This document shows, one piece after another, positions 1 through 45,869 of a stretch of 45,869 bases of DNA; positions within the stretch are counted from its first letter, which is position 1; every line of letters begins with the position of its first letter. A model generated the notes under the pieces. The model made no database searches. It was not told where the DNA came from and saw only the letters and a program-made list of their open reading frames with translations. The DNA lies in contig JANXBF010000008.1 of the NCBI GenBank assembly GCA_025057615.1, positions 1-45,869 on the forward strand, given 5' to 3'. The position numbers and the translations under genes are program-made. Origin of the DNA: Candidatus Calescibacterium sp. (lineage in GTDB: Bacteria > DRYD01).

Positions 1-947
1 TTGTTAGTATAGCAAATTTTTTAGGAGAGAAAAGTACAAATAGTAGAACTTTTCATGATGAAGTTGTTGATCTTACTAAATATGGATCTATTCTTATATC
101 AGGTAATAATGTTGATAAAATTCATATTGATTTTTATCCTATTTCTGAAAATCAGCAAATCAATTTATCTGTCGAATATAAAGATAAGAGATTGCCCACT
201 GAGAATTACTATTATTACCTTGTTAAGGAACCAGGATTGACTGTTTCTGTAAACAAAAATGATCTTGTTACTAATGATCAAAATATTATTAACTTTATAA
301 ATAATCAAAATAATAACAATAACCTTAATAATAATATATTACATATTAATTTTAATAATTTTTCTGATGGTATTTATTATAAGGTATTAATAAAGCATGA
401 TGGACATGGTAATCCTATTAGGAGTGTTATCTATAAAACCCGTTACTCGAGAACTTTTATCTATTCAGCTCATGATATTTACATGGGTAGTGATTCTCCT
501 GATAATTTTAACGGAGGTATTATTAATAGTGATATTCTTTTGGTTAGCAGTAAAAATATAAACATACTTGGTCATATAGTTTATGATGAGTTTGACTCTA
601 TTGAGAGTTTTGTGAATTTTGCTGAGGAAAAATCTTTTACTTTTCCGTCTAACTCTAATAGTTATTTAAATGTTATTGCTAATAATGTGATTATAAACTC
701 GAATAGTTTTACTTCTGATAACTATATGATTGTTAATGGTGACTATTTTGCTTTCTTTGATAGCAATAGTGCAACTTATTTAACTAAGAAGGAAATTAAA
801 AGGTTGTATTATTTTGGATCTAATGTATCTTATAGAAGGTATGATCCACTTAACGAGAAAATTCTTTCTGATGATAGAGAGTCAAATAATATTTCGAAGG
901 AATATTTTGCTACATGTAGAATCTTAGGTGTGGAAATACTGAAATGA
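1..947 (+). CDS. Pilus-associated (DUF4900-like) protein, C-terminal part
   Basis: The reading frame is open from base 3, so the gene begins upstream of the window and only its C-terminal ~314 residues are seen. An ORF starting at the TTG at 192 is an artefact of the window edge. The protein is rich in Asn (an N-run near nt 292-340), Ser, Tyr and Phe and looks beta-rich, as in an extracytoplasmic protein. A stretch around nt 505-570 (DNFNGGIINSDILLVSS) followed by a glycine-containing IVYD segment resembles the DUF4900 type found beside type IV pilus genes in Thermotogota and other lineages. I recall this by pattern only. The next genes are a GspF/PilC platform protein and a prepilin-like protein, which supports a minor-pilin or pilus-assembly role. 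Exact function is not known. Confidence 0.6.
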   Translation, partial: VSIANFLGEKSTNSRTFHDEVVDLTKYGSILISGNNVDKIHIDFYPISENQQINLSVEYKDKRLPTENYYYYLVKEPGLTVSVNKNDLVTNDQNIINFINNQNNNNNLNNNILHINFNNFSDGIYYKVLIKHDGHGNPIRSVIYKTRYSRTFIYSAHDIYMGSDSPDNFNGGIINSDILLVSSKNINILGHIVYDEFDSIESFVNFAEEKSFTFPSNSNSYLNVIANNVIINSNSFTSDNYMIVNGDYFAFFDSNSATYLTKKEIKRLYYFGSNVSYRRYDPLNEKILSDDRESNNISKEYFATCRILGVEILK

Positions 948-969
948 AAATTTTTAATTTTTTGACTTT

Positions 970-1989
970 ATGAAGCAACTGAAGTCTAATGATAAGCTGA
1001 CTTTTGTGTTAGTATTAAGATATTTACTTGAAAGTGGAATACCGATTATTCATGCTATTAATATTTTGGAGAAAACTCTATCCAATTATTCCAAATCAAT
1101 TGCTGAGGTTAGAAAGATGGTTAGCAATGGTAACCCTTTGTTTTATTCAATACAAAAATCAAATCTTTTGGGACAGTTTGAAACTTCAATCATAAAAATA
1201 GGTGAGAACACTGAGAACCTTACTTATGCATTAAAAAAGCTTGAAGATTTACTTGTTAAAAGGCAGAATTTAATGCAAAATTTAATTAAGTCTATGATTT
1301 TCCCTCTTATTTTTGTTTCTGTTCTTTCTTTTATAATGATAATATTTAAAAATTTGATAATACCTGCTTTTAATAATTTGTATTTTGACTTGGGTATAGA
1401 AGCTCCATTTGCTTTCAAAATACTTAGTTTTTTAACAAGTATTTTTGATATTAAGGTAATTTTATTTTTAGGTTTTAATATGATTGTAATTTCTTTTATT
1501 ATATATAATCTTTTTAAGTCAAATTTGAAAAGTTTTTACAGGTATGTTTTTATGGTTCCAGTTTTGGGTAAAATTTTTTATAGTGCTTATGTTGCTCTTG
1601 TCTTAAATTTGTGGGCAGTTGCACTTGAAAGCGGATTACCTTATTCTATAACATTCAAGATTTTGGAAGATGAGACTGTTGAACCTTTTTCATCTTTTTT
1701 TGCAAAAATGTATGATAGATCTAAAAGAGGAGAACTTTATGAGATTGTTAATTTTGAAAATATTTTCAAAAGCGTGTATGTTAAACAAATGAATATTGCA
1801 CTTGAGAGTGGGGAGTTACCTTTTACTCTAAAAAAGTTAGCAGAAATGGCTGAAATAGAAGCTAACTCTGCACTGGATACATTTAATAGAATATTGGAAC
1901 CACTCATGGCCACTTTGGCTGGAGCCATCACTGCTATTTTATGTTTATCCATATTTTCTCCCATAATGTATATAATAAGGAGTATATAG
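970..1989 (+). CDS. Short type II secretion/type IV pilus platform protein (GspF/PilC family)
   Basis: GspF/PilC proteins sit in the inner membrane and link the assembly ATPase to pilin polymerisation. The protein has the family's two repeated cytoplasmic helical domains, one near residues 10-100 (LLESGIPIIHAI, then IIKIGENTENL) and one near 215-310 (ALESGLPYSITF, then ALESGELPFTLKKLAEM). Hydrophobic segments lie near residues 110-135, 160-185 and 315-335. At 339 residues it is shorter than the usual ~400 because the N-terminal cytoplasmic extension is missing. The frame is closed just upstream by a stop at 955, so ATG 970 is the first usable start, and it has no clear Shine-Dalgarno. Translation may be coupled to the upstream gene, 22 bases away. 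A second, full-length copy lies at 26833-28107. Confidence 0.88.
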   Translation: MKQLKSNDKLTFVLVLRYLLESGIPIIHAINILEKTLSNYSKSIAEVRKMVSNGNPLFYSIQKSNLLGQFETSIIKIGENTENLTYALKKLEDLLVKRQNLMQNLIKSMIFPLIFVSVLSFIMIIFKNLIIPAFNNLYFDLGIEAPFAFKILSFLTSIFDIKVILFLGFNMIVISFIIYNLFKSNLKSFYRYVFMVPVLGKIFYSAYVALVLNLWAVALESGLPYSITFKILEDETVEPFSSFFAKMYDRSKRGELYEIVNFENIFKSVYVKQMNIALESGELPFTLKKLAEMAEIEANSALDTFNRILEPLMATLAGAITAILCLSIFSPIMYIIRSI

Positions 1990-1991
1990 TA

Positions 1992-2540
1992 ATGAAAAGA
2001 GGTTTTACTCTTATAGAAGTAATGGTTGCTATGGCTCTCGCTTTGCTTCTTATTGTTGTTATTCTTATTTCAACAGTTACTATAAATAAAGTTAGTGTGA
2101 AACTTTATAAAAAGTATGAAATATCGTTGAAATCAAAAATTTTTCTTAATAAGATAACAAAAGATTTGAATAAAAATAATCCTCCTTTTTCGGGTAAAAA
2201 CCCGATTATAAGCCTTAACAGTAACAGTATAGAATTTTATTCTGTGAGAATAGCTTCTTCCAATTCTAATCCTGAGCCAACAATTGTTAACATAATTGTG
2301 AACTCGAGTAATGTAAATAATGGTGTTAGTTATGTTGTTGATAAGAAGGAATATAGCTTAAATGGAAGTGTTTTAGAGGATAGGAGGTATACTTTTTTCA
2401 TTGAAAGTCAAGCATCAAAATTTGAGTTTTATAACCTTCAAAATGTCGTTATAAGAATATACCTTAAAAATCAGTTTAACTTCAGGAATCAAAAGCATGA
2501 GATATACTACAAAGTTGATGTTCCTGTAAATATACAATGA
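1992..2540 (+). CDS. Type IV prepilin-like protein (PilW/GspJ-type minor pseudopilin)
   Basis: The N-terminus MKRGFTLIEVMVAMALALLL is a textbook class III signal: a short basic leader, prepilin peptidase cleavage after Gly4, Phe+1, Glu+5, then a hydrophobic helix. The remaining ~150 residues are polar and beta-rich (182 in total), as in minor pilins. ATG 1992 is chosen over upstream in-frame codons because it places this signal at the N-terminus and is preceded by AAGGAG at about 1977-1982. The gene starts three bases after the GspF-like gene stops and overlaps the next gene by four bases (ATGA), so all are co-translated. Which minor-pilin class it belongs to cannot be told by eye. Confidence 0.85.
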   Translation: MKRGFTLIEVMVAMALALLLIVVILISTVTINKVSVKLYKKYEISLKSKIFLNKITKDLNKNNPPFSGKNPIISLNSNSIEFYSVRIASSNSNPEPTIVNIIVNSSNVNNGVSYVVDKKEYSLNGSVLEDRRYTFFIESQASKFEFYNLQNVVIRIYLKNQFNFRNQKHEIYYKVDVPVNIQ

Positions 2541-3709
2541 AAATAAATGTCAATAGAAAGATTTATAATAATATAACTAACGGATATTTATGGATTTTCA
2601 ATGATGAAATAAAGAAAAGTGATTTGAAGGATGGAGATATAGTAAGTTTATATTATAATGATAAATTTTTATGTAAAGCTTATTATAATTCTAAGTCGAA
2701 AATATCTTATAGAGTTATTAGTTTTGAAAACAGAGAATTGGATGTTAATTTTTGGTATGAAAAGTTGTGTAAATTATATGAATACAAATCCCAATTTTAT
2801 GGTGGTAATTTTAGGTTGGTTTACTCTGAGGGGGATTTTTTACCTGGTTTAATTATTGATTTATTTACAACTCTGGATAGTAAAAAAGTTGTTGTTTGCA
2901 TGTTATTGACATTGGGTATAGAAAATCAGAAAGAAAACATATTCAGGGCTTTGAAAAAAATGGGGATTGATTGTATAATAGATAGAAGTGACAGTAATTT
3001 GAGAAAATTAGAAGGATTGGAACTCAGAAGAAGGATAGAATATGGAAAAATAGAGTTGCCATTTACTGTCAGTATTGATGATATATATTTTTTAATAGAT
3101 CCTCTTAATGGGCAAAAAACGGGTTTTTATTTTGATCAGACTGAAAATAGAAGATTCCTTAAAAATATTTCAAAAGGTTCTGTTGTTCTTGATGTTTTCA
3201 GTTATATAGGATCTTTTTCTCTATATGCTTTAAAGTATGGTGCAAAGTTTGTTGAAATGATTGACGAATCTTCTTTTGCTTCTAATATTGTTCCTCAAAT
3301 AATGAAGTTGAATGGTTTCCAAGATAGATATATTTTCCATATGGATAACGCTTTTCATAAGTTGAGAGAGTTAAGTAATTTGGGTCGTGAGTTTTCTATT
3401 GTTGTTGTGGATCCTCCCTCTTTTACTAAAACAAAAGATAAAATCCAAAATGCTCTAAAAGCTTATTTTGATATTAATTATTTTGGTTTAAAACTTGTTA
3501 AAAATGAAGGGTACTTTATTACTTCATCATGTTCACAAAAAATAAGGGAAAATGATTTGTTAAATGTTATAAGAGAAGCTTTACATAAACAAAAGTACTT
3601 TGGCAAACTAATATATAGAGGTGGACAATCTTTAGATCATCCTATAAATGTCTCAATGGAGGAAACTGAATATCTCAAATTCTTTGTATTTCAAATTAAT
3701 AAGCAATGA
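2537..3709 (+). CDS. rlmI: Class I SAM-dependent rRNA methyltransferase, RlmI-like
   Basis: The 390-residue length and layout match the RlmI/YccW family, which makes 5-methylcytosine in 23S rRNA. An N-terminal PUA-like region (about 1-75) precedes a central domain and a Rossmann methyltransferase fold. Motif I is VLDVFSYIGSFSLYA near residue 216 and motif IV is VVVDPPSFTK near residue 290. A Cys after the SSCSQ turn near residue 330 fits the catalytic region of this family. The segment GQKTGFYFDQTENR before motif I is also typical. The start overlaps the prepilin gene by ATGA, and the stop overlaps the next gene the same way. The exact target base is an inference from family. Confidence 0.85.
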   Translation: MKINVNRKIYNNITNGYLWIFNDEIKKSDLKDGDIVSLYYNDKFLCKAYYNSKSKISYRVISFENRELDVNFWYEKLCKLYEYKSQFYGGNFRLVYSEGDFLPGLIIDLFTTLDSKKVVVCMLLTLGIENQKENIFRALKKMGIDCIIDRSDSNLRKLEGLELRRRIEYGKIELPFTVSIDDIYFLIDPLNGQKTGFYFDQTENRRFLKNISKGSVVLDVFSYIGSFSLYALKYGAKFVEMIDESSFASNIVPQIMKLNGFQDRYIFHMDNAFHKLRELSNLGREFSIVVVDPPSFTKTKDKIQNALKAYFDINYFGLKLVKNEGYFITSSCSQKIRENDLLNVIREALHKQKYFGKLIYRGGQSLDHPINVSMEETEYLKFFVFQINKQ

Positions 3710-4620
3710 ACAAGGGTATTGTTATATTTGCAGATTTTGATGATAACGATGCAAGGATTTTGTTCGATAAGGTAAAATCTATGAGTATAAATTCCATTTT
3801 TATTGATACCAAGAGATTGTCTGTTGATTATGATATTTTTATTGAAATGGAGAAATTGAGATTTTGGGGTTCTAATGCTGATAGATACAGTTATTTTGTT
3901 AGGGCGATAAACCTTGTTCCTCTGAATCCTTTTTCTTTTACTGATACTAAAAAATTTTCAGAATATAGGAATTATTATTCTCTTATGTTTTCTTTTCTGG
4001 AGATTTTACATAGTAGGGGGGTAAAAGTTGTCAATCCTCCGTCTACTTTTTGGTGCCATTATTTTAAGCCATATACCTACTTTTTGGCTAAAAATTGTGG
4101 AATGGATGTGCCTATTACATTTGTTACCCCTTCTTTTAGAGAGATATATAGAATATATAAGGATTCGAAGGCTTTAGGTAAAAAATTTGTCTTTAAACCT
4201 ATTGCAGGAGGAAAAACTGTTAAAGTCTTAGATGACCAGAATATTGAGGATTTTAAAATTTCCACTGAAGTTTATATTTTCCAAGAATTAATCTATGGTC
4301 AAAATTTTCGTGTTTTCACCTTGAATAATGAATACTTGTGTTCTTTTTCATTGGATTATGATGTGCAGAAATCGATAGATTACAGAGATTTGGATCCTGT
4401 TCAGGTTAAAGTGAAGCATATAGAGATAGATAGTAAAATAAAAACTGTTGCTTCTTTGTTATCTTCTAAGATAGGTCTTAAATTTGCAGGGATTGATTTC
4501 ATTTTAAACGAAAACGGGTGCTATTTTTTGGATATAAACCCTGCTCCAATGTTTGTTGGTTTTGAACATCATTCAGGATTTCCAATTATGGAAAAAATAA
4601 TAAACTACTTATGTAGTTAA
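3706..4620 (+). CDS. ATP-grasp ligase, RimK/glutathione-synthetase-like
   Basis: This 304-residue protein has an ATP-grasp fold. The lysine-bearing strand KKFVFKPIAGG near residue 160 is followed by VYIFQELIYGQNFRVF, where an acidic residue contacts adenine. The metal-binding end is FAGIDFILNENGCYFLDINPAP near 258-280, with the expected Asp and Asn ligands. This architecture joins a carboxylate to an amine or thiol through an acyl-phosphate, as in RimK, glutathione synthetase and lysine-biosynthesis LysX. The substrate cannot be told from sequence. The gene is the last of the ATGA-linked + strand operon, and its last 12 bases overlap the convergent SDR gene. Confidence 0.8.
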   Translation: MNKGIVIFADFDDNDARILFDKVKSMSINSIFIDTKRLSVDYDIFIEMEKLRFWGSNADRYSYFVRAINLVPLNPFSFTDTKKFSEYRNYYSLMFSFLEILHSRGVKVVNPPSTFWCHYFKPYTYFLAKNCGMDVPITFVTPSFREIYRIYKDSKALGKKFVFKPIAGGKTVKVLDDQNIEDFKISTEVYIFQELIYGQNFRVFTLNNEYLCSFSLDYDVQKSIDYRDLDPVQVKVKHIEIDSKIKTVASLLSSKIGLKFAGIDFILNENGCYFLDINPAPMFVGFEHHSGFPIMEKIINYLCS

Positions 4621-5376
4621 TCCTCCGTCAAATGTGAAGTGCTGACCTGTTATGTATGTATTATCTTCAGATAGAAGGAATGAGGCAAATTTTGCCAGTT
4701 CTGATGCTTGTGCTATTCTGTTTAATGGTATTGTTTTTTCTATCGAATTTTTAAATTCTTCGTGGTTTATTCCTAAGATTTCGGACTGTTTTTTTATGAA
4801 TTCTTGAAGTCTTTCTGTATAAATGTATCCTGGAGCCAAGGTGTTAATCAGAATATTTTTTTCCGCTGTTTCTAAAGCTATTGTTTTTAGAGCGTTTACT
4901 AATCCCAGTCTTAAGCTGTTTGAGATACACATATTTTTCATTGGTCTAATTGTTGTAAAAGAAGTTATGGCTAATATTCGTGGATATTTTGATTTTTCAA
5001 GATATTTTATCATCTCTTTGATTATTCTTAGCGGAGCTAGGAACATAGTGTTGAAATACTCCATCCATTCTTGTTCCGATATGTTTATGAATGGTTTTAT
5101 TGGAGGTCCACCATAGTTTAATAATATTGAATCTACATATCCATAATTATCTATTATTTCGGTAAGATTTTTGATAAAGGAATCTTCTTTTATATCTCCT
5201 GGTAGTTCTATGACTTTGAAATCGTTTTCTTTGAGTTGTTGTGTTGCATTATGAGGGTTTCTTGAGTTTAGGATTATGGTGTACCCTTTTTTAGCCATTT
5301 CAATTGCTATGGCGAATCCAATTCCTTTGGAACCTCCTGTGATCAGACAGAGTTTTTCCTGGCCAAAATTTTTCAT
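4609..5376 (-). CDS. Divergent SDR-family oxidoreductase lacking the YxxxK motif
   Basis: The 255-residue Rossmann protein has the cofactor loop TGGSKGIG at residues 13-20, an NYGG turn at 87-90 and a C-terminal FDGG, as in FabG-type short-chain dehydrogenases. The catalytic serine is present (S139 in AITSF), but the Tyr and Lys of YxxxK are replaced: the segment reads SNSLR, with S152 and R156 where Tyr and Lys would be. This matches a known atypical SDR subgroup related to 3-oxoacyl-ACP reductase whose members keep a SN-x-x-R signature and lack the standard tetrad. The substrate is unknown. The start has a GGAG-type ribosome site about 8 bases upstream. It lies 12 bases after the Fe-S oxidoreductase gene and may be cotranscribed with it. 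Confidence 0.82.
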   Translation of the reverse strand: MKNFGQEKLCLITGGSKGIGFAIAIEMAKKGYTIILNSRNPHNATQQLKENDFKVIELPGDIKEDSFIKNLTEIIDNYGYVDSILLNYGGPPIKPFINISEQEWMEYFNTMFLAPLRIIKEMIKYLEKSKYPRILAITSFTTIRPMKNMCISNSLRLGLVNALKTIALETAEKNILINTLAPGYIYTERLQEFIKKQSEILGINHEEFKNSIEKTIPLNRIAQASELAKFASFLLSEDNTYITGQHFTFDGGLTT

Positions 5377-5388
5377 ATTATTTTTCTC

Positions 5389-7263
5389 CTATTGGGTTTC
5401 TATCCATTCGGTTATGTCTCTTATGTGTACTTGATTTTTTAGACCTTTGGTATTTACTGCATCCTGTAGCATTAGCAGACAGAATGGGCAAGCGGTAGCT
5501 ATATTATTTGATACTTTTATTGCTTGTTCTAATCTTTTATGGTTTATTTTGGGATATTCTTTTTTTTCTAGCCAATACATTCCACCTCCTGCTCCACAAC
5601 AAAAAGAATTTGATTTATTATTTTCCATTTCTTTAATATTATAACCTTTTAGGGCATCTCGCGGTTCTTGAATAATACCGTTTTGCCTTCCTAAATAACA
5701 TGGATCATGAAATGTTATGTTATCCTTTTGTTTTTTTGTTTTAATTATCCCTTTTTTGATCAGTTCTGACAATATTTGTGAATGGTGATATATTTGTGGT
5801 TTGAAGTTGGTATCTATTTGTGGGTACTCGTTTTTTATACTATTGTAGCAATGTGGACATGATGTTATTATTTTTTTGTTATATTTTTTAAGGAGTTCTA
5901 TATTTTTTTCTGCCAAGATTTGAAATAGGTATTCGTTTCCTATTCTTCTTGCTGGGTCTCCTGTACAGTTTTCATTTTTAAGAATTCCAATGTTTATATT
6001 TGCTTGGTTTAAAATGTTTGCTAGTTTTATTGCTATTTTTTGTGCTTGTTCATTGAAGCTAGTTGCGCATCCTACCCAGTATATATAGTCAACATCTTCA
6101 TTGGCATTTTCTATAATTTTCACGTTTTTTGCATGTTTTGTCCAGTCTAATCTGTTTGATGTTGTTCCTTTGAATGGATGGTTTCTTATTTCTATTGAGT
6201 TGAGTGTTTCCTGAAGTTGTAGTGGTAGTTCTCCCTGTTCCATAACCAAATTTCTTCTTAAATCTATTATTTTCTTTAGTGGGTTTATGAGCACGGGACA
6301 TGAGTTATAGCAAGCTCCACAAGTGGTGCAACTCCATATGCTTTCAGATTTTATGTAGTTATCTATTATTTTTTGGGGAGTACCATTGATTTTGAATTCA
6401 TCAATATTATCTAATAGTTTTACGAGTATTGATTTGGGTGATAGAGGCTGATTTGATATAAAAGCTGGGCAAGCTTCTTGACACCTACCACATTCTGTGC
6501 AACTGAAAATTTCAATAAAATCTTTAAATCCTATCTGTTTTACAGTTTCTATACCTAGAGAGTTTTCAAAATTGAATTTGGTTGAGTCTATTGTTTTTAT
6601 GGTGAAGTCTTTTTCTTCCGTATTTATAATGTTTATTGGTGCAAGTAAGGTATGAAATAGTTTTCCTTTATCTATTTTAGAAAGGAGAATATAAAGTGAA
6701 GTTATCCAGGTCACTCCAAAGAAGATCTGGAAAAGAATACTTTTTGGTATTCTAAAATAGTTATCTATAGCAAATAGTAAAGGTGTTGTTGAGTCAAATG
6801 AAAAATATGAAAAAAATGTCAGTGCTAGAATGTTAATGAATAAAAGGATGTGATAAATGAAGTATCTGTCTTTAGTTGAAGAAATTATTATTCTTGGTAC
6901 TTTTAGAACATATCTTCTTAATATTGCTAAAATTATACCTACTAATCCGAGAATTAATATTAAATCCAGAATCCACTGGATTACTTTAGGAAACAAAAGA
7001 AATATTGGTGATATTATGAAGAATAGTCCAAAAATAAACAATGAACTGTGCATTAGCTTCGTTCTAAAATTTGAAATCCTTATTTGTAAGATAATATGTT
7101 TAATGATGTTTGATATGAAATTTTTTTTATCTACTTTTTGTAATATTGGTTGTTGATCTGTTATTTTGGTATAAAATTCTTTGAATAAATTTATTTTTCT
7201 AAATGATAAGTATATGGTTAAAAACCATCCTATTAGATAAAGCAAAGAGAAAAGAGAATACAT
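5389..7263 (-). CDS. Membrane (Fe-S) oxidoreductase, HdrD/GlpC-like with NarI-like N-terminus (putative ETF:menaquinone oxidoreductase)
   Basis: Hydrophobic helices occupy the first ~210 residues, with His residues near several of them, as expected of a heme b membrane domain. Two 4Fe-4S motifs follow, CTECGRCQEACP (about residue 253) and CTTCGACYNSCP (about 310), with the last Cys of each in the CP context. Two CCG domains follow: VGCATS (about 398) and SCPHCYN (about 470), then HDPCYLG (about 521) and FCCGAGGG (about 556). This is the build of heterodisulfide-reductase-like oxidoreductases proposed to carry electrons from ETF to menaquinone in syntrophs and metal reducers. Assigning that role here rests on family knowledge and on the acyl-CoA dehydrogenase at 22.8 kb. 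No etf genes are in the window. The upstream gene stops two bases before the ATG. Confidence 0.88.
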   Translation of the reverse strand: MYSLFSLLYLIGWFLTIYLSFRKINLFKEFYTKITDQQPILQKVDKKNFISNIIKHIILQIRISNFRTKLMHSSLFIFGLFFIISPIFLLFPKVIQWILDLILILGLVGIILAILRRYVLKVPRIIISSTKDRYFIYHILLFINILALTFFSYFSFDSTTPLLFAIDNYFRIPKSILFQIFFGVTWITSLYILLSKIDKGKLFHTLLAPINIINTEEKDFTIKTIDSTKFNFENSLGIETVKQIGFKDFIEIFSCTECGRCQEACPAFISNQPLSPKSILVKLLDNIDEFKINGTPQKIIDNYIKSESIWSCTTCGACYNSCPVLINPLKKIIDLRRNLVMEQGELPLQLQETLNSIEIRNHPFKGTTSNRLDWTKHAKNVKIIENANEDVDYIYWVGCATSFNEQAQKIAIKLANILNQANINIGILKNENCTGDPARRIGNEYLFQILAEKNIELLKKYNKKIITSCPHCYNSIKNEYPQIDTNFKPQIYHHSQILSELIKKGIIKTKKQKDNITFHDPCYLGRQNGIIQEPRDALKGYNIKEMENNKSNSFCCGAGGGMYWLEKKEYPKINHKRLEQAIKVSNNIATACPFCLLMLQDAVNTKGLKNQVHIRDITEWIETQ

Positions 7264-7265
7264 TT

Positions 7266-8642
7266 TTATTTATCTATTTCAATGTTATTATCTAATTCCC
7301 TTTTGATTATCTTTTTTATAAATCTTATTGCTTGATTTATTGTTCTTATTTTGTTAAAAATATACATTTTGTTTATAATTTTTGTTATTTCTTTTATTTT
7401 TTCTAGCTTCAAATCTTTGTTGAAGTAGTACTTGGCTATTGACTTTATAAAAGGAGGATTAATTTTTAATTGGTTAATAAAAAGTTTTTTGAATACTTTT
7501 TTAAGAATGAATTTAAGATGTAAACTATTGGTTTTAAAAAGCAAAAAGATTAGTAATATAAATATATCGACTTCTTTATGTTTGTAATACAGATCAATGG
7601 ATAGTCTTTTTAAATATTTTGGTTTTATTTCTTTTTTTTCTTCATCAAGTACTATTTTCCATATTTCTGATAGTTTATGAACATTTTGGGATATGACGTG
7701 GTTATATTTGTTATTAACTATAAAATTTTTGGCAATTAAAAATGAAAAAATAACTTTGTTTTTATCATAGTTAATCTTTATTTTGTTTTTTTGATTATTG
7801 AAGAATTTTTCGAAGCTTATTATTGATTTTCTTAGGAATTTTAAATCTTTTATTAAATTGTCGATGTTTTGTTTACTTTCTAATTCTAGCAGATTTATTG
7901 GGTCAAATTTGAGATTTACAAATTCTTCAAATATTTTATCAAATTTTTTTTCTTGGTTTATTCTTTTAAGTTCGTTAAATACTCTGTTTATTGATAATAG
8001 ATTGATGTACTTTAGTGAGTTTTTGATTAATTCATGTGTTAGGGGGTCAATATTAAGATTTAGTCTTACTTTGTATTTAAGTAGCCTGTATATCCTTGTT
8101 GGATCATCTATAAACGAGTTTTTATGTAATACTCTTGTAACTTGATTTATTAAATCTTTATATCCTCCAAATAGGTCTATTATTTCAAACATTATATCTG
8201 GATGGTTAGTTTTTCTTTTGAATAGAATGGTATTTATTGTTATGTCTCTTCTTATTAGATCTTCTGTAATATTACTTGTATTTTTGACTATTGGTAATGA
8301 GGCTGGATATGGATAGTATTCGCTTCTTGCTGTTATTAGATCAAGAGTTATTCCATTTTTAAGCACTATTTTTGCTGTCAAAAAATTTTGATGGAAATAT
8401 TTTTCTTTAATTAGCTCTCTGAATTTTTCCGAGATTATTAAGAATATTTTTTCTACTGGTTCAAAAAAAATAATATCTATTTCATTTGTTTTTAGTTTTT
8501 TTTTGTAGAAGTATAGATCTCTGGGTATTCCTCCTACAAATCCCCACTCTATCGATTCGCAATTCAAAGTTTCTATAAACTCAATTAAAGACTTTATTTT
8601 ACTTAAAGTTTTGTATTCAAAAATATTTTCTAATAAGATCAT
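7266..8642 (-). CDS. cca: tRNA nucleotidyltransferase / poly(A) polymerase family (CCA-adding type)
   Basis: The class II nucleotidyltransferase head is clear: GFVGGIPRD at residues 34-42, NEIDIIF at 53-59, RRDITINTILF near 130 and DPTRIYRLLKY near 165. These correspond to motifs A, C and D, which bind nucleotide and position the tRNA 3' end. The rest (to 458) is helical and Lys/Ile-rich, as in the family's tail. The first acid of the metal-binding D-x-D is Glu54 here, while Asp56 is kept. CCA-adding activity is likely because the window's tRNA-Leu gene lacks an encoded CCA, but A-adding-only or poly(A) activity cannot be excluded. The gene overlaps the upstream LptC-like gene by four bases. 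Confidence 0.85.
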   Translation of the reverse strand: MILLENIFEYKTLSKIKSLIEFIETLNCESIEWGFVGGIPRDLYFYKKKLKTNEIDIIFFEPVEKIFLIISEKFRELIKEKYFHQNFLTAKIVLKNGITLDLITARSEYYPYPASLPIVKNTSNITEDLIRRDITINTILFKRKTNHPDIMFEIIDLFGGYKDLINQVTRVLHKNSFIDDPTRIYRLLKYKVRLNLNIDPLTHELIKNSLKYINLLSINRVFNELKRINQEKKFDKIFEEFVNLKFDPINLLELESKQNIDNLIKDLKFLRKSIISFEKFFNNQKNKIKINYDKNKVIFSFLIAKNFIVNNKYNHVISQNVHKLSEIWKIVLDEEKKEIKPKYLKRLSIDLYYKHKEVDIFILLIFLLFKTNSLHLKFILKKVFKKLFINQLKINPPFIKSIAKYYFNKDLKLEKIKEITKIINKMYIFNKIRTINQAIRFIKKIIKRELDNNIEIDK

Positions 8643-9166
8643 AATTGTATTTCTATTATAGGATAATAGATTCTTATTTGATTTTGATTTATTCTATGAT
8701 ATATATAGTTTTTGGTTAGTACGATATTTTTGTTTTTTATTTTTAAATCTTGAGAGTAGATAAATATAGGATGATTTGTGTTTATTTTATTATTTTCTTT
8801 GAAATATATTGTGGCTTTTATATCTTTAGTTTTGGCGTAAGACAGGTTAGTATATATTTCCAGGTAAGGTATTGACAACTTTATTATATTGTCTTGGTTA
8901 AGTTTGTATATTTCCACATTTATTGAATATATGTAATTGCTATGGAAAGGTGTTAGTATTTTTTGTGATTTTGCTATAAAGTTAACCTGATTGTAATTTT
9001 TCCAGTTGACTATCTGAACGTTGTATAGTGTCAAGAACATTTTTCTCTGATTTATGGATTCTGTATTTATTATGTATTCATTTTTAGCCATTATAAAAAT
9101 TAGAATGAAGAATAAAAGTATGGTTGATAGGGAAATCAGTGGATTGCTAAATATTTTTTCAACCAA
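8639..9166 (-). CDS. Single-pass membrane-anchored protein, possibly LptC-like
   Basis: This 175-residue protein has one N-terminal hydrophobic helix (about residues 10-26, LSTILLFFILIFIMA) followed by a beta-rich, presumably extracytoplasmic domain with alternating hydrophobic residues and no catalytic motif. That layout and length match LptC, the bitopic protein that passes lipopolysaccharide from LptBFG to LptA, but sequence in that family is very weakly conserved. I rate the match as possible only. It overlaps the CCA-adding gene by ATGA and follows the GH57 gene after 24 bases, so it may simply be part of an operon of mixed function. No lptA or lptB gene is visible here. Confidence 0.5.
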   Translation of the reverse strand: MVEKIFSNPLISLSTILLFFILIFIMAKNEYIINTESINQRKMFLTLYNVQIVNWKNYNQVNFIAKSQKILTPFHSNYIYSINVEIYKLNQDNIIKLSIPYLEIYTNLSYAKTKDIKATIYFKENNKINTNHPIFIYSQDLKIKNKNIVLTKNYIYHRINQNQIRIYYPIIEIQL

Positions 9167-9190
9167 ACTATATTCTCTATTATGTTTTTA

Positions 9191-11266
9191 TTAATTAAAA
9201 TAAAAGTCCCGGTCTATTATTTCATTGTCTTTGTTTAGGATTTGTATTTCATATTTCCCGTTTTTATATATTTTAGGTATTATCAATGTATTTTCTTTAG
9301 CTATTTCGTTCCATTTGTATTCTGCTATCTCTTTATCGTTGTGTTTTACTAATATTTTAAGGTTTTCTGTGTTGAATTCTAGTTTTAATGGATTTATATA
9401 TTTAAATTCAAAAACCAGATTTTTATCTATGATTTTGGGGTTGTAGATTACCAGAGTGGGATCTAATGGTTTTGTATCTTGGTATAGTGGTTCAAATATT
9501 TGTTTTGGAAAATTGACATTGTACCCGGCTTTTTGTGCAAATTTTAGTGCGTTTACCATTAGTTCTCTGTGTTTCCTAGCAAAGTATTTGTCGTTTCCTG
9601 AATCCCAGTCATTACCGTACCACCAGAACCAATCAGACCCCTCTGCAGCAAAGAGTGTATGCCAAGCTTTAAATAAGTAGTGCTTTTCTCTATCTTTTTC
9701 TATATTTGGTTCTTCTATTAAGTTGTTGGTTATTTCTTTTATGTATGGAATTTTTATAAATTCTTGTCTGAGTTTATTTAGTAGGTACCATCCTTTGTTT
9801 TCTGATTCTTCTCCTATCCAAGTTGTTAGGTCTCCATATACCCATGAGCCTGTTGCTAATGGTTCCAGTTCCCATTGTTTATCTACTGGTTTTACGGTGG
9901 TTATATATTCTTTTGGAGTCATTGTTTTTATTTTTTCTTCTTTTTGGAGCAAGTCGTATAGAGCCATTAAGAAGTCTTTACCATCGTTTTGATAGTATGT
10001 CCATACGTTTTCTCCATCACAGGTGTTGGTAATATATATTGGTTCATTTTCTGGAACGCCGTTGTAATGTTTTTGTGATTTTATGTAGTTAATGAAGTCT
10101 TTGGCTGCTTCGTATCCATCAGCTTTACCTCTGTAGTATCCATAGTCCCATCCTACTTTGTCATGTATTGATCTTGGGATTACCGATATAGCATCGTTAT
10201 TTAAGTTATCGATGAATTCTGTGTCTACATCTACTCTGTATGGTTGGAGAACATCTCCTGCAAAACCTGATTTAAAGATCACTTCATGTCCTGTTGAGAA
10301 CCATTTAATTCCATTTTTTGCTAGGTGTTTTATAATGTTTTCTCCGACGGCTCCTTCACCGGGCCACATTCCAGTTGGATACTTTCCAAAGAGTTTTTTG
10401 TAGTATTCCATTGCCATTTTTACTTGTGAGTCTGCATCTTCAGGATATTTGAATACAGGGGGGGTTGGTATGTGAGGTGTTTGCTCTTTAGCTGAGTCGG
10501 TATTATCTATCAATGGTAGTATTGGATGATAAAACGGGGTTGTTGTTATTTCTATTTGTCCTTTATTTTGTAAGTATCTATGAATTGGGATGACAAATTT
10601 CATTATTTTATAGGTTTCAATTATTATATCTTTTGCGTCTTCTTCAGTAAAGTTTTGCCCTTTTAATCCTTTTGCATAAATGTCTTTAATTTTTGTTACT
10701 TTGTCTTTTATTATATTTCCATCTTCAGTTTCTCCAATTAATTCAGTATCTTTATTGAGGAAGTCTGGATCGAACCAAACCAAGTGAAACCATACTTTCA
10801 GGTTGAGATATTCTTGGTTGGTCAATGTTTCTCCATTTTTTACTTTTTCAAACAGTTTTTTATAAGCGGGGTATTTAAATATTTGCGATTCGTGATGTGC
10901 ATCAAAGAATCTTTGTTTGGCGAAATTTTTATCATCCTGAGTCCATTGATCTACAGGTTTGAAAAGTAGATCCAGTGCTCTGTCCAGCTTACCTTTTGGA
11001 AAGGAGGATTCTTTTCTATAATTTGGGCTATTTTCATCAGCATAGTCTTTCAATTTATTGACATAATCTTCTATTTGTAATAATAGTGAAGGTGTTAAGT
11101 TTATTGTTAATTTTACCTTAGGAAAGTTCAGCAAAATAGAGGCCATATCGTAATAGTCTTTCGTAGCATGTAATCTAACCCATGGAGCAGTGTATGTGTC
11201 TTTTATTGAATCTTTATAGATTGGTTGGTGTTGGTGCCACAGAATATTTAGATATATTGGATCCAT
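9191..11266 (-). CDS. Glycoside hydrolase family 57 glucanase (alpha-amylase/amylopullulanase-like)
   Basis: The N-terminus carries the GH57 hallmark LWHQHQP at about residues 8-14, then PWVRLHATKDYYDM. The nucleophile region WPGEGAVGENI lies near residue 300 (catalytic Glu) and the acid/base region NTCDGENVW near residue 414 (catalytic Asp). The last ~90 residues form a beta-rich tail. There is no signal peptide, so it should act in the cytoplasm on glycogen or maltodextrins. Exact specificity (endo-amylase, pullulanase or transferase) cannot be read by eye. The start is set at 11266: an upstream ATG at 11272 abuts the strong GGAGG, while 11266 lies seven bases after it. Confidence 0.88.
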   Translation of the reverse strand: MDPIYLNILWHQHQPIYKDSIKDTYTAPWVRLHATKDYYDMASILLNFPKVKLTINLTPSLLLQIEDYVNKLKDYADENSPNYRKESSFPKGKLDRALDLLFKPVDQWTQDDKNFAKQRFFDAHHESQIFKYPAYKKLFEKVKNGETLTNQEYLNLKVWFHLVWFDPDFLNKDTELIGETEDGNIIKDKVTKIKDIYAKGLKGQNFTEEDAKDIIIETYKIMKFVIPIHRYLQNKGQIEITTTPFYHPILPLIDNTDSAKEQTPHIPTPPVFKYPEDADSQVKMAMEYYKKLFGKYPTGMWPGEGAVGENIIKHLAKNGIKWFSTGHEVIFKSGFAGDVLQPYRVDVDTEFIDNLNNDAISVIPRSIHDKVGWDYGYYRGKADGYEAAKDFINYIKSQKHYNGVPENEPIYITNTCDGENVWTYYQNDGKDFLMALYDLLQKEEKIKTMTPKEYITTVKPVDKQWELEPLATGSWVYGDLTTWIGEESENKGWYLLNKLRQEFIKIPYIKEITNNLIEEPNIEKDREKHYLFKAWHTLFAAEGSDWFWWYGNDWDSGNDKYFARKHRELMVNALKFAQKAGYNVNFPKQIFEPLYQDTKPLDPTLVIYNPKIIDKNLVFEFKYINPLKLEFNTENLKILVKHNDKEIAEYKWNEIAKENTLIIPKIYKNGKYEIQILNKDNEIIDRDFYFN

Positions 11267-11324
11267 TATCATCCCTCCTCTTCAAATATCTATCCCTACT
11301 GTAATTTTTGTAATTTTTTGATTT

Positions 11325-11346
11325 AAAACCCTTTTGTGATAAAGGG
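11325..11346 (-). terminator. Possible weak intrinsic terminator after the secreted TPR gene
   Basis: In the 145-base gap between the TPR gene and the GH57 gene, CCCTTT (11329-11334) and AAAGGG (11341-11346) form a perfect six-base inverted repeat with a six-base loop. Read on the minus strand the hairpin is followed by TTTTAAAT. It lies about 70 bases after the TPR stop. The T-run is short, so termination may be partial. Confidence 0.35.
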
Positions 11347-11417
11347 AAAAAATTTTGTAAAATTTTTGTAAAAAGAAATGCCCAATAAATTGTATAAAGA
11401 AATTACAAATTTTAGAA

Positions 11418-12569
11418 TTAGTTATTATTTTTCAATTCTGAAATCTTTTTTCTAACTTTGGCTTTAGAGGATATATCAGTGTAAAGATCATAGGCTTTTT
11501 GGTAAAACTCTAAGGATTTATTTTTATCTATTTTTTGGTATATGTCACCTGCTAGTTCTAGGTATTCTGGATTTTCGCTTTGTCTAAGTGCGGAGTCAAT
11601 GTATTTTTGTGCAGAAGCTATGTTATCTTGTTTGTAGCATATTTGTGCAAGTTTATATAAAGTAAAATGTTTGGTAGGAATTTGAGTAATAACTTGTGTT
11701 AATAGGTTTTTGGCTTTTTCCAATTCTCCCTCATTTAGATAAATATCACCCAATTTTTCCAGATAATATGGATCTATTTTGGGGTATTGGTTTACTATCT
11801 TTTCAAGAATCTCTTTTTGTTTTGTTTTATCTTCTGTAAATAGGAACTGTGCTAGTAGTGAATCTAAAGAGTTGTATGTTGAAATTATACCTTGCAATAT
11901 TTTTTGTGATTCTTCTTTTAACCCTATTAAATCGTATATTTCAATTAGTGTTATGTATGTTTTTTCTTTTTTGTCGGCTGGTATTTTTGTTATTTGTGAA
12001 AGTAGATTATAAATTTCATTAATCACTTTATTTTTATCAATGTTAAGATAATTTATTTCATCTCTTATAATTTGGATTTTCAAATTAATTTTGTTTTCTA
12101 TTTCTACTTCATATAGGTACGATTTGTTTAAGTTATCTATGTATTTATCTATAGAACCTTCAAGAAGGTTTATTTGTGCTATTTTGTTGTATATTCTTGA
12201 TATTATTGATGAAGATAGATTTGAGTTTGGATTAAGGTATTTTATTATTTCATAGTATAGGTTTTTTGATGTTTTTAGTTCCCCCAAGTTGAATAGGGAG
12301 TCTGCAATTTGTTCATTAACAAATGGATTTTGATAACCTTTGTTTATTATTTTACTTTTTAGAAATTCTATAAGTATATTATTTTGATTATTATCTATGG
12401 CATATTTTGTTGTCATTTCGAGAACTTTCTGGAATTCTATTGAATTATTGCTGTTATAATAGTTTTCTAATTTTGTTAGTAATTCATTTATTTTTGGTGT
12501 ACTGGCTGTTGCTAATTTTAGAGATATTAAGATAAAAGTTAACATCAAAATTATCAAGTAGTGATTCAT
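11418..12569 (-). CDS. Secreted TPR-repeat protein
   Basis: A signal peptide (MNHYLIILMLTFILISLKLA, with a small-residue cleavage site near TAS, about residue 23) leads a 383-residue, wholly helical protein. Residues about 270-375 hold clear tetratricopeptide units (LEKLGDIYLNEGELEKAKNL, FTLYKLAQICYKQDNIASAQ, YLELAGDIYQKI), and weaker ones extend back to residue 60. TPR superhelices are protein-binding scaffolds, so a periplasmic or surface assembly role is likely. The partner is unknown. The gene has a strong AAGGAGG seven bases before ATG and follows the DUF4388-like gene by 15 bases, so the two are probably cotranscribed. Confidence 0.75.
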   Translation of the reverse strand: MNHYLIILMLTFILISLKLATASTPKINELLTKLENYYNSNNSIEFQKVLEMTTKYAIDNNQNNILIEFLKSKIINKGYQNPFVNEQIADSLFNLGELKTSKNLYYEIIKYLNPNSNLSSSIISRIYNKIAQINLLEGSIDKYIDNLNKSYLYEVEIENKINLKIQIIRDEINYLNIDKNKVINEIYNLLSQITKIPADKKEKTYITLIEIYDLIGLKEESQKILQGIISTYNSLDSLLAQFLFTEDKTKQKEILEKIVNQYPKIDPYYLEKLGDIYLNEGELEKAKNLLTQVITQIPTKHFTLYKLAQICYKQDNIASAQKYIDSALRQSENPEYLELAGDIYQKIDKNKSLEFYQKAYDLYTDISSKAKVRKKISELKNNN

Positions 12570-12584
12570 TTTTTCCTCCTTATT

Positions 12585-13511
12585 TTATGCTATTTCTGGA
12601 TATACTACTATTTTTTCTCCGCTTACTATTTTCCTGTCTCTTATTTTTATTTTTTGGACTATATTTTGTGGTAATTGAATTACATCTGGTGGAAGTTTTG
12701 AATCTTTTTTAACTTGGGTATTTTTAATATCTCCTTCTAATCCTTCTATCCTTAATGCTATTGAAGTGGTTTGTAGCGTTGATATCCAGAAATCTATAAC
12801 CTCTGTGGATATAATTATATCTCTACTTGTAGTCCAACCTTTACTTTCTCTTACTTCCAATTCTCTTACTAGAGAGTGTTTTATATCATTTTCTTTGAGT
12901 TTTTCTTCCAATTCTTTGTTATCTATTCCTGTAACATTTATTATACATCTTGTATTGTTTTTTATCTTTTCCAATATGATCTCGTTGTAAAAATATGATG
13001 ATATTATGAAGTTATTATTGTTTATTGTATCAGATCTAAGGAATGGGTTTCCACATTTGAGTAAGATGTAGTATGTTTGTCCCATTAATTCTATTTCCAT
13101 TATTCCTGTAATATTCTTTTTAGTGAGTTTCAGTAGTAGAGAGTCCCAGTCTTTGCTGTTTGTTAAGTTATAGTTCATTACTTGATTTTCAAAGAGATAA
13201 AAACCTCTGAGTATATTACTGAATCCTATTGGCATTGTGTAACTTACAACTTTTATTTCATCTTCTACTCTGTATCTGAATATCAATGGTGATATTTCTG
13301 TGGGTGTGTCTGTTGTATCTACATAACTTACAATCATCCCTTCATCTATTAGAATTATGAAATTATTTTTTGAACCTTTTATTTCTAAGTATCCGCTGTA
13401 TTTGTATTTTGATAGATTCTCAAGTAGTACCACTAATTCCAATAGTATATAGGAGATGTTATTTATATCTCTTGTTAATGGAAATACTTTTAGTGGTAAT
13501 GATTTTATCAT
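12585..13511 (-). CDS. Uncharacterised protein with two DUF4388-like units
   Basis: I do not recognise the whole protein (308 residues, no signal peptide or membrane segment). Two similar units are visible: YSGYLEIKGSKNNFIILIDE (about 38-57) and ITGIMEIELMGQTYYILLKCG (about 134-154). Each is preceded by a hydrophobic helix (LLELVVLLENLSK, LLLKLTK). The pattern of SG-x-(L/M)-E-I, two short strands, then (D/C)-(E/G)-x resembles DUF4388 (PATAN), which occurs in two-component and gliding/pilus-related proteins. The C-terminal 50 residues look like an unstructured linker rich in Lys and Val. It overlaps the next gene upstream by four bases (ATGA) and is followed 15 bases later by the secreted TPR gene. 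Confidence 0.6.
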   Translation of the reverse strand: MIKSLPLKVFPLTRDINNISYILLELVVLLENLSKYKYSGYLEIKGSKNNFIILIDEGMIVSYVDTTDTPTEISPLIFRYRVEDEIKVVSYTMPIGFSNILRGFYLFENQVMNYNLTNSKDWDSLLLKLTKKNITGIMEIELMGQTYYILLKCGNPFLRSDTINNNNFIISSYFYNEIILEKIKNNTRCIINVTGIDNKELEEKLKENDIKHSLVRELEVRESKGWTTSRDIIISTEVIDFWISTLQTTSIALRIEGLEGDIKNTQVKKDSKLPPDVIQLPQNIVQKIKIRDRKIVSGEKIVVYPEIA

Positions 13512-14005
13512 GGTAGTTTTTCTATATTGGATAATATATTCTTAGCCAGTTCTAATATTTCGTTTTTGGGTATTTGTTTTTTATTGTAGTATAGATAAAC
13601 TTTGTTTGAGAGTTCTGATATTTGGTTTAGAACGGTGAAGAATTTTTGTTCATCTATGTCACTCCATCTCAGTGTTTCTGTTTTTGATGGTTCAAAGAGT
13701 AAGTTATACATTTTGGATAAGCTGTTTTGGACCTCATTAATTAATTTTTCATCTTTTGTTTTGAGATACTCTGCAATTTTTTGTAGGTTTATATTTATTG
13801 ATTCTTTTATTTGTGTGAAATTGTTTATTGGTTGGTTTTGTGTTTTTATTTCGTAATCTAGTGCTAGTAGATAATTTAGTATTAGTGTGTTTAGACTAAC
13901 TATTTGTGTTGATATGTAATTATAGTTCCTATTTTTAATATTTTCCTGTATTGAGATGATGAGTTTTTCTATGTCTTTTGATAATTTGTTGATATTTTCA
14001 TTCAT
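13508..14005 (-). CDS. Small helical protein of unknown function
   Basis: This 165-residue protein is predicted almost entirely helical and rich in Asn, Lys, Ile and Leu, with heptad-like Leu/Ile spacing in its first 110 residues. It has no signal peptide, cysteine pair or catalytic motif that I recognise. A longer frame from a TTG at 14041 is possible, but ATG 14005 is preferred because AAAGG lies seven bases before it. It is translationally coupled to the DUF4388-like gene, so the two products may work together. It also lies head-to-head with the membrane TPR gene at 14047. Confidence 0.6.
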   Translation of the reverse strand: MNENINKLSKDIEKLIISIQENIKNRNYNYISTQIVSLNTLILNYLLALDYEIKTQNQPINNFTQIKESININLQKIAEYLKTKDEKLINEVQNSLSKMYNLLFEPSKTETLRWSDIDEQKFFTVLNQISELSNKVYLYYNKKQIPKNEILELAKNILSNIEKLP

Positions 14006-14046
14006 TATTTTATCCTTTATTAATATTTTTCTATTTTTCAATTTCT

Positions 14047-15261
14047 ATGAACTTTATGATTTTACCTCCTACAAGGATTTTGTTCATTAAATGTTTAATT
14101 AGTATAAATGTGGAAAGAAAAAAGAAGTTCAGAAAGGTATCTAAAAAGAAAGTTGGTTCTTACGATAAAGTTGTAGAGGATAAAACTGTCAGTCATAATT
14201 ATGAATATTCGAAAACCTCTTATTGGAAGATATTTTTTGTTGTTATTATTTTGTTGATATTTTTCTCTTCATCTTTCTTAGTTTTTTTTGCTAATAATGA
14301 TAGACAGGAGATTATCTTTAATGAGTCTAAGAAGAGTATTTTGCAAAAGTTAAGAAATGAGGGTCCATCTGTTGAGGTATATAAAAGTTTTGCTGAACTA
14401 TATAAAAGTAGGGATCCAAATCTTCATTATTATTACCTAAAAGAGGCCATAAAATTGGTTAAATCTGGCGAATTAGATAAAAATAGAGATCTGATAAAAC
14501 AAATTCTGGAGGCTTCTTACCAAAAAAATGAAAAGATTGAAACAATTTTGTATTATTTGATATTGTTATATAAAACTACGAAACCTTCTAATCCAGAATT
14601 TTTTGAAGTTTTGGCTTCTATAGTTGAAATATATAATACTCTTGGAAATGTGGATTCTTCCCAGAAGATACTCTCCAATTTGGAGAAATTGTATTCTCAA
14701 AATTTGCAAATAAAGTATCTTCTTTGCAATCAATATTATGTTACAGGAAATTATGGCTTGGCAAAGGAAAAAATAGATTACATTATAAATATAAAAATGA
14801 AGCAGAAACAGCCACTAAATTTTAATGATTTATCTCTGTATTATTTGATTTATATGAGATTTTATCCATATGACAGGGTTTTAGAAAATATGTTACCGTT
14901 TTCTTTAGGGTTGGCTTATAATGAAATGAATAATTTTTTGGTATTTTTGTTGGATAGACCTGAAATAAATTTCAAAGATTATAAGAGAATTTTATCAAAA
15001 ATTTCTATTTACAGGCCTGAGGTTAAAATCATTACTGAACAGAATCCTTACATAAATTTGGAGATTGGTAAAAGGTTTTGGAAAGAATCTCAAAAAGCTA
15101 TTGCTGAGGTTTATTTCGGTAAAGCTCTCAATAATTCAAGTAATGAAACGAGAAAGATCATACAGGATTATATCTATCAAATAAAGGTCCAAGATGATAT
15201 AAACCAACAAAAATCAAAACCCACTATAGACACGAAAAAATTACTTGAGGAAGTAAAATGA
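14047..15261 (+). CDS. Bitopic membrane protein with TPR-like domain
   Basis: A basic, low-complexity cytoplasmic stretch (about residues 22-55, KKKFRKVSKKK) precedes one membrane helix (about 58-83, WKIFFVVIILLIFF) and a ~310-residue helical domain with weak TPR-like pairs (for example LASIVEIYNTLGNVDSSQKIL and LLCNQYYVTGNYGLAKEKI). The topology suggests the domain is outside the cytoplasm. The start is uncertain: ATG 14047, ATG 14056 and GTG 14110 are in frame and none has a good Shine-Dalgarno. The stop overlaps EF-G by ATGA, so the two are co-translated. No specific function is recognised. It diverges from the DUF4388/TPR cluster and shares its TPR theme. Confidence 0.65.
   Translation: MNFMILPPTRILFIKCLISINVERKKKFRKVSKKKVGSYDKVVEDKTVSHNYEYSKTSYWKIFFVVIILLIFFSSSFLVFFANNDRQEIIFNESKKSILQKLRNEGPSVEVYKSFAELYKSRDPNLHYYYLKEAIKLVKSGELDKNRDLIKQILEASYQKNEKIETILYYLILLYKTTKPSNPEFFEVLASIVEIYNTLGNVDSSQKILSNLEKLYSQNLQIKYLLCNQYYVTGNYGLAKEKIDYIINIKMKQKQPLNFNDLSLYYLIYMRFYPYDRVLENMLPFSLGLAYNEMNNFLVFLLDRPEINFKDYKRILSKISIYRPEVKIITEQNPYINLEIGKRFWKESQKAIAEVYFGKALNNSSNETRKIIQDYIYQIKVQDDINQQKSKPTIDTKKLLEEVK
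14080..14108 (+). promoter_or_regulatory. Candidate sigma-70-type promoter for the membrane TPR/EF-G operon
   Basis: TTGTTC (14080-14085) is followed, after 17 bases, by TATAAA (14103-14108). The match and spacing are good for a -35/-10 pair. It lies inside the 5' part of the annotated TPR frame, so if it is used the mRNA would start near 14115. The coding start then would have to be the GTG at 14110 as a near-leaderless start, or a different upstream promoter serves the longer form. In AT-rich DNA such matches also occur by chance. Confidence 0.35.
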
Positions 15262-17327
15262 GTGGTGATCTTCAAAAAATTAGAAACATAGGTATAGTTG
15301 CTCATATAGATGCTGGTAAGACTACTACGACTGAGAGAATACTTTACTACGCTGGTAAAATTTATAAAATAGGCAGTGTTGATGAAGGTACGGCAACCAT
15401 GGATTATATGGTCCAAGAAAAGGAACACGGTATTACTATTCAGAGTGCTGCCACTTTTTTCAAATGGCGAGATTACGAGTTCAATCTAATAGATACTCCT
15501 GGACATGTGGATTTTACAATTGAGGTTGAGAGGTCTATCAGAGTTCTTGATGGTATTATCGTTATTTTGGATGCTTCTGCTGGTGTGCAACCACAAACAG
15601 AAACTGTATATAGGCAAGCTTTAAAGTATAAAGTTCCAACAATTTTTTTTGTCAATAAAATGGATAAATTGGGTGCAAATTTTGAATATTGTTTGGATTC
15701 TATAAAGGAGAGGTTGCTAACTAATCCTATTCCTATTCAGCTACCTTTTGGTAAAGAAGACGGATTTTCAGGTATTGTTGATCTGATTAGAATGAAGTTG
15801 ATTCAGTGGATTAGTCAAGATGGTAGCGAGTATGTCTATAATGAATTGCCAGTTTCTTACGATAAAGATAGAATATTCATGTTGGAGGAGATTGCCTCTT
15901 TGGATGAGATTTTCATGGATAAGTATCTTAGCTCTTCTTATACTATTGACGATGTGTATTCTGCTTTAAGGAGGATAACGATTTCTGGTGTTGGTAGTCC
16001 TGTTCTTTGTGGTAGTGCTGTCAAGAATATGGGAATTCAGCCTCTTATTGATGCTGTGATACATTTTTTACCTTCTCCTTTGGATAGGAGTAAACAGAAA
16101 TCATTTTTGATTACCCAAGATACGGAGAAAGAGGTGATAGTTGATACTGTTGAAAACAGTAGTAACCTATTAGCTTTATGTTTTAAAGTTTCCTATTTCC
16201 CTTCTGTTGGTAAGGTTTCTTTTATTAGGGTTTACAGTGGCAAAGTGGTTGAAAATGATGTATTGTACAACAGTACAAAAGATATAAAAGAAAGAGCAAA
16301 TAGAATAATCAAGATGCATGCGAATTACATGGAAGAGGTTAAAGAGCTCAATATGGGAGAGATAGGTGCTATTGTAGGTTTAAAAAAGACGGTAACTGGT
16401 GATACTTTACTTTCTGACGATTCCAAGAGGATTGTTTTGGAGAGTATATATGTTCCTGAACCTGTTATTTTCACAGCTATAGAAGCTTCTTCTAGGGCTG
16501 ATGAAGAGAGACTATTCAAAGCTTTGGAGAGGTTATCCGAAGAGGATCCAACATTCAAGTATAAAATAAATGAGGATACTGGACAAATCATAATATCTGG
16601 TATGGGAGAATTACATCTTGATATAATAAAGGACAGAATACAAAGGGAATATAATTTGAGGATATTTTCTGGTAAGCCTCAGGTTGAATTTAAGGAAAGT
16701 ATTACTAAGAAATCGGAAGGGGAGTACAATTTCTATAAGCAGGTTGGTAATAAATTACAGACAGCTTACGTAAAGGTTGAGATTATTCCTATTTCTGAAG
16801 GAATAAAGATTTTTGTTGATACTCAAGAGATACCTGACAAGATTGTTCCTCAGGTAAGAGAGGGTATAAGTGAGGCTTTAGCTTTTGGAGTTTTAGCGGG
16901 GTTTCCATGCACTCGTATTAAAGTCAGGGTGGTAGATGCCAAGTATGATAAAGATTTTTCTACTCCGTTGGCGTTTAAAATTGCTGCTTTTGAAGCTACC
17001 AAAATTGCTATGAGTAATTCTAATCCTGTTTTATTGGAGCCTGTTATGAGTGTTGAAATTATTACTCCTGAGGAGTATATGGGTTCTGTAATTAATGATA
17101 TACAATCAAGAAATGGAGAAGTTCAAGAAATTTCCATTTATCAATCCATGGGTAACATTATTATCAATAAAATTAAGGCTTTTGTTCCTTTGAGAGAGAT
17201 TTTTGGTTATAGCACGGTTTTAAGGTCTCTTACACAAGGTAGAGGAAACTTTAATATGGAATTATATACTTACAAGGAGGTACCATTATCTGTACAAGAG
17301 AATATAATACTGAAAGGAACTTTATAA
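15258..17327 (+). CDS. fusA: Elongation factor G family GTPase (likely EF-G2-type)
   Basis: EF-G drives GTP-dependent translocation, and some paralogues act mainly in ribosome recycling. All five domains fit the 689-residue length. The G domain has GIVAHIDAGKTTTTE (P-loop), the DTPGHVDF switch with the catalytic His, and NKMDKLGA. Domains III-V end with the SLTQGRGNFNMELY element typical of EF-G. The switch-1 region reads GTATMDYMVQEKEHGITI where canonical factors have a D-W-M-x-Q-E-x-x-R-G-I-T pattern, so Arg is replaced by His. With no rpsL, rpsG or tuf alongside, this suggests an EF-G2 paralogue, with a canonical fusA probably elsewhere. It is coupled to the upstream membrane TPR gene by ATGA, which is unusual for EF-G. 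Confidence 0.88.
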   Translation: MSGDLQKIRNIGIVAHIDAGKTTTTERILYYAGKIYKIGSVDEGTATMDYMVQEKEHGITIQSAATFFKWRDYEFNLIDTPGHVDFTIEVERSIRVLDGIIVILDASAGVQPQTETVYRQALKYKVPTIFFVNKMDKLGANFEYCLDSIKERLLTNPIPIQLPFGKEDGFSGIVDLIRMKLIQWISQDGSEYVYNELPVSYDKDRIFMLEEIASLDEIFMDKYLSSSYTIDDVYSALRRITISGVGSPVLCGSAVKNMGIQPLIDAVIHFLPSPLDRSKQKSFLITQDTEKEVIVDTVENSSNLLALCFKVSYFPSVGKVSFIRVYSGKVVENDVLYNSTKDIKERANRIIKMHANYMEEVKELNMGEIGAIVGLKKTVTGDTLLSDDSKRIVLESIYVPEPVIFTAIEASSRADEERLFKALERLSEEDPTFKYKINEDTGQIIISGMGELHLDIIKDRIQREYNLRIFSGKPQVEFKESITKKSEGEYNFYKQVGNKLQTAYVKVEIIPISEGIKIFVDTQEIPDKIVPQVREGISEALAFGVLAGFPCTRIKVRVVDAKYDKDFSTPLAFKIAAFEATKIAMSNSNPVLLEPVMSVEIITPEEYMGSVINDIQSRNGEVQEISIYQSMGNIIINKIKAFVPLREIFGYSTVLRSLTQGRGNFNMELYTYKEVPLSVQENIILKGTL

Positions 17328-17371
17328 GGAAGTTTTATGTTAGTTTCTCATAATATATAAAGCAAGGGATA

Positions 17372-17386
17372 TAACAAATATTGTTA
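17372..17386 (+). promoter_or_regulatory. Palindrome upstream of spoVS
   Basis: TAACAA and TTGTTA form perfect six-base arms around a three-base ATA centre, 17 bases before the spoVS start and just after an AT-rich stretch (TAATATATAA, 17351-17360) that could be a -10 region. The placement would suit a repressor site near the transcription start. No binding protein is identified, and short AT palindromes are common in this DNA, so confidence is low. Confidence 0.3.
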
Positions 17387-17402
17387 ACAGGGGGTAAAGC
17401 AT

Positions 17403-17669
17403 ATGGAAATATTAAAAGTTTCTTCTAAATCAAAACCACAGTCTGTTGCAGCTGCCTTGGCAGCTGTTATAAAGCAGGGTAACAAAGTAGAGGTTCAAGC
17501 AATAGGAGCTGGAGCAATAAATCAGGCTGTTAAAGCCATTGCTATTGCAAGAGGTTATGTTGCTCCTTTGGGTTACGAGTTGGTAACCATACCTGCTTTT
17601 ACTGAAGTTCAAATAAACGGAGAAGTTAGAACTGCCATAAAGTTTATAGTTAAGACTCTTAACAGCTAG
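17403..17669 (+). CDS. spoVS: Stage V sporulation protein S (SpoVS, Alba-like)
   Basis: At 88 residues this is a full-length SpoVS. The start MEILKVSSKSKPQSVAAALA, the central EVQAIGAGAINQAVKAIAIA and the end GEVRTAIKFIV match the family nearly throughout. SpoVS has an Alba-like fold and is a presumed nucleic-acid-binding regulator. It is essential for a late sporulation step in Bacillus but also occurs in many non-sporulating bacteria, including thermophiles. A good AGGGGG ribosome site precedes the ATG. The tRNA-Leu gene begins 10 bases after its stop, so the two are likely on one transcript. No other sporulation gene is visible in the window. Confidence 0.95.
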   Translation: MEILKVSSKSKPQSVAAALAAVIKQGNKVEVQAIGAGAINQAVKAIAIARGYVAPLGYELVTIPAFTEVQINGEVRTAIKFIVKTLNS

Positions 17670-17679
17670 GAAAGGTTTA

Positions 17680-17763
17680 GCGGGTGTGGCGGAACTGGTA
17701 GACGCGCTATCTTGAGGGGGTAGTGTCCGTAAGGGCGTGTGGGTTCGAGTCCCACCACCCGCA
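17680..17763 (+). tRNA. tRNA-Leu (anticodon GAG), CCA not encoded
   Basis: The acceptor arm GCGGGTG pairs with CACCCGC. A D-arm with GCGGAACTGGTAGACG is followed by the anticodon stem CTATC/GGTAG around the loop TTGAGGG, giving anticodon GAG. A long variable arm (TGTCC-GTAA-GGGCG) marks a class II leucine tRNA. The T-arm reads GTGGGTTCGAGTCCCAC. The discriminator is A, and the next bases are CTA rather than CCA, so the 3' end must be completed by a nucleotidyltransferase such as the one at 7266-8642. The gene sits between spoVS (10 bases upstream) and the aminotransferase start (11 bases downstream), with no terminator on either side. Confidence 0.96.
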
Positions 17764-17774
17764 CTAAGATATCC

Positions 17775-19019
17775 ATGTTTGAAAAAGCAAGAAAATATCT
17801 GGTTGGTGGGGTTAATGCTCCCATCCGTGCTTTCCCTCTTATAGATATAAAACCTATATACGTAAAGAAGTCAATCGGCCCTTATTTAACTGATATTGAT
17901 AATAGGAATTTCATAAGTTTTATTTCTGGATGGGGGGCTGTTATACTTGGAGACTCTTATCCTGATATCATTAATGAACTTAAAGATAGATTGAATGATG
18001 GTATATACAGTGGCTTATCTAATGAGTATGAGTATTTGTTGGCTGAGCTTATTATTGAGCATGCTTATCCTTATCATCAGATGTTGAGATTTGTTAATAG
18101 TGGCACAGAAGCCAATACTATTGCTTTAAGGTTGGCCAGGGCTATAACCGGTAGGAGCAAGATTGTAAAGTTTGATGGTGGTTATCATGGAAGTATAGAT
18201 TATTTGCTTGTTGAATCAGGATCTTCTGAGTTTGGTAGTCAGATACCATCATCGAGTGGTGTTTCAAAGAGGCTAATAAAGGATACGGTTAGTTTACCTT
18301 ATAACGATTTGGATGTTTTAGAAGAGTTTTTTAGTGCTTTTGGTAAAGAGATTGCTGCTGTTATTGTGGAACCTATTCAGACGTCAAATTTACTTATTAA
18401 GGCCACGCCTTTGTTTTTATCTAAATTGAGGGATTTAACAAAGAGGAATGGTTGTTTCCTAATTTTTGATGAGGTATCAACCTGTTTTAGGGAAAGTTTT
18501 GTGGGTCTTGGAAAAGATATAAAGCCTGATATAACTGTTATAGGTAAGGCTCTAGGAGGGGGTTTTCCTATTGCTGCCATAGTCTCGAGTAAAGAGTATA
18601 TGGAAGTTATGGCTCCTGTTGGGAATATGTCTCACAGTGGTGTTTTTGCTGGTCATCCCATATCAACCTTTGTTGGTTATAAAGTTTTATCATTGATAAA
18701 AAGCATACCTAATTTCTATGATATGATAAAATCTAAAGTTGATTTTATTGCAAAGAATATTGATTCTGAACTTAAGATAAATTATACTAATGGTATGTTC
18801 TGTCTGTATTTTGCTCATAAGAAAATAGAATCTTCTGATGATTTGGATATAATGGATATAATGTCTTTTATTGATTTTTACAAAGCTTTGATGGATGAGG
18901 GTATTATTTTATCTCCTCATCCGCTTGAGCCTAACTATGTTAATTATTCTCATAGTGATAATATATTGGAGATTTTTGTTGAGAAGGTTAACAGGGTTTT
19001 ATCTGTTATAAGGAGGTGA
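17775..19019 (+). CDS. hemL: Glutamate-1-semialdehyde aminomutase-like class III aminotransferase
   Basis: The 414-residue protein has the fold-type I PLP signatures VNSGTEANTIALRLARA (about 97-113), FDGGYHGS, IFDEVSTCFR and GKALGGGFPIAAI, the last with the PLP lysine. The closest family is GSA aminomutase, which makes 5-aminolevulinate for tetrapyrroles. It differs from textbook HemL: YHGS for YHGH, EVSTCFR for EVMTGFR, and no GNMG after VEPI. It could therefore be a relative acting on another amino compound. No other heme gene is nearby. The start is ATG 17775, 11 bases after the tRNA. A longer frame would run into the tRNA and is an artefact. No Shine-Dalgarno is seen. Confidence 0.75.
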   Translation: MFEKARKYLVGGVNAPIRAFPLIDIKPIYVKKSIGPYLTDIDNRNFISFISGWGAVILGDSYPDIINELKDRLNDGIYSGLSNEYEYLLAELIIEHAYPYHQMLRFVNSGTEANTIALRLARAITGRSKIVKFDGGYHGSIDYLLVESGSSEFGSQIPSSSGVSKRLIKDTVSLPYNDLDVLEEFFSAFGKEIAAVIVEPIQTSNLLIKATPLFLSKLRDLTKRNGCFLIFDEVSTCFRESFVGLGKDIKPDITVIGKALGGGFPIAAIVSSKEYMEVMAPVGNMSHSGVFAGHPISTFVGYKVLSLIKSIPNFYDMIKSKVDFIAKNIDSELKINYTNGMFCLYFAHKKIESSDDLDIMDIMSFIDFYKALMDEGIILSPHPLEPNYVNYSHSDNILEIFVEKVNRVLSVIRR

Positions 19020-19025
19020 ATTGAT

Positions 19026-20258
19026 TTGCAACTTTCTACTTTACCAAGGACAGAGAGTGGGAAGCTCAAGTTTCCGGGTATTTCTCTTAAAGCTATTCAG
19101 CATAAGTTTGATACTCAGGCAACCGAGGCTTTGAAGAAGATTCCTTTATTACCTCAGCTGATGAAGGTCATAAGTAAAATATTCACAGAAGAAGCTCTTT
19201 ATGTTTTTTTTACTGGTCAAGCTTTAAGGGTAACGCCAAATCAATATCCTCGTTTGTATAATGTATATAGAGAGGCTATACAGATTTTGGATTTGCAATA
19301 TGAACCAGAATTTTTCTTGCAGACTAATGAAATACCTAATGCTTTTGCTATGGGCATTGAAAGAAAATTTGTTATTGTTACAAGTGGAATAACTGATATT
19401 CTTAATGAGGAAGAGTTGTTGTTTGTAATAGGACATGAGTTGGGGCATAACAAATTTGATCATATGCTTACAAAGACAGTTGCTTATGTTCTAGGGCAGA
19501 TTGGAGTTGGGGTAATAAGCGCCTTATTAGGTGGTGTTGGTCAGTTGGCAGCAATATCCTTACAGTTGGGATTATTGCATTGGAGTAGGATGGCGGAGTT
19601 TTCTGCTGATAGAGCCGGCTTCCTTGTTGTTCAGGATAGGGAAGCTTGTCTGAAAGCCCTTTCTAAGTTGGCAGGTTATTCTCGTAAGTACAGTGAAGAA
19701 GGGATAAATATAGATGAGGTTCTTTTGCAAGCTAAGCAACTAGATGAAACCAATTTGCTTCAGAGTTTTTACAAGTATGTGTCAATGATTCAGATGACTC
19801 ATCCGTTTATACCTTATCGTGTAAGAGAATTAGATGAGTGGATAAAATCTCAAGAGGTTGCCAATATATTCAGTGGTAACTATTCTACTGAGGAAGAGTA
19901 CAATCGTAGGTTTATGGGATATCAGTATCCACCTTATCAACAGGCTTACTATCCGCCTCAGTATCCTGCATATCCTCCTTATCCTCCTTATCCGTATCCT
20001 CAGCAGCCTTATGTTCAATCACCTTATACGCCATATCAGCAGTCTTCTCAACAGTATCCATCATATTTTCAGGGTCCTTATCAATCTTCTTACCAGTCTC
20101 AGCAGGTTGCTGGTCAACCACAACATCAATATTATCCACCTCAGCAAACCATTCAGCAGCCATATTATCAACCTCAGCAGGGTGTTGGGCAACCACAACA
20201 GGGGGCTTATTCTTCTAATGTGGATCAAAGTAGTTCCGACCAGGCTGCAAAAGAGTAA
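19026..20258 (+). CDS. M48-family zinc metalloprotease with Pro/Tyr/Gln-rich C-terminal tail
   Basis: The peptidase core has the zinc motif HELGH at residues 137-141 and a downstream EFSADRAG with the third ligand Glu, as in M48 proteases. A hydrophobic stretch between them (TVAYVLGQIGVGVISALL) may be membrane-associated. No cleavable signal peptide is seen. From about residue 297 to 410 the protein is low-complexity and built of Pro, Tyr and Gln. Translation begins at TTG 19026 with an excellent AAGGAGGTGA site overlapping the hemL stop, so the two are coupled. The family has quality-control roles, but the function of this subfamily is unknown. Confidence 0.88.
   Translation: MQLSTLPRTESGKLKFPGISLKAIQHKFDTQATEALKKIPLLPQLMKVISKIFTEEALYVFFTGQALRVTPNQYPRLYNVYREAIQILDLQYEPEFFLQTNEIPNAFAMGIERKFVIVTSGITDILNEEELLFVIGHELGHNKFDHMLTKTVAYVLGQIGVGVISALLGGVGQLAAISLQLGLLHWSRMAEFSADRAGFLVVQDREACLKALSKLAGYSRKYSEEGINIDEVLLQAKQLDETNLLQSFYKYVSMIQMTHPFIPYRVRELDEWIKSQEVANIFSGNYSTEEEYNRRFMGYQYPPYQQAYYPPQYPAYPPYPPYPYPQQPYVQSPYTPYQQSSQQYPSYFQGPYQSSYQSQQVAGQPQHQYYPPQQTIQQPYYQPQQGVGQPQQGAYSSNVDQSSSDQAAKE
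19917..20240 (+). repeat. Low-complexity coding repeat (Pro/Tyr/Gln tail of the M48 protease)
   Basis: Short imperfect repeats encode Y-P-P and Q-Q/P-Q runs. A nine-base unit TATCCTCCT recurs in tandem at 19962-19988 (first copy TATCCTGCA), and CAACCACAAC recurs at about 20116 and 20190. Long open frames on other strands in this stretch are by-products of the repetition. The region may expand or contract by slippage. Confidence 0.8.
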
Positions 20259-20284
20259 TCCTTACAGAGGTATCTAATAGCGAC

Positions 20285-21100
20285 TTGCATGAAAACAATT
20301 ACTTAGCAATCATTTCATATATAGGAACTAATTATAGTGGTTGGCAAAAACAAAAAGAGGATCGGCTGACTGTACAAGAGATAGTTACAAAAACATTTGA
20401 AAGCTTACTAAATACTAAAATAGAGAAGGTTAGTTATACTGGAAGAACTGATAAGGGAGTAAGTGCTTTATTTCAGTATTTTAATTTCTATATTAAAGAA
20501 AGGATAAATCCAGCTTTTTACATTGATATTGTCAAGAAAGCGAATATGGCCTTGCCTTCTGATATTTTGGTCCTTGATTTTAAGAATGTTGATAATTCTT
20601 TCAGTAGTAGATATAATGTTAAGTATAAGACATATTTGTATAAGATTATTTTTTGTGATGATGAAAAAATAGTTATAGATAAATATGGTTTATATAATTA
20701 TTTATTAATGAAATCATATTGTAAAGATTATGTTGTTTCTAAGCTTAATGATTTTATTGTGTTTTTTAATGGATTGAGAGATTATTCAAGTTACCATAGG
20801 CCAGAGAAGGGGGTTGCTAAAAATACTGTTTTGGATTTATCTTTGGTTTATTTCATTTACGATTATCCTGAGTTTTGGGTATTGACTTTTGAATTCAAAG
20901 CTGCTTACTTTTTGAGAAACATGATAAGGAAGATTATGGGTATGTTTGTTGCACTTTTGGAGGGTAAGGTTGACATGGATTATATTCGTGACAGTTTTGA
21001 TAATCCTGATCCATCGAAAGGTAAATTTGTTTCTTCTCCTAAACCATTGGTTTTATATAGTGTCAAATATGACCGCTGGCTGTATAAGGGAGCGGAATAG
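20285..21100 (+). CDS. truA: tRNA pseudouridine(38-40) synthase TruA
   Basis: The 271-residue protein starts with the TruA pattern AIISYIGTNYSGWQKQ and carries the catalytic motif GRTDKGVSAL with the nucleophilic Asp near residue 59. The C-terminal ends of the motif blocks (EFKAAYFLRNMIRKIMG, residues about 200-217) are also typical. TruA modifies uridines 38-40 in the anticodon arm of tRNAs, including leucine tRNAs. The start is taken as TTG 20285 because the next ATG is out of frame, and only a weak AGAGG lies upstream. It follows the M48 gene by 26 bases and precedes the D-aminoacylase by 25 bases, in one operon. Confidence 0.92.
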   Translation: MHENNYLAIISYIGTNYSGWQKQKEDRLTVQEIVTKTFESLLNTKIEKVSYTGRTDKGVSALFQYFNFYIKERINPAFYIDIVKKANMALPSDILVLDFKNVDNSFSSRYNVKYKTYLYKIIFCDDEKIVIDKYGLYNYLLMKSYCKDYVVSKLNDFIVFFNGLRDYSSYHRPEKGVAKNTVLDLSLVYFIYDYPEFWVLTFEFKAAYFLRNMIRKIMGMFVALLEGKVDMDYIRDSFDNPDPSKGKFVSSPKPLVLYSVKYDRWLYKGAE

Positions 21101-21125
21101 AAATACCCTCAGCCAAATAAGGAAA

Positions 21126-22685
21126 ATGAAGACTATATTGAAAAATGGTTATATTGTTGATGGTAATAGGGGTTCACTTATCAGAAGGGGATCAGTAGTT
21201 ATTGAGGGTGACAAAATAGTTGATATAATTGATAGTTATTCTGATAATGATGGTTTACAGGATTGTGAGGTTGTTGATATAGAGGGTTTATATGTTTGTC
21301 CGGGGTTTATAGACGTCCATAGTCACAGTGATTTAACTATTATTGCTCATCCTGAATCAGAGAGTGCAATTTCACAGGGTGTTACTACTGTTGTTTCTGG
21401 TAATTGTGGGTTTTCTGTTTGTCCTGTAGATAAAACTTTGGCTAATGTTTTAACGGAAGCTAAGTCTTATGGGATAGACGATATAAGTTGGCGTAGTGTT
21501 AGACAGTATTTGGATTTTATTCGGGGTTTGCCTATTGTTGTTAATTATGCTTATTTGGTTGGTCATGGACAGATTAGGGCTGAGGTTATGGGATATTCTA
21601 ATAGGTTGGCTAATGAAGATGAAATTCGGCAAATGAAATATGAAGTTGAAAAAGCTTTGGATGAGGGAGCTATTGGGCTATCCTTGGGTTTGATTTATAT
21701 TCCTGGTCGATTTTCTAATCTCGATGAGCTTGTGGAATTGTCCAAGGTTGTTAGTTTTAAGGGTAAGATAGTTACCAATCATATGAGGTCTGAGAGTTCA
21801 CATCTCTTGGAAGCTATTGATGAGAGTATTGATATATCAAGGTTAGCTGATGTCAACTTTGAGATTTCTCATCTAAAGGCTGCTGGGACAGGTAGGGGTA
21901 AAGCCGAAAGTGCTTGTAAAAAGATAATTAAAGCTATAGGTGAGGGAGTCAGAATTTCTGCAGATCAGTATCCTTATACTGCTTCTAATACTGGTTTATC
22001 TCAGGTTTTACCACCTCAATATTTGGAAGGTTCTATTGAGGAAATAATAAGAAAGATAACTGATGATCCTATTAAAGTTGCTCAGGATATAGAGAGTTAT
22101 CCTCATACTCCTTGGGATAAGATTCTCATTTCTGAGGCTTATAATCCTAAGCTAGCTAAATATTTGGGTATGTCTATAAGAGATATATCGATGGATTTGG
22201 GTTTACCAGAGGCTCTAACTGTAATTGAGCTTATGAAAATGGAGGAATATGATTTGGGTGCTATTTATTTTCTTATGGATCAGGATGAGGTTGATTACAT
22301 AGCCACGCAGGATTTCGTTATGGTTGCCAGTGATAGTGCTATTAGGAATTGTAGTAGTAACGCTTTTCCACATCCACGGACTTTTGGAACATTTACAAAG
22401 TTTATATCCTATTATGTAAAGGAAAGAAAATTATTAACTTTAAGTGAGGCTATATATAAAATGACTGGTTTTCCGGCTTCTAAATTCGGGATTGTAAATA
22501 GGGGGTTTATAAAGAGAGGATATTTTGCGGACTTGGTTATTTTTGATTTTGATAAAATTGTTGATAATGCCAGTTATGTATCTCCTAAAATTTTATCTGA
22601 TGGTATAGAGTTTGTATTTGTAAATGGGAAGATGGTTTATAAAGATAAAAAGGTTGTGGATTATGCTGGTAGAGTTTTAGCTTAG
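21126..22685 (+). CDS. N-acyl-D-amino-acid deacylase (D-aminoacylase) family amidohydrolase
   Basis: This 519-residue amidohydrolase has the complete D-aminoacylase set: H65 and H67 in DVHSHSD, the metal-bridging Cys94 in GNCGFS, a His in NHMRSE, a His in EISHLKAAG, and the catalytic Asp in ASDSAIRN. A C-terminal beta-sandwich closes the domain (residues ~460-515, RGFIKRGYFADLVIFD). Such enzymes release D-amino acids from N-acyl forms, for instance during peptidoglycan or modified-peptide scavenging. Some relatives act on other amides. The start is ATG 21126, with AAGG three to seven bases upstream. A longer upstream frame overlapping truA is not supported by a start signal. Confidence 0.85.
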   Translation: MKTILKNGYIVDGNRGSLIRRGSVVIEGDKIVDIIDSYSDNDGLQDCEVVDIEGLYVCPGFIDVHSHSDLTIIAHPESESAISQGVTTVVSGNCGFSVCPVDKTLANVLTEAKSYGIDDISWRSVRQYLDFIRGLPIVVNYAYLVGHGQIRAEVMGYSNRLANEDEIRQMKYEVEKALDEGAIGLSLGLIYIPGRFSNLDELVELSKVVSFKGKIVTNHMRSESSHLLEAIDESIDISRLADVNFEISHLKAAGTGRGKAESACKKIIKAIGEGVRISADQYPYTASNTGLSQVLPPQYLEGSIEEIIRKITDDPIKVAQDIESYPHTPWDKILISEAYNPKLAKYLGMSIRDISMDLGLPEALTVIELMKMEEYDLGAIYFLMDQDEVDYIATQDFVMVASDSAIRNCSSNAFPHPRTFGTFTKFISYYVKERKLLTLSEAIYKMTGFPASKFGIVNRGFIKRGYFADLVIFDFDKIVDNASYVSPKILSDGIEFVFVNGKMVYKDKKVVDYAGRVLA

Positions 22686-22797
22686 TTTTATTTTGGAGTA
22701 ATCAAAATATTTTTTCATTAGAGGTTTTTGATTTTGTGAAATGAATTCCTTTAGTGGAGAAGGGAAGTAGTAAATTTGATTGGGAGGTTTTTGTGAT

Positions 22798-23985
22798 ATG
22801 ATGAAGACTGTTAGTTTTGATTTATTTACGCCGACACAGGAGCATTCTATTTTGAGAGATACTGTCAGGGATTTTGTGAGGAATGAGGTTGAGCCTCAGG
22901 CTCTGGAACATGATATAAAAGAAAAGTTTAACCTGGATTTATTCAGGAAAGTTGGTGATTTGGGATTATTGGGATTGACTGTTCCTCAGGAATACGGGGG
23001 TGCTGGAATGGATGCTGTGGCCTCTGTAATAGTTCACGAAGAGCTTGCTTCTTCTGATCCTGGTTTTGCTTTGGCTTATCTTGCTCATTCGGTTCTTTTT
23101 GTTAACAATTTTTATCAAAATTCAAATGATTTTCAGAGGAACAAGTATTTGAGTAAGGTTATTTCTGGCCAGTGGATTGGTGCTATGTGTATGACAGAGC
23201 CAGATGCTGGGACTGATGTTATGAGTATGAAAACTAAAGCTGAGAAGAAGGGGGATTTTTATTATATTACTGGTAGGAAAACTTACATAACCAATGGTGC
23301 TATTGATAGTAACACTCCTGGTGATGTGTTTTTGGTTTATGCTAAGACTGGTGAGAAGGAAATTAGCACATTCGTAGTGGAAAAGGGTTTTGAAGGGTTT
23401 TCTTTGGGACAGGTTCTAAAAAATAAGACTGGTATGAGGTCTTCAATAACTGCTGAGTTAGTTTTTGATAATTGTAAAGTTCCGAGTGAGAATATTCTGG
23501 GTAAGGAGGGTGATAGTCTTATTCATATGATGAAGAATTTGGAGGTGGAGAGGTTAACTTTGGCTGCTATTTCCACTGGAATTGCTGCGAGATGTATTGA
23601 GATAATGATAGATTATTCGAATAATAGGTATGCTTTTGGGAAACCTATAAGGGAATTTGGACAGATCCAGAGGTATATTGCAGATTCATATTCTAAATAT
23701 ATGGCTGCGAGGAGTTATCTCTATTATGTTGCTTCTAAGATAGATTTAAATAAGCCTGGTCATAGAGTTGATACTGATGGTGTGAAGCTGTTTGCTTCTA
23801 CTGTTGCTAAGGAGATAGCAGATAATGCCATGCAGGTGTTGGGTGGATATGGGTACTTTGCTGAGGCTGTTGTTGATAGGATGTGGAGGTCTGCAAAGTT
23901 GATTGAGATTGGTGGTGGAACTATTGAGGCACACCAAAAAAATATGACAAAAGATTTAACTAGGTATGGATATAAGATAAGATAA
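22798..23985 (+). CDS. Acyl-CoA dehydrogenase (isovaleryl/long-chain-type base position)
   Basis: Flavin-dependent dehydrogenases oxidise the alpha-beta bond of acyl-CoA and pass electrons to ETF. The 395-residue protein has MTEPDAGTDV (about 130), the FAD-binding YITGRKTYITNGA, the RYAFGKPIREFGQIQ segment and QVLGGYGY near the C-terminus. The usual catalytic Glu of the I-x-E-G-T loop is replaced (IGGGTIE), but a Glu sits at residue 251 in LEVERLTLA, as in isovaleryl-CoA and long-chain dehydrogenases. That suggests branched or long substrates, by inference. Start ATG 22798 is chosen over 22780 (TTG) and 22801 for its GGGAGG site. The crotonase gene follows 13 bases later. Confidence 0.9.
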   Translation: MMKTVSFDLFTPTQEHSILRDTVRDFVRNEVEPQALEHDIKEKFNLDLFRKVGDLGLLGLTVPQEYGGAGMDAVASVIVHEELASSDPGFALAYLAHSVLFVNNFYQNSNDFQRNKYLSKVISGQWIGAMCMTEPDAGTDVMSMKTKAEKKGDFYYITGRKTYITNGAIDSNTPGDVFLVYAKTGEKEISTFVVEKGFEGFSLGQVLKNKTGMRSSITAELVFDNCKVPSENILGKEGDSLIHMMKNLEVERLTLAAISTGIAARCIEIMIDYSNNRYAFGKPIREFGQIQRYIADSYSKYMAARSYLYYVASKIDLNKPGHRVDTDGVKLFASTVAKEIADNAMQVLGGYGYFAEAVVDRMWRSAKLIEIGGGTIEAHQKNMTKDLTRYGYKIR

Positions 23986-23998
23986 GAGGTGTTGAGAA

Positions 23999-24754
23999 AT
24001 GGATGAATTAATAATAACAGATAAAGGAAATGTGAGGTTTATCACTTTAAATAGGCCGGAAAGTAGGAATGCACTTAATTTTTCTCTTATGGGAAAATTG
24101 GCTTCTGCTATTAGGCAGGCCAGTGCAGATGATGAGATAAAAGTTATTGTTGTAAATTCTTCTTCTGATAGGGCTTTTTGTGCAGGTGTTGATCTAAAAG
24201 AGTTAAAAGATTTTATTGATTCAAATAGGGTTAGGGATTATTTTAGGGCTTATTCTGAGATAATTTTGGCTATTGAAGATTGTATAAAGCCGACTGTGGC
24301 TGTGGTTAGGGGATATGCTCTTGCTGGAGGTTGTGGTTTGGCAGTTGCTTGTGATATTACTATAGCTTCTGATGATTCTAAGTTTGGGGTTCCCGAGATA
24401 AACTTGGGTATGTGGCCGATGATTATTAGTTATCCAATTTTGAAATTTGTTCATCCTAAAAAGGTTCTGGAGTTATTTTTGACAGGTAGAATTATTGATG
24501 CTTCTGAGGCTAAAGATATAGGTATGGTTAATTTTATTGTTGATAAAGATAGCATAGAGTCTTTTTCTGAAGGGATTATTAATAATCTTGCTTCAAGGAG
24601 TTCATTAGCTTTGAAGATGGGTAAAGAAGCTTTTGATTTTTTGATTCAGGAAAACTATTCTGAAAAGATAAAGTATTTGAGGGAAATGAGTGCAATTCTA
24701 GCTTCGTCTTCTAAGGCTAACATTGAAGAATTTTTGACCAAATCAAGGAAATAG
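23999..24754 (+). CDS. Enoyl-CoA hydratase/isomerase (crotonase) family protein lacking one catalytic Glu
   Basis: The 251-residue crotonase has the CoA-binding RAFCAGVDLKEL (59-70) and the oxyanion-hole AGGCGLAVACD (109-119). In true enoyl-CoA hydratase two glutamates activate water. Here the first is Gly113 (GCGLA) while the second is kept as Glu133 (GVPEINLG). Many crotonases with one acidic residue act as isomerases, hydrolases or lyases, so hydratase activity should not be assumed. The gene lies 13 bases after the acyl-CoA dehydrogenase with an AGAGG site, so both act on the same acyl-CoA route. A GMWP motif after PEINL is shared with a subgroup of acyl-CoA-associated crotonases of unclear reaction. 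Confidence 0.85.
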   Translation: MDELIITDKGNVRFITLNRPESRNALNFSLMGKLASAIRQASADDEIKVIVVNSSSDRAFCAGVDLKELKDFIDSNRVRDYFRAYSEIILAIEDCIKPTVAVVRGYALAGGCGLAVACDITIASDDSKFGVPEINLGMWPMIISYPILKFVHPKKVLELFLTGRIIDASEAKDIGMVNFIVDKDSIESFSEGIINNLASRSSLALKMGKEAFDFLIQENYSEKIKYLREMSAILASSSKANIEEFLTKSRK

Positions 24755-24906
24755 TTATTGTTTTTATTTAAAATGAAGGATACTTCCTCGAGCCATTTGG
24801 TTTTCTATAAAATGTATTTATTAACCCTTTTGGTTTAATGTTTATTTTTTTAAGTAAGGATTAGTTGGAATATATAAATCCTAATTACGGGAGGTTGAAA
24901 TAGGGT

Positions 24907-26235
24907 ATGTTGCTAAAAATTATTACATTAATTCTGATAATTTGTATTTGTTCTATAAGTACTTCTTTTTCTTATATTATGATTGACAATACTTTTGGTA
25001 AGAACGATTATACCCTTAGGATTAAATATTCTGGTTTTGAGAAGAGGGGAAAGATAAAATGTGTTGATGTATTTTTCTCGAGCTATATTTTAGATTCTGG
25101 TTTTGGGTATAAGAACTCATTATTTTTCCCTGTTGGTTTTGATAAAAATGATAACATGATAATACCCAATGCTGGTGCTGATAGTATATCATTTTTCAGA
25201 ATTGATTCAAATGGAAATGTTAATCAAAGTGTTGTTAATATTGATAATTCTGCAGTTCATCAAATTTCTTATCCTTACTTTGTTGGTAGTTATCAGAATT
25301 CGGAAGGTTATGGTATTCTCTTAGGTAAATTGAGAAATGTGGGTGCCAATTTTGAACTGGATTTTTATAAGAAAATTGACATAAGTAAGTATATAGAGAA
25401 TTATTATTATACTACTATAGTTGGATTTAGGAAGCTTTTTGATAGTTTTTTTATTGTGGGTAATACTGTTATGCGTGGAAAGAATGATATTGATATACTT
25501 TTGTTGAAATTGGGATTTAACGGTGATTTATACAAGAGTTATAATGATAAAGGTTTTTTGAGGTTGGACAATTTAGCTGGTGGTATGGAAAACGATGGTG
25601 TTTTTTCTTTTCAAACCGATAAAGATGGAAATATGTATTTTGTTGGTTTTAGTAAAAGTGGCAATCATTGTAAAGATATGTTGCTTGTTAAGCTTGATAA
25701 TAGCGGTTATCTTGATAAGAGTTTTGGGAATAATGGTATTGTTTTGATTAACAATGTTGCTGGTGGTAATGGTGTTGATTTACTATCTGATATAAAGATA
25801 AAGAATGATTATCTAATAGTTGGTGGTATAAGTTATGATAAGAATTCAATAGGTAGGCCTGTTATTATGAAGATGTATAAAGGTAAGTTAGATTATTCTT
25901 TTGGTGATTATGGGATAAAGATTATTCCTTGTGTTAATCATGGACAAGTGTTAAAAGTATGTATTGATGAAATGGGTTACATATATTCTTGTGTTTTCAA
26001 TTTTTCTTCGTCTAATCCAGAATATGAGCTTGATAAGCCTTTGAAAGTTGTTCAAATGGATCAAAATGGTAGAATAATTGATGAAGTAGAAATGTTTTTT
26101 GATGAGCCAACAGTTTTATTGAGTATGCTCATTAAAGGTAAAAAACTTTACATTCCAGTTATCCAATCAAATAGTAGTGGTTATAGTTTAAAGGTTTTTA
26201 GATTTTATATAGGGGATAAGAATGTTGATCATTAG
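24907..26235 (+). CDS. Secreted delta-60-repeat-type beta-propeller-like protein
   Basis: A signal peptide (LLKIITLILIICICSISTS, cleavage near residue 22) precedes ~420 residues of beta-rich sequence. Units with the pattern L-D-x-S-F-G-x-x-G-(I/K) recur: YLDKSFGNNGIVLI (about 272), KLDYSFGDYGIKII (about 325) and a weaker NDKGFLRL near 213. Each is followed by a strand pair such as NMYFVGFS or YLIVGGIS, as in the delta-60 repeat family. The function of this family is not established; an extracellular or periplasmic role is implied by the signal. A GGGAGG lies upstream of the ATG, with 12 bases between. The stop is two bases from the convergent transglycosylase gene. Confidence 0.7.
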   Translation: MLLKIITLILIICICSISTSFSYIMIDNTFGKNDYTLRIKYSGFEKRGKIKCVDVFFSSYILDSGFGYKNSLFFPVGFDKNDNMIIPNAGADSISFFRIDSNGNVNQSVVNIDNSAVHQISYPYFVGSYQNSEGYGILLGKLRNVGANFELDFYKKIDISKYIENYYYTTIVGFRKLFDSFFIVGNTVMRGKNDIDILLLKLGFNGDLYKSYNDKGFLRLDNLAGGMENDGVFSFQTDKDGNMYFVGFSKSGNHCKDMLLVKLDNSGYLDKSFGNNGIVLINNVAGGNGVDLLSDIKIKNDYLIVGGISYDKNSIGRPVIMKMYKGKLDYSFGDYGIKIIPCVNHGQVLKVCIDEMGYIYSCVFNFSSSNPEYELDKPLKVVQMDQNGRIIDEVEMFFDEPTVLLSMLIKGKKLYIPVIQSNSSGYSLKVFRFYIGDKNVDH

Positions 26236-26237
26236 CA

Positions 26238-26681
26238 TTACTTTGAATTTTTATAGTTTTCATAGAATTCGAGGACTTTTTTTACGTACGTTTGTGTTTC
26301 TTTGAAGGGAGGTATGTCATCATATTTTTTTACTTTTGCTGGGCCGGCATTGTATGCTGCAAGTGCTAATTCAATTTTGCCATCAAATTGATCAATTAGA
26401 TTACTTATATATTTTGTTCCTCCCATGATATTTTGTTTTGGGTCAAATGGGTTTTTTACCCCCAAGGATTTTGCTGTTTGATCTGTGAGTTGCATTAATC
26501 CTTTTGCTCCTACTTTTGACTTTGCTTTGGGGTTAAATGAGCTTTCTTTTTTAATCATTGCTTTTATTAAGTTTGGATCTACGTTATATTTTTGTGCTGC
26601 TTGACAAATTATTGAATCATATTTATCTTCAATTCCACCTGCTTTTGCTATGTTACAGGCTATTGTTTCCTGGATTTGCAT
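26238..26681 (-). CDS. Short lytic transglycosylase-like protein (SLT domain)
   Basis: Lytic transglycosylases cleave peptidoglycan glycan strands. The 147-residue protein is essentially just an SLT domain: the catalytic Glu46 sits in KKESSFNPKAKS, followed by GAKGLMQLT and the C-terminal LALAAYNAGPAKV. There is no signal peptide or membrane segment, and extending the frame upstream reaches a stop 14 codons before the ATG. No Shine-Dalgarno is visible. It could therefore be exported by an unusual route, act in the cytoplasm, or have a longer form started elsewhere. It is a lone minus-strand gene between two + strand operons, and the 151-base region before it is shared with the GspF gene. Confidence 0.85.
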   Translation of the reverse strand: MQIQETIACNIAKAGGIEDKYDSIICQAAQKYNVDPNLIKAMIKKESSFNPKAKSKVGAKGLMQLTDQTAKSLGVKNPFDPKQNIMGGTKYISNLIDQFDGKIELALAAYNAGPAKVKKYDDIPPFKETQTYVKKVLEFYENYKNSK

Positions 26682-26720
26682 TTTTGTGTTTCTTGAACTA
26701 TAGGAATTGTGTTTTTATAG

Positions 26721-26763
26721 TTGTTAAAAAATTTTGTTTAAATAATTTACAAATTTTTAACAA
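26721..26763. promoter_or_regulatory. Inverted repeat in a divergent promoter region
   Basis: Between the transglycosylase and the GspF gene, arms TTGTTAAAAA (26721-26730) and TTTTTAACAA (26754-26763) form a perfect 10-base inverted repeat around a 23-base, strongly AT-rich centre. It lies about 40 bases from the transglycosylase start, so it could be an operator or overlapping promoter elements. AT-rich arms of this length can arise by chance. Confidence 0.3.
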
Positions 26764-26832
26764 TAAAAATTTTTGAATTTTGTTGTAAAAAGGATTTTTT
26801 AAAATTTCTTAAAAATAGAATAAAGCAGAACT

Positions 26833-28107
26833 ATGAAGTACAATGTAAAATATATTGATAATAATAATCAAATGAAGTCTATTGTTTTGGATGGTAAGAG
26901 TGAGGATGATGTAATGAGTAGGGTTATTTCCAATCCTGATGTTAAGACTATAGTTTCTATTAGTTCTTCTATTGGTATTAATATAAGTGGTTTAAAGAGC
27001 TTTGATTTGTTTTCTCAAAAGAAAGTTGATTTGGGAACGCTTTCTTTTATTTGCAGACAATTCAGTCAGATGTTTGAAGCTGGTTTACCTGTTAGTTCAA
27101 TGATGAACATATTTATAAGAACTTTGAAGAAACCTCATCTGAAGATCGTTTTTGAGAATATACATTCTGATATTCAATCCGGTTTGAGTTTTTATAGAGC
27201 TTTTTCTAAGTATGAGCAGTATTTTGGGAACCTGTTTATTAATATGATAAAGGTTGGGGAAACTAGTGGAAACTTGGATAAGATATTTTCTAGTCTTGCC
27301 AATTACTATGAATATTCTTTATCTTTGAGAAATAAATTAATAAATGCTCTTATATATCCGATTTTTGTTATTTTTGCGGTTTTGATTGTTTGGGCTATTG
27401 CGATGTTTTTTGTTGTCCCCAAATTCAAACAGATATTCATACAAATAATTGGTGTTGAAAAGGTTTATAGGGAGTTACCATTTATTACTGTCCTTATGTT
27501 AAAGTTATCTGATATTTATAATACCGGTTTCAAGTTGATTGGTTTAGATATTAAGATAGGTTATATTTTATATTTATTGAAATTTGGTTTTTTGGGTTTT
27601 ATTTTTTATCTTTGGAAGAATTTTGATTTTAGGAAACATTTAGAGAAGTTTTTGCTTGCAATTCCGGTTGTTTCTAGTGCTCTTAAATACTATTACTGCT
27701 CAATTTTTTTTAAATCTTTGTATGTTACTTTAACGAATGGGATATTAATAATTCCGGCTTTGCAGATGTCTTCTCATGCTACTACTAGTGCCATATTTAT
27801 TAAGAAATTGGAGGAATCTATAAGAAGTATAGAGCAGGGTAAAAGGTTGAGTGAGAGTCTCATAAATACTAATTTTTTTGAGCCTATAGTTGAGCAGATG
27901 CTTATAACGGGTGAGAAAAGTGGTAGTATTTATAAAATGCTTGAAGAGGCTGATAAGTTCTACACAAGGGAAATGGAAATTCTCATGGAGAGAATTATGA
28001 GAATGATTGAACCTTTGCTTATTGTTGTCATAGGTATATTTGTTTTCTTTATATTGCTTTCTTTGTATTTACCTATATTTATACTACCATCGAAGATAAT
28101 GAGATAG
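26833..28107 (+). CDS. pilC: Full-length type II secretion/type IV pilus platform protein (GspF/PilC)
   Basis: This 424-residue protein has the complete GspF/PilC layout: an N-terminal cytoplasmic part (1-60), a first F domain (FICRQFSQMFEAGLPVSSMM, then GETSGNLDKIFSSLA, about 75-165), membrane helices near 175-200, 245-265 and 385-412, and a second F domain (FFKSLYVTLTNGILIIPAL, then TGEKSGSIYKMLEEAD, about 290-375). It is probably the main pilus platform, with the short copy at 970 as a specialised or divergent paralogue. The ATG lacks a strong ribosome site. The next gene starts three bases after its stop, so it is in an operon with the AmgK-like kinase and RNase III, not with pilus genes. 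Confidence 0.9.
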   Translation: MKYNVKYIDNNNQMKSIVLDGKSEDDVMSRVISNPDVKTIVSISSSIGINISGLKSFDLFSQKKVDLGTLSFICRQFSQMFEAGLPVSSMMNIFIRTLKKPHLKIVFENIHSDIQSGLSFYRAFSKYEQYFGNLFINMIKVGETSGNLDKIFSSLANYYEYSLSLRNKLINALIYPIFVIFAVLIVWAIAMFFVVPKFKQIFIQIIGVEKVYRELPFITVLMLKLSDIYNTGFKLIGLDIKIGYILYLLKFGFLGFIFYLWKNFDFRKHLEKFLLAIPVVSSALKYYYCSIFFKSLYVTLTNGILIIPALQMSSHATTSAIFIKKLEESIRSIEQGKRLSESLINTNFFEPIVEQMLITGEKSGSIYKMLEEADKFYTREMEILMERIMRMIEPLLIVVIGIFVFFILLSLYLPIFILPSKIMR

Positions 28108-28110
28108 CTT

Positions 28111-28944
28111 ATGAAAATTGTTAATAGTGGTAGTGATAGAAGTTTTGTTATTTTTAAGGATAGGGTAATACTAATTGATCCGAATAGAGAGAGTTTGGAG
28201 AGGTATATAAAGGTTTCGGATTTCCTGAATAAAAGAAGGATTAATGTTCCTAAGATATATAAAGTTTTCCCAAATTTTGTTATAATACGTAATCTTGGAA
28301 AAAGTCTGTATTCTGAATTGAAAAGTGGTAGAAAAACTGATAGATGGTTGGAAAGTAGGTACTATAAAATCATTAATGAGTTGGTTAAATTTCATTCTAT
28401 ACCTCTAAAGAATGTTGAAATATTCAGTAGTTTTGATTTGAAAGTTCTCACTTGGGAATGGAGATACTTTATTGAAAATTATTTGTTAAATTATCTTGGA
28501 GTTAAGAATATTGATAGATGGTTTCTATTTTCAGATATTGTTATTAATGTTTGTTATAATGTTTATAGGAGTTTTAGTAATCTGATTCATAGGGATTTGC
28601 AGTCGACAAATGTTATATTTTTCAGGGGGGTTCCGTATTTTATAGATTTTCAGGGGATGATGGTTGGTAATTTTTTATATGATTTAGCTTCATTATTAGA
28701 GGATCCGTATATTAATTTACCTTTTTATTTGAAAGAAAAGCTATTAGTTTCATATTTTAGAAATAGTGGTTGGGATTGGTCTTTATTTTCTGTGTATAGG
28801 TATTATAAGATTCAGAGGTTGGTTCAGGTTCTTGGAGCTTTTGCATTCCTTTCTTTGCATAAGAACAAGGATTTTTTTATAGTTCATCTTAAAAACTCTG
28901 AGATGGTATTTAGGAATATTATTGAAGAGATTAAAAAATTATAA
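28111..28944 (+). CDS. Aminoglycoside-phosphotransferase-fold sugar kinase, AmgK-like
   Basis: The 277-residue protein has a kinase-like fold. The catalytic loop LIHRDLQSTNVIF (about 164-176) and metal-binding FIDFQGMMVGNFLYDLASLLEDPY (about 183-206) match the group of AmgK, which phosphorylates N-acetylmuramate/N-acetylglucosamine at the anomeric carbon during cell-wall recycling. The H-R-D-x-Q-S-x-N and D-F-Q pattern is typical of that group rather than of antibiotic resistance enzymes. The usual partner MurU nucleotidyltransferase is not in the window. It starts three bases after the GspF gene and precedes RNase III by 16 bases. Substrate remains an inference. Confidence 0.7.
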   Translation: MKIVNSGSDRSFVIFKDRVILIDPNRESLERYIKVSDFLNKRRINVPKIYKVFPNFVIIRNLGKSLYSELKSGRKTDRWLESRYYKIINELVKFHSIPLKNVEIFSSFDLKVLTWEWRYFIENYLLNYLGVKNIDRWFLFSDIVINVCYNVYRSFSNLIHRDLQSTNVIFFRGVPYFIDFQGMMVGNFLYDLASLLEDPYINLPFYLKEKLLVSYFRNSGWDWSLFSVYRYYKIQRLVQVLGAFAFLSLHKNKDFFIVHLKNSEMVFRNIIEEIKKL

Positions 28945-28960
28945 AATTTAAAATAATTTT

Positions 28961-29701
28961 ATGTTCAGTAAAAACGTGGTTGAAAAGATTCTTAGTGATT
29001 TGGATAGGATTCAGAATAGGATAGGGTATTGCTTTAGGAATAGGTTGTTATTAGTGCAGGTTTTTTTACACAGTTCTGTTTTTAATGTACCAATAGAGGT
29101 GGAAATTGATGGTCGGAAAGAGTTATTATCTAGTAATCAGAGGTTGGAGTTTTTAGGTGATGGGATATTGAGTTATTTAGTGTCGGAATATGTTTTTTTG
29201 AAGTATCCTACATTTTCTGAGGATTATTTATCTTCTTATAAATCGTTAATAGTTAATTATTATACGTTGTATAAGGTGTGTTTTCATTTAGGTTTGCAGG
29301 AGTATTTGGTTTTTAATTATGAGAGTTTGGGTAAGAATAGTGCGAATTTAAAGACATTTTCTGATACTGTAGAGGCTCTTATTGGTGCTATTTATTTGGA
29401 TTCTGAATCTGTTTTTCCTGTTAAAAAATTTTTTTTAGATGTTATATTGGGAGTTTTTTATTTGTATTTGGATGAGATAGTGGAAAACATTTTTGATTGG
29501 AAGGGTTTTTTGCAGAGTATTTTGCAGAAGAAGGGTTTACAATTACCAAAATATAAGGTTGTTGATAAGAGTCATGATGGTTTTTTTATAATGGCATGTT
29601 ATGATGGTATTGAAGTTAGCTCAGGTTTTGGGAGGACTAAAAAAGAGGCTGAAAAGCAGGCAGCTCTAAATTTCATAAAGAAAATGCGGTTGGATCAGTG
29701 A
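28961..29701 (+). CDS. rnc: Ribonuclease III
   Basis: RNase III cuts double-stranded RNA, including rRNA precursors. The 246-residue protein has the catalytic signature QRLEFLGDGILSYLV with Glu63 and Asp67, and the second acidic pair Asp136 and Glu139 in DTVEALIGAIYLD. A C-terminal double-stranded RNA-binding domain (about 175-245, with the GFGRTKKEAEKQAALNFI end) is complete. The ATG has no clear ribosome site and lies 16 bases after the kinase gene. The stop is four bases from the convergent DUF3137-like gene, leaving no room for a terminator. Confidence 0.94.
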   Translation: MFSKNVVEKILSDLDRIQNRIGYCFRNRLLLVQVFLHSSVFNVPIEVEIDGRKELLSSNQRLEFLGDGILSYLVSEYVFLKYPTFSEDYLSSYKSLIVNYYTLYKVCFHLGLQEYLVFNYESLGKNSANLKTFSDTVEALIGAIYLDSESVFPVKKFFLDVILGVFYLYLDEIVENIFDWKGFLQSILQKKGLQLPKYKVVDKSHDGFFIMACYDGIEVSSGFGRTKKEAEKQAALNFIKKMRLDQ

Positions 29702-29705
29702 TTTT

Positions 29706-30482
29706 TTACTGTTTTTTACATAATGTTCTTATTAAGTTGAAAATTTGGGTTATTTCTGATATTTTTTCCTGGATATATTCTTCTGTAATTCGCTTAGATA
29801 AACTGAATTCAAAGTAATTTTTTTGCTTTTTGTGAGGATAGAATATAAATATGTTATCTTGGAAGTTTGGGATTACGGTGTATGTTATATCAATAATATT
29901 TGCTGATGATGAGTCGAAGATTTTTTTTGGTAAAACTATTACTATTCCTTTGAAAAGGTTCTCTACTGTTTTTGAGTATTCTGTGAATTCTATGGAAAAA
30001 TATTTGTATTTTTCTTTTCTTTTGCGTAGACTTTTTTTGTATTCTATTTTATTTATTTCAACTTCTGCAAAAATTACTTTTGTATTATTAAATTCTATTT
30101 CCAAATAATCTTCTTCTTTGTAGGTTGATGCTTCAGGGTAGAGAGTAAGTAGAGGGTTTTTAAGGAAATCTGTTTCTTCTGGAGAATATTTTATTATTTT
30201 AAATTCTTCAAAATTTGGAATTTTGGAGATGATATTGATTAGCAGCTTTTTTATTTCTCTTGAATACTGATTTTGAAAGAACGATGCTATGATAATGAAT
30301 ATTTTTATATAGATAATTATTGACATGCAACAGATCATTGATGAATCTTTGGGAAATAACAAGATTATTATTATTAGTAGTAGTATGGATATTAGGGTAA
30401 GTATTAGCAGTATGTAATTTCTTTGTTGGATTTTTTGTTTTCTAAAGTGTTCTAGTTCTGATATTATTAAGTCATTTATCAT
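29706..30482 (-). CDS. DUF3137-like membrane protein
   Basis: Two adjacent membrane helices (about residues 23-44 and 48-70) sit near the N-terminus, followed by a ~190-residue cytoplasmic or extracytoplasmic alpha/beta region. The pattern FLKNPLLTLYPEASTYKEEDYLEIEFNNTKVIFAEVEI (about 106-143) is like the phenylalanine-rich, E-D-Y-x-E/G segment of DUF3137, a family with no known function. I rate the match as moderate. The gene diverges from dxs across a 154-base gap and converges with rnc. Nothing in the sequence indicates a catalytic site. Confidence 0.6.
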   Translation of the reverse strand: MINDLIISELEHFRKQKIQQRNYILLILTLISILLLIIIILLFPKDSSMICCMSIIIYIKIFIIIASFFQNQYSREIKKLLINIISKIPNFEEFKIIKYSPEETDFLKNPLLTLYPEASTYKEEDYLEIEFNNTKVIFAEVEINKIEYKKSLRKRKEKYKYFSIEFTEYSKTVENLFKGIVIVLPKKIFDSSSANIIDITYTVIPNFQDNIFIFYPHKKQKNYFEFSLSKRITEEYIQEKISEITQIFNLIRTLCKKQ

Positions 30483-30636
30483 TAGATAATATAAGTTCTA
30501 TTGAATATTAATTAAACCTTTTTTATTGTCTTTTTTGAAATTTGCCTGTAATTCTTGTTTTTTTATTTTCCAAAAAGGAAGCGGCTTTGAGTTTGTAAAA
30601 TAATAAATAAAAGGGATCATTTTTTGGAGGTAACAG

Positions 30637-32610
30637 ATGGGGGAAGTGAGTTTTGAAAATACTAGATATTTGAAATACGCTGATTATCAAACTATTAGAG
30701 ATTTCAATTATCAGCAGTTGCAAGTTTTGTGTCAAGAGATAAGAGATTATATAACAGAGGTTATATATCACAATGGTGGTCATTTTGGAAGTAATTTGGG
30801 GATTCTTGAGCTTACTGTTTCTATTTTAAGGAATTTCAATCCTTTGTATGATAAGATAGTTTTTGATACTTCTCATCAGTCGTATGTTTATAAAATTTTA
30901 ACTGATAGGAAGGAGAGTTTTAAGACTCTCAGGACTCTCGGAGGTATATCTGGTTTTTCAAAGATTAAGGAGAGTAAGTTTGATCATTTTGGTGCTGGTC
31001 ATGCTGGGACAGGTTTGTCTGCTGCTTTGGGTTATGCCAAAGCTCGTGATATAAACAAAGAGGACTATAATGTTGTTTGTATTGTTGGGGACGCTGCTCT
31101 TACTTGTGGTGTGACTTTTGAAGCTATAAATAATTTGGGACAGTATCCCACTAAGATGGTGATAGTTTTGAATGATAATGAGTATTCGATTGCCAGAAAT
31201 GTGGGTGCTATATCTATGTATCTTAAAAAGTTAAGGAATAGTCCTATAATTCTCAAAGTTGAGGAGAGGATTGATGATATTCTGACCAAATTGCCTGTTA
31301 ATAGTGTTATAAAGGAATGGATAAGGGATACCAAGAGTTGGGTTGAGGAGGGGTTCACCAAGTTGGTGTCTCCTTCTATTATTGGGGTGATTTTTGAGGA
31401 GTTTGGGATCCAGTATATTGGTCCTGTTGATGGCCATAATGTTAAGCTGCTGGATGAGGTTTTTGGTTTTACTAAGTCTCTGAATAAGCCTGTTATAGTT
31501 CATGCTATAACTCAGAAGGGTAAGGGTAACAACGAGGCTGAGAATCATTCTGAGAGGATGCATGGTGTTGCCAAAGGTAAGATAAAACCCAGCAGTTTCA
31601 TTTATTTCAGCACTGATGAAGGTATGAAAGTTGATGATTTTACAAAAAGTGTGAATAAGACTTATACGGAGATTTTTGGTGAGGCTATTGTTGAGTTGGC
31701 TAAAAGGGATGAAAAGATTGTTGCTATAACTGCTGCTATGCCTTCTGGTACTGGGTTGGTGAGTTTTTCTAAAAGTTTCCCTGATAGGTTTTTTGATGTT
31801 GGTATAGCTGAGGAGCATGCCGTGATATTTGCTTGTGGATTGGCGTTGACGGGTTTGAAGCCTGTTGTCGCCATATATTCTACCTTTCTACAGAGAGCTT
31901 TTGATATGTTGATACATGATGTGGCTCTTCAGAATATCCCAATATTGTTTGTTTTGGATAGAGCAGGGATAGTTGGAGAGGATGGGCCGACACATCATGG
32001 AGTTTTTGATTTGTCTTACTTGAGGATTATTCCCAATGTTGAGGTATTTGCTCCTTCGGATGAGCTTGAATTAAGGAATATTTTATATACGGTTTTGCTT
32101 GATTTAAAAAAGCCAACTTTTATAAGATATCCTCGTGATTTTGTTGAGGGAATGAGGTTGGGAGAATTTGAGAAGACCAACATTTATCAATGGAGGATGA
32201 TACATCAAACTCAGCATATGTTTGATAGGAAAGTGGCTATTCTCTCTACAGGTAGGATGAAAAGATGGGTTAATGATATTTGTGGTATTTTGGAAAGAGC
32301 CAAGGTTTCTGTAACTGCATACAATTGTATTTCTGTCAAGCCTTTGGATAGTAATGTGCTTAACTCTATGGTGAATTACGATTTGGTTGTTACCTTAGAG
32401 GATAATGTTTTGGCTGGTGGTTTTTCAAGTTATGTTTTGGAATTCTTTAATGATAATGGTATTTCTAGAAGGGTTCTTAGGGTTGGGTGGCCGGATGAAT
32501 TTGTGGATCATGGGCCAATGAATTCTTTGTTTAAGCATTACGGTATTGATTCTAATGAAATAGCTGATAAGATATTAAAGGAAGTTTTTTACAAAGTAGA
32601 AGTTTTTTAA
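30637..32610 (+). CDS. dxs: 1-deoxy-D-xylulose-5-phosphate synthase-like transketolase
   Basis: DXS condenses pyruvate and glyceraldehyde-3-phosphate with thiamine diphosphate, starting MEP-pathway isoprenoid synthesis. The 657 residues cover all three domains, with GHAGTGLSAALGYAKA, the second-half GIAEEHAVIFACGLAL and DGPTHHGVFDLSYLR. Several sites differ from typical DXS: FDTSHQ for W-D-V-G-H-Q, and the thiamine/metal motif reads GDAALTCG (151-158) where Gly is usual at the third position. It may be a divergent or functionally shifted DXS. A GGAGGTAAC site precedes the ATG by a few bases. A cytidylyl or reductoisomerase partner is not in the window. Confidence 0.83.
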   Translation: MGEVSFENTRYLKYADYQTIRDFNYQQLQVLCQEIRDYITEVIYHNGGHFGSNLGILELTVSILRNFNPLYDKIVFDTSHQSYVYKILTDRKESFKTLRTLGGISGFSKIKESKFDHFGAGHAGTGLSAALGYAKARDINKEDYNVVCIVGDAALTCGVTFEAINNLGQYPTKMVIVLNDNEYSIARNVGAISMYLKKLRNSPIILKVEERIDDILTKLPVNSVIKEWIRDTKSWVEEGFTKLVSPSIIGVIFEEFGIQYIGPVDGHNVKLLDEVFGFTKSLNKPVIVHAITQKGKGNNEAENHSERMHGVAKGKIKPSSFIYFSTDEGMKVDDFTKSVNKTYTEIFGEAIVELAKRDEKIVAITAAMPSGTGLVSFSKSFPDRFFDVGIAEEHAVIFACGLALTGLKPVVAIYSTFLQRAFDMLIHDVALQNIPILFVLDRAGIVGEDGPTHHGVFDLSYLRIIPNVEVFAPSDELELRNILYTVLLDLKKPTFIRYPRDFVEGMRLGEFEKTNIYQWRMIHQTQHMFDRKVAILSTGRMKRWVNDICGILERAKVSVTAYNCISVKPLDSNVLNSMVNYDLVVTLEDNVLAGGFSSYVLEFFNDNGISRRVLRVGWPDEFVDHGPMNSLFKHYGIDSNEIADKILKEVFYKVEVF

Positions 32611-32657
32611 AGTTATAAGGATAATTTTACAGTTTTTCTTAAATATAACGTAGGGTT

Positions 32658-33113
32658 ATGAGCTTTGATTCTATTTTTTCTAAATTTTTGATTTTTGGTT
32701 TGGTTTTTATTTTGTTATTTTCTATATTTTTAACTTATTCTCCATATTCAAATGATAGGTTATACATGGATTTTGTTAACCAGATGAGATTTTTGAAAGA
32801 ACTTATTATTAGTAATGAAGTTGGTTTTGAAAGAGAGGATATCTTAAAAAAGGTTTCTTCTTTTTTTAATGTTGTTAATTTGGATGATGGTTGTGTAACA
32901 TTAACTTCACCCTATAATACTCTAATAAATGTTTATTTGCAAGATGTTTTGTATGTTGAGGTCAAGACTGTTTCTAATGAAGGATTTATTCCTGTGAAGA
33001 ATATTGTTGATATGGATAATTTTATTGATGATGGTGTTCCTACGACTGGATTGGTTAAATCGGTTGATGGCAGATATTATTCAGGTTGTGTAATTTTGTT
33101 AAAAAACAGGTAA
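32658..33113 (+). CDS. Small membrane-anchored protein of unknown function
   Basis: The 151-residue product has one hydrophobic helix near its N-terminus (about 10-26, FLIFGLVFILLFSIFL) and a ~120-residue polar region with acidic and beta-rich character, likely outside the cytoplasm. I do not recognise a family. It follows dxs by 47 bases and precedes rpsK by 58 bases. The ATG has a weak AGGG site. The region is a plausible bridge of the dxs and ribosomal transcription units, but a separate role is equally possible. Confidence 0.6.
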   Translation: MSFDSIFSKFLIFGLVFILLFSIFLTYSPYSNDRLYMDFVNQMRFLKELIISNEVGFEREDILKKVSSFFNVVNLDDGCVTLTSPYNTLINVYLQDVLYVEVKTVSNEGFIPVKNIVDMDNFIDDGVPTTGLVKSVDGRYYSGCVILLKNR

Positions 33114-33135
33114 TATTTATTTTGTATAGAATCCT

Positions 33136-33141
33136 TATAAT
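33136..33141 (+). promoter_or_regulatory. TATAAT element before rpsK
   Basis: A perfect -10 consensus lies 31 bases before the rpsK start in the 58-base gap after the small membrane gene. No good -35 hexamer is found 16-18 bases upstream, so this is only a hint of an extra promoter for the rpsK-rpsD-rpoA genes. Confidence 0.3.
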
Positions 33142-33171
33142 TGGAAACGTTATTTTGTTAGGAGGTAAAGT

Positions 33172-33552
33172 ATGGCTTATAAGAAAAAGAAAAAGATAAA
33201 GAAGGTTGGTTCAACAGGTGTTGCTCATATACATTCTACTTTTAATAACACTATAATAACTATAACTGATGAGAATGGGAACACTATAAGTTGGTCTTCT
33301 GGTGGTAATGTGGGTTATAAGGGTACGAAGAAGAGTACTCCATTTGCTGCACAACTTGCTGCTAGGCAGGCAGCGGAGAAGGCTATTCAGCAGGGATTAA
33401 AAGAGGTTAAGGTTATTGTAAAGGGTCCAGGTATGGGCAGGGAGTCTGCTATCAGGGCTCTAAGAGCTGCTGGATTGGAGATTACTGATATTAAAGATGC
33501 CACTCCTATACCACATAATGGATGTAGGCCTCCTTCAAGGAGAAGAGTTTAA
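33172..33552 (+). CDS. rpsK: 30S ribosomal protein uS11 (RpsK)
   Basis: This is a full-length uS11 (126 residues), part of the small-subunit platform near the mRNA exit. Conserved blocks are [38 protein letters not shown] and the C-terminal [19 protein letters not shown] strong AGGAGG site precedes the ATG. In most bacteria rpsM lies directly upstream and rpsD downstream. Here rpsM is replaced by a small membrane protein gene, so the conserved cluster is broken on this side. A structured 67-base leader separates it from rpsD. Confidence 0.97.
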
Positions 33553-33606
33553 TATCCGCTTGCTGGAGATATAGCGGTATAGAAATTATCCAGCCCCAAA
33601 AAAGGG
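33553..33606 (+). promoter_or_regulatory. Candidate pseudoknot/SD-masking leader of rpsD (S4 autoregulation?)
   Basis: Four arms lie in pseudoknot order. CCGCT (33556-33560) pairs with AGCGG (33573-33577), extendable by three pairs past a bulged T. GCTGGA (33562-33567) pairs with TCCAGC (33589-33594). The loops are 1, 5 and up to 11 bases, which is sterically possible for an H-type fold, though the two helices could also be alternative hairpins. Just downstream, CCCC (33594-33597) can pair with GGG (33604-33606), which overlaps the rpsD ribosome-binding region. S4 is a known translational autoregulator that binds a pseudoknot in E. coli and a leader in Bacillus. Assignment here is inference from structure and place. 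Confidence 0.5.
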
Positions 33607-33619
33607 AAGAAAGAAAAAT

Positions 33620-34258
33620 ATGGGTAGATATATAGGTCCCAAATGTAAATTGTGTAGAAGGGAAGGAATAAAATTATACTTAAAAGGAGAAAAGTGTTTT
33701 ACTGACAAGTGTCCTTTGGAAAAGAGGAATTATCCTCCGGGACAACATGGGTTTGTTAAGAGGAGACCCAAATTAACGACTTTTGGTGTTAGATTAAGAG
33801 AAAAGCAGAAAGTTAGAAGAATCTATGGTGTTAGTGAACAGATGTTCAGGAAGTATTTTGCTGAGGCCAAAAGATTGGCAAGGTTGGGTAAAGGTTTTAC
33901 AGGGCAAAACCTTATGAAAATTTTGGAAAGAAGGCTTGATAATGTTTTATACAGATCAGGGATTGCAGTCTCAAGATTTCAAGCAAGACAGATGATATCT
34001 CATGGTTTTGTTTTTGTTAACGATATTAATGTTGATATTCCATCTTATTTGGTAAAGATGAATGATGTTATTAAGTTTAAGCCCAAGGTTTTGAATATTG
34101 TTAAGGAACATTTGGAAAATGCTAAGAATTCTTTTATACCTAATTGGTTGAGTGTTGATTTTAATAATTTAACTATAAAGGTATTGAGAGAACCTGAGAG
34201 AAATGATGTTGAGTATCCAATAGAGGATAACTTGATTGTTGAGTTTTATTCAAGGTAG
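33620..34258 (+). CDS. rpsD: 30S ribosomal protein uS4 (RpsD)
   Basis: uS4 nucleates 30S assembly and in many bacteria represses its own operon. The 212-residue protein begins MGRYIGPKCKLCRREG and keeps four cysteines at 9, 12, 26 and 31, the zinc-binding C+ form. The S4 RNA-binding domain (about 100-165, LERRLDNVLYRSGIAVSRFQ, then QMISHGFVFVND) is intact. The ribosome site is a modest AAGGGAAG in a possible hairpin. The gene lies between rpsK and rpoA as in the usual cluster. Confidence 0.97.
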   Translation: MGRYIGPKCKLCRREGIKLYLKGEKCFTDKCPLEKRNYPPGQHGFVKRRPKLTTFGVRLREKQKVRRIYGVSEQMFRKYFAEAKRLARLGKGFTGQNLMKILERRLDNVLYRSGIAVSRFQARQMISHGFVFVNDINVDIPSYLVKMNDVIKFKPKVLNIVKEHLENAKNSFIPNWLSVDFNNLTIKVLREPERNDVEYPIEDNLIVEFYSR

Positions 34259-34273
34259 GAGGAGGTTTTTGTT

Positions 34274-35212
34274 ATGTTGGCTGTTAGTCAAATAAGCACT
34301 GGGATATTGGCTATTGAGCCAAATTACGGTAGATTTTTTATTGATAATTTGCCTTATGGTATGGGTGTTACTATAGGTAACGCTTTGAGGAGAGTTTTAC
34401 TATCTAATGTTCCTGGAGCGGCTATATTTTATGTTAAAATAAACAATGTTTTGCATGAATATGAGAGTATAGCTGGAGTTAAAGAGGATGTTATTGATAT
34501 CATTATCAATTTAAAAAAGGTTAGATTTAGATACAGATCTAATAGTGATTTTGAGAAGGTATTTTTGAATGTCAGTGGTCCTGGGCAGGTCAAGGCAAGA
34601 GATATAAAGTGTCCTGCTATGGTTGAGGTTGCTAATCCGGATCAGTATATAGCGACAATAACTTCGAATACAAGTTTAACTATCGAAGCCGGTGTTAAGT
34701 TGGGGTTTGGTTATATTCCTGCTGAAGAACAGATTTTGCCAGAGGATGTTATAGGATATATAAAGGTAGATAGTATATTTTCTCCAATTGAGAAGGTTAA
34801 TTATTATGTTGAAAACGAGAGAAATGAGAATAACGAATTAATTGATAAATTGTATATTGAGATATGGACAGACAGTACTGTTTCTCCTAGAGAAGCTTTA
34901 TTGAAGTCTTTGAATGTTATAAGATTATATGTTGATAGTATTATTGGTGGATATAGTACTGAGAAAGAATCTTTTATAGTTGAACCTGTTGCTACTAATT
35001 CTAAAAGTGATTTGTTGAGTAAGAATATTAAGGATTTGGATTTTTCTTCTAGAACGCTGAATTCTTTGAAGAGGATAGGTGTAAACACCGTAGGTGAACT
35101 CTTGAAATATACTGAGGATGACTTAATTACTATAAGAAACTTGGGTGGAAAATCTATTCAGGAGATAAAACAAAAACTTAGTGAATTGGGGCTTAGCTTA
35201 AGGGAATCCTGA
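34274..35212 (+). CDS. rpoA: RNA polymerase alpha subunit
   Basis: The 312-residue alpha subunit has the dimerising N-terminal domain (about 10-230, with GYGMGVTIGNALRRVLLSN written here as LPYGMGVTIGNALRRVL, and HEYESIAGVKEDV) and a complete C-terminal domain (about 250-310, RTLNSLKRIGVNTVGELL, then IRNLGGKSIQEIKQKL) for UP-element and activator contact. It lies 15 bases after rpsD with a strong AGGAGGAGG site. In most bacteria rplQ follows immediately, but here a Xer recombinase does. Confidence 0.97.
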   Translation: MLAVSQISTGILAIEPNYGRFFIDNLPYGMGVTIGNALRRVLLSNVPGAAIFYVKINNVLHEYESIAGVKEDVIDIIINLKKVRFRYRSNSDFEKVFLNVSGPGQVKARDIKCPAMVEVANPDQYIATITSNTSLTIEAGVKLGFGYIPAEEQILPEDVIGYIKVDSIFSPIEKVNYYVENERNENNELIDKLYIEIWTDSTVSPREALLKSLNVIRLYVDSIIGGYSTEKESFIVEPVATNSKSDLLSKNIKDLDFSSRTLNSLKRIGVNTVGELLKYTEDDLITIRNLGGKSIQEIKQKLSELGLSLRES

Positions 35213-35228
35213 TAGGGATTGAAAAAAC

Positions 35229-36146
35229 TTGTGTAAAAATATATCAGATATTATTGAAAACTACAAATACTATCTAATAAGGTTAGGTTTATCTAATCGA
35301 ACTGTCAAGGAATATATTTCTGATGTTCAAAGGTTTTTTAAACTATTCGATGTTGATTATTTTGATGATAGTAAGGTAGAGAGGATTCTGAATGAAATAA
35401 AAAAATATATTGTTTATCTTAAATCTGAGAGAAATTGTTCTAATAGGGGTATAAATAGGAAGATTTCAAGTTTCAGGTCATTTTTCAAATTTCTTTGGAA
35501 AGAAAGATTGGTTGATAATAATTATTCAGATATTTTAGAGAGTATGAAGACTCCTAGGACTTTACCCAAAGCAATATCTATGCAAGATATAAAGGATATT
35601 CTTTCGGGTATGGATTTTATTTTTTCAAGGGTTTCTGAAAAGTATAGGGAGTTTATTAGTAGTAGGAACAGGTTGATTTTTATTTTTTTAGTTTTCACTG
35701 GTTTGAGGGTTTCAGAGTTGGTTAATGTGAAGATTTCTGATTTTGATTTTTCTCAGAATACTCTCAAGGTTAAAGGAAAAGGTGATAAGGAAAGAATAGT
35801 AATTTTTAATGATTATGTTAAGGGATTTCTTTTGGATTATTTGAAATTGAAGGAGGAATTGTTTTCTGGAGATTTTGTATTTGTTAGCATAAGAAAGAAG
35901 AGGATAAATGTTAGGACTGTTCAGTATATATTTCAGAGGGTTTCAAAAGTTTTATCGTTTAGGTTTAGGATAACTCCTCATGTTATGAGACATACTTTTG
36001 CAACTCTGATGTTGGAAAATGGAGCTGATATAGTGGCAATAAAGGAGTTGCTTGGTCATTCTAATTTGAGTACTACTCAGATATATACAAAGGTTTCTAT
36101 TGAGCATTTGAAGAGAAATTATAAGATAGAGAAGGTTGTTTTGTAG
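35229..36146 (+). CDS. xerD: Tyrosine recombinase of the XerC/XerD type
   Basis: Xer recombinases resolve chromosome dimers at dif near division. The 305-residue protein has a core-binding domain (about 5-90) and a catalytic domain with the full set: Arg160 in TGLRVSEL, a beta-hairpin Lys in KGKGDKERIV, His251 and Arg254 in HVMRHTFA, His277 in LGHSNLSTTQ and the nucleophile Tyr286. The start is TTG 35229. Its AGGGAT site lies in a small hairpin, AATCCT (35205-35210)/GGGATT (35215-35220), spanning the rpoA stop, so translation may depend on coupling. Whether it is XerC, XerD or a sole Xer cannot be decided here. Confidence 0.88.
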   Translation: MCKNISDIIENYKYYLIRLGLSNRTVKEYISDVQRFFKLFDVDYFDDSKVERILNEIKKYIVYLKSERNCSNRGINRKISSFRSFFKFLWKERLVDNNYSDILESMKTPRTLPKAISMQDIKDILSGMDFIFSRVSEKYREFISSRNRLIFIFLVFTGLRVSELVNVKISDFDFSQNTLKVKGKGDKERIVIFNDYVKGFLLDYLKLKEELFSGDFVFVSIRKKRINVRTVQYIFQRVSKVLSFRFRITPHVMRHTFATLMLENGADIVAIKELLGHSNLSTTQIYTKVSIEHLKRNYKIEKVVL

Positions 36147-36149
36147 ATT

Positions 36150-37694
36150 ATGTATTTAACTTTGTATAGGAAATATAGGCCGCAGTTGTTTGGACAGGTT
36201 ATAGGTCAAGATATTTCTGTTAGAATAATTACTAATTCAATTTTGAATCAGACTTTTTCTCATTCTTATTTGTTTATTGGTACCAGGGGTACTGGGAAGA
36301 CCACTGTTGCTAGAATATTTGCTAAAGCTTTGAATTGTTTAGATAGGGATGGTTTTGAACCGTGTAATGGTTGTTCAAATTGTGTTGCTTTTAACAGTGG
36401 TAGTTTTCCTGATTGTGTAGAGATAGATGCTGCTTCTAATAGGGGTATAAATGAAATAAAGCAACTGAGAGAGAATCTTAAGTTGGCTCCTTTGAAAGGT
36501 AGATACAAAGTTTATATCATAGATGAGGTTCATATGTTAACTATTGAGGCTTTTAATGCTTTGTTAAAGAGTTTAGAGGAACCTCCTTCTTCTGTGATTT
36601 TCATTCTTGCAACTACTGATGTTCATAAAGTTCCAATAACAATTCAGTCAAGATGTCAAAAAATTGAATTTAAGAGAGTTAATCATAATATTATTTTCAA
36701 TCATCTTAAAGATATTTGTTTTAAGGAGGGAATTAGGATAGATGATGATGCTTTGTTATATTTGTCCAAAGCTGCAAATGGTTCTGTAAGGGATTCTCTT
36801 AGTTTATTGGAACAAGTTAGGAATATTTCTGATCATATAAAGTTGACCGATATTTGGGAATTGTTTTCTATTGTTTCTATGGAGTGGGTTTATGAGTATA
36901 TAAAATTTGTTATTACTGGAGATATATTGAAATTAATTGAGTTAATGAATAAAATAAAATTTCATTCTGTAAACATTTATCAATTTATATATCTTATTGT
37001 CAGTGAATTAAAAAATTGTATATATTATAAGTATCGTAGTTATGGTGATGAATTCAGTTCTTTTCAGATTGAAAAATATAAAGATATACTTTCTATTTCT
37101 AATGTTGAGCAGATAAGAAAATTGATGAATTTACTAAGCAATATTCTCAATTATTATAAAAGTGATAATGATTATATACTATTTGAGATAAATTCTATAA
37201 ATATGGTTTTCGATAATTATAGCAAATTGAGTAAAGATGATGTTTTGGAGCAAGGTGAGTCTTCTTCTCATATAGATATAAGGGAAAAGAATGATAGCAA
37301 ATCATTAAAAGATGTTGCTAAAGATAGTGAGGTTGACAAGATTAGTTTAGGGAAAGAGCAAGATAGCATTTCTGTAAGCCAAACCAAATTTGAATCAGTT
37401 AAAGAGAGATTAATAAAAATATTCGATAATGATAAATTATTATCTAGGACAATATCTAATGCTAAGGATGTTTTTAAAGAGGATAATAAATTGGTGTTTG
37501 TCTTTCAATTAGAAAAGAAATCTGAAATTGCTTATAGGAAACTAATTGAGCAAAAATCAAATTCTATTATTCAAAAATTGAAGGATATTATTAATGTTGA
37601 TACTATTGAATTCAGGGAGATGAAAATAGACAAATCGAAAAGTTCAAGGAGCACTACTATAGATAGGGTAATAGATTATACTAGGAGAATATAA
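36150..37694 (+). CDS. dnaX: DNA polymerase III clamp-loader subunit gamma/tau
   Basis: DnaX is the ATPase of the clamp loader. The 514-residue protein has the Walker A GTRGTGKTT near residue 45, a zinc module with four cysteines (CLDRDGFEPCNGCSNC, about 64-80), Walker B IIDEVHML, and the sensor region SRCQKIEF. Domain III follows, and then a long acidic/basic linker (about 355-430, many Asp, Lys and Ser) leads to a C-terminal helical domain. Only one full-length product is clear. It starts four bases after the xer stop, so the two genes are cotranscribed. Confidence 0.94.
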   Translation: MYLTLYRKYRPQLFGQVIGQDISVRIITNSILNQTFSHSYLFIGTRGTGKTTVARIFAKALNCLDRDGFEPCNGCSNCVAFNSGSFPDCVEIDAASNRGINEIKQLRENLKLAPLKGRYKVYIIDEVHMLTIEAFNALLKSLEEPPSSVIFILATTDVHKVPITIQSRCQKIEFKRVNHNIIFNHLKDICFKEGIRIDDDALLYLSKAANGSVRDSLSLLEQVRNISDHIKLTDIWELFSIVSMEWVYEYIKFVITGDILKLIELMNKIKFHSVNIYQFIYLIVSELKNCIYYKYRSYGDEFSSFQIEKYKDILSISNVEQIRKLMNLLSNILNYYKSDNDYILFEINSINMVFDNYSKLSKDDVLEQGESSSHIDIREKNDSKSLKDVAKDSEVDKISLGKEQDSISVSQTKFESVKERLIKIFDNDKLLSRTISNAKDVFKEDNKLVFVFQLEKKSEIAYRKLIEQKSNSIIQKLKDIINVDTIEFREMKIDKSKSSRSTTIDRVIDYTRRI

Positions 37695-37711
37695 AGAATT
37701 GGGGATACTGA

Positions 37712-40132
37712 ATGAAGAAAAGTTTTAATAGAAAAATGGCTGTTTTTTTGTTTTTTATTTTATTCTTTATAACACAATCTGTTTTTTCTTTGGATTTTAA
37801 AGATCTTGAGGGGAAATCCGAGCAAGAGTTATATAATATGGCTGAGAACTATTATAAAAAATTTGATGATAAATCTGCCTATATTGTTTGTGCTTACATT
37901 ATAAAGAATGTAAACAACAGAAATAAAAATGTGTTTTATATTTTAGCGGAGATACTTATTAGGAATATTACTGCTTCTGCTGATAAACAGAAGGTTTATA
38001 ATGAAATATTGAAATATTCTGATTATATTATTAACAATATTGATTTTTATGATGCCAGGGCTTATTATTATAAGGGATGGGTTTACTATAGTAGTGGTGA
38101 TTATGCTTCTGCTGAATTCAATCTTAAAAAATCTATACAGAATAATCCTAGTTTTTTGCCGTCCTTGAGATTGTTATTGGATTTGTATATATATAGGAAG
38201 AATTTTGAGGAGGCTATAAAAATAGCTGATAGGATATTGGACAGAGGTTATATAAATGATGAATTTGCTTATCTTATCTTTAAGCTATATATAGATTCTA
38301 ATCAGATTAGTAAGGCTAGAGATTTCTATGTCAAGTACAGTTCTTATCTTAATAATGAAAAAACTTATTTCTTGATAGCTCTTTTGAATTATAAAGAAAA
38401 GAATTATAATCGTGCTCTAGAATATATTGATAGAGTTTTAATAAAATATCCTGATGATTTAGATTATATAAAGTTGAAAGTAAAAATATTACATTCTATG
38501 AAAAAGTATGGTGAGGCTTATAAAATTATTAGTGAAAAGTTGAAAGATACTACTGATGAAGAAATATTGGTAATAAAGAAGGAAATAGAATCCACTAATT
38601 TTATGAATGTTGCGATTGTTGTTATTTCTATATTTTTTATAATTGTTATTGTTATACTGGGTTATTTCTATCTAAGAGAACAGAGGAATAAGATGGCGAA
38701 AATCAGCGTTGAGAATCTAAAAAAGTTATACCAAGAAAGGGTGTCAGTTAGGGCTGATAATTTAGATATTCTAGTGAACTTGATTTATGAATTTTTCAAT
38801 GATTATATTTTATCTTTTAATTCTAAGATGGTTATTTATGTTTCTGATCCAAGGAAAGATAATGTTTTATATTGTTATCTTAATAATATTTCTAATGAAT
38901 TACCTGATGTTATATATATTTTCCCGAAGTATTCTGATTGGTTGTCTGATTATGCCAATACTCCTGTGCATTTGATGAGTTTACAGTCAAATAGTAGTTT
39001 TTATGAATGGTTTGGGGGAAAAAATATTGTTTTGTTTAAAAAACAAAAGCTATTTTTTATGTTTCCAGCCTTAAGTAGGGGTTTGTTACAGGGAGTTATT
39101 TTTGTTCAGGCTTTCAATGAAGAGGAAGAACAAAAGATTATCCAGACTTTAAGAAAATACAAGGAGGTTATTTCGGAAATATTGGAGGAGGTTGCCAATG
39201 ATATTATATCTATAAGGTTCAAAGAGGCTTCGCTTTTTGATGAGTTGACAAGACTATATAATAGAAGATTTATGTATCAGAAGCTAGAGGAGGAAATAGA
39301 AAAAGCAACTAAAAATAATCAAAAACTTTCTTTTGTTTTGTGTGATATAGATAATTTTAAAAAATTCAATGATACATATGGTCATCAGGTGGGGGATGAA
39401 GTTTTGAGGGCTGTTGCAAAGGTATTTAAGGGTGCATCAAGGGAATTTTTCGATTGGCCATTTAGGTATGGCGGTGAGGAAATTGGAATAATACTTCCCA
39501 ATACTCCTTCTGAAAAGGCTTATGAGATAGCTGAGAGGATTAGAAATGAAGTTTCTTCTCGGAGATTTGAAAACGTTCCTACTATAATAACTATCTCTTT
39601 GGGATTGGCTACTTATCCTGATCATGCTAAAACAATAGATGAAATAATAAGGCTTGCTGATGAAGCCTTGTATTATTCTAAAAGGACTGGGAAGAATAAA
39701 ACTACGATTTATAATGATAAAATTTCATCAGTTTTGGATCAGCAAAGTTTGGAAAAAACTCAAAATAAAGCAGCTGATAATATGAAATATCAAGCTGAAA
39801 AAAAAGCGGATCAACAAGAAAGGTTAAATATAAAAATTCCATCTTTTGTGTACAGCCTGGATCAGTTTGAGGAATACTATCTTAGCATTAAGAGTAATTA
39901 TAAACATGTTATAATAAATATTGAAGCTAATATTAATGAAAATACTGATAAACTTGTTATGGATATATATCACAATCTTTTACTTGTAGAATCTATGGGT
40001 ATGAGTATAGAAAATGATAAGGTTGTTATAAAAATATTGCTTGTAGAGAGGAGTGAACAGGATATCCAGAATATTATTGATGATATATCAAGAAAGTACA
40101 ATGTCAGGCCGACTATTACAACAAAGGTATAG
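37712..40132 (+). CDS. Transmembrane diguanylate cyclase with periplasmic TPR sensor
   Basis: The protein has a signal/anchor helix (about 10-26), a TPR-rich extracytoplasmic region (about 30-290), one membrane helix (about 297-320), a ~180-residue linker that may hold a degenerate GAF-like fold, and a GGDEF domain (about 510-680). The active loop is RYGGEE (585-590), which suits cyclic-di-GMP synthesis. The inhibitory I-site Arg three residues before the Asp is Glu instead (REFFDW), so product inhibition may be lost. About 130 further residues follow the cyclase domain, with a Gln/Lys-rich linker and an alpha/beta tail of unknown role. The last 32 bases overlap the NusB-like gene. Confidence 0.86.
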   Translation: MKKSFNRKMAVFLFFILFFITQSVFSLDFKDLEGKSEQELYNMAENYYKKFDDKSAYIVCAYIIKNVNNRNKNVFYILAEILIRNITASADKQKVYNEILKYSDYIINNIDFYDARAYYYKGWVYYSSGDYASAEFNLKKSIQNNPSFLPSLRLLLDLYIYRKNFEEAIKIADRILDRGYINDEFAYLIFKLYIDSNQISKARDFYVKYSSYLNNEKTYFLIALLNYKEKNYNRALEYIDRVLIKYPDDLDYIKLKVKILHSMKKYGEAYKIISEKLKDTTDEEILVIKKEIESTNFMNVAIVVISIFFIIVIVILGYFYLREQRNKMAKISVENLKKLYQERVSVRADNLDILVNLIYEFFNDYILSFNSKMVIYVSDPRKDNVLYCYLNNISNELPDVIYIFPKYSDWLSDYANTPVHLMSLQSNSSFYEWFGGKNIVLFKKQKLFFMFPALSRGLLQGVIFVQAFNEEEEQKIIQTLRKYKEVISEILEEVANDIISIRFKEASLFDELTRLYNRRFMYQKLEEEIEKATKNNQKLSFVLCDIDNFKKFNDTYGHQVGDEVLRAVAKVFKGASREFFDWPFRYGGEEIGIILPNTPSEKAYEIAERIRNEVSSRRFENVPTIITISLGLATYPDHAKTIDEIIRLADEALYYSKRTGKNKTTIYNDKISSVLDQQSLEKTQNKAADNMKYQAEKKADQQERLNIKIPSFVYSLDQFEEYYLSIKSNYKHVIINIEANINENTDKLVMDIYHNLLLVESMGMSIENDKVVIKILLVERSEQDIQNIIDDISRKYNVRPTITTKV

Positions 40133-40499
40133 CTATTCTCAAAAATATCAAAGAGAATTGGCTTTGGGTATAGTATTTCAGTATATATATTATGAGAAAT
40201 TTTTTTCATCTTTGTATTTGGGTGGGTATTTTTCTGAAGTACTTAACAGAGTAATTTTGAAATATTATGATTATAATGAAGATGTGTGGAATATTATTTA
40301 CAGGGCTAACTTTTTTGTTTTGAATTATATGGAAAGGGCATTGTTAATATTGTTGTTGGCAGAGATTGATCTTAAAAAAGTACCTTCCAATTTATTGGTT
40401 TTTATATATATAAGGCTTGCTAAGAAATATTGTAGGAAAAATTTTCATAAATTAATTCCTGTTTTTGTTGCTTATGCTGAAAAAGATTCTCATTTTTAG
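40101..40499 (+). CDS. nusB: NusB-like transcription antitermination factor (divergent)
   Basis: The 132-residue helical protein begins with RELALGIVFQYIYYE after a short basic lead and ends with an LLAEIDLKKVPSNLLVFIYIRLAKKYC block. The latter resembles the NusB C-terminal pattern in which a helix with an Arg/Glu-rich face is followed by V-x-I-N/Y-x-x-V/I-x-L-A-K-x-(Y/F). NusB acts with NusE on boxA RNA in rRNA transcription. The match is by pattern and weak in the middle. The start ATG 40101 is the best candidate; it lies inside the GGDEF gene, and the end overlaps the PBP gene by 26 bases, so expression is coupled at both ends. Confidence 0.5.
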   Translation: MSGRLLQQRYSYSQKYQRELALGIVFQYIYYEKFFSSLYLGGYFSEVLNRVILKYYDYNEDVWNIIYRANFFVLNYMERALLILLLAEIDLKKVPSNLLVFIYIRLAKKYCRKNFHKLIPVFVAYAEKDSHF

Positions 40500-42507
40500 T
40501 TTTAATTTTTTTGTTTTCACTTTAAAATTGGTAGGATTCATTTTTTTACTGGCTATATTTTTTGCTGTTTATTTTGTATTTGGCATTATAAATCAAGCCA
40601 GGAAGGAGATAGTTGATGTAAAGGAAATAAGGAAAAAGATACCGGTCCAGTCGAGTGAATTTTATTCTCTTGATAAAAAGGGAGTTGCTAAAGTGTATGT
40701 GGAAAATAGGTACTGGGTTTCAATCACTGATATTCCCGATAGTGTAAAGGTTTGCCTTATTGCCTCCGAAGATGAAAGATTTTATGTTCATAAAGGTGTA
40801 GATTTTTTGGCTGTTTTAAGAAGTATTTTGGATATTATTCAGAAGAAAGAGGTTACGCAGGGTGCCAGCACTATAACTCAGCAGTTAGCTAGGATACTTT
40901 TTCTTACACCAGATGTAAATATAAAGAGAAAAATAAAAGAAGCGCTTATAGCTGTAGAATTGGAAAAAGTTTTTTCTAAACAGGAGATAATGGAGTTATA
41001 TTTGAATTTGGTTTATTTTGGTGAGGGGGCTTATGGTATTGAAGCAGCTTCTCGGGTGTATTTTGGTAAATCAGTAAATCAGTTAAATATTCCTGAAGCA
41101 GCTATAATAATTGGTATTCTTCCTGCTCCTTCTGCGTATTCTCCTTATGCTAATTATCAGGCTGCGAAGAGGAGGCAAATTTATGTACTTAAGAGATTAC
41201 TTGATCTGAAATTTATATCTTCTTTTGAGTATGAGAAGTATAAGAATTATCCTCTTAAGTTTAAGAGAGAAAAATTGGAAGAAAATAATATATTTTATCC
41301 TTACTATACGAACTATGTTATACAAAATTTTAAAAAAATAACGGGTATAGATTATGAGTCATTGAAAACACTTGGTCTAAAAGTATATATGAATTTAGAT
41401 ACTCGTATTCAAGAGGATATTCAAAAAATATTGAAGGATGAAATAGATAAGTCTAGGAGCAATTTTAATGTCAACCAGGGTGCTGTTATTTTGATCGAGA
41501 ATTACACTGGTAGGGTTTTAGCTATGGTTGGTGGTTATGAGTTTAGGATTTCTGATCAATTCAATAGGGCATATCAGGCTTATAGACAGCCAGGGTCTGT
41601 TTTTAAAATAGTTGTATATTCTGCTGCTTTAGCTAATGGTTTCCAACCAAATAGTATTGTTTATGATAGGGTGTATAGTTATGTTGGTGCTGATGGTAAG
41701 CCGTATTCTCCAATTAATTGGGATAAAAAATACTGGGGTAAGTTATCTTTAACTGATGCTTTTGCTTTTTCAAGGAATACAGTTGCTGTTTATTTAGCTA
41801 ATTCTGTTGGTATAGAAAGTGTAATAGACACTGCTTATATGATGGGTGTAAAAACTAAGCTTGAGCCATATTTATCTACGGCTTTAGGATCTTCTGTATT
41901 AACACCTCTTGAAGTGGCCACTTTTACTTCTGTTATAGCAAATAATGGTTATCTAATTGAGCCTAGTTTTGTTTCCAAAGTGGAAGATAGATATGGTGGT
42001 GTTATTTTCTTTTCTAAGATTAATTATAAACAGGTTTTACCTTATCAAGTTGCTGAAGATATGAAAATATTAATGAAAGCTGTTGTTGAAAAGGGAACTG
42101 GTTATTCTGCTAAAATACAAAATGTAAACTGCTATGGTAAAACAGGAACAACGAGTGATCATAGGGATGCTTGGTTTGCAGGATTTACTGATGATTTTAC
42201 CTGTGTTGTATGGGTGGGTAATGACGATTACTCACCTTTATATAATGTCTATGGAGCAACATTACCTGCTCAGATATGGAAAAAATCTATTCTTGCGGCT
42301 TACAAATATTATTCTAAAACCAATAGTTCTCAAAAGTTTTTGAAAAATATTAAAAACGATAAGAATAATATCAAAACGACAACTAATAATAAAACCTTTT
42401 CTGAGACTTATGAAACTACCACTACTACTAAGACTTTCACAACTACTACTAAGGATACTACTTCTGTTGATCATAACACTTTTCCATGGGAAAATACTGA
42501 TAATTAG
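40474..42507 (+). CDS. Class A penicillin-binding protein (PBP1A-type)
   Basis: The enzyme polymerises and cross-links peptidoglycan. An N-terminal membrane anchor (about 10-40) precedes a GT51 glycosyltransferase domain: EDERFYVHKG with catalytic Glu99, then QGASTITQQLARI. The transpeptidase domain has the active-site Ser375 in SVFK, SRN near 430 and KTGTT at 556-560. The last ~45 residues are Thr/Lys/Asn-rich repeats. ATG 40474 is used rather than the TTG at 40465, with no strong ribosome site, so it is probably coupled to the NusB-like gene it overlaps. The upstream position suggests it serves elongation-type synthesis, by inference only. Confidence 0.92.
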   Translation: MLKKILIFSFNFFVFTLKLVGFIFLLAIFFAVYFVFGIINQARKEIVDVKEIRKKIPVQSSEFYSLDKKGVAKVYVENRYWVSITDIPDSVKVCLIASEDERFYVHKGVDFLAVLRSILDIIQKKEVTQGASTITQQLARILFLTPDVNIKRKIKEALIAVELEKVFSKQEIMELYLNLVYFGEGAYGIEAASRVYFGKSVNQLNIPEAAIIIGILPAPSAYSPYANYQAAKRRQIYVLKRLLDLKFISSFEYEKYKNYPLKFKREKLEENNIFYPYYTNYVIQNFKKITGIDYESLKTLGLKVYMNLDTRIQEDIQKILKDEIDKSRSNFNVNQGAVILIENYTGRVLAMVGGYEFRISDQFNRAYQAYRQPGSVFKIVVYSAALANGFQPNSIVYDRVYSYVGADGKPYSPINWDKKYWGKLSLTDAFAFSRNTVAVYLANSVGIESVIDTAYMMGVKTKLEPYLSTALGSSVLTPLEVATFTSVIANNGYLIEPSFVSKVEDRYGGVIFFSKINYKQVLPYQVAEDMKILMKAVVEKGTGYSAKIQNVNCYGKTGTTSDHRDAWFAGFTDDFTCVVWVGNDDYSPLYNVYGATLPAQIWKKSILAAYKYYSKTNSSQKFLKNIKNDKNNIKTTTNNKTFSETYETTTTTKTFTTTTKDTTSVDHNTFPWENTDN

Positions 42508-42523
42508 AAGAGAGGAGTAAATT

Positions 42524-43864
42524 ATGAGTATTGTATATGAAATTTTGAGAAAAAAAAGGATGGGTTATACATTGAGTGATCAGGAAGTTAGTTTCATGGT
42601 TAAAGGATATTATGAGGGCGATATTCCTGATTATCAGATGTCTGCTTTTTTGACGAGTGTTGCTATACATGGTATGGATTCAAATGAGTTGTTTGCTTTT
42701 ACCAAGTCGATGGTCGATACAGGTTTAATAATGGATTTTAGTAATGTTAATGGTTTGAAAATAGATAAACATTCTACGGGTGGTGTTGGTGATACTGTTA
42801 GCTTAATAGTTATTCCTATTCTTGCTTGTTTAGGATATAAGGTTCCTAAGTTGTCTGGTAGAGCTCTGGGGCATACTGGTGGAACCATAGATAAGTTGGA
42901 GTCTATACCTAATATGAGGACGAATTTGGAGATAAATGAAATGACGAACGCTCTTGAGAGTGTGGGGGCATTTATTTGTCAACCGCTCAATTTAGCACCT
43001 GCTGACAAAAAAATATATGCTTTAAGAGATGTAACAGCTAATGTTGAGAGTATTCCTCTTATAGCTTCCAGTATAATGAGTAAAAAGATTGCTGCAAATT
43101 CTGATGTGATAATTTTAGATGTAAAAGTTGGTAATGGAGCTTTTATGAGTGAGTATAAAGAAGCTTTAGAATTGGCCAAGACTATGCTTAGTATTGCTAA
43201 AAATTTTAATAAGGTTTCTTCTGCTATTATAACGGATATGAATGAACCTCTAAATAGGTATATTGGGAACTACATTGAGGTTATATCAGCGATAGATTTT
43301 CTCAAAGGGAATTATAAAAAATATCCGAGATTGAGAAATGTTTGTTTTAATATTATTAACGTTGCCAATTATATTTATAACAATTATGATTCATTAAGAT
43401 TGGATTCGGACCTTAGAGAATTATCATTGACAAATGATTTTGAGTATATTGAGAATATAATAAATACTGGAAAGGCTTTGGAGAAATTTGCAGAGATAAT
43501 ACAAAATCAAAATGGAGATGTTTCTATAATTGATGATCCTTATCGTTATTTTTATCCTAAAATTGAATATTCGGTTTATTCGAATTTTGATGGATACATA
43601 TATTTTGATACTTATCTTATTGGTTTGGCTGCTGGTGAGCTTGGTTTAAGCAGAAAAAACCTTGGGGATATTGTGGACAATAATTCAGGTATAATTATTG
43701 AGAAATATTCTGGTGAATTTGTAAAGACTGGTGAGTTGGTGATGAAGTTGTTTGCTAGAGATAAACAATCTCTTGATAATGCTCTTAAAATACTTGATAA
43801 TGCTTTAAAATTCTCTCCGGAACCTGTGAAAAATGACGACATATATACTATTCTTATATTTTGA
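42524..43864 (+). CDS. pdp: Pyrimidine-nucleoside phosphorylase
   Basis: This enzyme splits thymidine or uridine with phosphate, giving the base and a (deoxy)ribose-1-phosphate. The 446-residue protein has the family signature SGRALGHTGGTIDKLESI (about 111-128), the phosphate-binding KHSTGGVGD (82-90), and the C-terminal barrel-sandwich domain from about residue 345. An AGAGGAG site eight bases upstream supports the ATG. The closest family includes both thymidine phosphorylase (deoA) and the broader Pdp. The choice between them cannot be settled by eye. It follows the PBP gene by 16 bases and precedes an HtpX-like gene by 78. Confidence 0.92.
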   Translation: MSIVYEILRKKRMGYTLSDQEVSFMVKGYYEGDIPDYQMSAFLTSVAIHGMDSNELFAFTKSMVDTGLIMDFSNVNGLKIDKHSTGGVGDTVSLIVIPILACLGYKVPKLSGRALGHTGGTIDKLESIPNMRTNLEINEMTNALESVGAFICQPLNLAPADKKIYALRDVTANVESIPLIASSIMSKKIAANSDVIILDVKVGNGAFMSEYKEALELAKTMLSIAKNFNKVSSAIITDMNEPLNRYIGNYIEVISAIDFLKGNYKKYPRLRNVCFNIINVANYIYNNYDSLRLDSDLRELSLTNDFEYIENIINTGKALEKFAEIIQNQNGDVSIIDDPYRYFYPKIEYSVYSNFDGYIYFDTYLIGLAAGELGLSRKNLGDIVDNNSGIIIEKYSGEFVKTGELVMKLFARDKQSLDNALKILDNALKFSPEPVKNDDIYTILIF

Positions 43865-43942
43865 AATTTTGTTAGAAGGAAGTATTTTTTGATTTACAAA
43901 AATAAATAATTAGAAGAGATATCTATTGGGAGGTGGAGGAGG

Positions 43943-45679
43943 ATGTTTGCACTTATTTCAAGTGCAATTCTCTTGATTATGTATTTTGCTGTTTTTATTC
44001 TTTCGTCGATGATTGTTTTCTTTTCTGGGATATCTGGTGTTTGGGGATTAACTATTTCTTTTATTATAACGTTATTATTTATTCTCATACAGTTTTTTGT
44101 TTCTCCTATTATTTATGATTTCATGTTGAAGTGGCTTTATAAATGTGATTTTGTTAGTGTTGATGAGTTGCCAGGGTCTATTGCTGACTTTGTCAAGAAA
44201 ACTTTTAATGATAAAGGTGTAAGGCTTCCAAGAATTGGTATAATTGATGATTCTACACCTACTGCTTTTACATATGGTAATTTTCCTTCTAATGCGAGGG
44301 TAATTATAAGTAAGGGATTACTTGATATAATGGATGAGGAGGAAGCTAAAGCTGTCTTGGCTCATGAATTTGGCCATGTGTTCCACTATGACTTCGTCTT
44401 TATGACGCTTGCTGCAATGATTCCAATTCTGCTTTATTATATTTATAGAATTGCTTTAGAAATGGGGCAATCTTCAAGAAGGAATGGAGCACCCTTATAT
44501 ATGATTGCTCTAGTAACTTTTATTATTTATATTGTTAGTGAGTATGTAGTTTTGTATCTCTCAAGATTGAGAGAATACTATGCTGATAGGTTTGCTGCTT
44601 ATTTAACCATGAATCCATCTGCTTTGGCTACAGCATTGGTAAAGGTTGGATATGGATTATTGAATTCCAATGACAGATCGGATATTTCGCAAGATGAAGA
44701 ACAAGGTGAAAAAAGGGTTAGCTTCTATAAATCTCCTTTTAGAATTTTGGGGCTAATGGATGCAAGGCAGGCCAAAGGTATTAGCTTGGCCGTCTTAAAT
44801 TCTGGTGCTGCTGCAATTGGTTCAGAATTGGTTGTTGAGTCAACTACTGCTGTTCCCAAAACTCAAGAATCTACGATAATTGGTGCTATAGGTAAGGTAA
44901 TGGCTTGGGATCTCTTTAACCCTTGGGCAACAGTTTTGGAACTATCTTCTACTCATCCATTAATAGCAAAAAGAATAAAGAGTTTATCTGAAATAGCTAA
45001 AGAACTTGGTTTACCATTTAGTATTCAAATTCCGGAGTCGTTACCACGTGAAGAGGATGGAGGAATGGATTTGAATCCTGGGTCACTGTGGGATGAGTTT
45101 ATAATTGATCTATTGTTCCAGTACGCTCCATTAGTTATGGCTTTTATGGGATTTATGTTCGGTTTGATTTTTATAATTATTTTGAAACCGTTTGTGGCTT
45201 TCTCATTTGCTCTCATAGGTTTAGGTATTGGTAGTTTAATAAAATGGTTTTTCGCTTATAAAGGTAAATTTAAAGAATATAAGATTGTGGATCTTTTATC
45301 TAAAACAAAGGTTTCTATGATAAGATCTGTTCCTTCTATTATTGAGGGGCAAATAATGGGTAGGGGAGTAGCAGGTTATGTTTTATCTGAAGACGTAACT
45401 CTAAAGGATGAAACTGGATTTGTGTATGTTGATTACAGGACTGGTTTTTCCTTGGCTGATTTGGGATATGGATTCTTCATTACTAAAAACTTAATAGGTA
45501 AAAGAGCAAAAATGAAAGGATATTTCAGGAGAGCAATATTCCCATATTTTGAAGTTATTGAGATAACCACAGAGGATGGTAAAAAATATAGATCATATTT
45601 TAGATATTTGTGGTTGTTGTTGGTAATTATTATGACAATTGTTGGAATAATATCTCTTCCTTTCACTGTATTGTTTTAA
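43943..45679 (+). CDS. HtpX-like M48 membrane zinc protease
   Basis: HtpX-type proteases act in the membrane on misfolded proteins. Two N-terminal membrane helices (about 1-50) precede the catalytic domain: HEFGH at 141-145 and EYYADRFAA near 210, giving the third zinc ligand. Two further helices lie in the middle (about 150-195) and a pair near 395-435. A C-terminal extension of about 140 residues follows, ending in a last helix. It is much longer (578 residues) than HtpX (about 290), so the tail is an added module of unknown role. A GGGAGGTGGAGGAGG site gives strong translation. It is one of two M48 proteases in the window. Confidence 0.87.
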   Translation: MFALISSAILLIMYFAVFILSSMIVFFSGISGVWGLTISFIITLLFILIQFFVSPIIYDFMLKWLYKCDFVSVDELPGSIADFVKKTFNDKGVRLPRIGIIDDSTPTAFTYGNFPSNARVIISKGLLDIMDEEEAKAVLAHEFGHVFHYDFVFMTLAAMIPILLYYIYRIALEMGQSSRRNGAPLYMIALVTFIIYIVSEYVVLYLSRLREYYADRFAAYLTMNPSALATALVKVGYGLLNSNDRSDISQDEEQGEKRVSFYKSPFRILGLMDARQAKGISLAVLNSGAAAIGSELVVESTTAVPKTQESTIIGAIGKVMAWDLFNPWATVLELSSTHPLIAKRIKSLSEIAKELGLPFSIQIPESLPREEDGGMDLNPGSLWDEFIIDLLFQYAPLVMAFMGFMFGLIFIIILKPFVAFSFALIGLGIGSLIKWFFAYKGKFKEYKIVDLLSKTKVSMIRSVPSIIEGQIMGRGVAGYVLSEDVTLKDETGFVYVDYRTGFSLADLGYGFFITKNLIGKRAKMKGYFRRAIFPYFEVIEITTEDGKKYRSYFRYLWLLLVIIMTIVGIISLPFTVLF

Positions 45680-45869
45680 TTTTTAGTTTTTGATTTCTTT
45701 AAATTTTGGTTTTTAAAATTGCAACTTTAAATATTTTTATATTTTTAATTCGTAAGAAGAACATTTTATTAGTTAAAAAGTGAAAATATCCTCTATAAAA
45801 ATTGTCAAAAATATTGCAATTTATCAATAAAAATCAGCTAATTTTGGCAAAAATAGATCGACGACACCT
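45680..45869. other. AT-rich non-coding tail at the window end
   Basis: No open frame of note continues into these 190 bases. They are strongly AT-rich. TTGTCA (45807 region) with an AATAAA after about 18 bases could be a promoter for a gene beyond the window, but the match is weak. I see no clear hairpin-T-run terminator for the protease gene. Confidence 0.4.

Follow-up and report, generated by a model that had tools for sequence, protein, structure and literature searches.

The gap between rpsK and rpsD in a genome of Candidatus Calescibacterium sp. contains the sequence of a compact RNA fold, and this locus raises the question of whether the fold is a leader through which ribosomal protein S4 controls its own synthesis or an element with a more general role. 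The window, i.e., the whole stretch of 45,869 nucleotides that was analyzed, is a contig (G000:C88) of a 1.40-Mb draft genome. An initial annotation had described two interleaved pairs of arms, CCGCT/AGCGG and GCTGGA/TCCAGC, in this gap, which runs from the end of rpsK at 33552 to the start of rpsD at 33620, and we found all the arms exactly where it had placed them. The parts of the locus are as follows.

33172..33552, + strand: rpsK (S11), the upstream gene, with its own Shine-Dalgarno (SD) sequence AGGAGGU; named from its translation, no Pfam run
33556..33560, + strand: 5' arm of stem S1, CCGCU, seen in the sequence; the CCGC/GCGG core is conserved in 49 aligned copies
33562..33567, + strand: 5' arm of stem S2, GCUGGA; each locus is complementary to its own partner at nearly all loci despite differing sequence
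33573..33577, + strand: 3' arm of S1, AGCGG, from the sequence and the 49-copy alignment
33578..33588, + strand: conserved A-rich loop L3, UAUAGAAAUUA, from the alignment; family consensus WAUANAAAN
33589..33594, + strand: 3' arm of S2, UCCAGC, from the sequence, the rpsD relatives and the own-pair test
33595..33606, + strand: optional hairpin P3, CCC-AAAAAA-GGG, immediately 3' of S2, from compensatory variation in rpsD orthologs
33607..33619, + strand: unstructured A-rich spacer of 13 nt to the rpsD AUG, without an SD of its own
33620..34258, + strand: rpsD (S4), the downstream gene (Pfam PF00163, PF01479)

Interleaved in this way, S1 and S2 form an H-type pseudoknot. Of 300 dinucleotide shuffles of the rpsD leader (100 nt), one gave an equally strong pseudoknot, as did 5 of the 1832 100-mers of the window. 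The evidence from the window sequence alone is thus modest, whereas the comparison with relatives is decisive. The SD duplex energy of rpsD is -5.9 kcal/mol, compared to -12.5 for rpsK and -13.8 for rpoA. Between 30637 and 35212, rpsK-rpsD-rpoA is preceded by a dxs-like gene and an unknown ORF and not by rpsM; rplQ lies on a separate contig (G000:C44), so the alpha operon is split in this genome.

Our sample of the phylum consisted of seven genomes: four belong to g1, the genus of the window (G000-G003), two to the sister genus g2 (G004 and G005) and one to another family (G006). The family f1 comprises g1 and g2, i.e., six genomes with a completeness of 71-90%. The pseudoknot was present before rpsD in all six f1 genomes, each of which has rpsD; S1 was kept as CCGC/GCGG and compensatory changes were observed elsewhere. 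The two genera differ in S2, which reads GCUGG(A)/(U)CCAGC in the g1 genomes and GCAAGAG(A)/(U)CUCUUGC in those of g2, and the third hairpin occurred within g1 as CCC/GGG, CCCUU/AAGGG or CCUUGU/ACAAGG. A cmscan of the window locus and of five rpsD relatives against Rfam 15 gave no relevant match, including to the S4 leader models.

The same architecture was found at many other loci. The element can be written CCGCY–S2a–RGCGG–WAUANAAAN–S2b, with a conserved S1, a short L1, a variable but complementary S2 and an A-rich L3, which measures 8-12 nt in most copies. Searches with S1 only (CCGCTTN{7,17}GCGG) yielded 11-21 matches in each f1 genome, the backward control giving 0-1, and the strict pattern including L3 (CCGCN{6,22}GCGGWATANAA) yielded 12-29 per f1 genome with a control of 0. 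The strict pattern had no match in G006, and counts across 283 genomes of other phyla stayed at the control level, the look-alikes inspected among the matches listed for the top-count genomes yielding no case to follow up. With a covariance model of S1 and L3, the count was 18-39 per f1 genome at E<=10, chance matches possibly among them. Rfam searches of 20 further loci (E<=1) produced no match to the element or to a riboswitch class, only a weak CRISPR repeat elsewhere. By these comparisons, the rpsD knot belongs to a cis-acting RNA element that occurs in many copies, apparently undescribed before and, as far as sampled, confined to one bacterial family, its carriers being six incomplete genomes from two genera.

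The 102 distinct strict copies that we read all have a same-strand ORF start codon within tens of nucleotides downstream, and the element precedes at least 49 gene families. Pfam confirmed among the genes behind copies those of ribosomal proteins S4, S2, S15, L5, L7/L12, L17, L31 and L32, as well as ribosome recycling factor, trigger factor, SSB, RecA, ACP, GAPDH, LytB/IspH, CutA1, H+-PPase, an Asn/Asp-type aminoacyl-tRNA synthetase, an RpoZ-like protein, Csm2 and further genes; for malate dehydrogenase and alanyl-tRNA synthetase, the names rest on translation only. One copy stands before csm2 (type III-A CRISPR; G000:C28), so the genes behind the element are not all housekeeping genes. A second copy lies in the window itself:

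21073..21115, + strand: second copy of the element, S1 CCGC/GCGG, S2 GGCUG-(UAUA)-AGGG/CCCU-CAGCC
21126..22682, + strand: amidohydrolase/hydantoinase-like ORF served by this copy (Pfam PF07969, PF01979)

The ORF at 21126 has an SD energy of -2.3 kcal/mol, and an orthologous copy is present in G003. Between 21073 and 21126, this copy shares sequence with the 3' end of the gene before it, which is truA-like by translation; the frame of that gene reads through S1 and stops at a TAG in L3, so that the sequence is both coding and structured.

This range of genes bears directly on the proposal that S4 is the specific ligand. S4 is a known autoregulator (PMC10931766) and the element stands before rpsD in all six genomes; however, the same element precedes many unrelated gene families that share no common ligand and bears no similarity to the Rfam S4 leaders, which makes an S4-specific autoregulatory leader very improbable. 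S4 may still bind the rpsD copy as well. The position directly before rpsD, proposed as a different location, has precedents, since S4 r-leaders are already predicted as hairpins before rpsD-rpoA-rplQ in Bacteroidia and Flavobacteria, with further ones in Firmicutes, Clostridia and Fusobacteriales (PMC7247131). The suggestion of a possibly new leader class holds insofar as a covarying pseudoknot without an Rfam match is present, but not in the sense of a leader specific to S4. The S4 leaders, i.e., that of the E. coli alpha operon (RF00140), itself a pseudoknot, and the r-leaders, resemble the element as structured RNAs before a gene set including rpsD; the element differs in that it is not limited to S4-operon genes, matches none of their covariance models and replaces the SD.

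We then considered whether S2 pairs at each locus. Among 49 gene-family representatives, the S2 arms scored a mean of 16.9 with their own partner, compared to a mean of 9.3 and a maximum of 10.8 in 300 permutations of the partners; S2 was picked as the best helix per locus, a choice for which the permutation test accounts. The first four pairs of S1 are fixed by how the copies were collected, and the fifth pair varied over the 49 aligned copies (UA 28, CG 8, UG 7, GC 1). One copy found by the model has CUGCC/GGCAG as its S1. Many g2 copies carry an extra helix that pairs the sequence 3-5 nt upstream of CCGC with the loop after S2a through differing complementary sequences (TTTAGCGTTCTT/AAGAACGCTAAA, AGGTTAGCCT/AGGCTAACCT, TTAGGTGCCT/AGGTACCTAA), and other g2 copies have hairpins in the loop after S2a. 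At two loci (L304 and L310), the loop between S2a and the 3' arm of S1 takes one or two inserted hairpins, with S1, S2 and L3 intact. Before recA in G003, next to a start that has an SD, a TCCGC...GCGGA sequence without a clear S2 looks like a degraded trace of the element.

About 16 near-identical copies with an extra helix P0 and a hairpin CAAAAGTGTATA..TATACACTTTTG stand before different genes in G004, which suggests, from sequence likeness, recent dispersal by whatever route. These copies lend some weight to the idea of a dispersed repeat or an mRNA-processing element (REP/ERIC-like, an RNase target or a stabilizer) without a direct role in initiation, as does the ability of pseudoknots to protect RNA ends. 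ERIC and REP are likewise multi-copy and often intergenic. Their copies are alike over the whole length, whereas most copies here share only S1 and L3, the G004 group being the exception. Moreover, per-locus covariation with a differing but complementary S2, sense orientation, a fixed distance to the AUG and SD replacement (see below) would not be expected of a decaying repeat, and we consider this explanation improbable.

For a comparison of the same genes in both states, one chimeric query was used to find the orthologs of 18 motif genes, and those of recA and rplE were found separately. The anti-SD duplex energy was computed over -24 to -3, the anti-SD tail being assumed canonical (GAUCACCUCCUUUCU) because strong SDs occur elsewhere in these genomes. 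The orthologs without the element were all at or below -7 kcal/mol (49/49), with a median of -12.4. By contrast, the median was -4.3 kcal/mol for the orthologs with the element in the same families, -4.2 for all strict copies and -2.7 for shuffled leaders. The SD was weaker with the element in 20/20 families (Wilcoxon p=1.9e-6; Mann-Whitney p=2e-12); copies of one gene across genomes are not independent, but the family-level test is. A further 32 copies from the model search, outside the ortholog test, had a median SD energy of -1.9 kcal/mol. This exchange was also seen between close relatives: within g1, the element and a weak SD occur together before rpsO in G001 alone and before alaS in G002 alone, and recA leaders have the element and no SD in g2 but an SD in g1. 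Start codons were assigned by homology; misplaced starts do not explain the result, because orthologs begin at matching protein positions whether or not they have the element. The ortholog comparison was substituted for a first test on 4-nt match counts, which gave 48% vs 54% in window ORFs, whose start calls were crude. A usable SD accompanies the element in approximately 30% of the strict copies, so that at some loci the element does not act alone. Overall, as read from these leaders, the element replaces the SD at the same genes.

The distance to the start codon was also constrained. In SD-less g1 copies, the last helix ends 10-15 nt from the start codon (10th-90th percentile; median 12.5), compared to a median spacer of 19 nt in SD-bearing g1 copies (p=2.5e-8); part of the SD difference is geometric, in that an SD does not fit into a short spacer. 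The spacer of SD-less g2 copies is longer (14-21 nt, median 19). P3 is present in 21 of 100 scored copies, and in copies that have it, the end of P3 lies 12-17 nt from the AUG and S2 then lies 26-42 nt away. Since these copies keep the spacing from P3, it is the final helix, be it S2 or P3, whose distance to the AUG is constrained. A third pairing, CCCC/GGG, had been read as a mask over the rpsD SD. The hairpin CCC-AAAAAA-GGG exists, but its 3' arm conserves no SD across the hairpin-bearing copies and the element goes with SD loss, so that SD masking was rejected as a general feature; judged by its spacing, the third hairpin at rpsD is a spacer helix.

Taken together, these results lead us to propose, with a probability of about 0.6, that the element is a structured, SD-independent translation-initiation element, its initiation role being what we infer from placement and SD exchange. 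The pseudoknot would stand in for the SD helix, with its last helix at a set distance from the AUG. Through its S1/L3 face, the folded RNA might dock on the 30S platform at its mRNA exit side, either by itself or via a factor, and the docked RNA would then position the AUG for the 30S subunit. The conserved pairing of S2 offers comparative support for the fold itself mattering. A pseudoknot this close to the AUG could equally have the opposite effect, i.e., repression. In another scheme, a metabolite or a lineage-specific RNA-binding protein reads S1/L3 and switches the translation of a housekeeping regulon on or off; a strict S1 and L3 with a free S2 is the pattern of ligand-binding RNAs, and many targets are growth-related. 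However, the gene families share no pathway, an SD would be expected to remain as the target of a repressing switch but is lost, and at genes including rpsO, alaS and mdh, species of one genus differ in whether a copy is present. We regard such a global riboswitch or protein-bound leader as unlikely, though less so than the other alternatives. The preQ1-like riboswitches are also small H-type pseudoknots with an A-rich L3 near a start codon; the element differs by its diverse genes, its lack of an Rfam match and the absence of an SD inside S2, most copies having no SD at all.

The position of upstream genes was examined with respect to translational coupling or insulation, in which the knot would keep the downstream start shut until a terminating upstream ribosome opens it. 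Among 83 scored copies, 78 have an upstream same-strand gene, and its stop lies 0-12 nt before CCGC in 36 of these 78. Most g1 copies closely follow a same-strand gene, with a stop usually a few nucleotides from CCGC, and at 21073 in the window, copy and upstream gene overlap, as coupling would predict. In g2, however, the upstream stop is often 30-110 nt away or absent within 120 nt, and the copies are still SD-less. In addition, tandem placement is uninformative because most genes in the window's genome are co-directional, and coupling leaves the SD loss unexplained; it appears improbable, somewhat less likely than a riboswitch and slightly more likely than a dispersed repeat. A readthrough or frameshift pseudoknot acting after the upstream stop was rejected, since the stop may lie anywhere between a point within the knot and one over 50 nt ahead of it.

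The initiation reading raises the question of what the ribosome would use to bind the fold. Ribosomal protein bS1 usually assists leaders that are structured or poor in SD, and it is known to bind pseudoknots (PMC10931766). A PF00575 search found one or two S1-domain proteins per f1 genome, the matches lying in separate reading frames with one apiece, and the one that we read in G000 was PNPase-like. By contrast, a 360-aa protein with four S1 domains was found in G006, which lacks the element. The f1 family thus appears, from its predicted proteins, to be without bS1; the genomes are 71-90% complete, but all six agree. Recruitment by bS1 through the pseudoknot is accordingly disfavoured. It seems somewhat better than an even bet that a fold-based native initiation signal, seen by the ribosome or by a lineage-specific factor, repeatedly replaced the SD in this apparently bS1-less lineage.

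The dicistrovirus IGR IRES is sometimes presented as a structured initiator in bacteria. It shares with the element a translation start from folded intergenic RNA, but its activity in E. coli depends on bS1 and an SD-like element and does not need the pseudoknots (PMC9458429), whereas the S2 pairing of the element is conserved and no bS1 was found in f1. The E. coli rpsO pseudoknot (Marzi 2007, as cited in PMC10931766) is another H-type pseudoknot beside a start site, with possible contact to the 30S platform. As described in that citation, it serves a single gene, is repressed by S15 and has its SD inside the knot; the element serves many genes, has no SD and places its last helix 10-15 nt upstream of the AUG.

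The element carries a warning, in that lineage-specific leader motifs by ribosomal protein genes need not be autoregulators of ribosomal proteins. Textbooks describe bacterial starts that use an SD, starts that are leaderless, and starts that are AU-rich or assisted by bS1. A signal that is based on a fold and trades places with the SD at the same genes would add a further kind to this list, and the element offers a compact part for testing SD-independent expression. Such a signal would make directly testable a long-standing question, whether bacterial ribosomes can be recruited by RNA structure in the manner of viral IRESs in eukaryotes. The comparison of these genomes suggests that these bacteria can begin protein synthesis from folded RNA.
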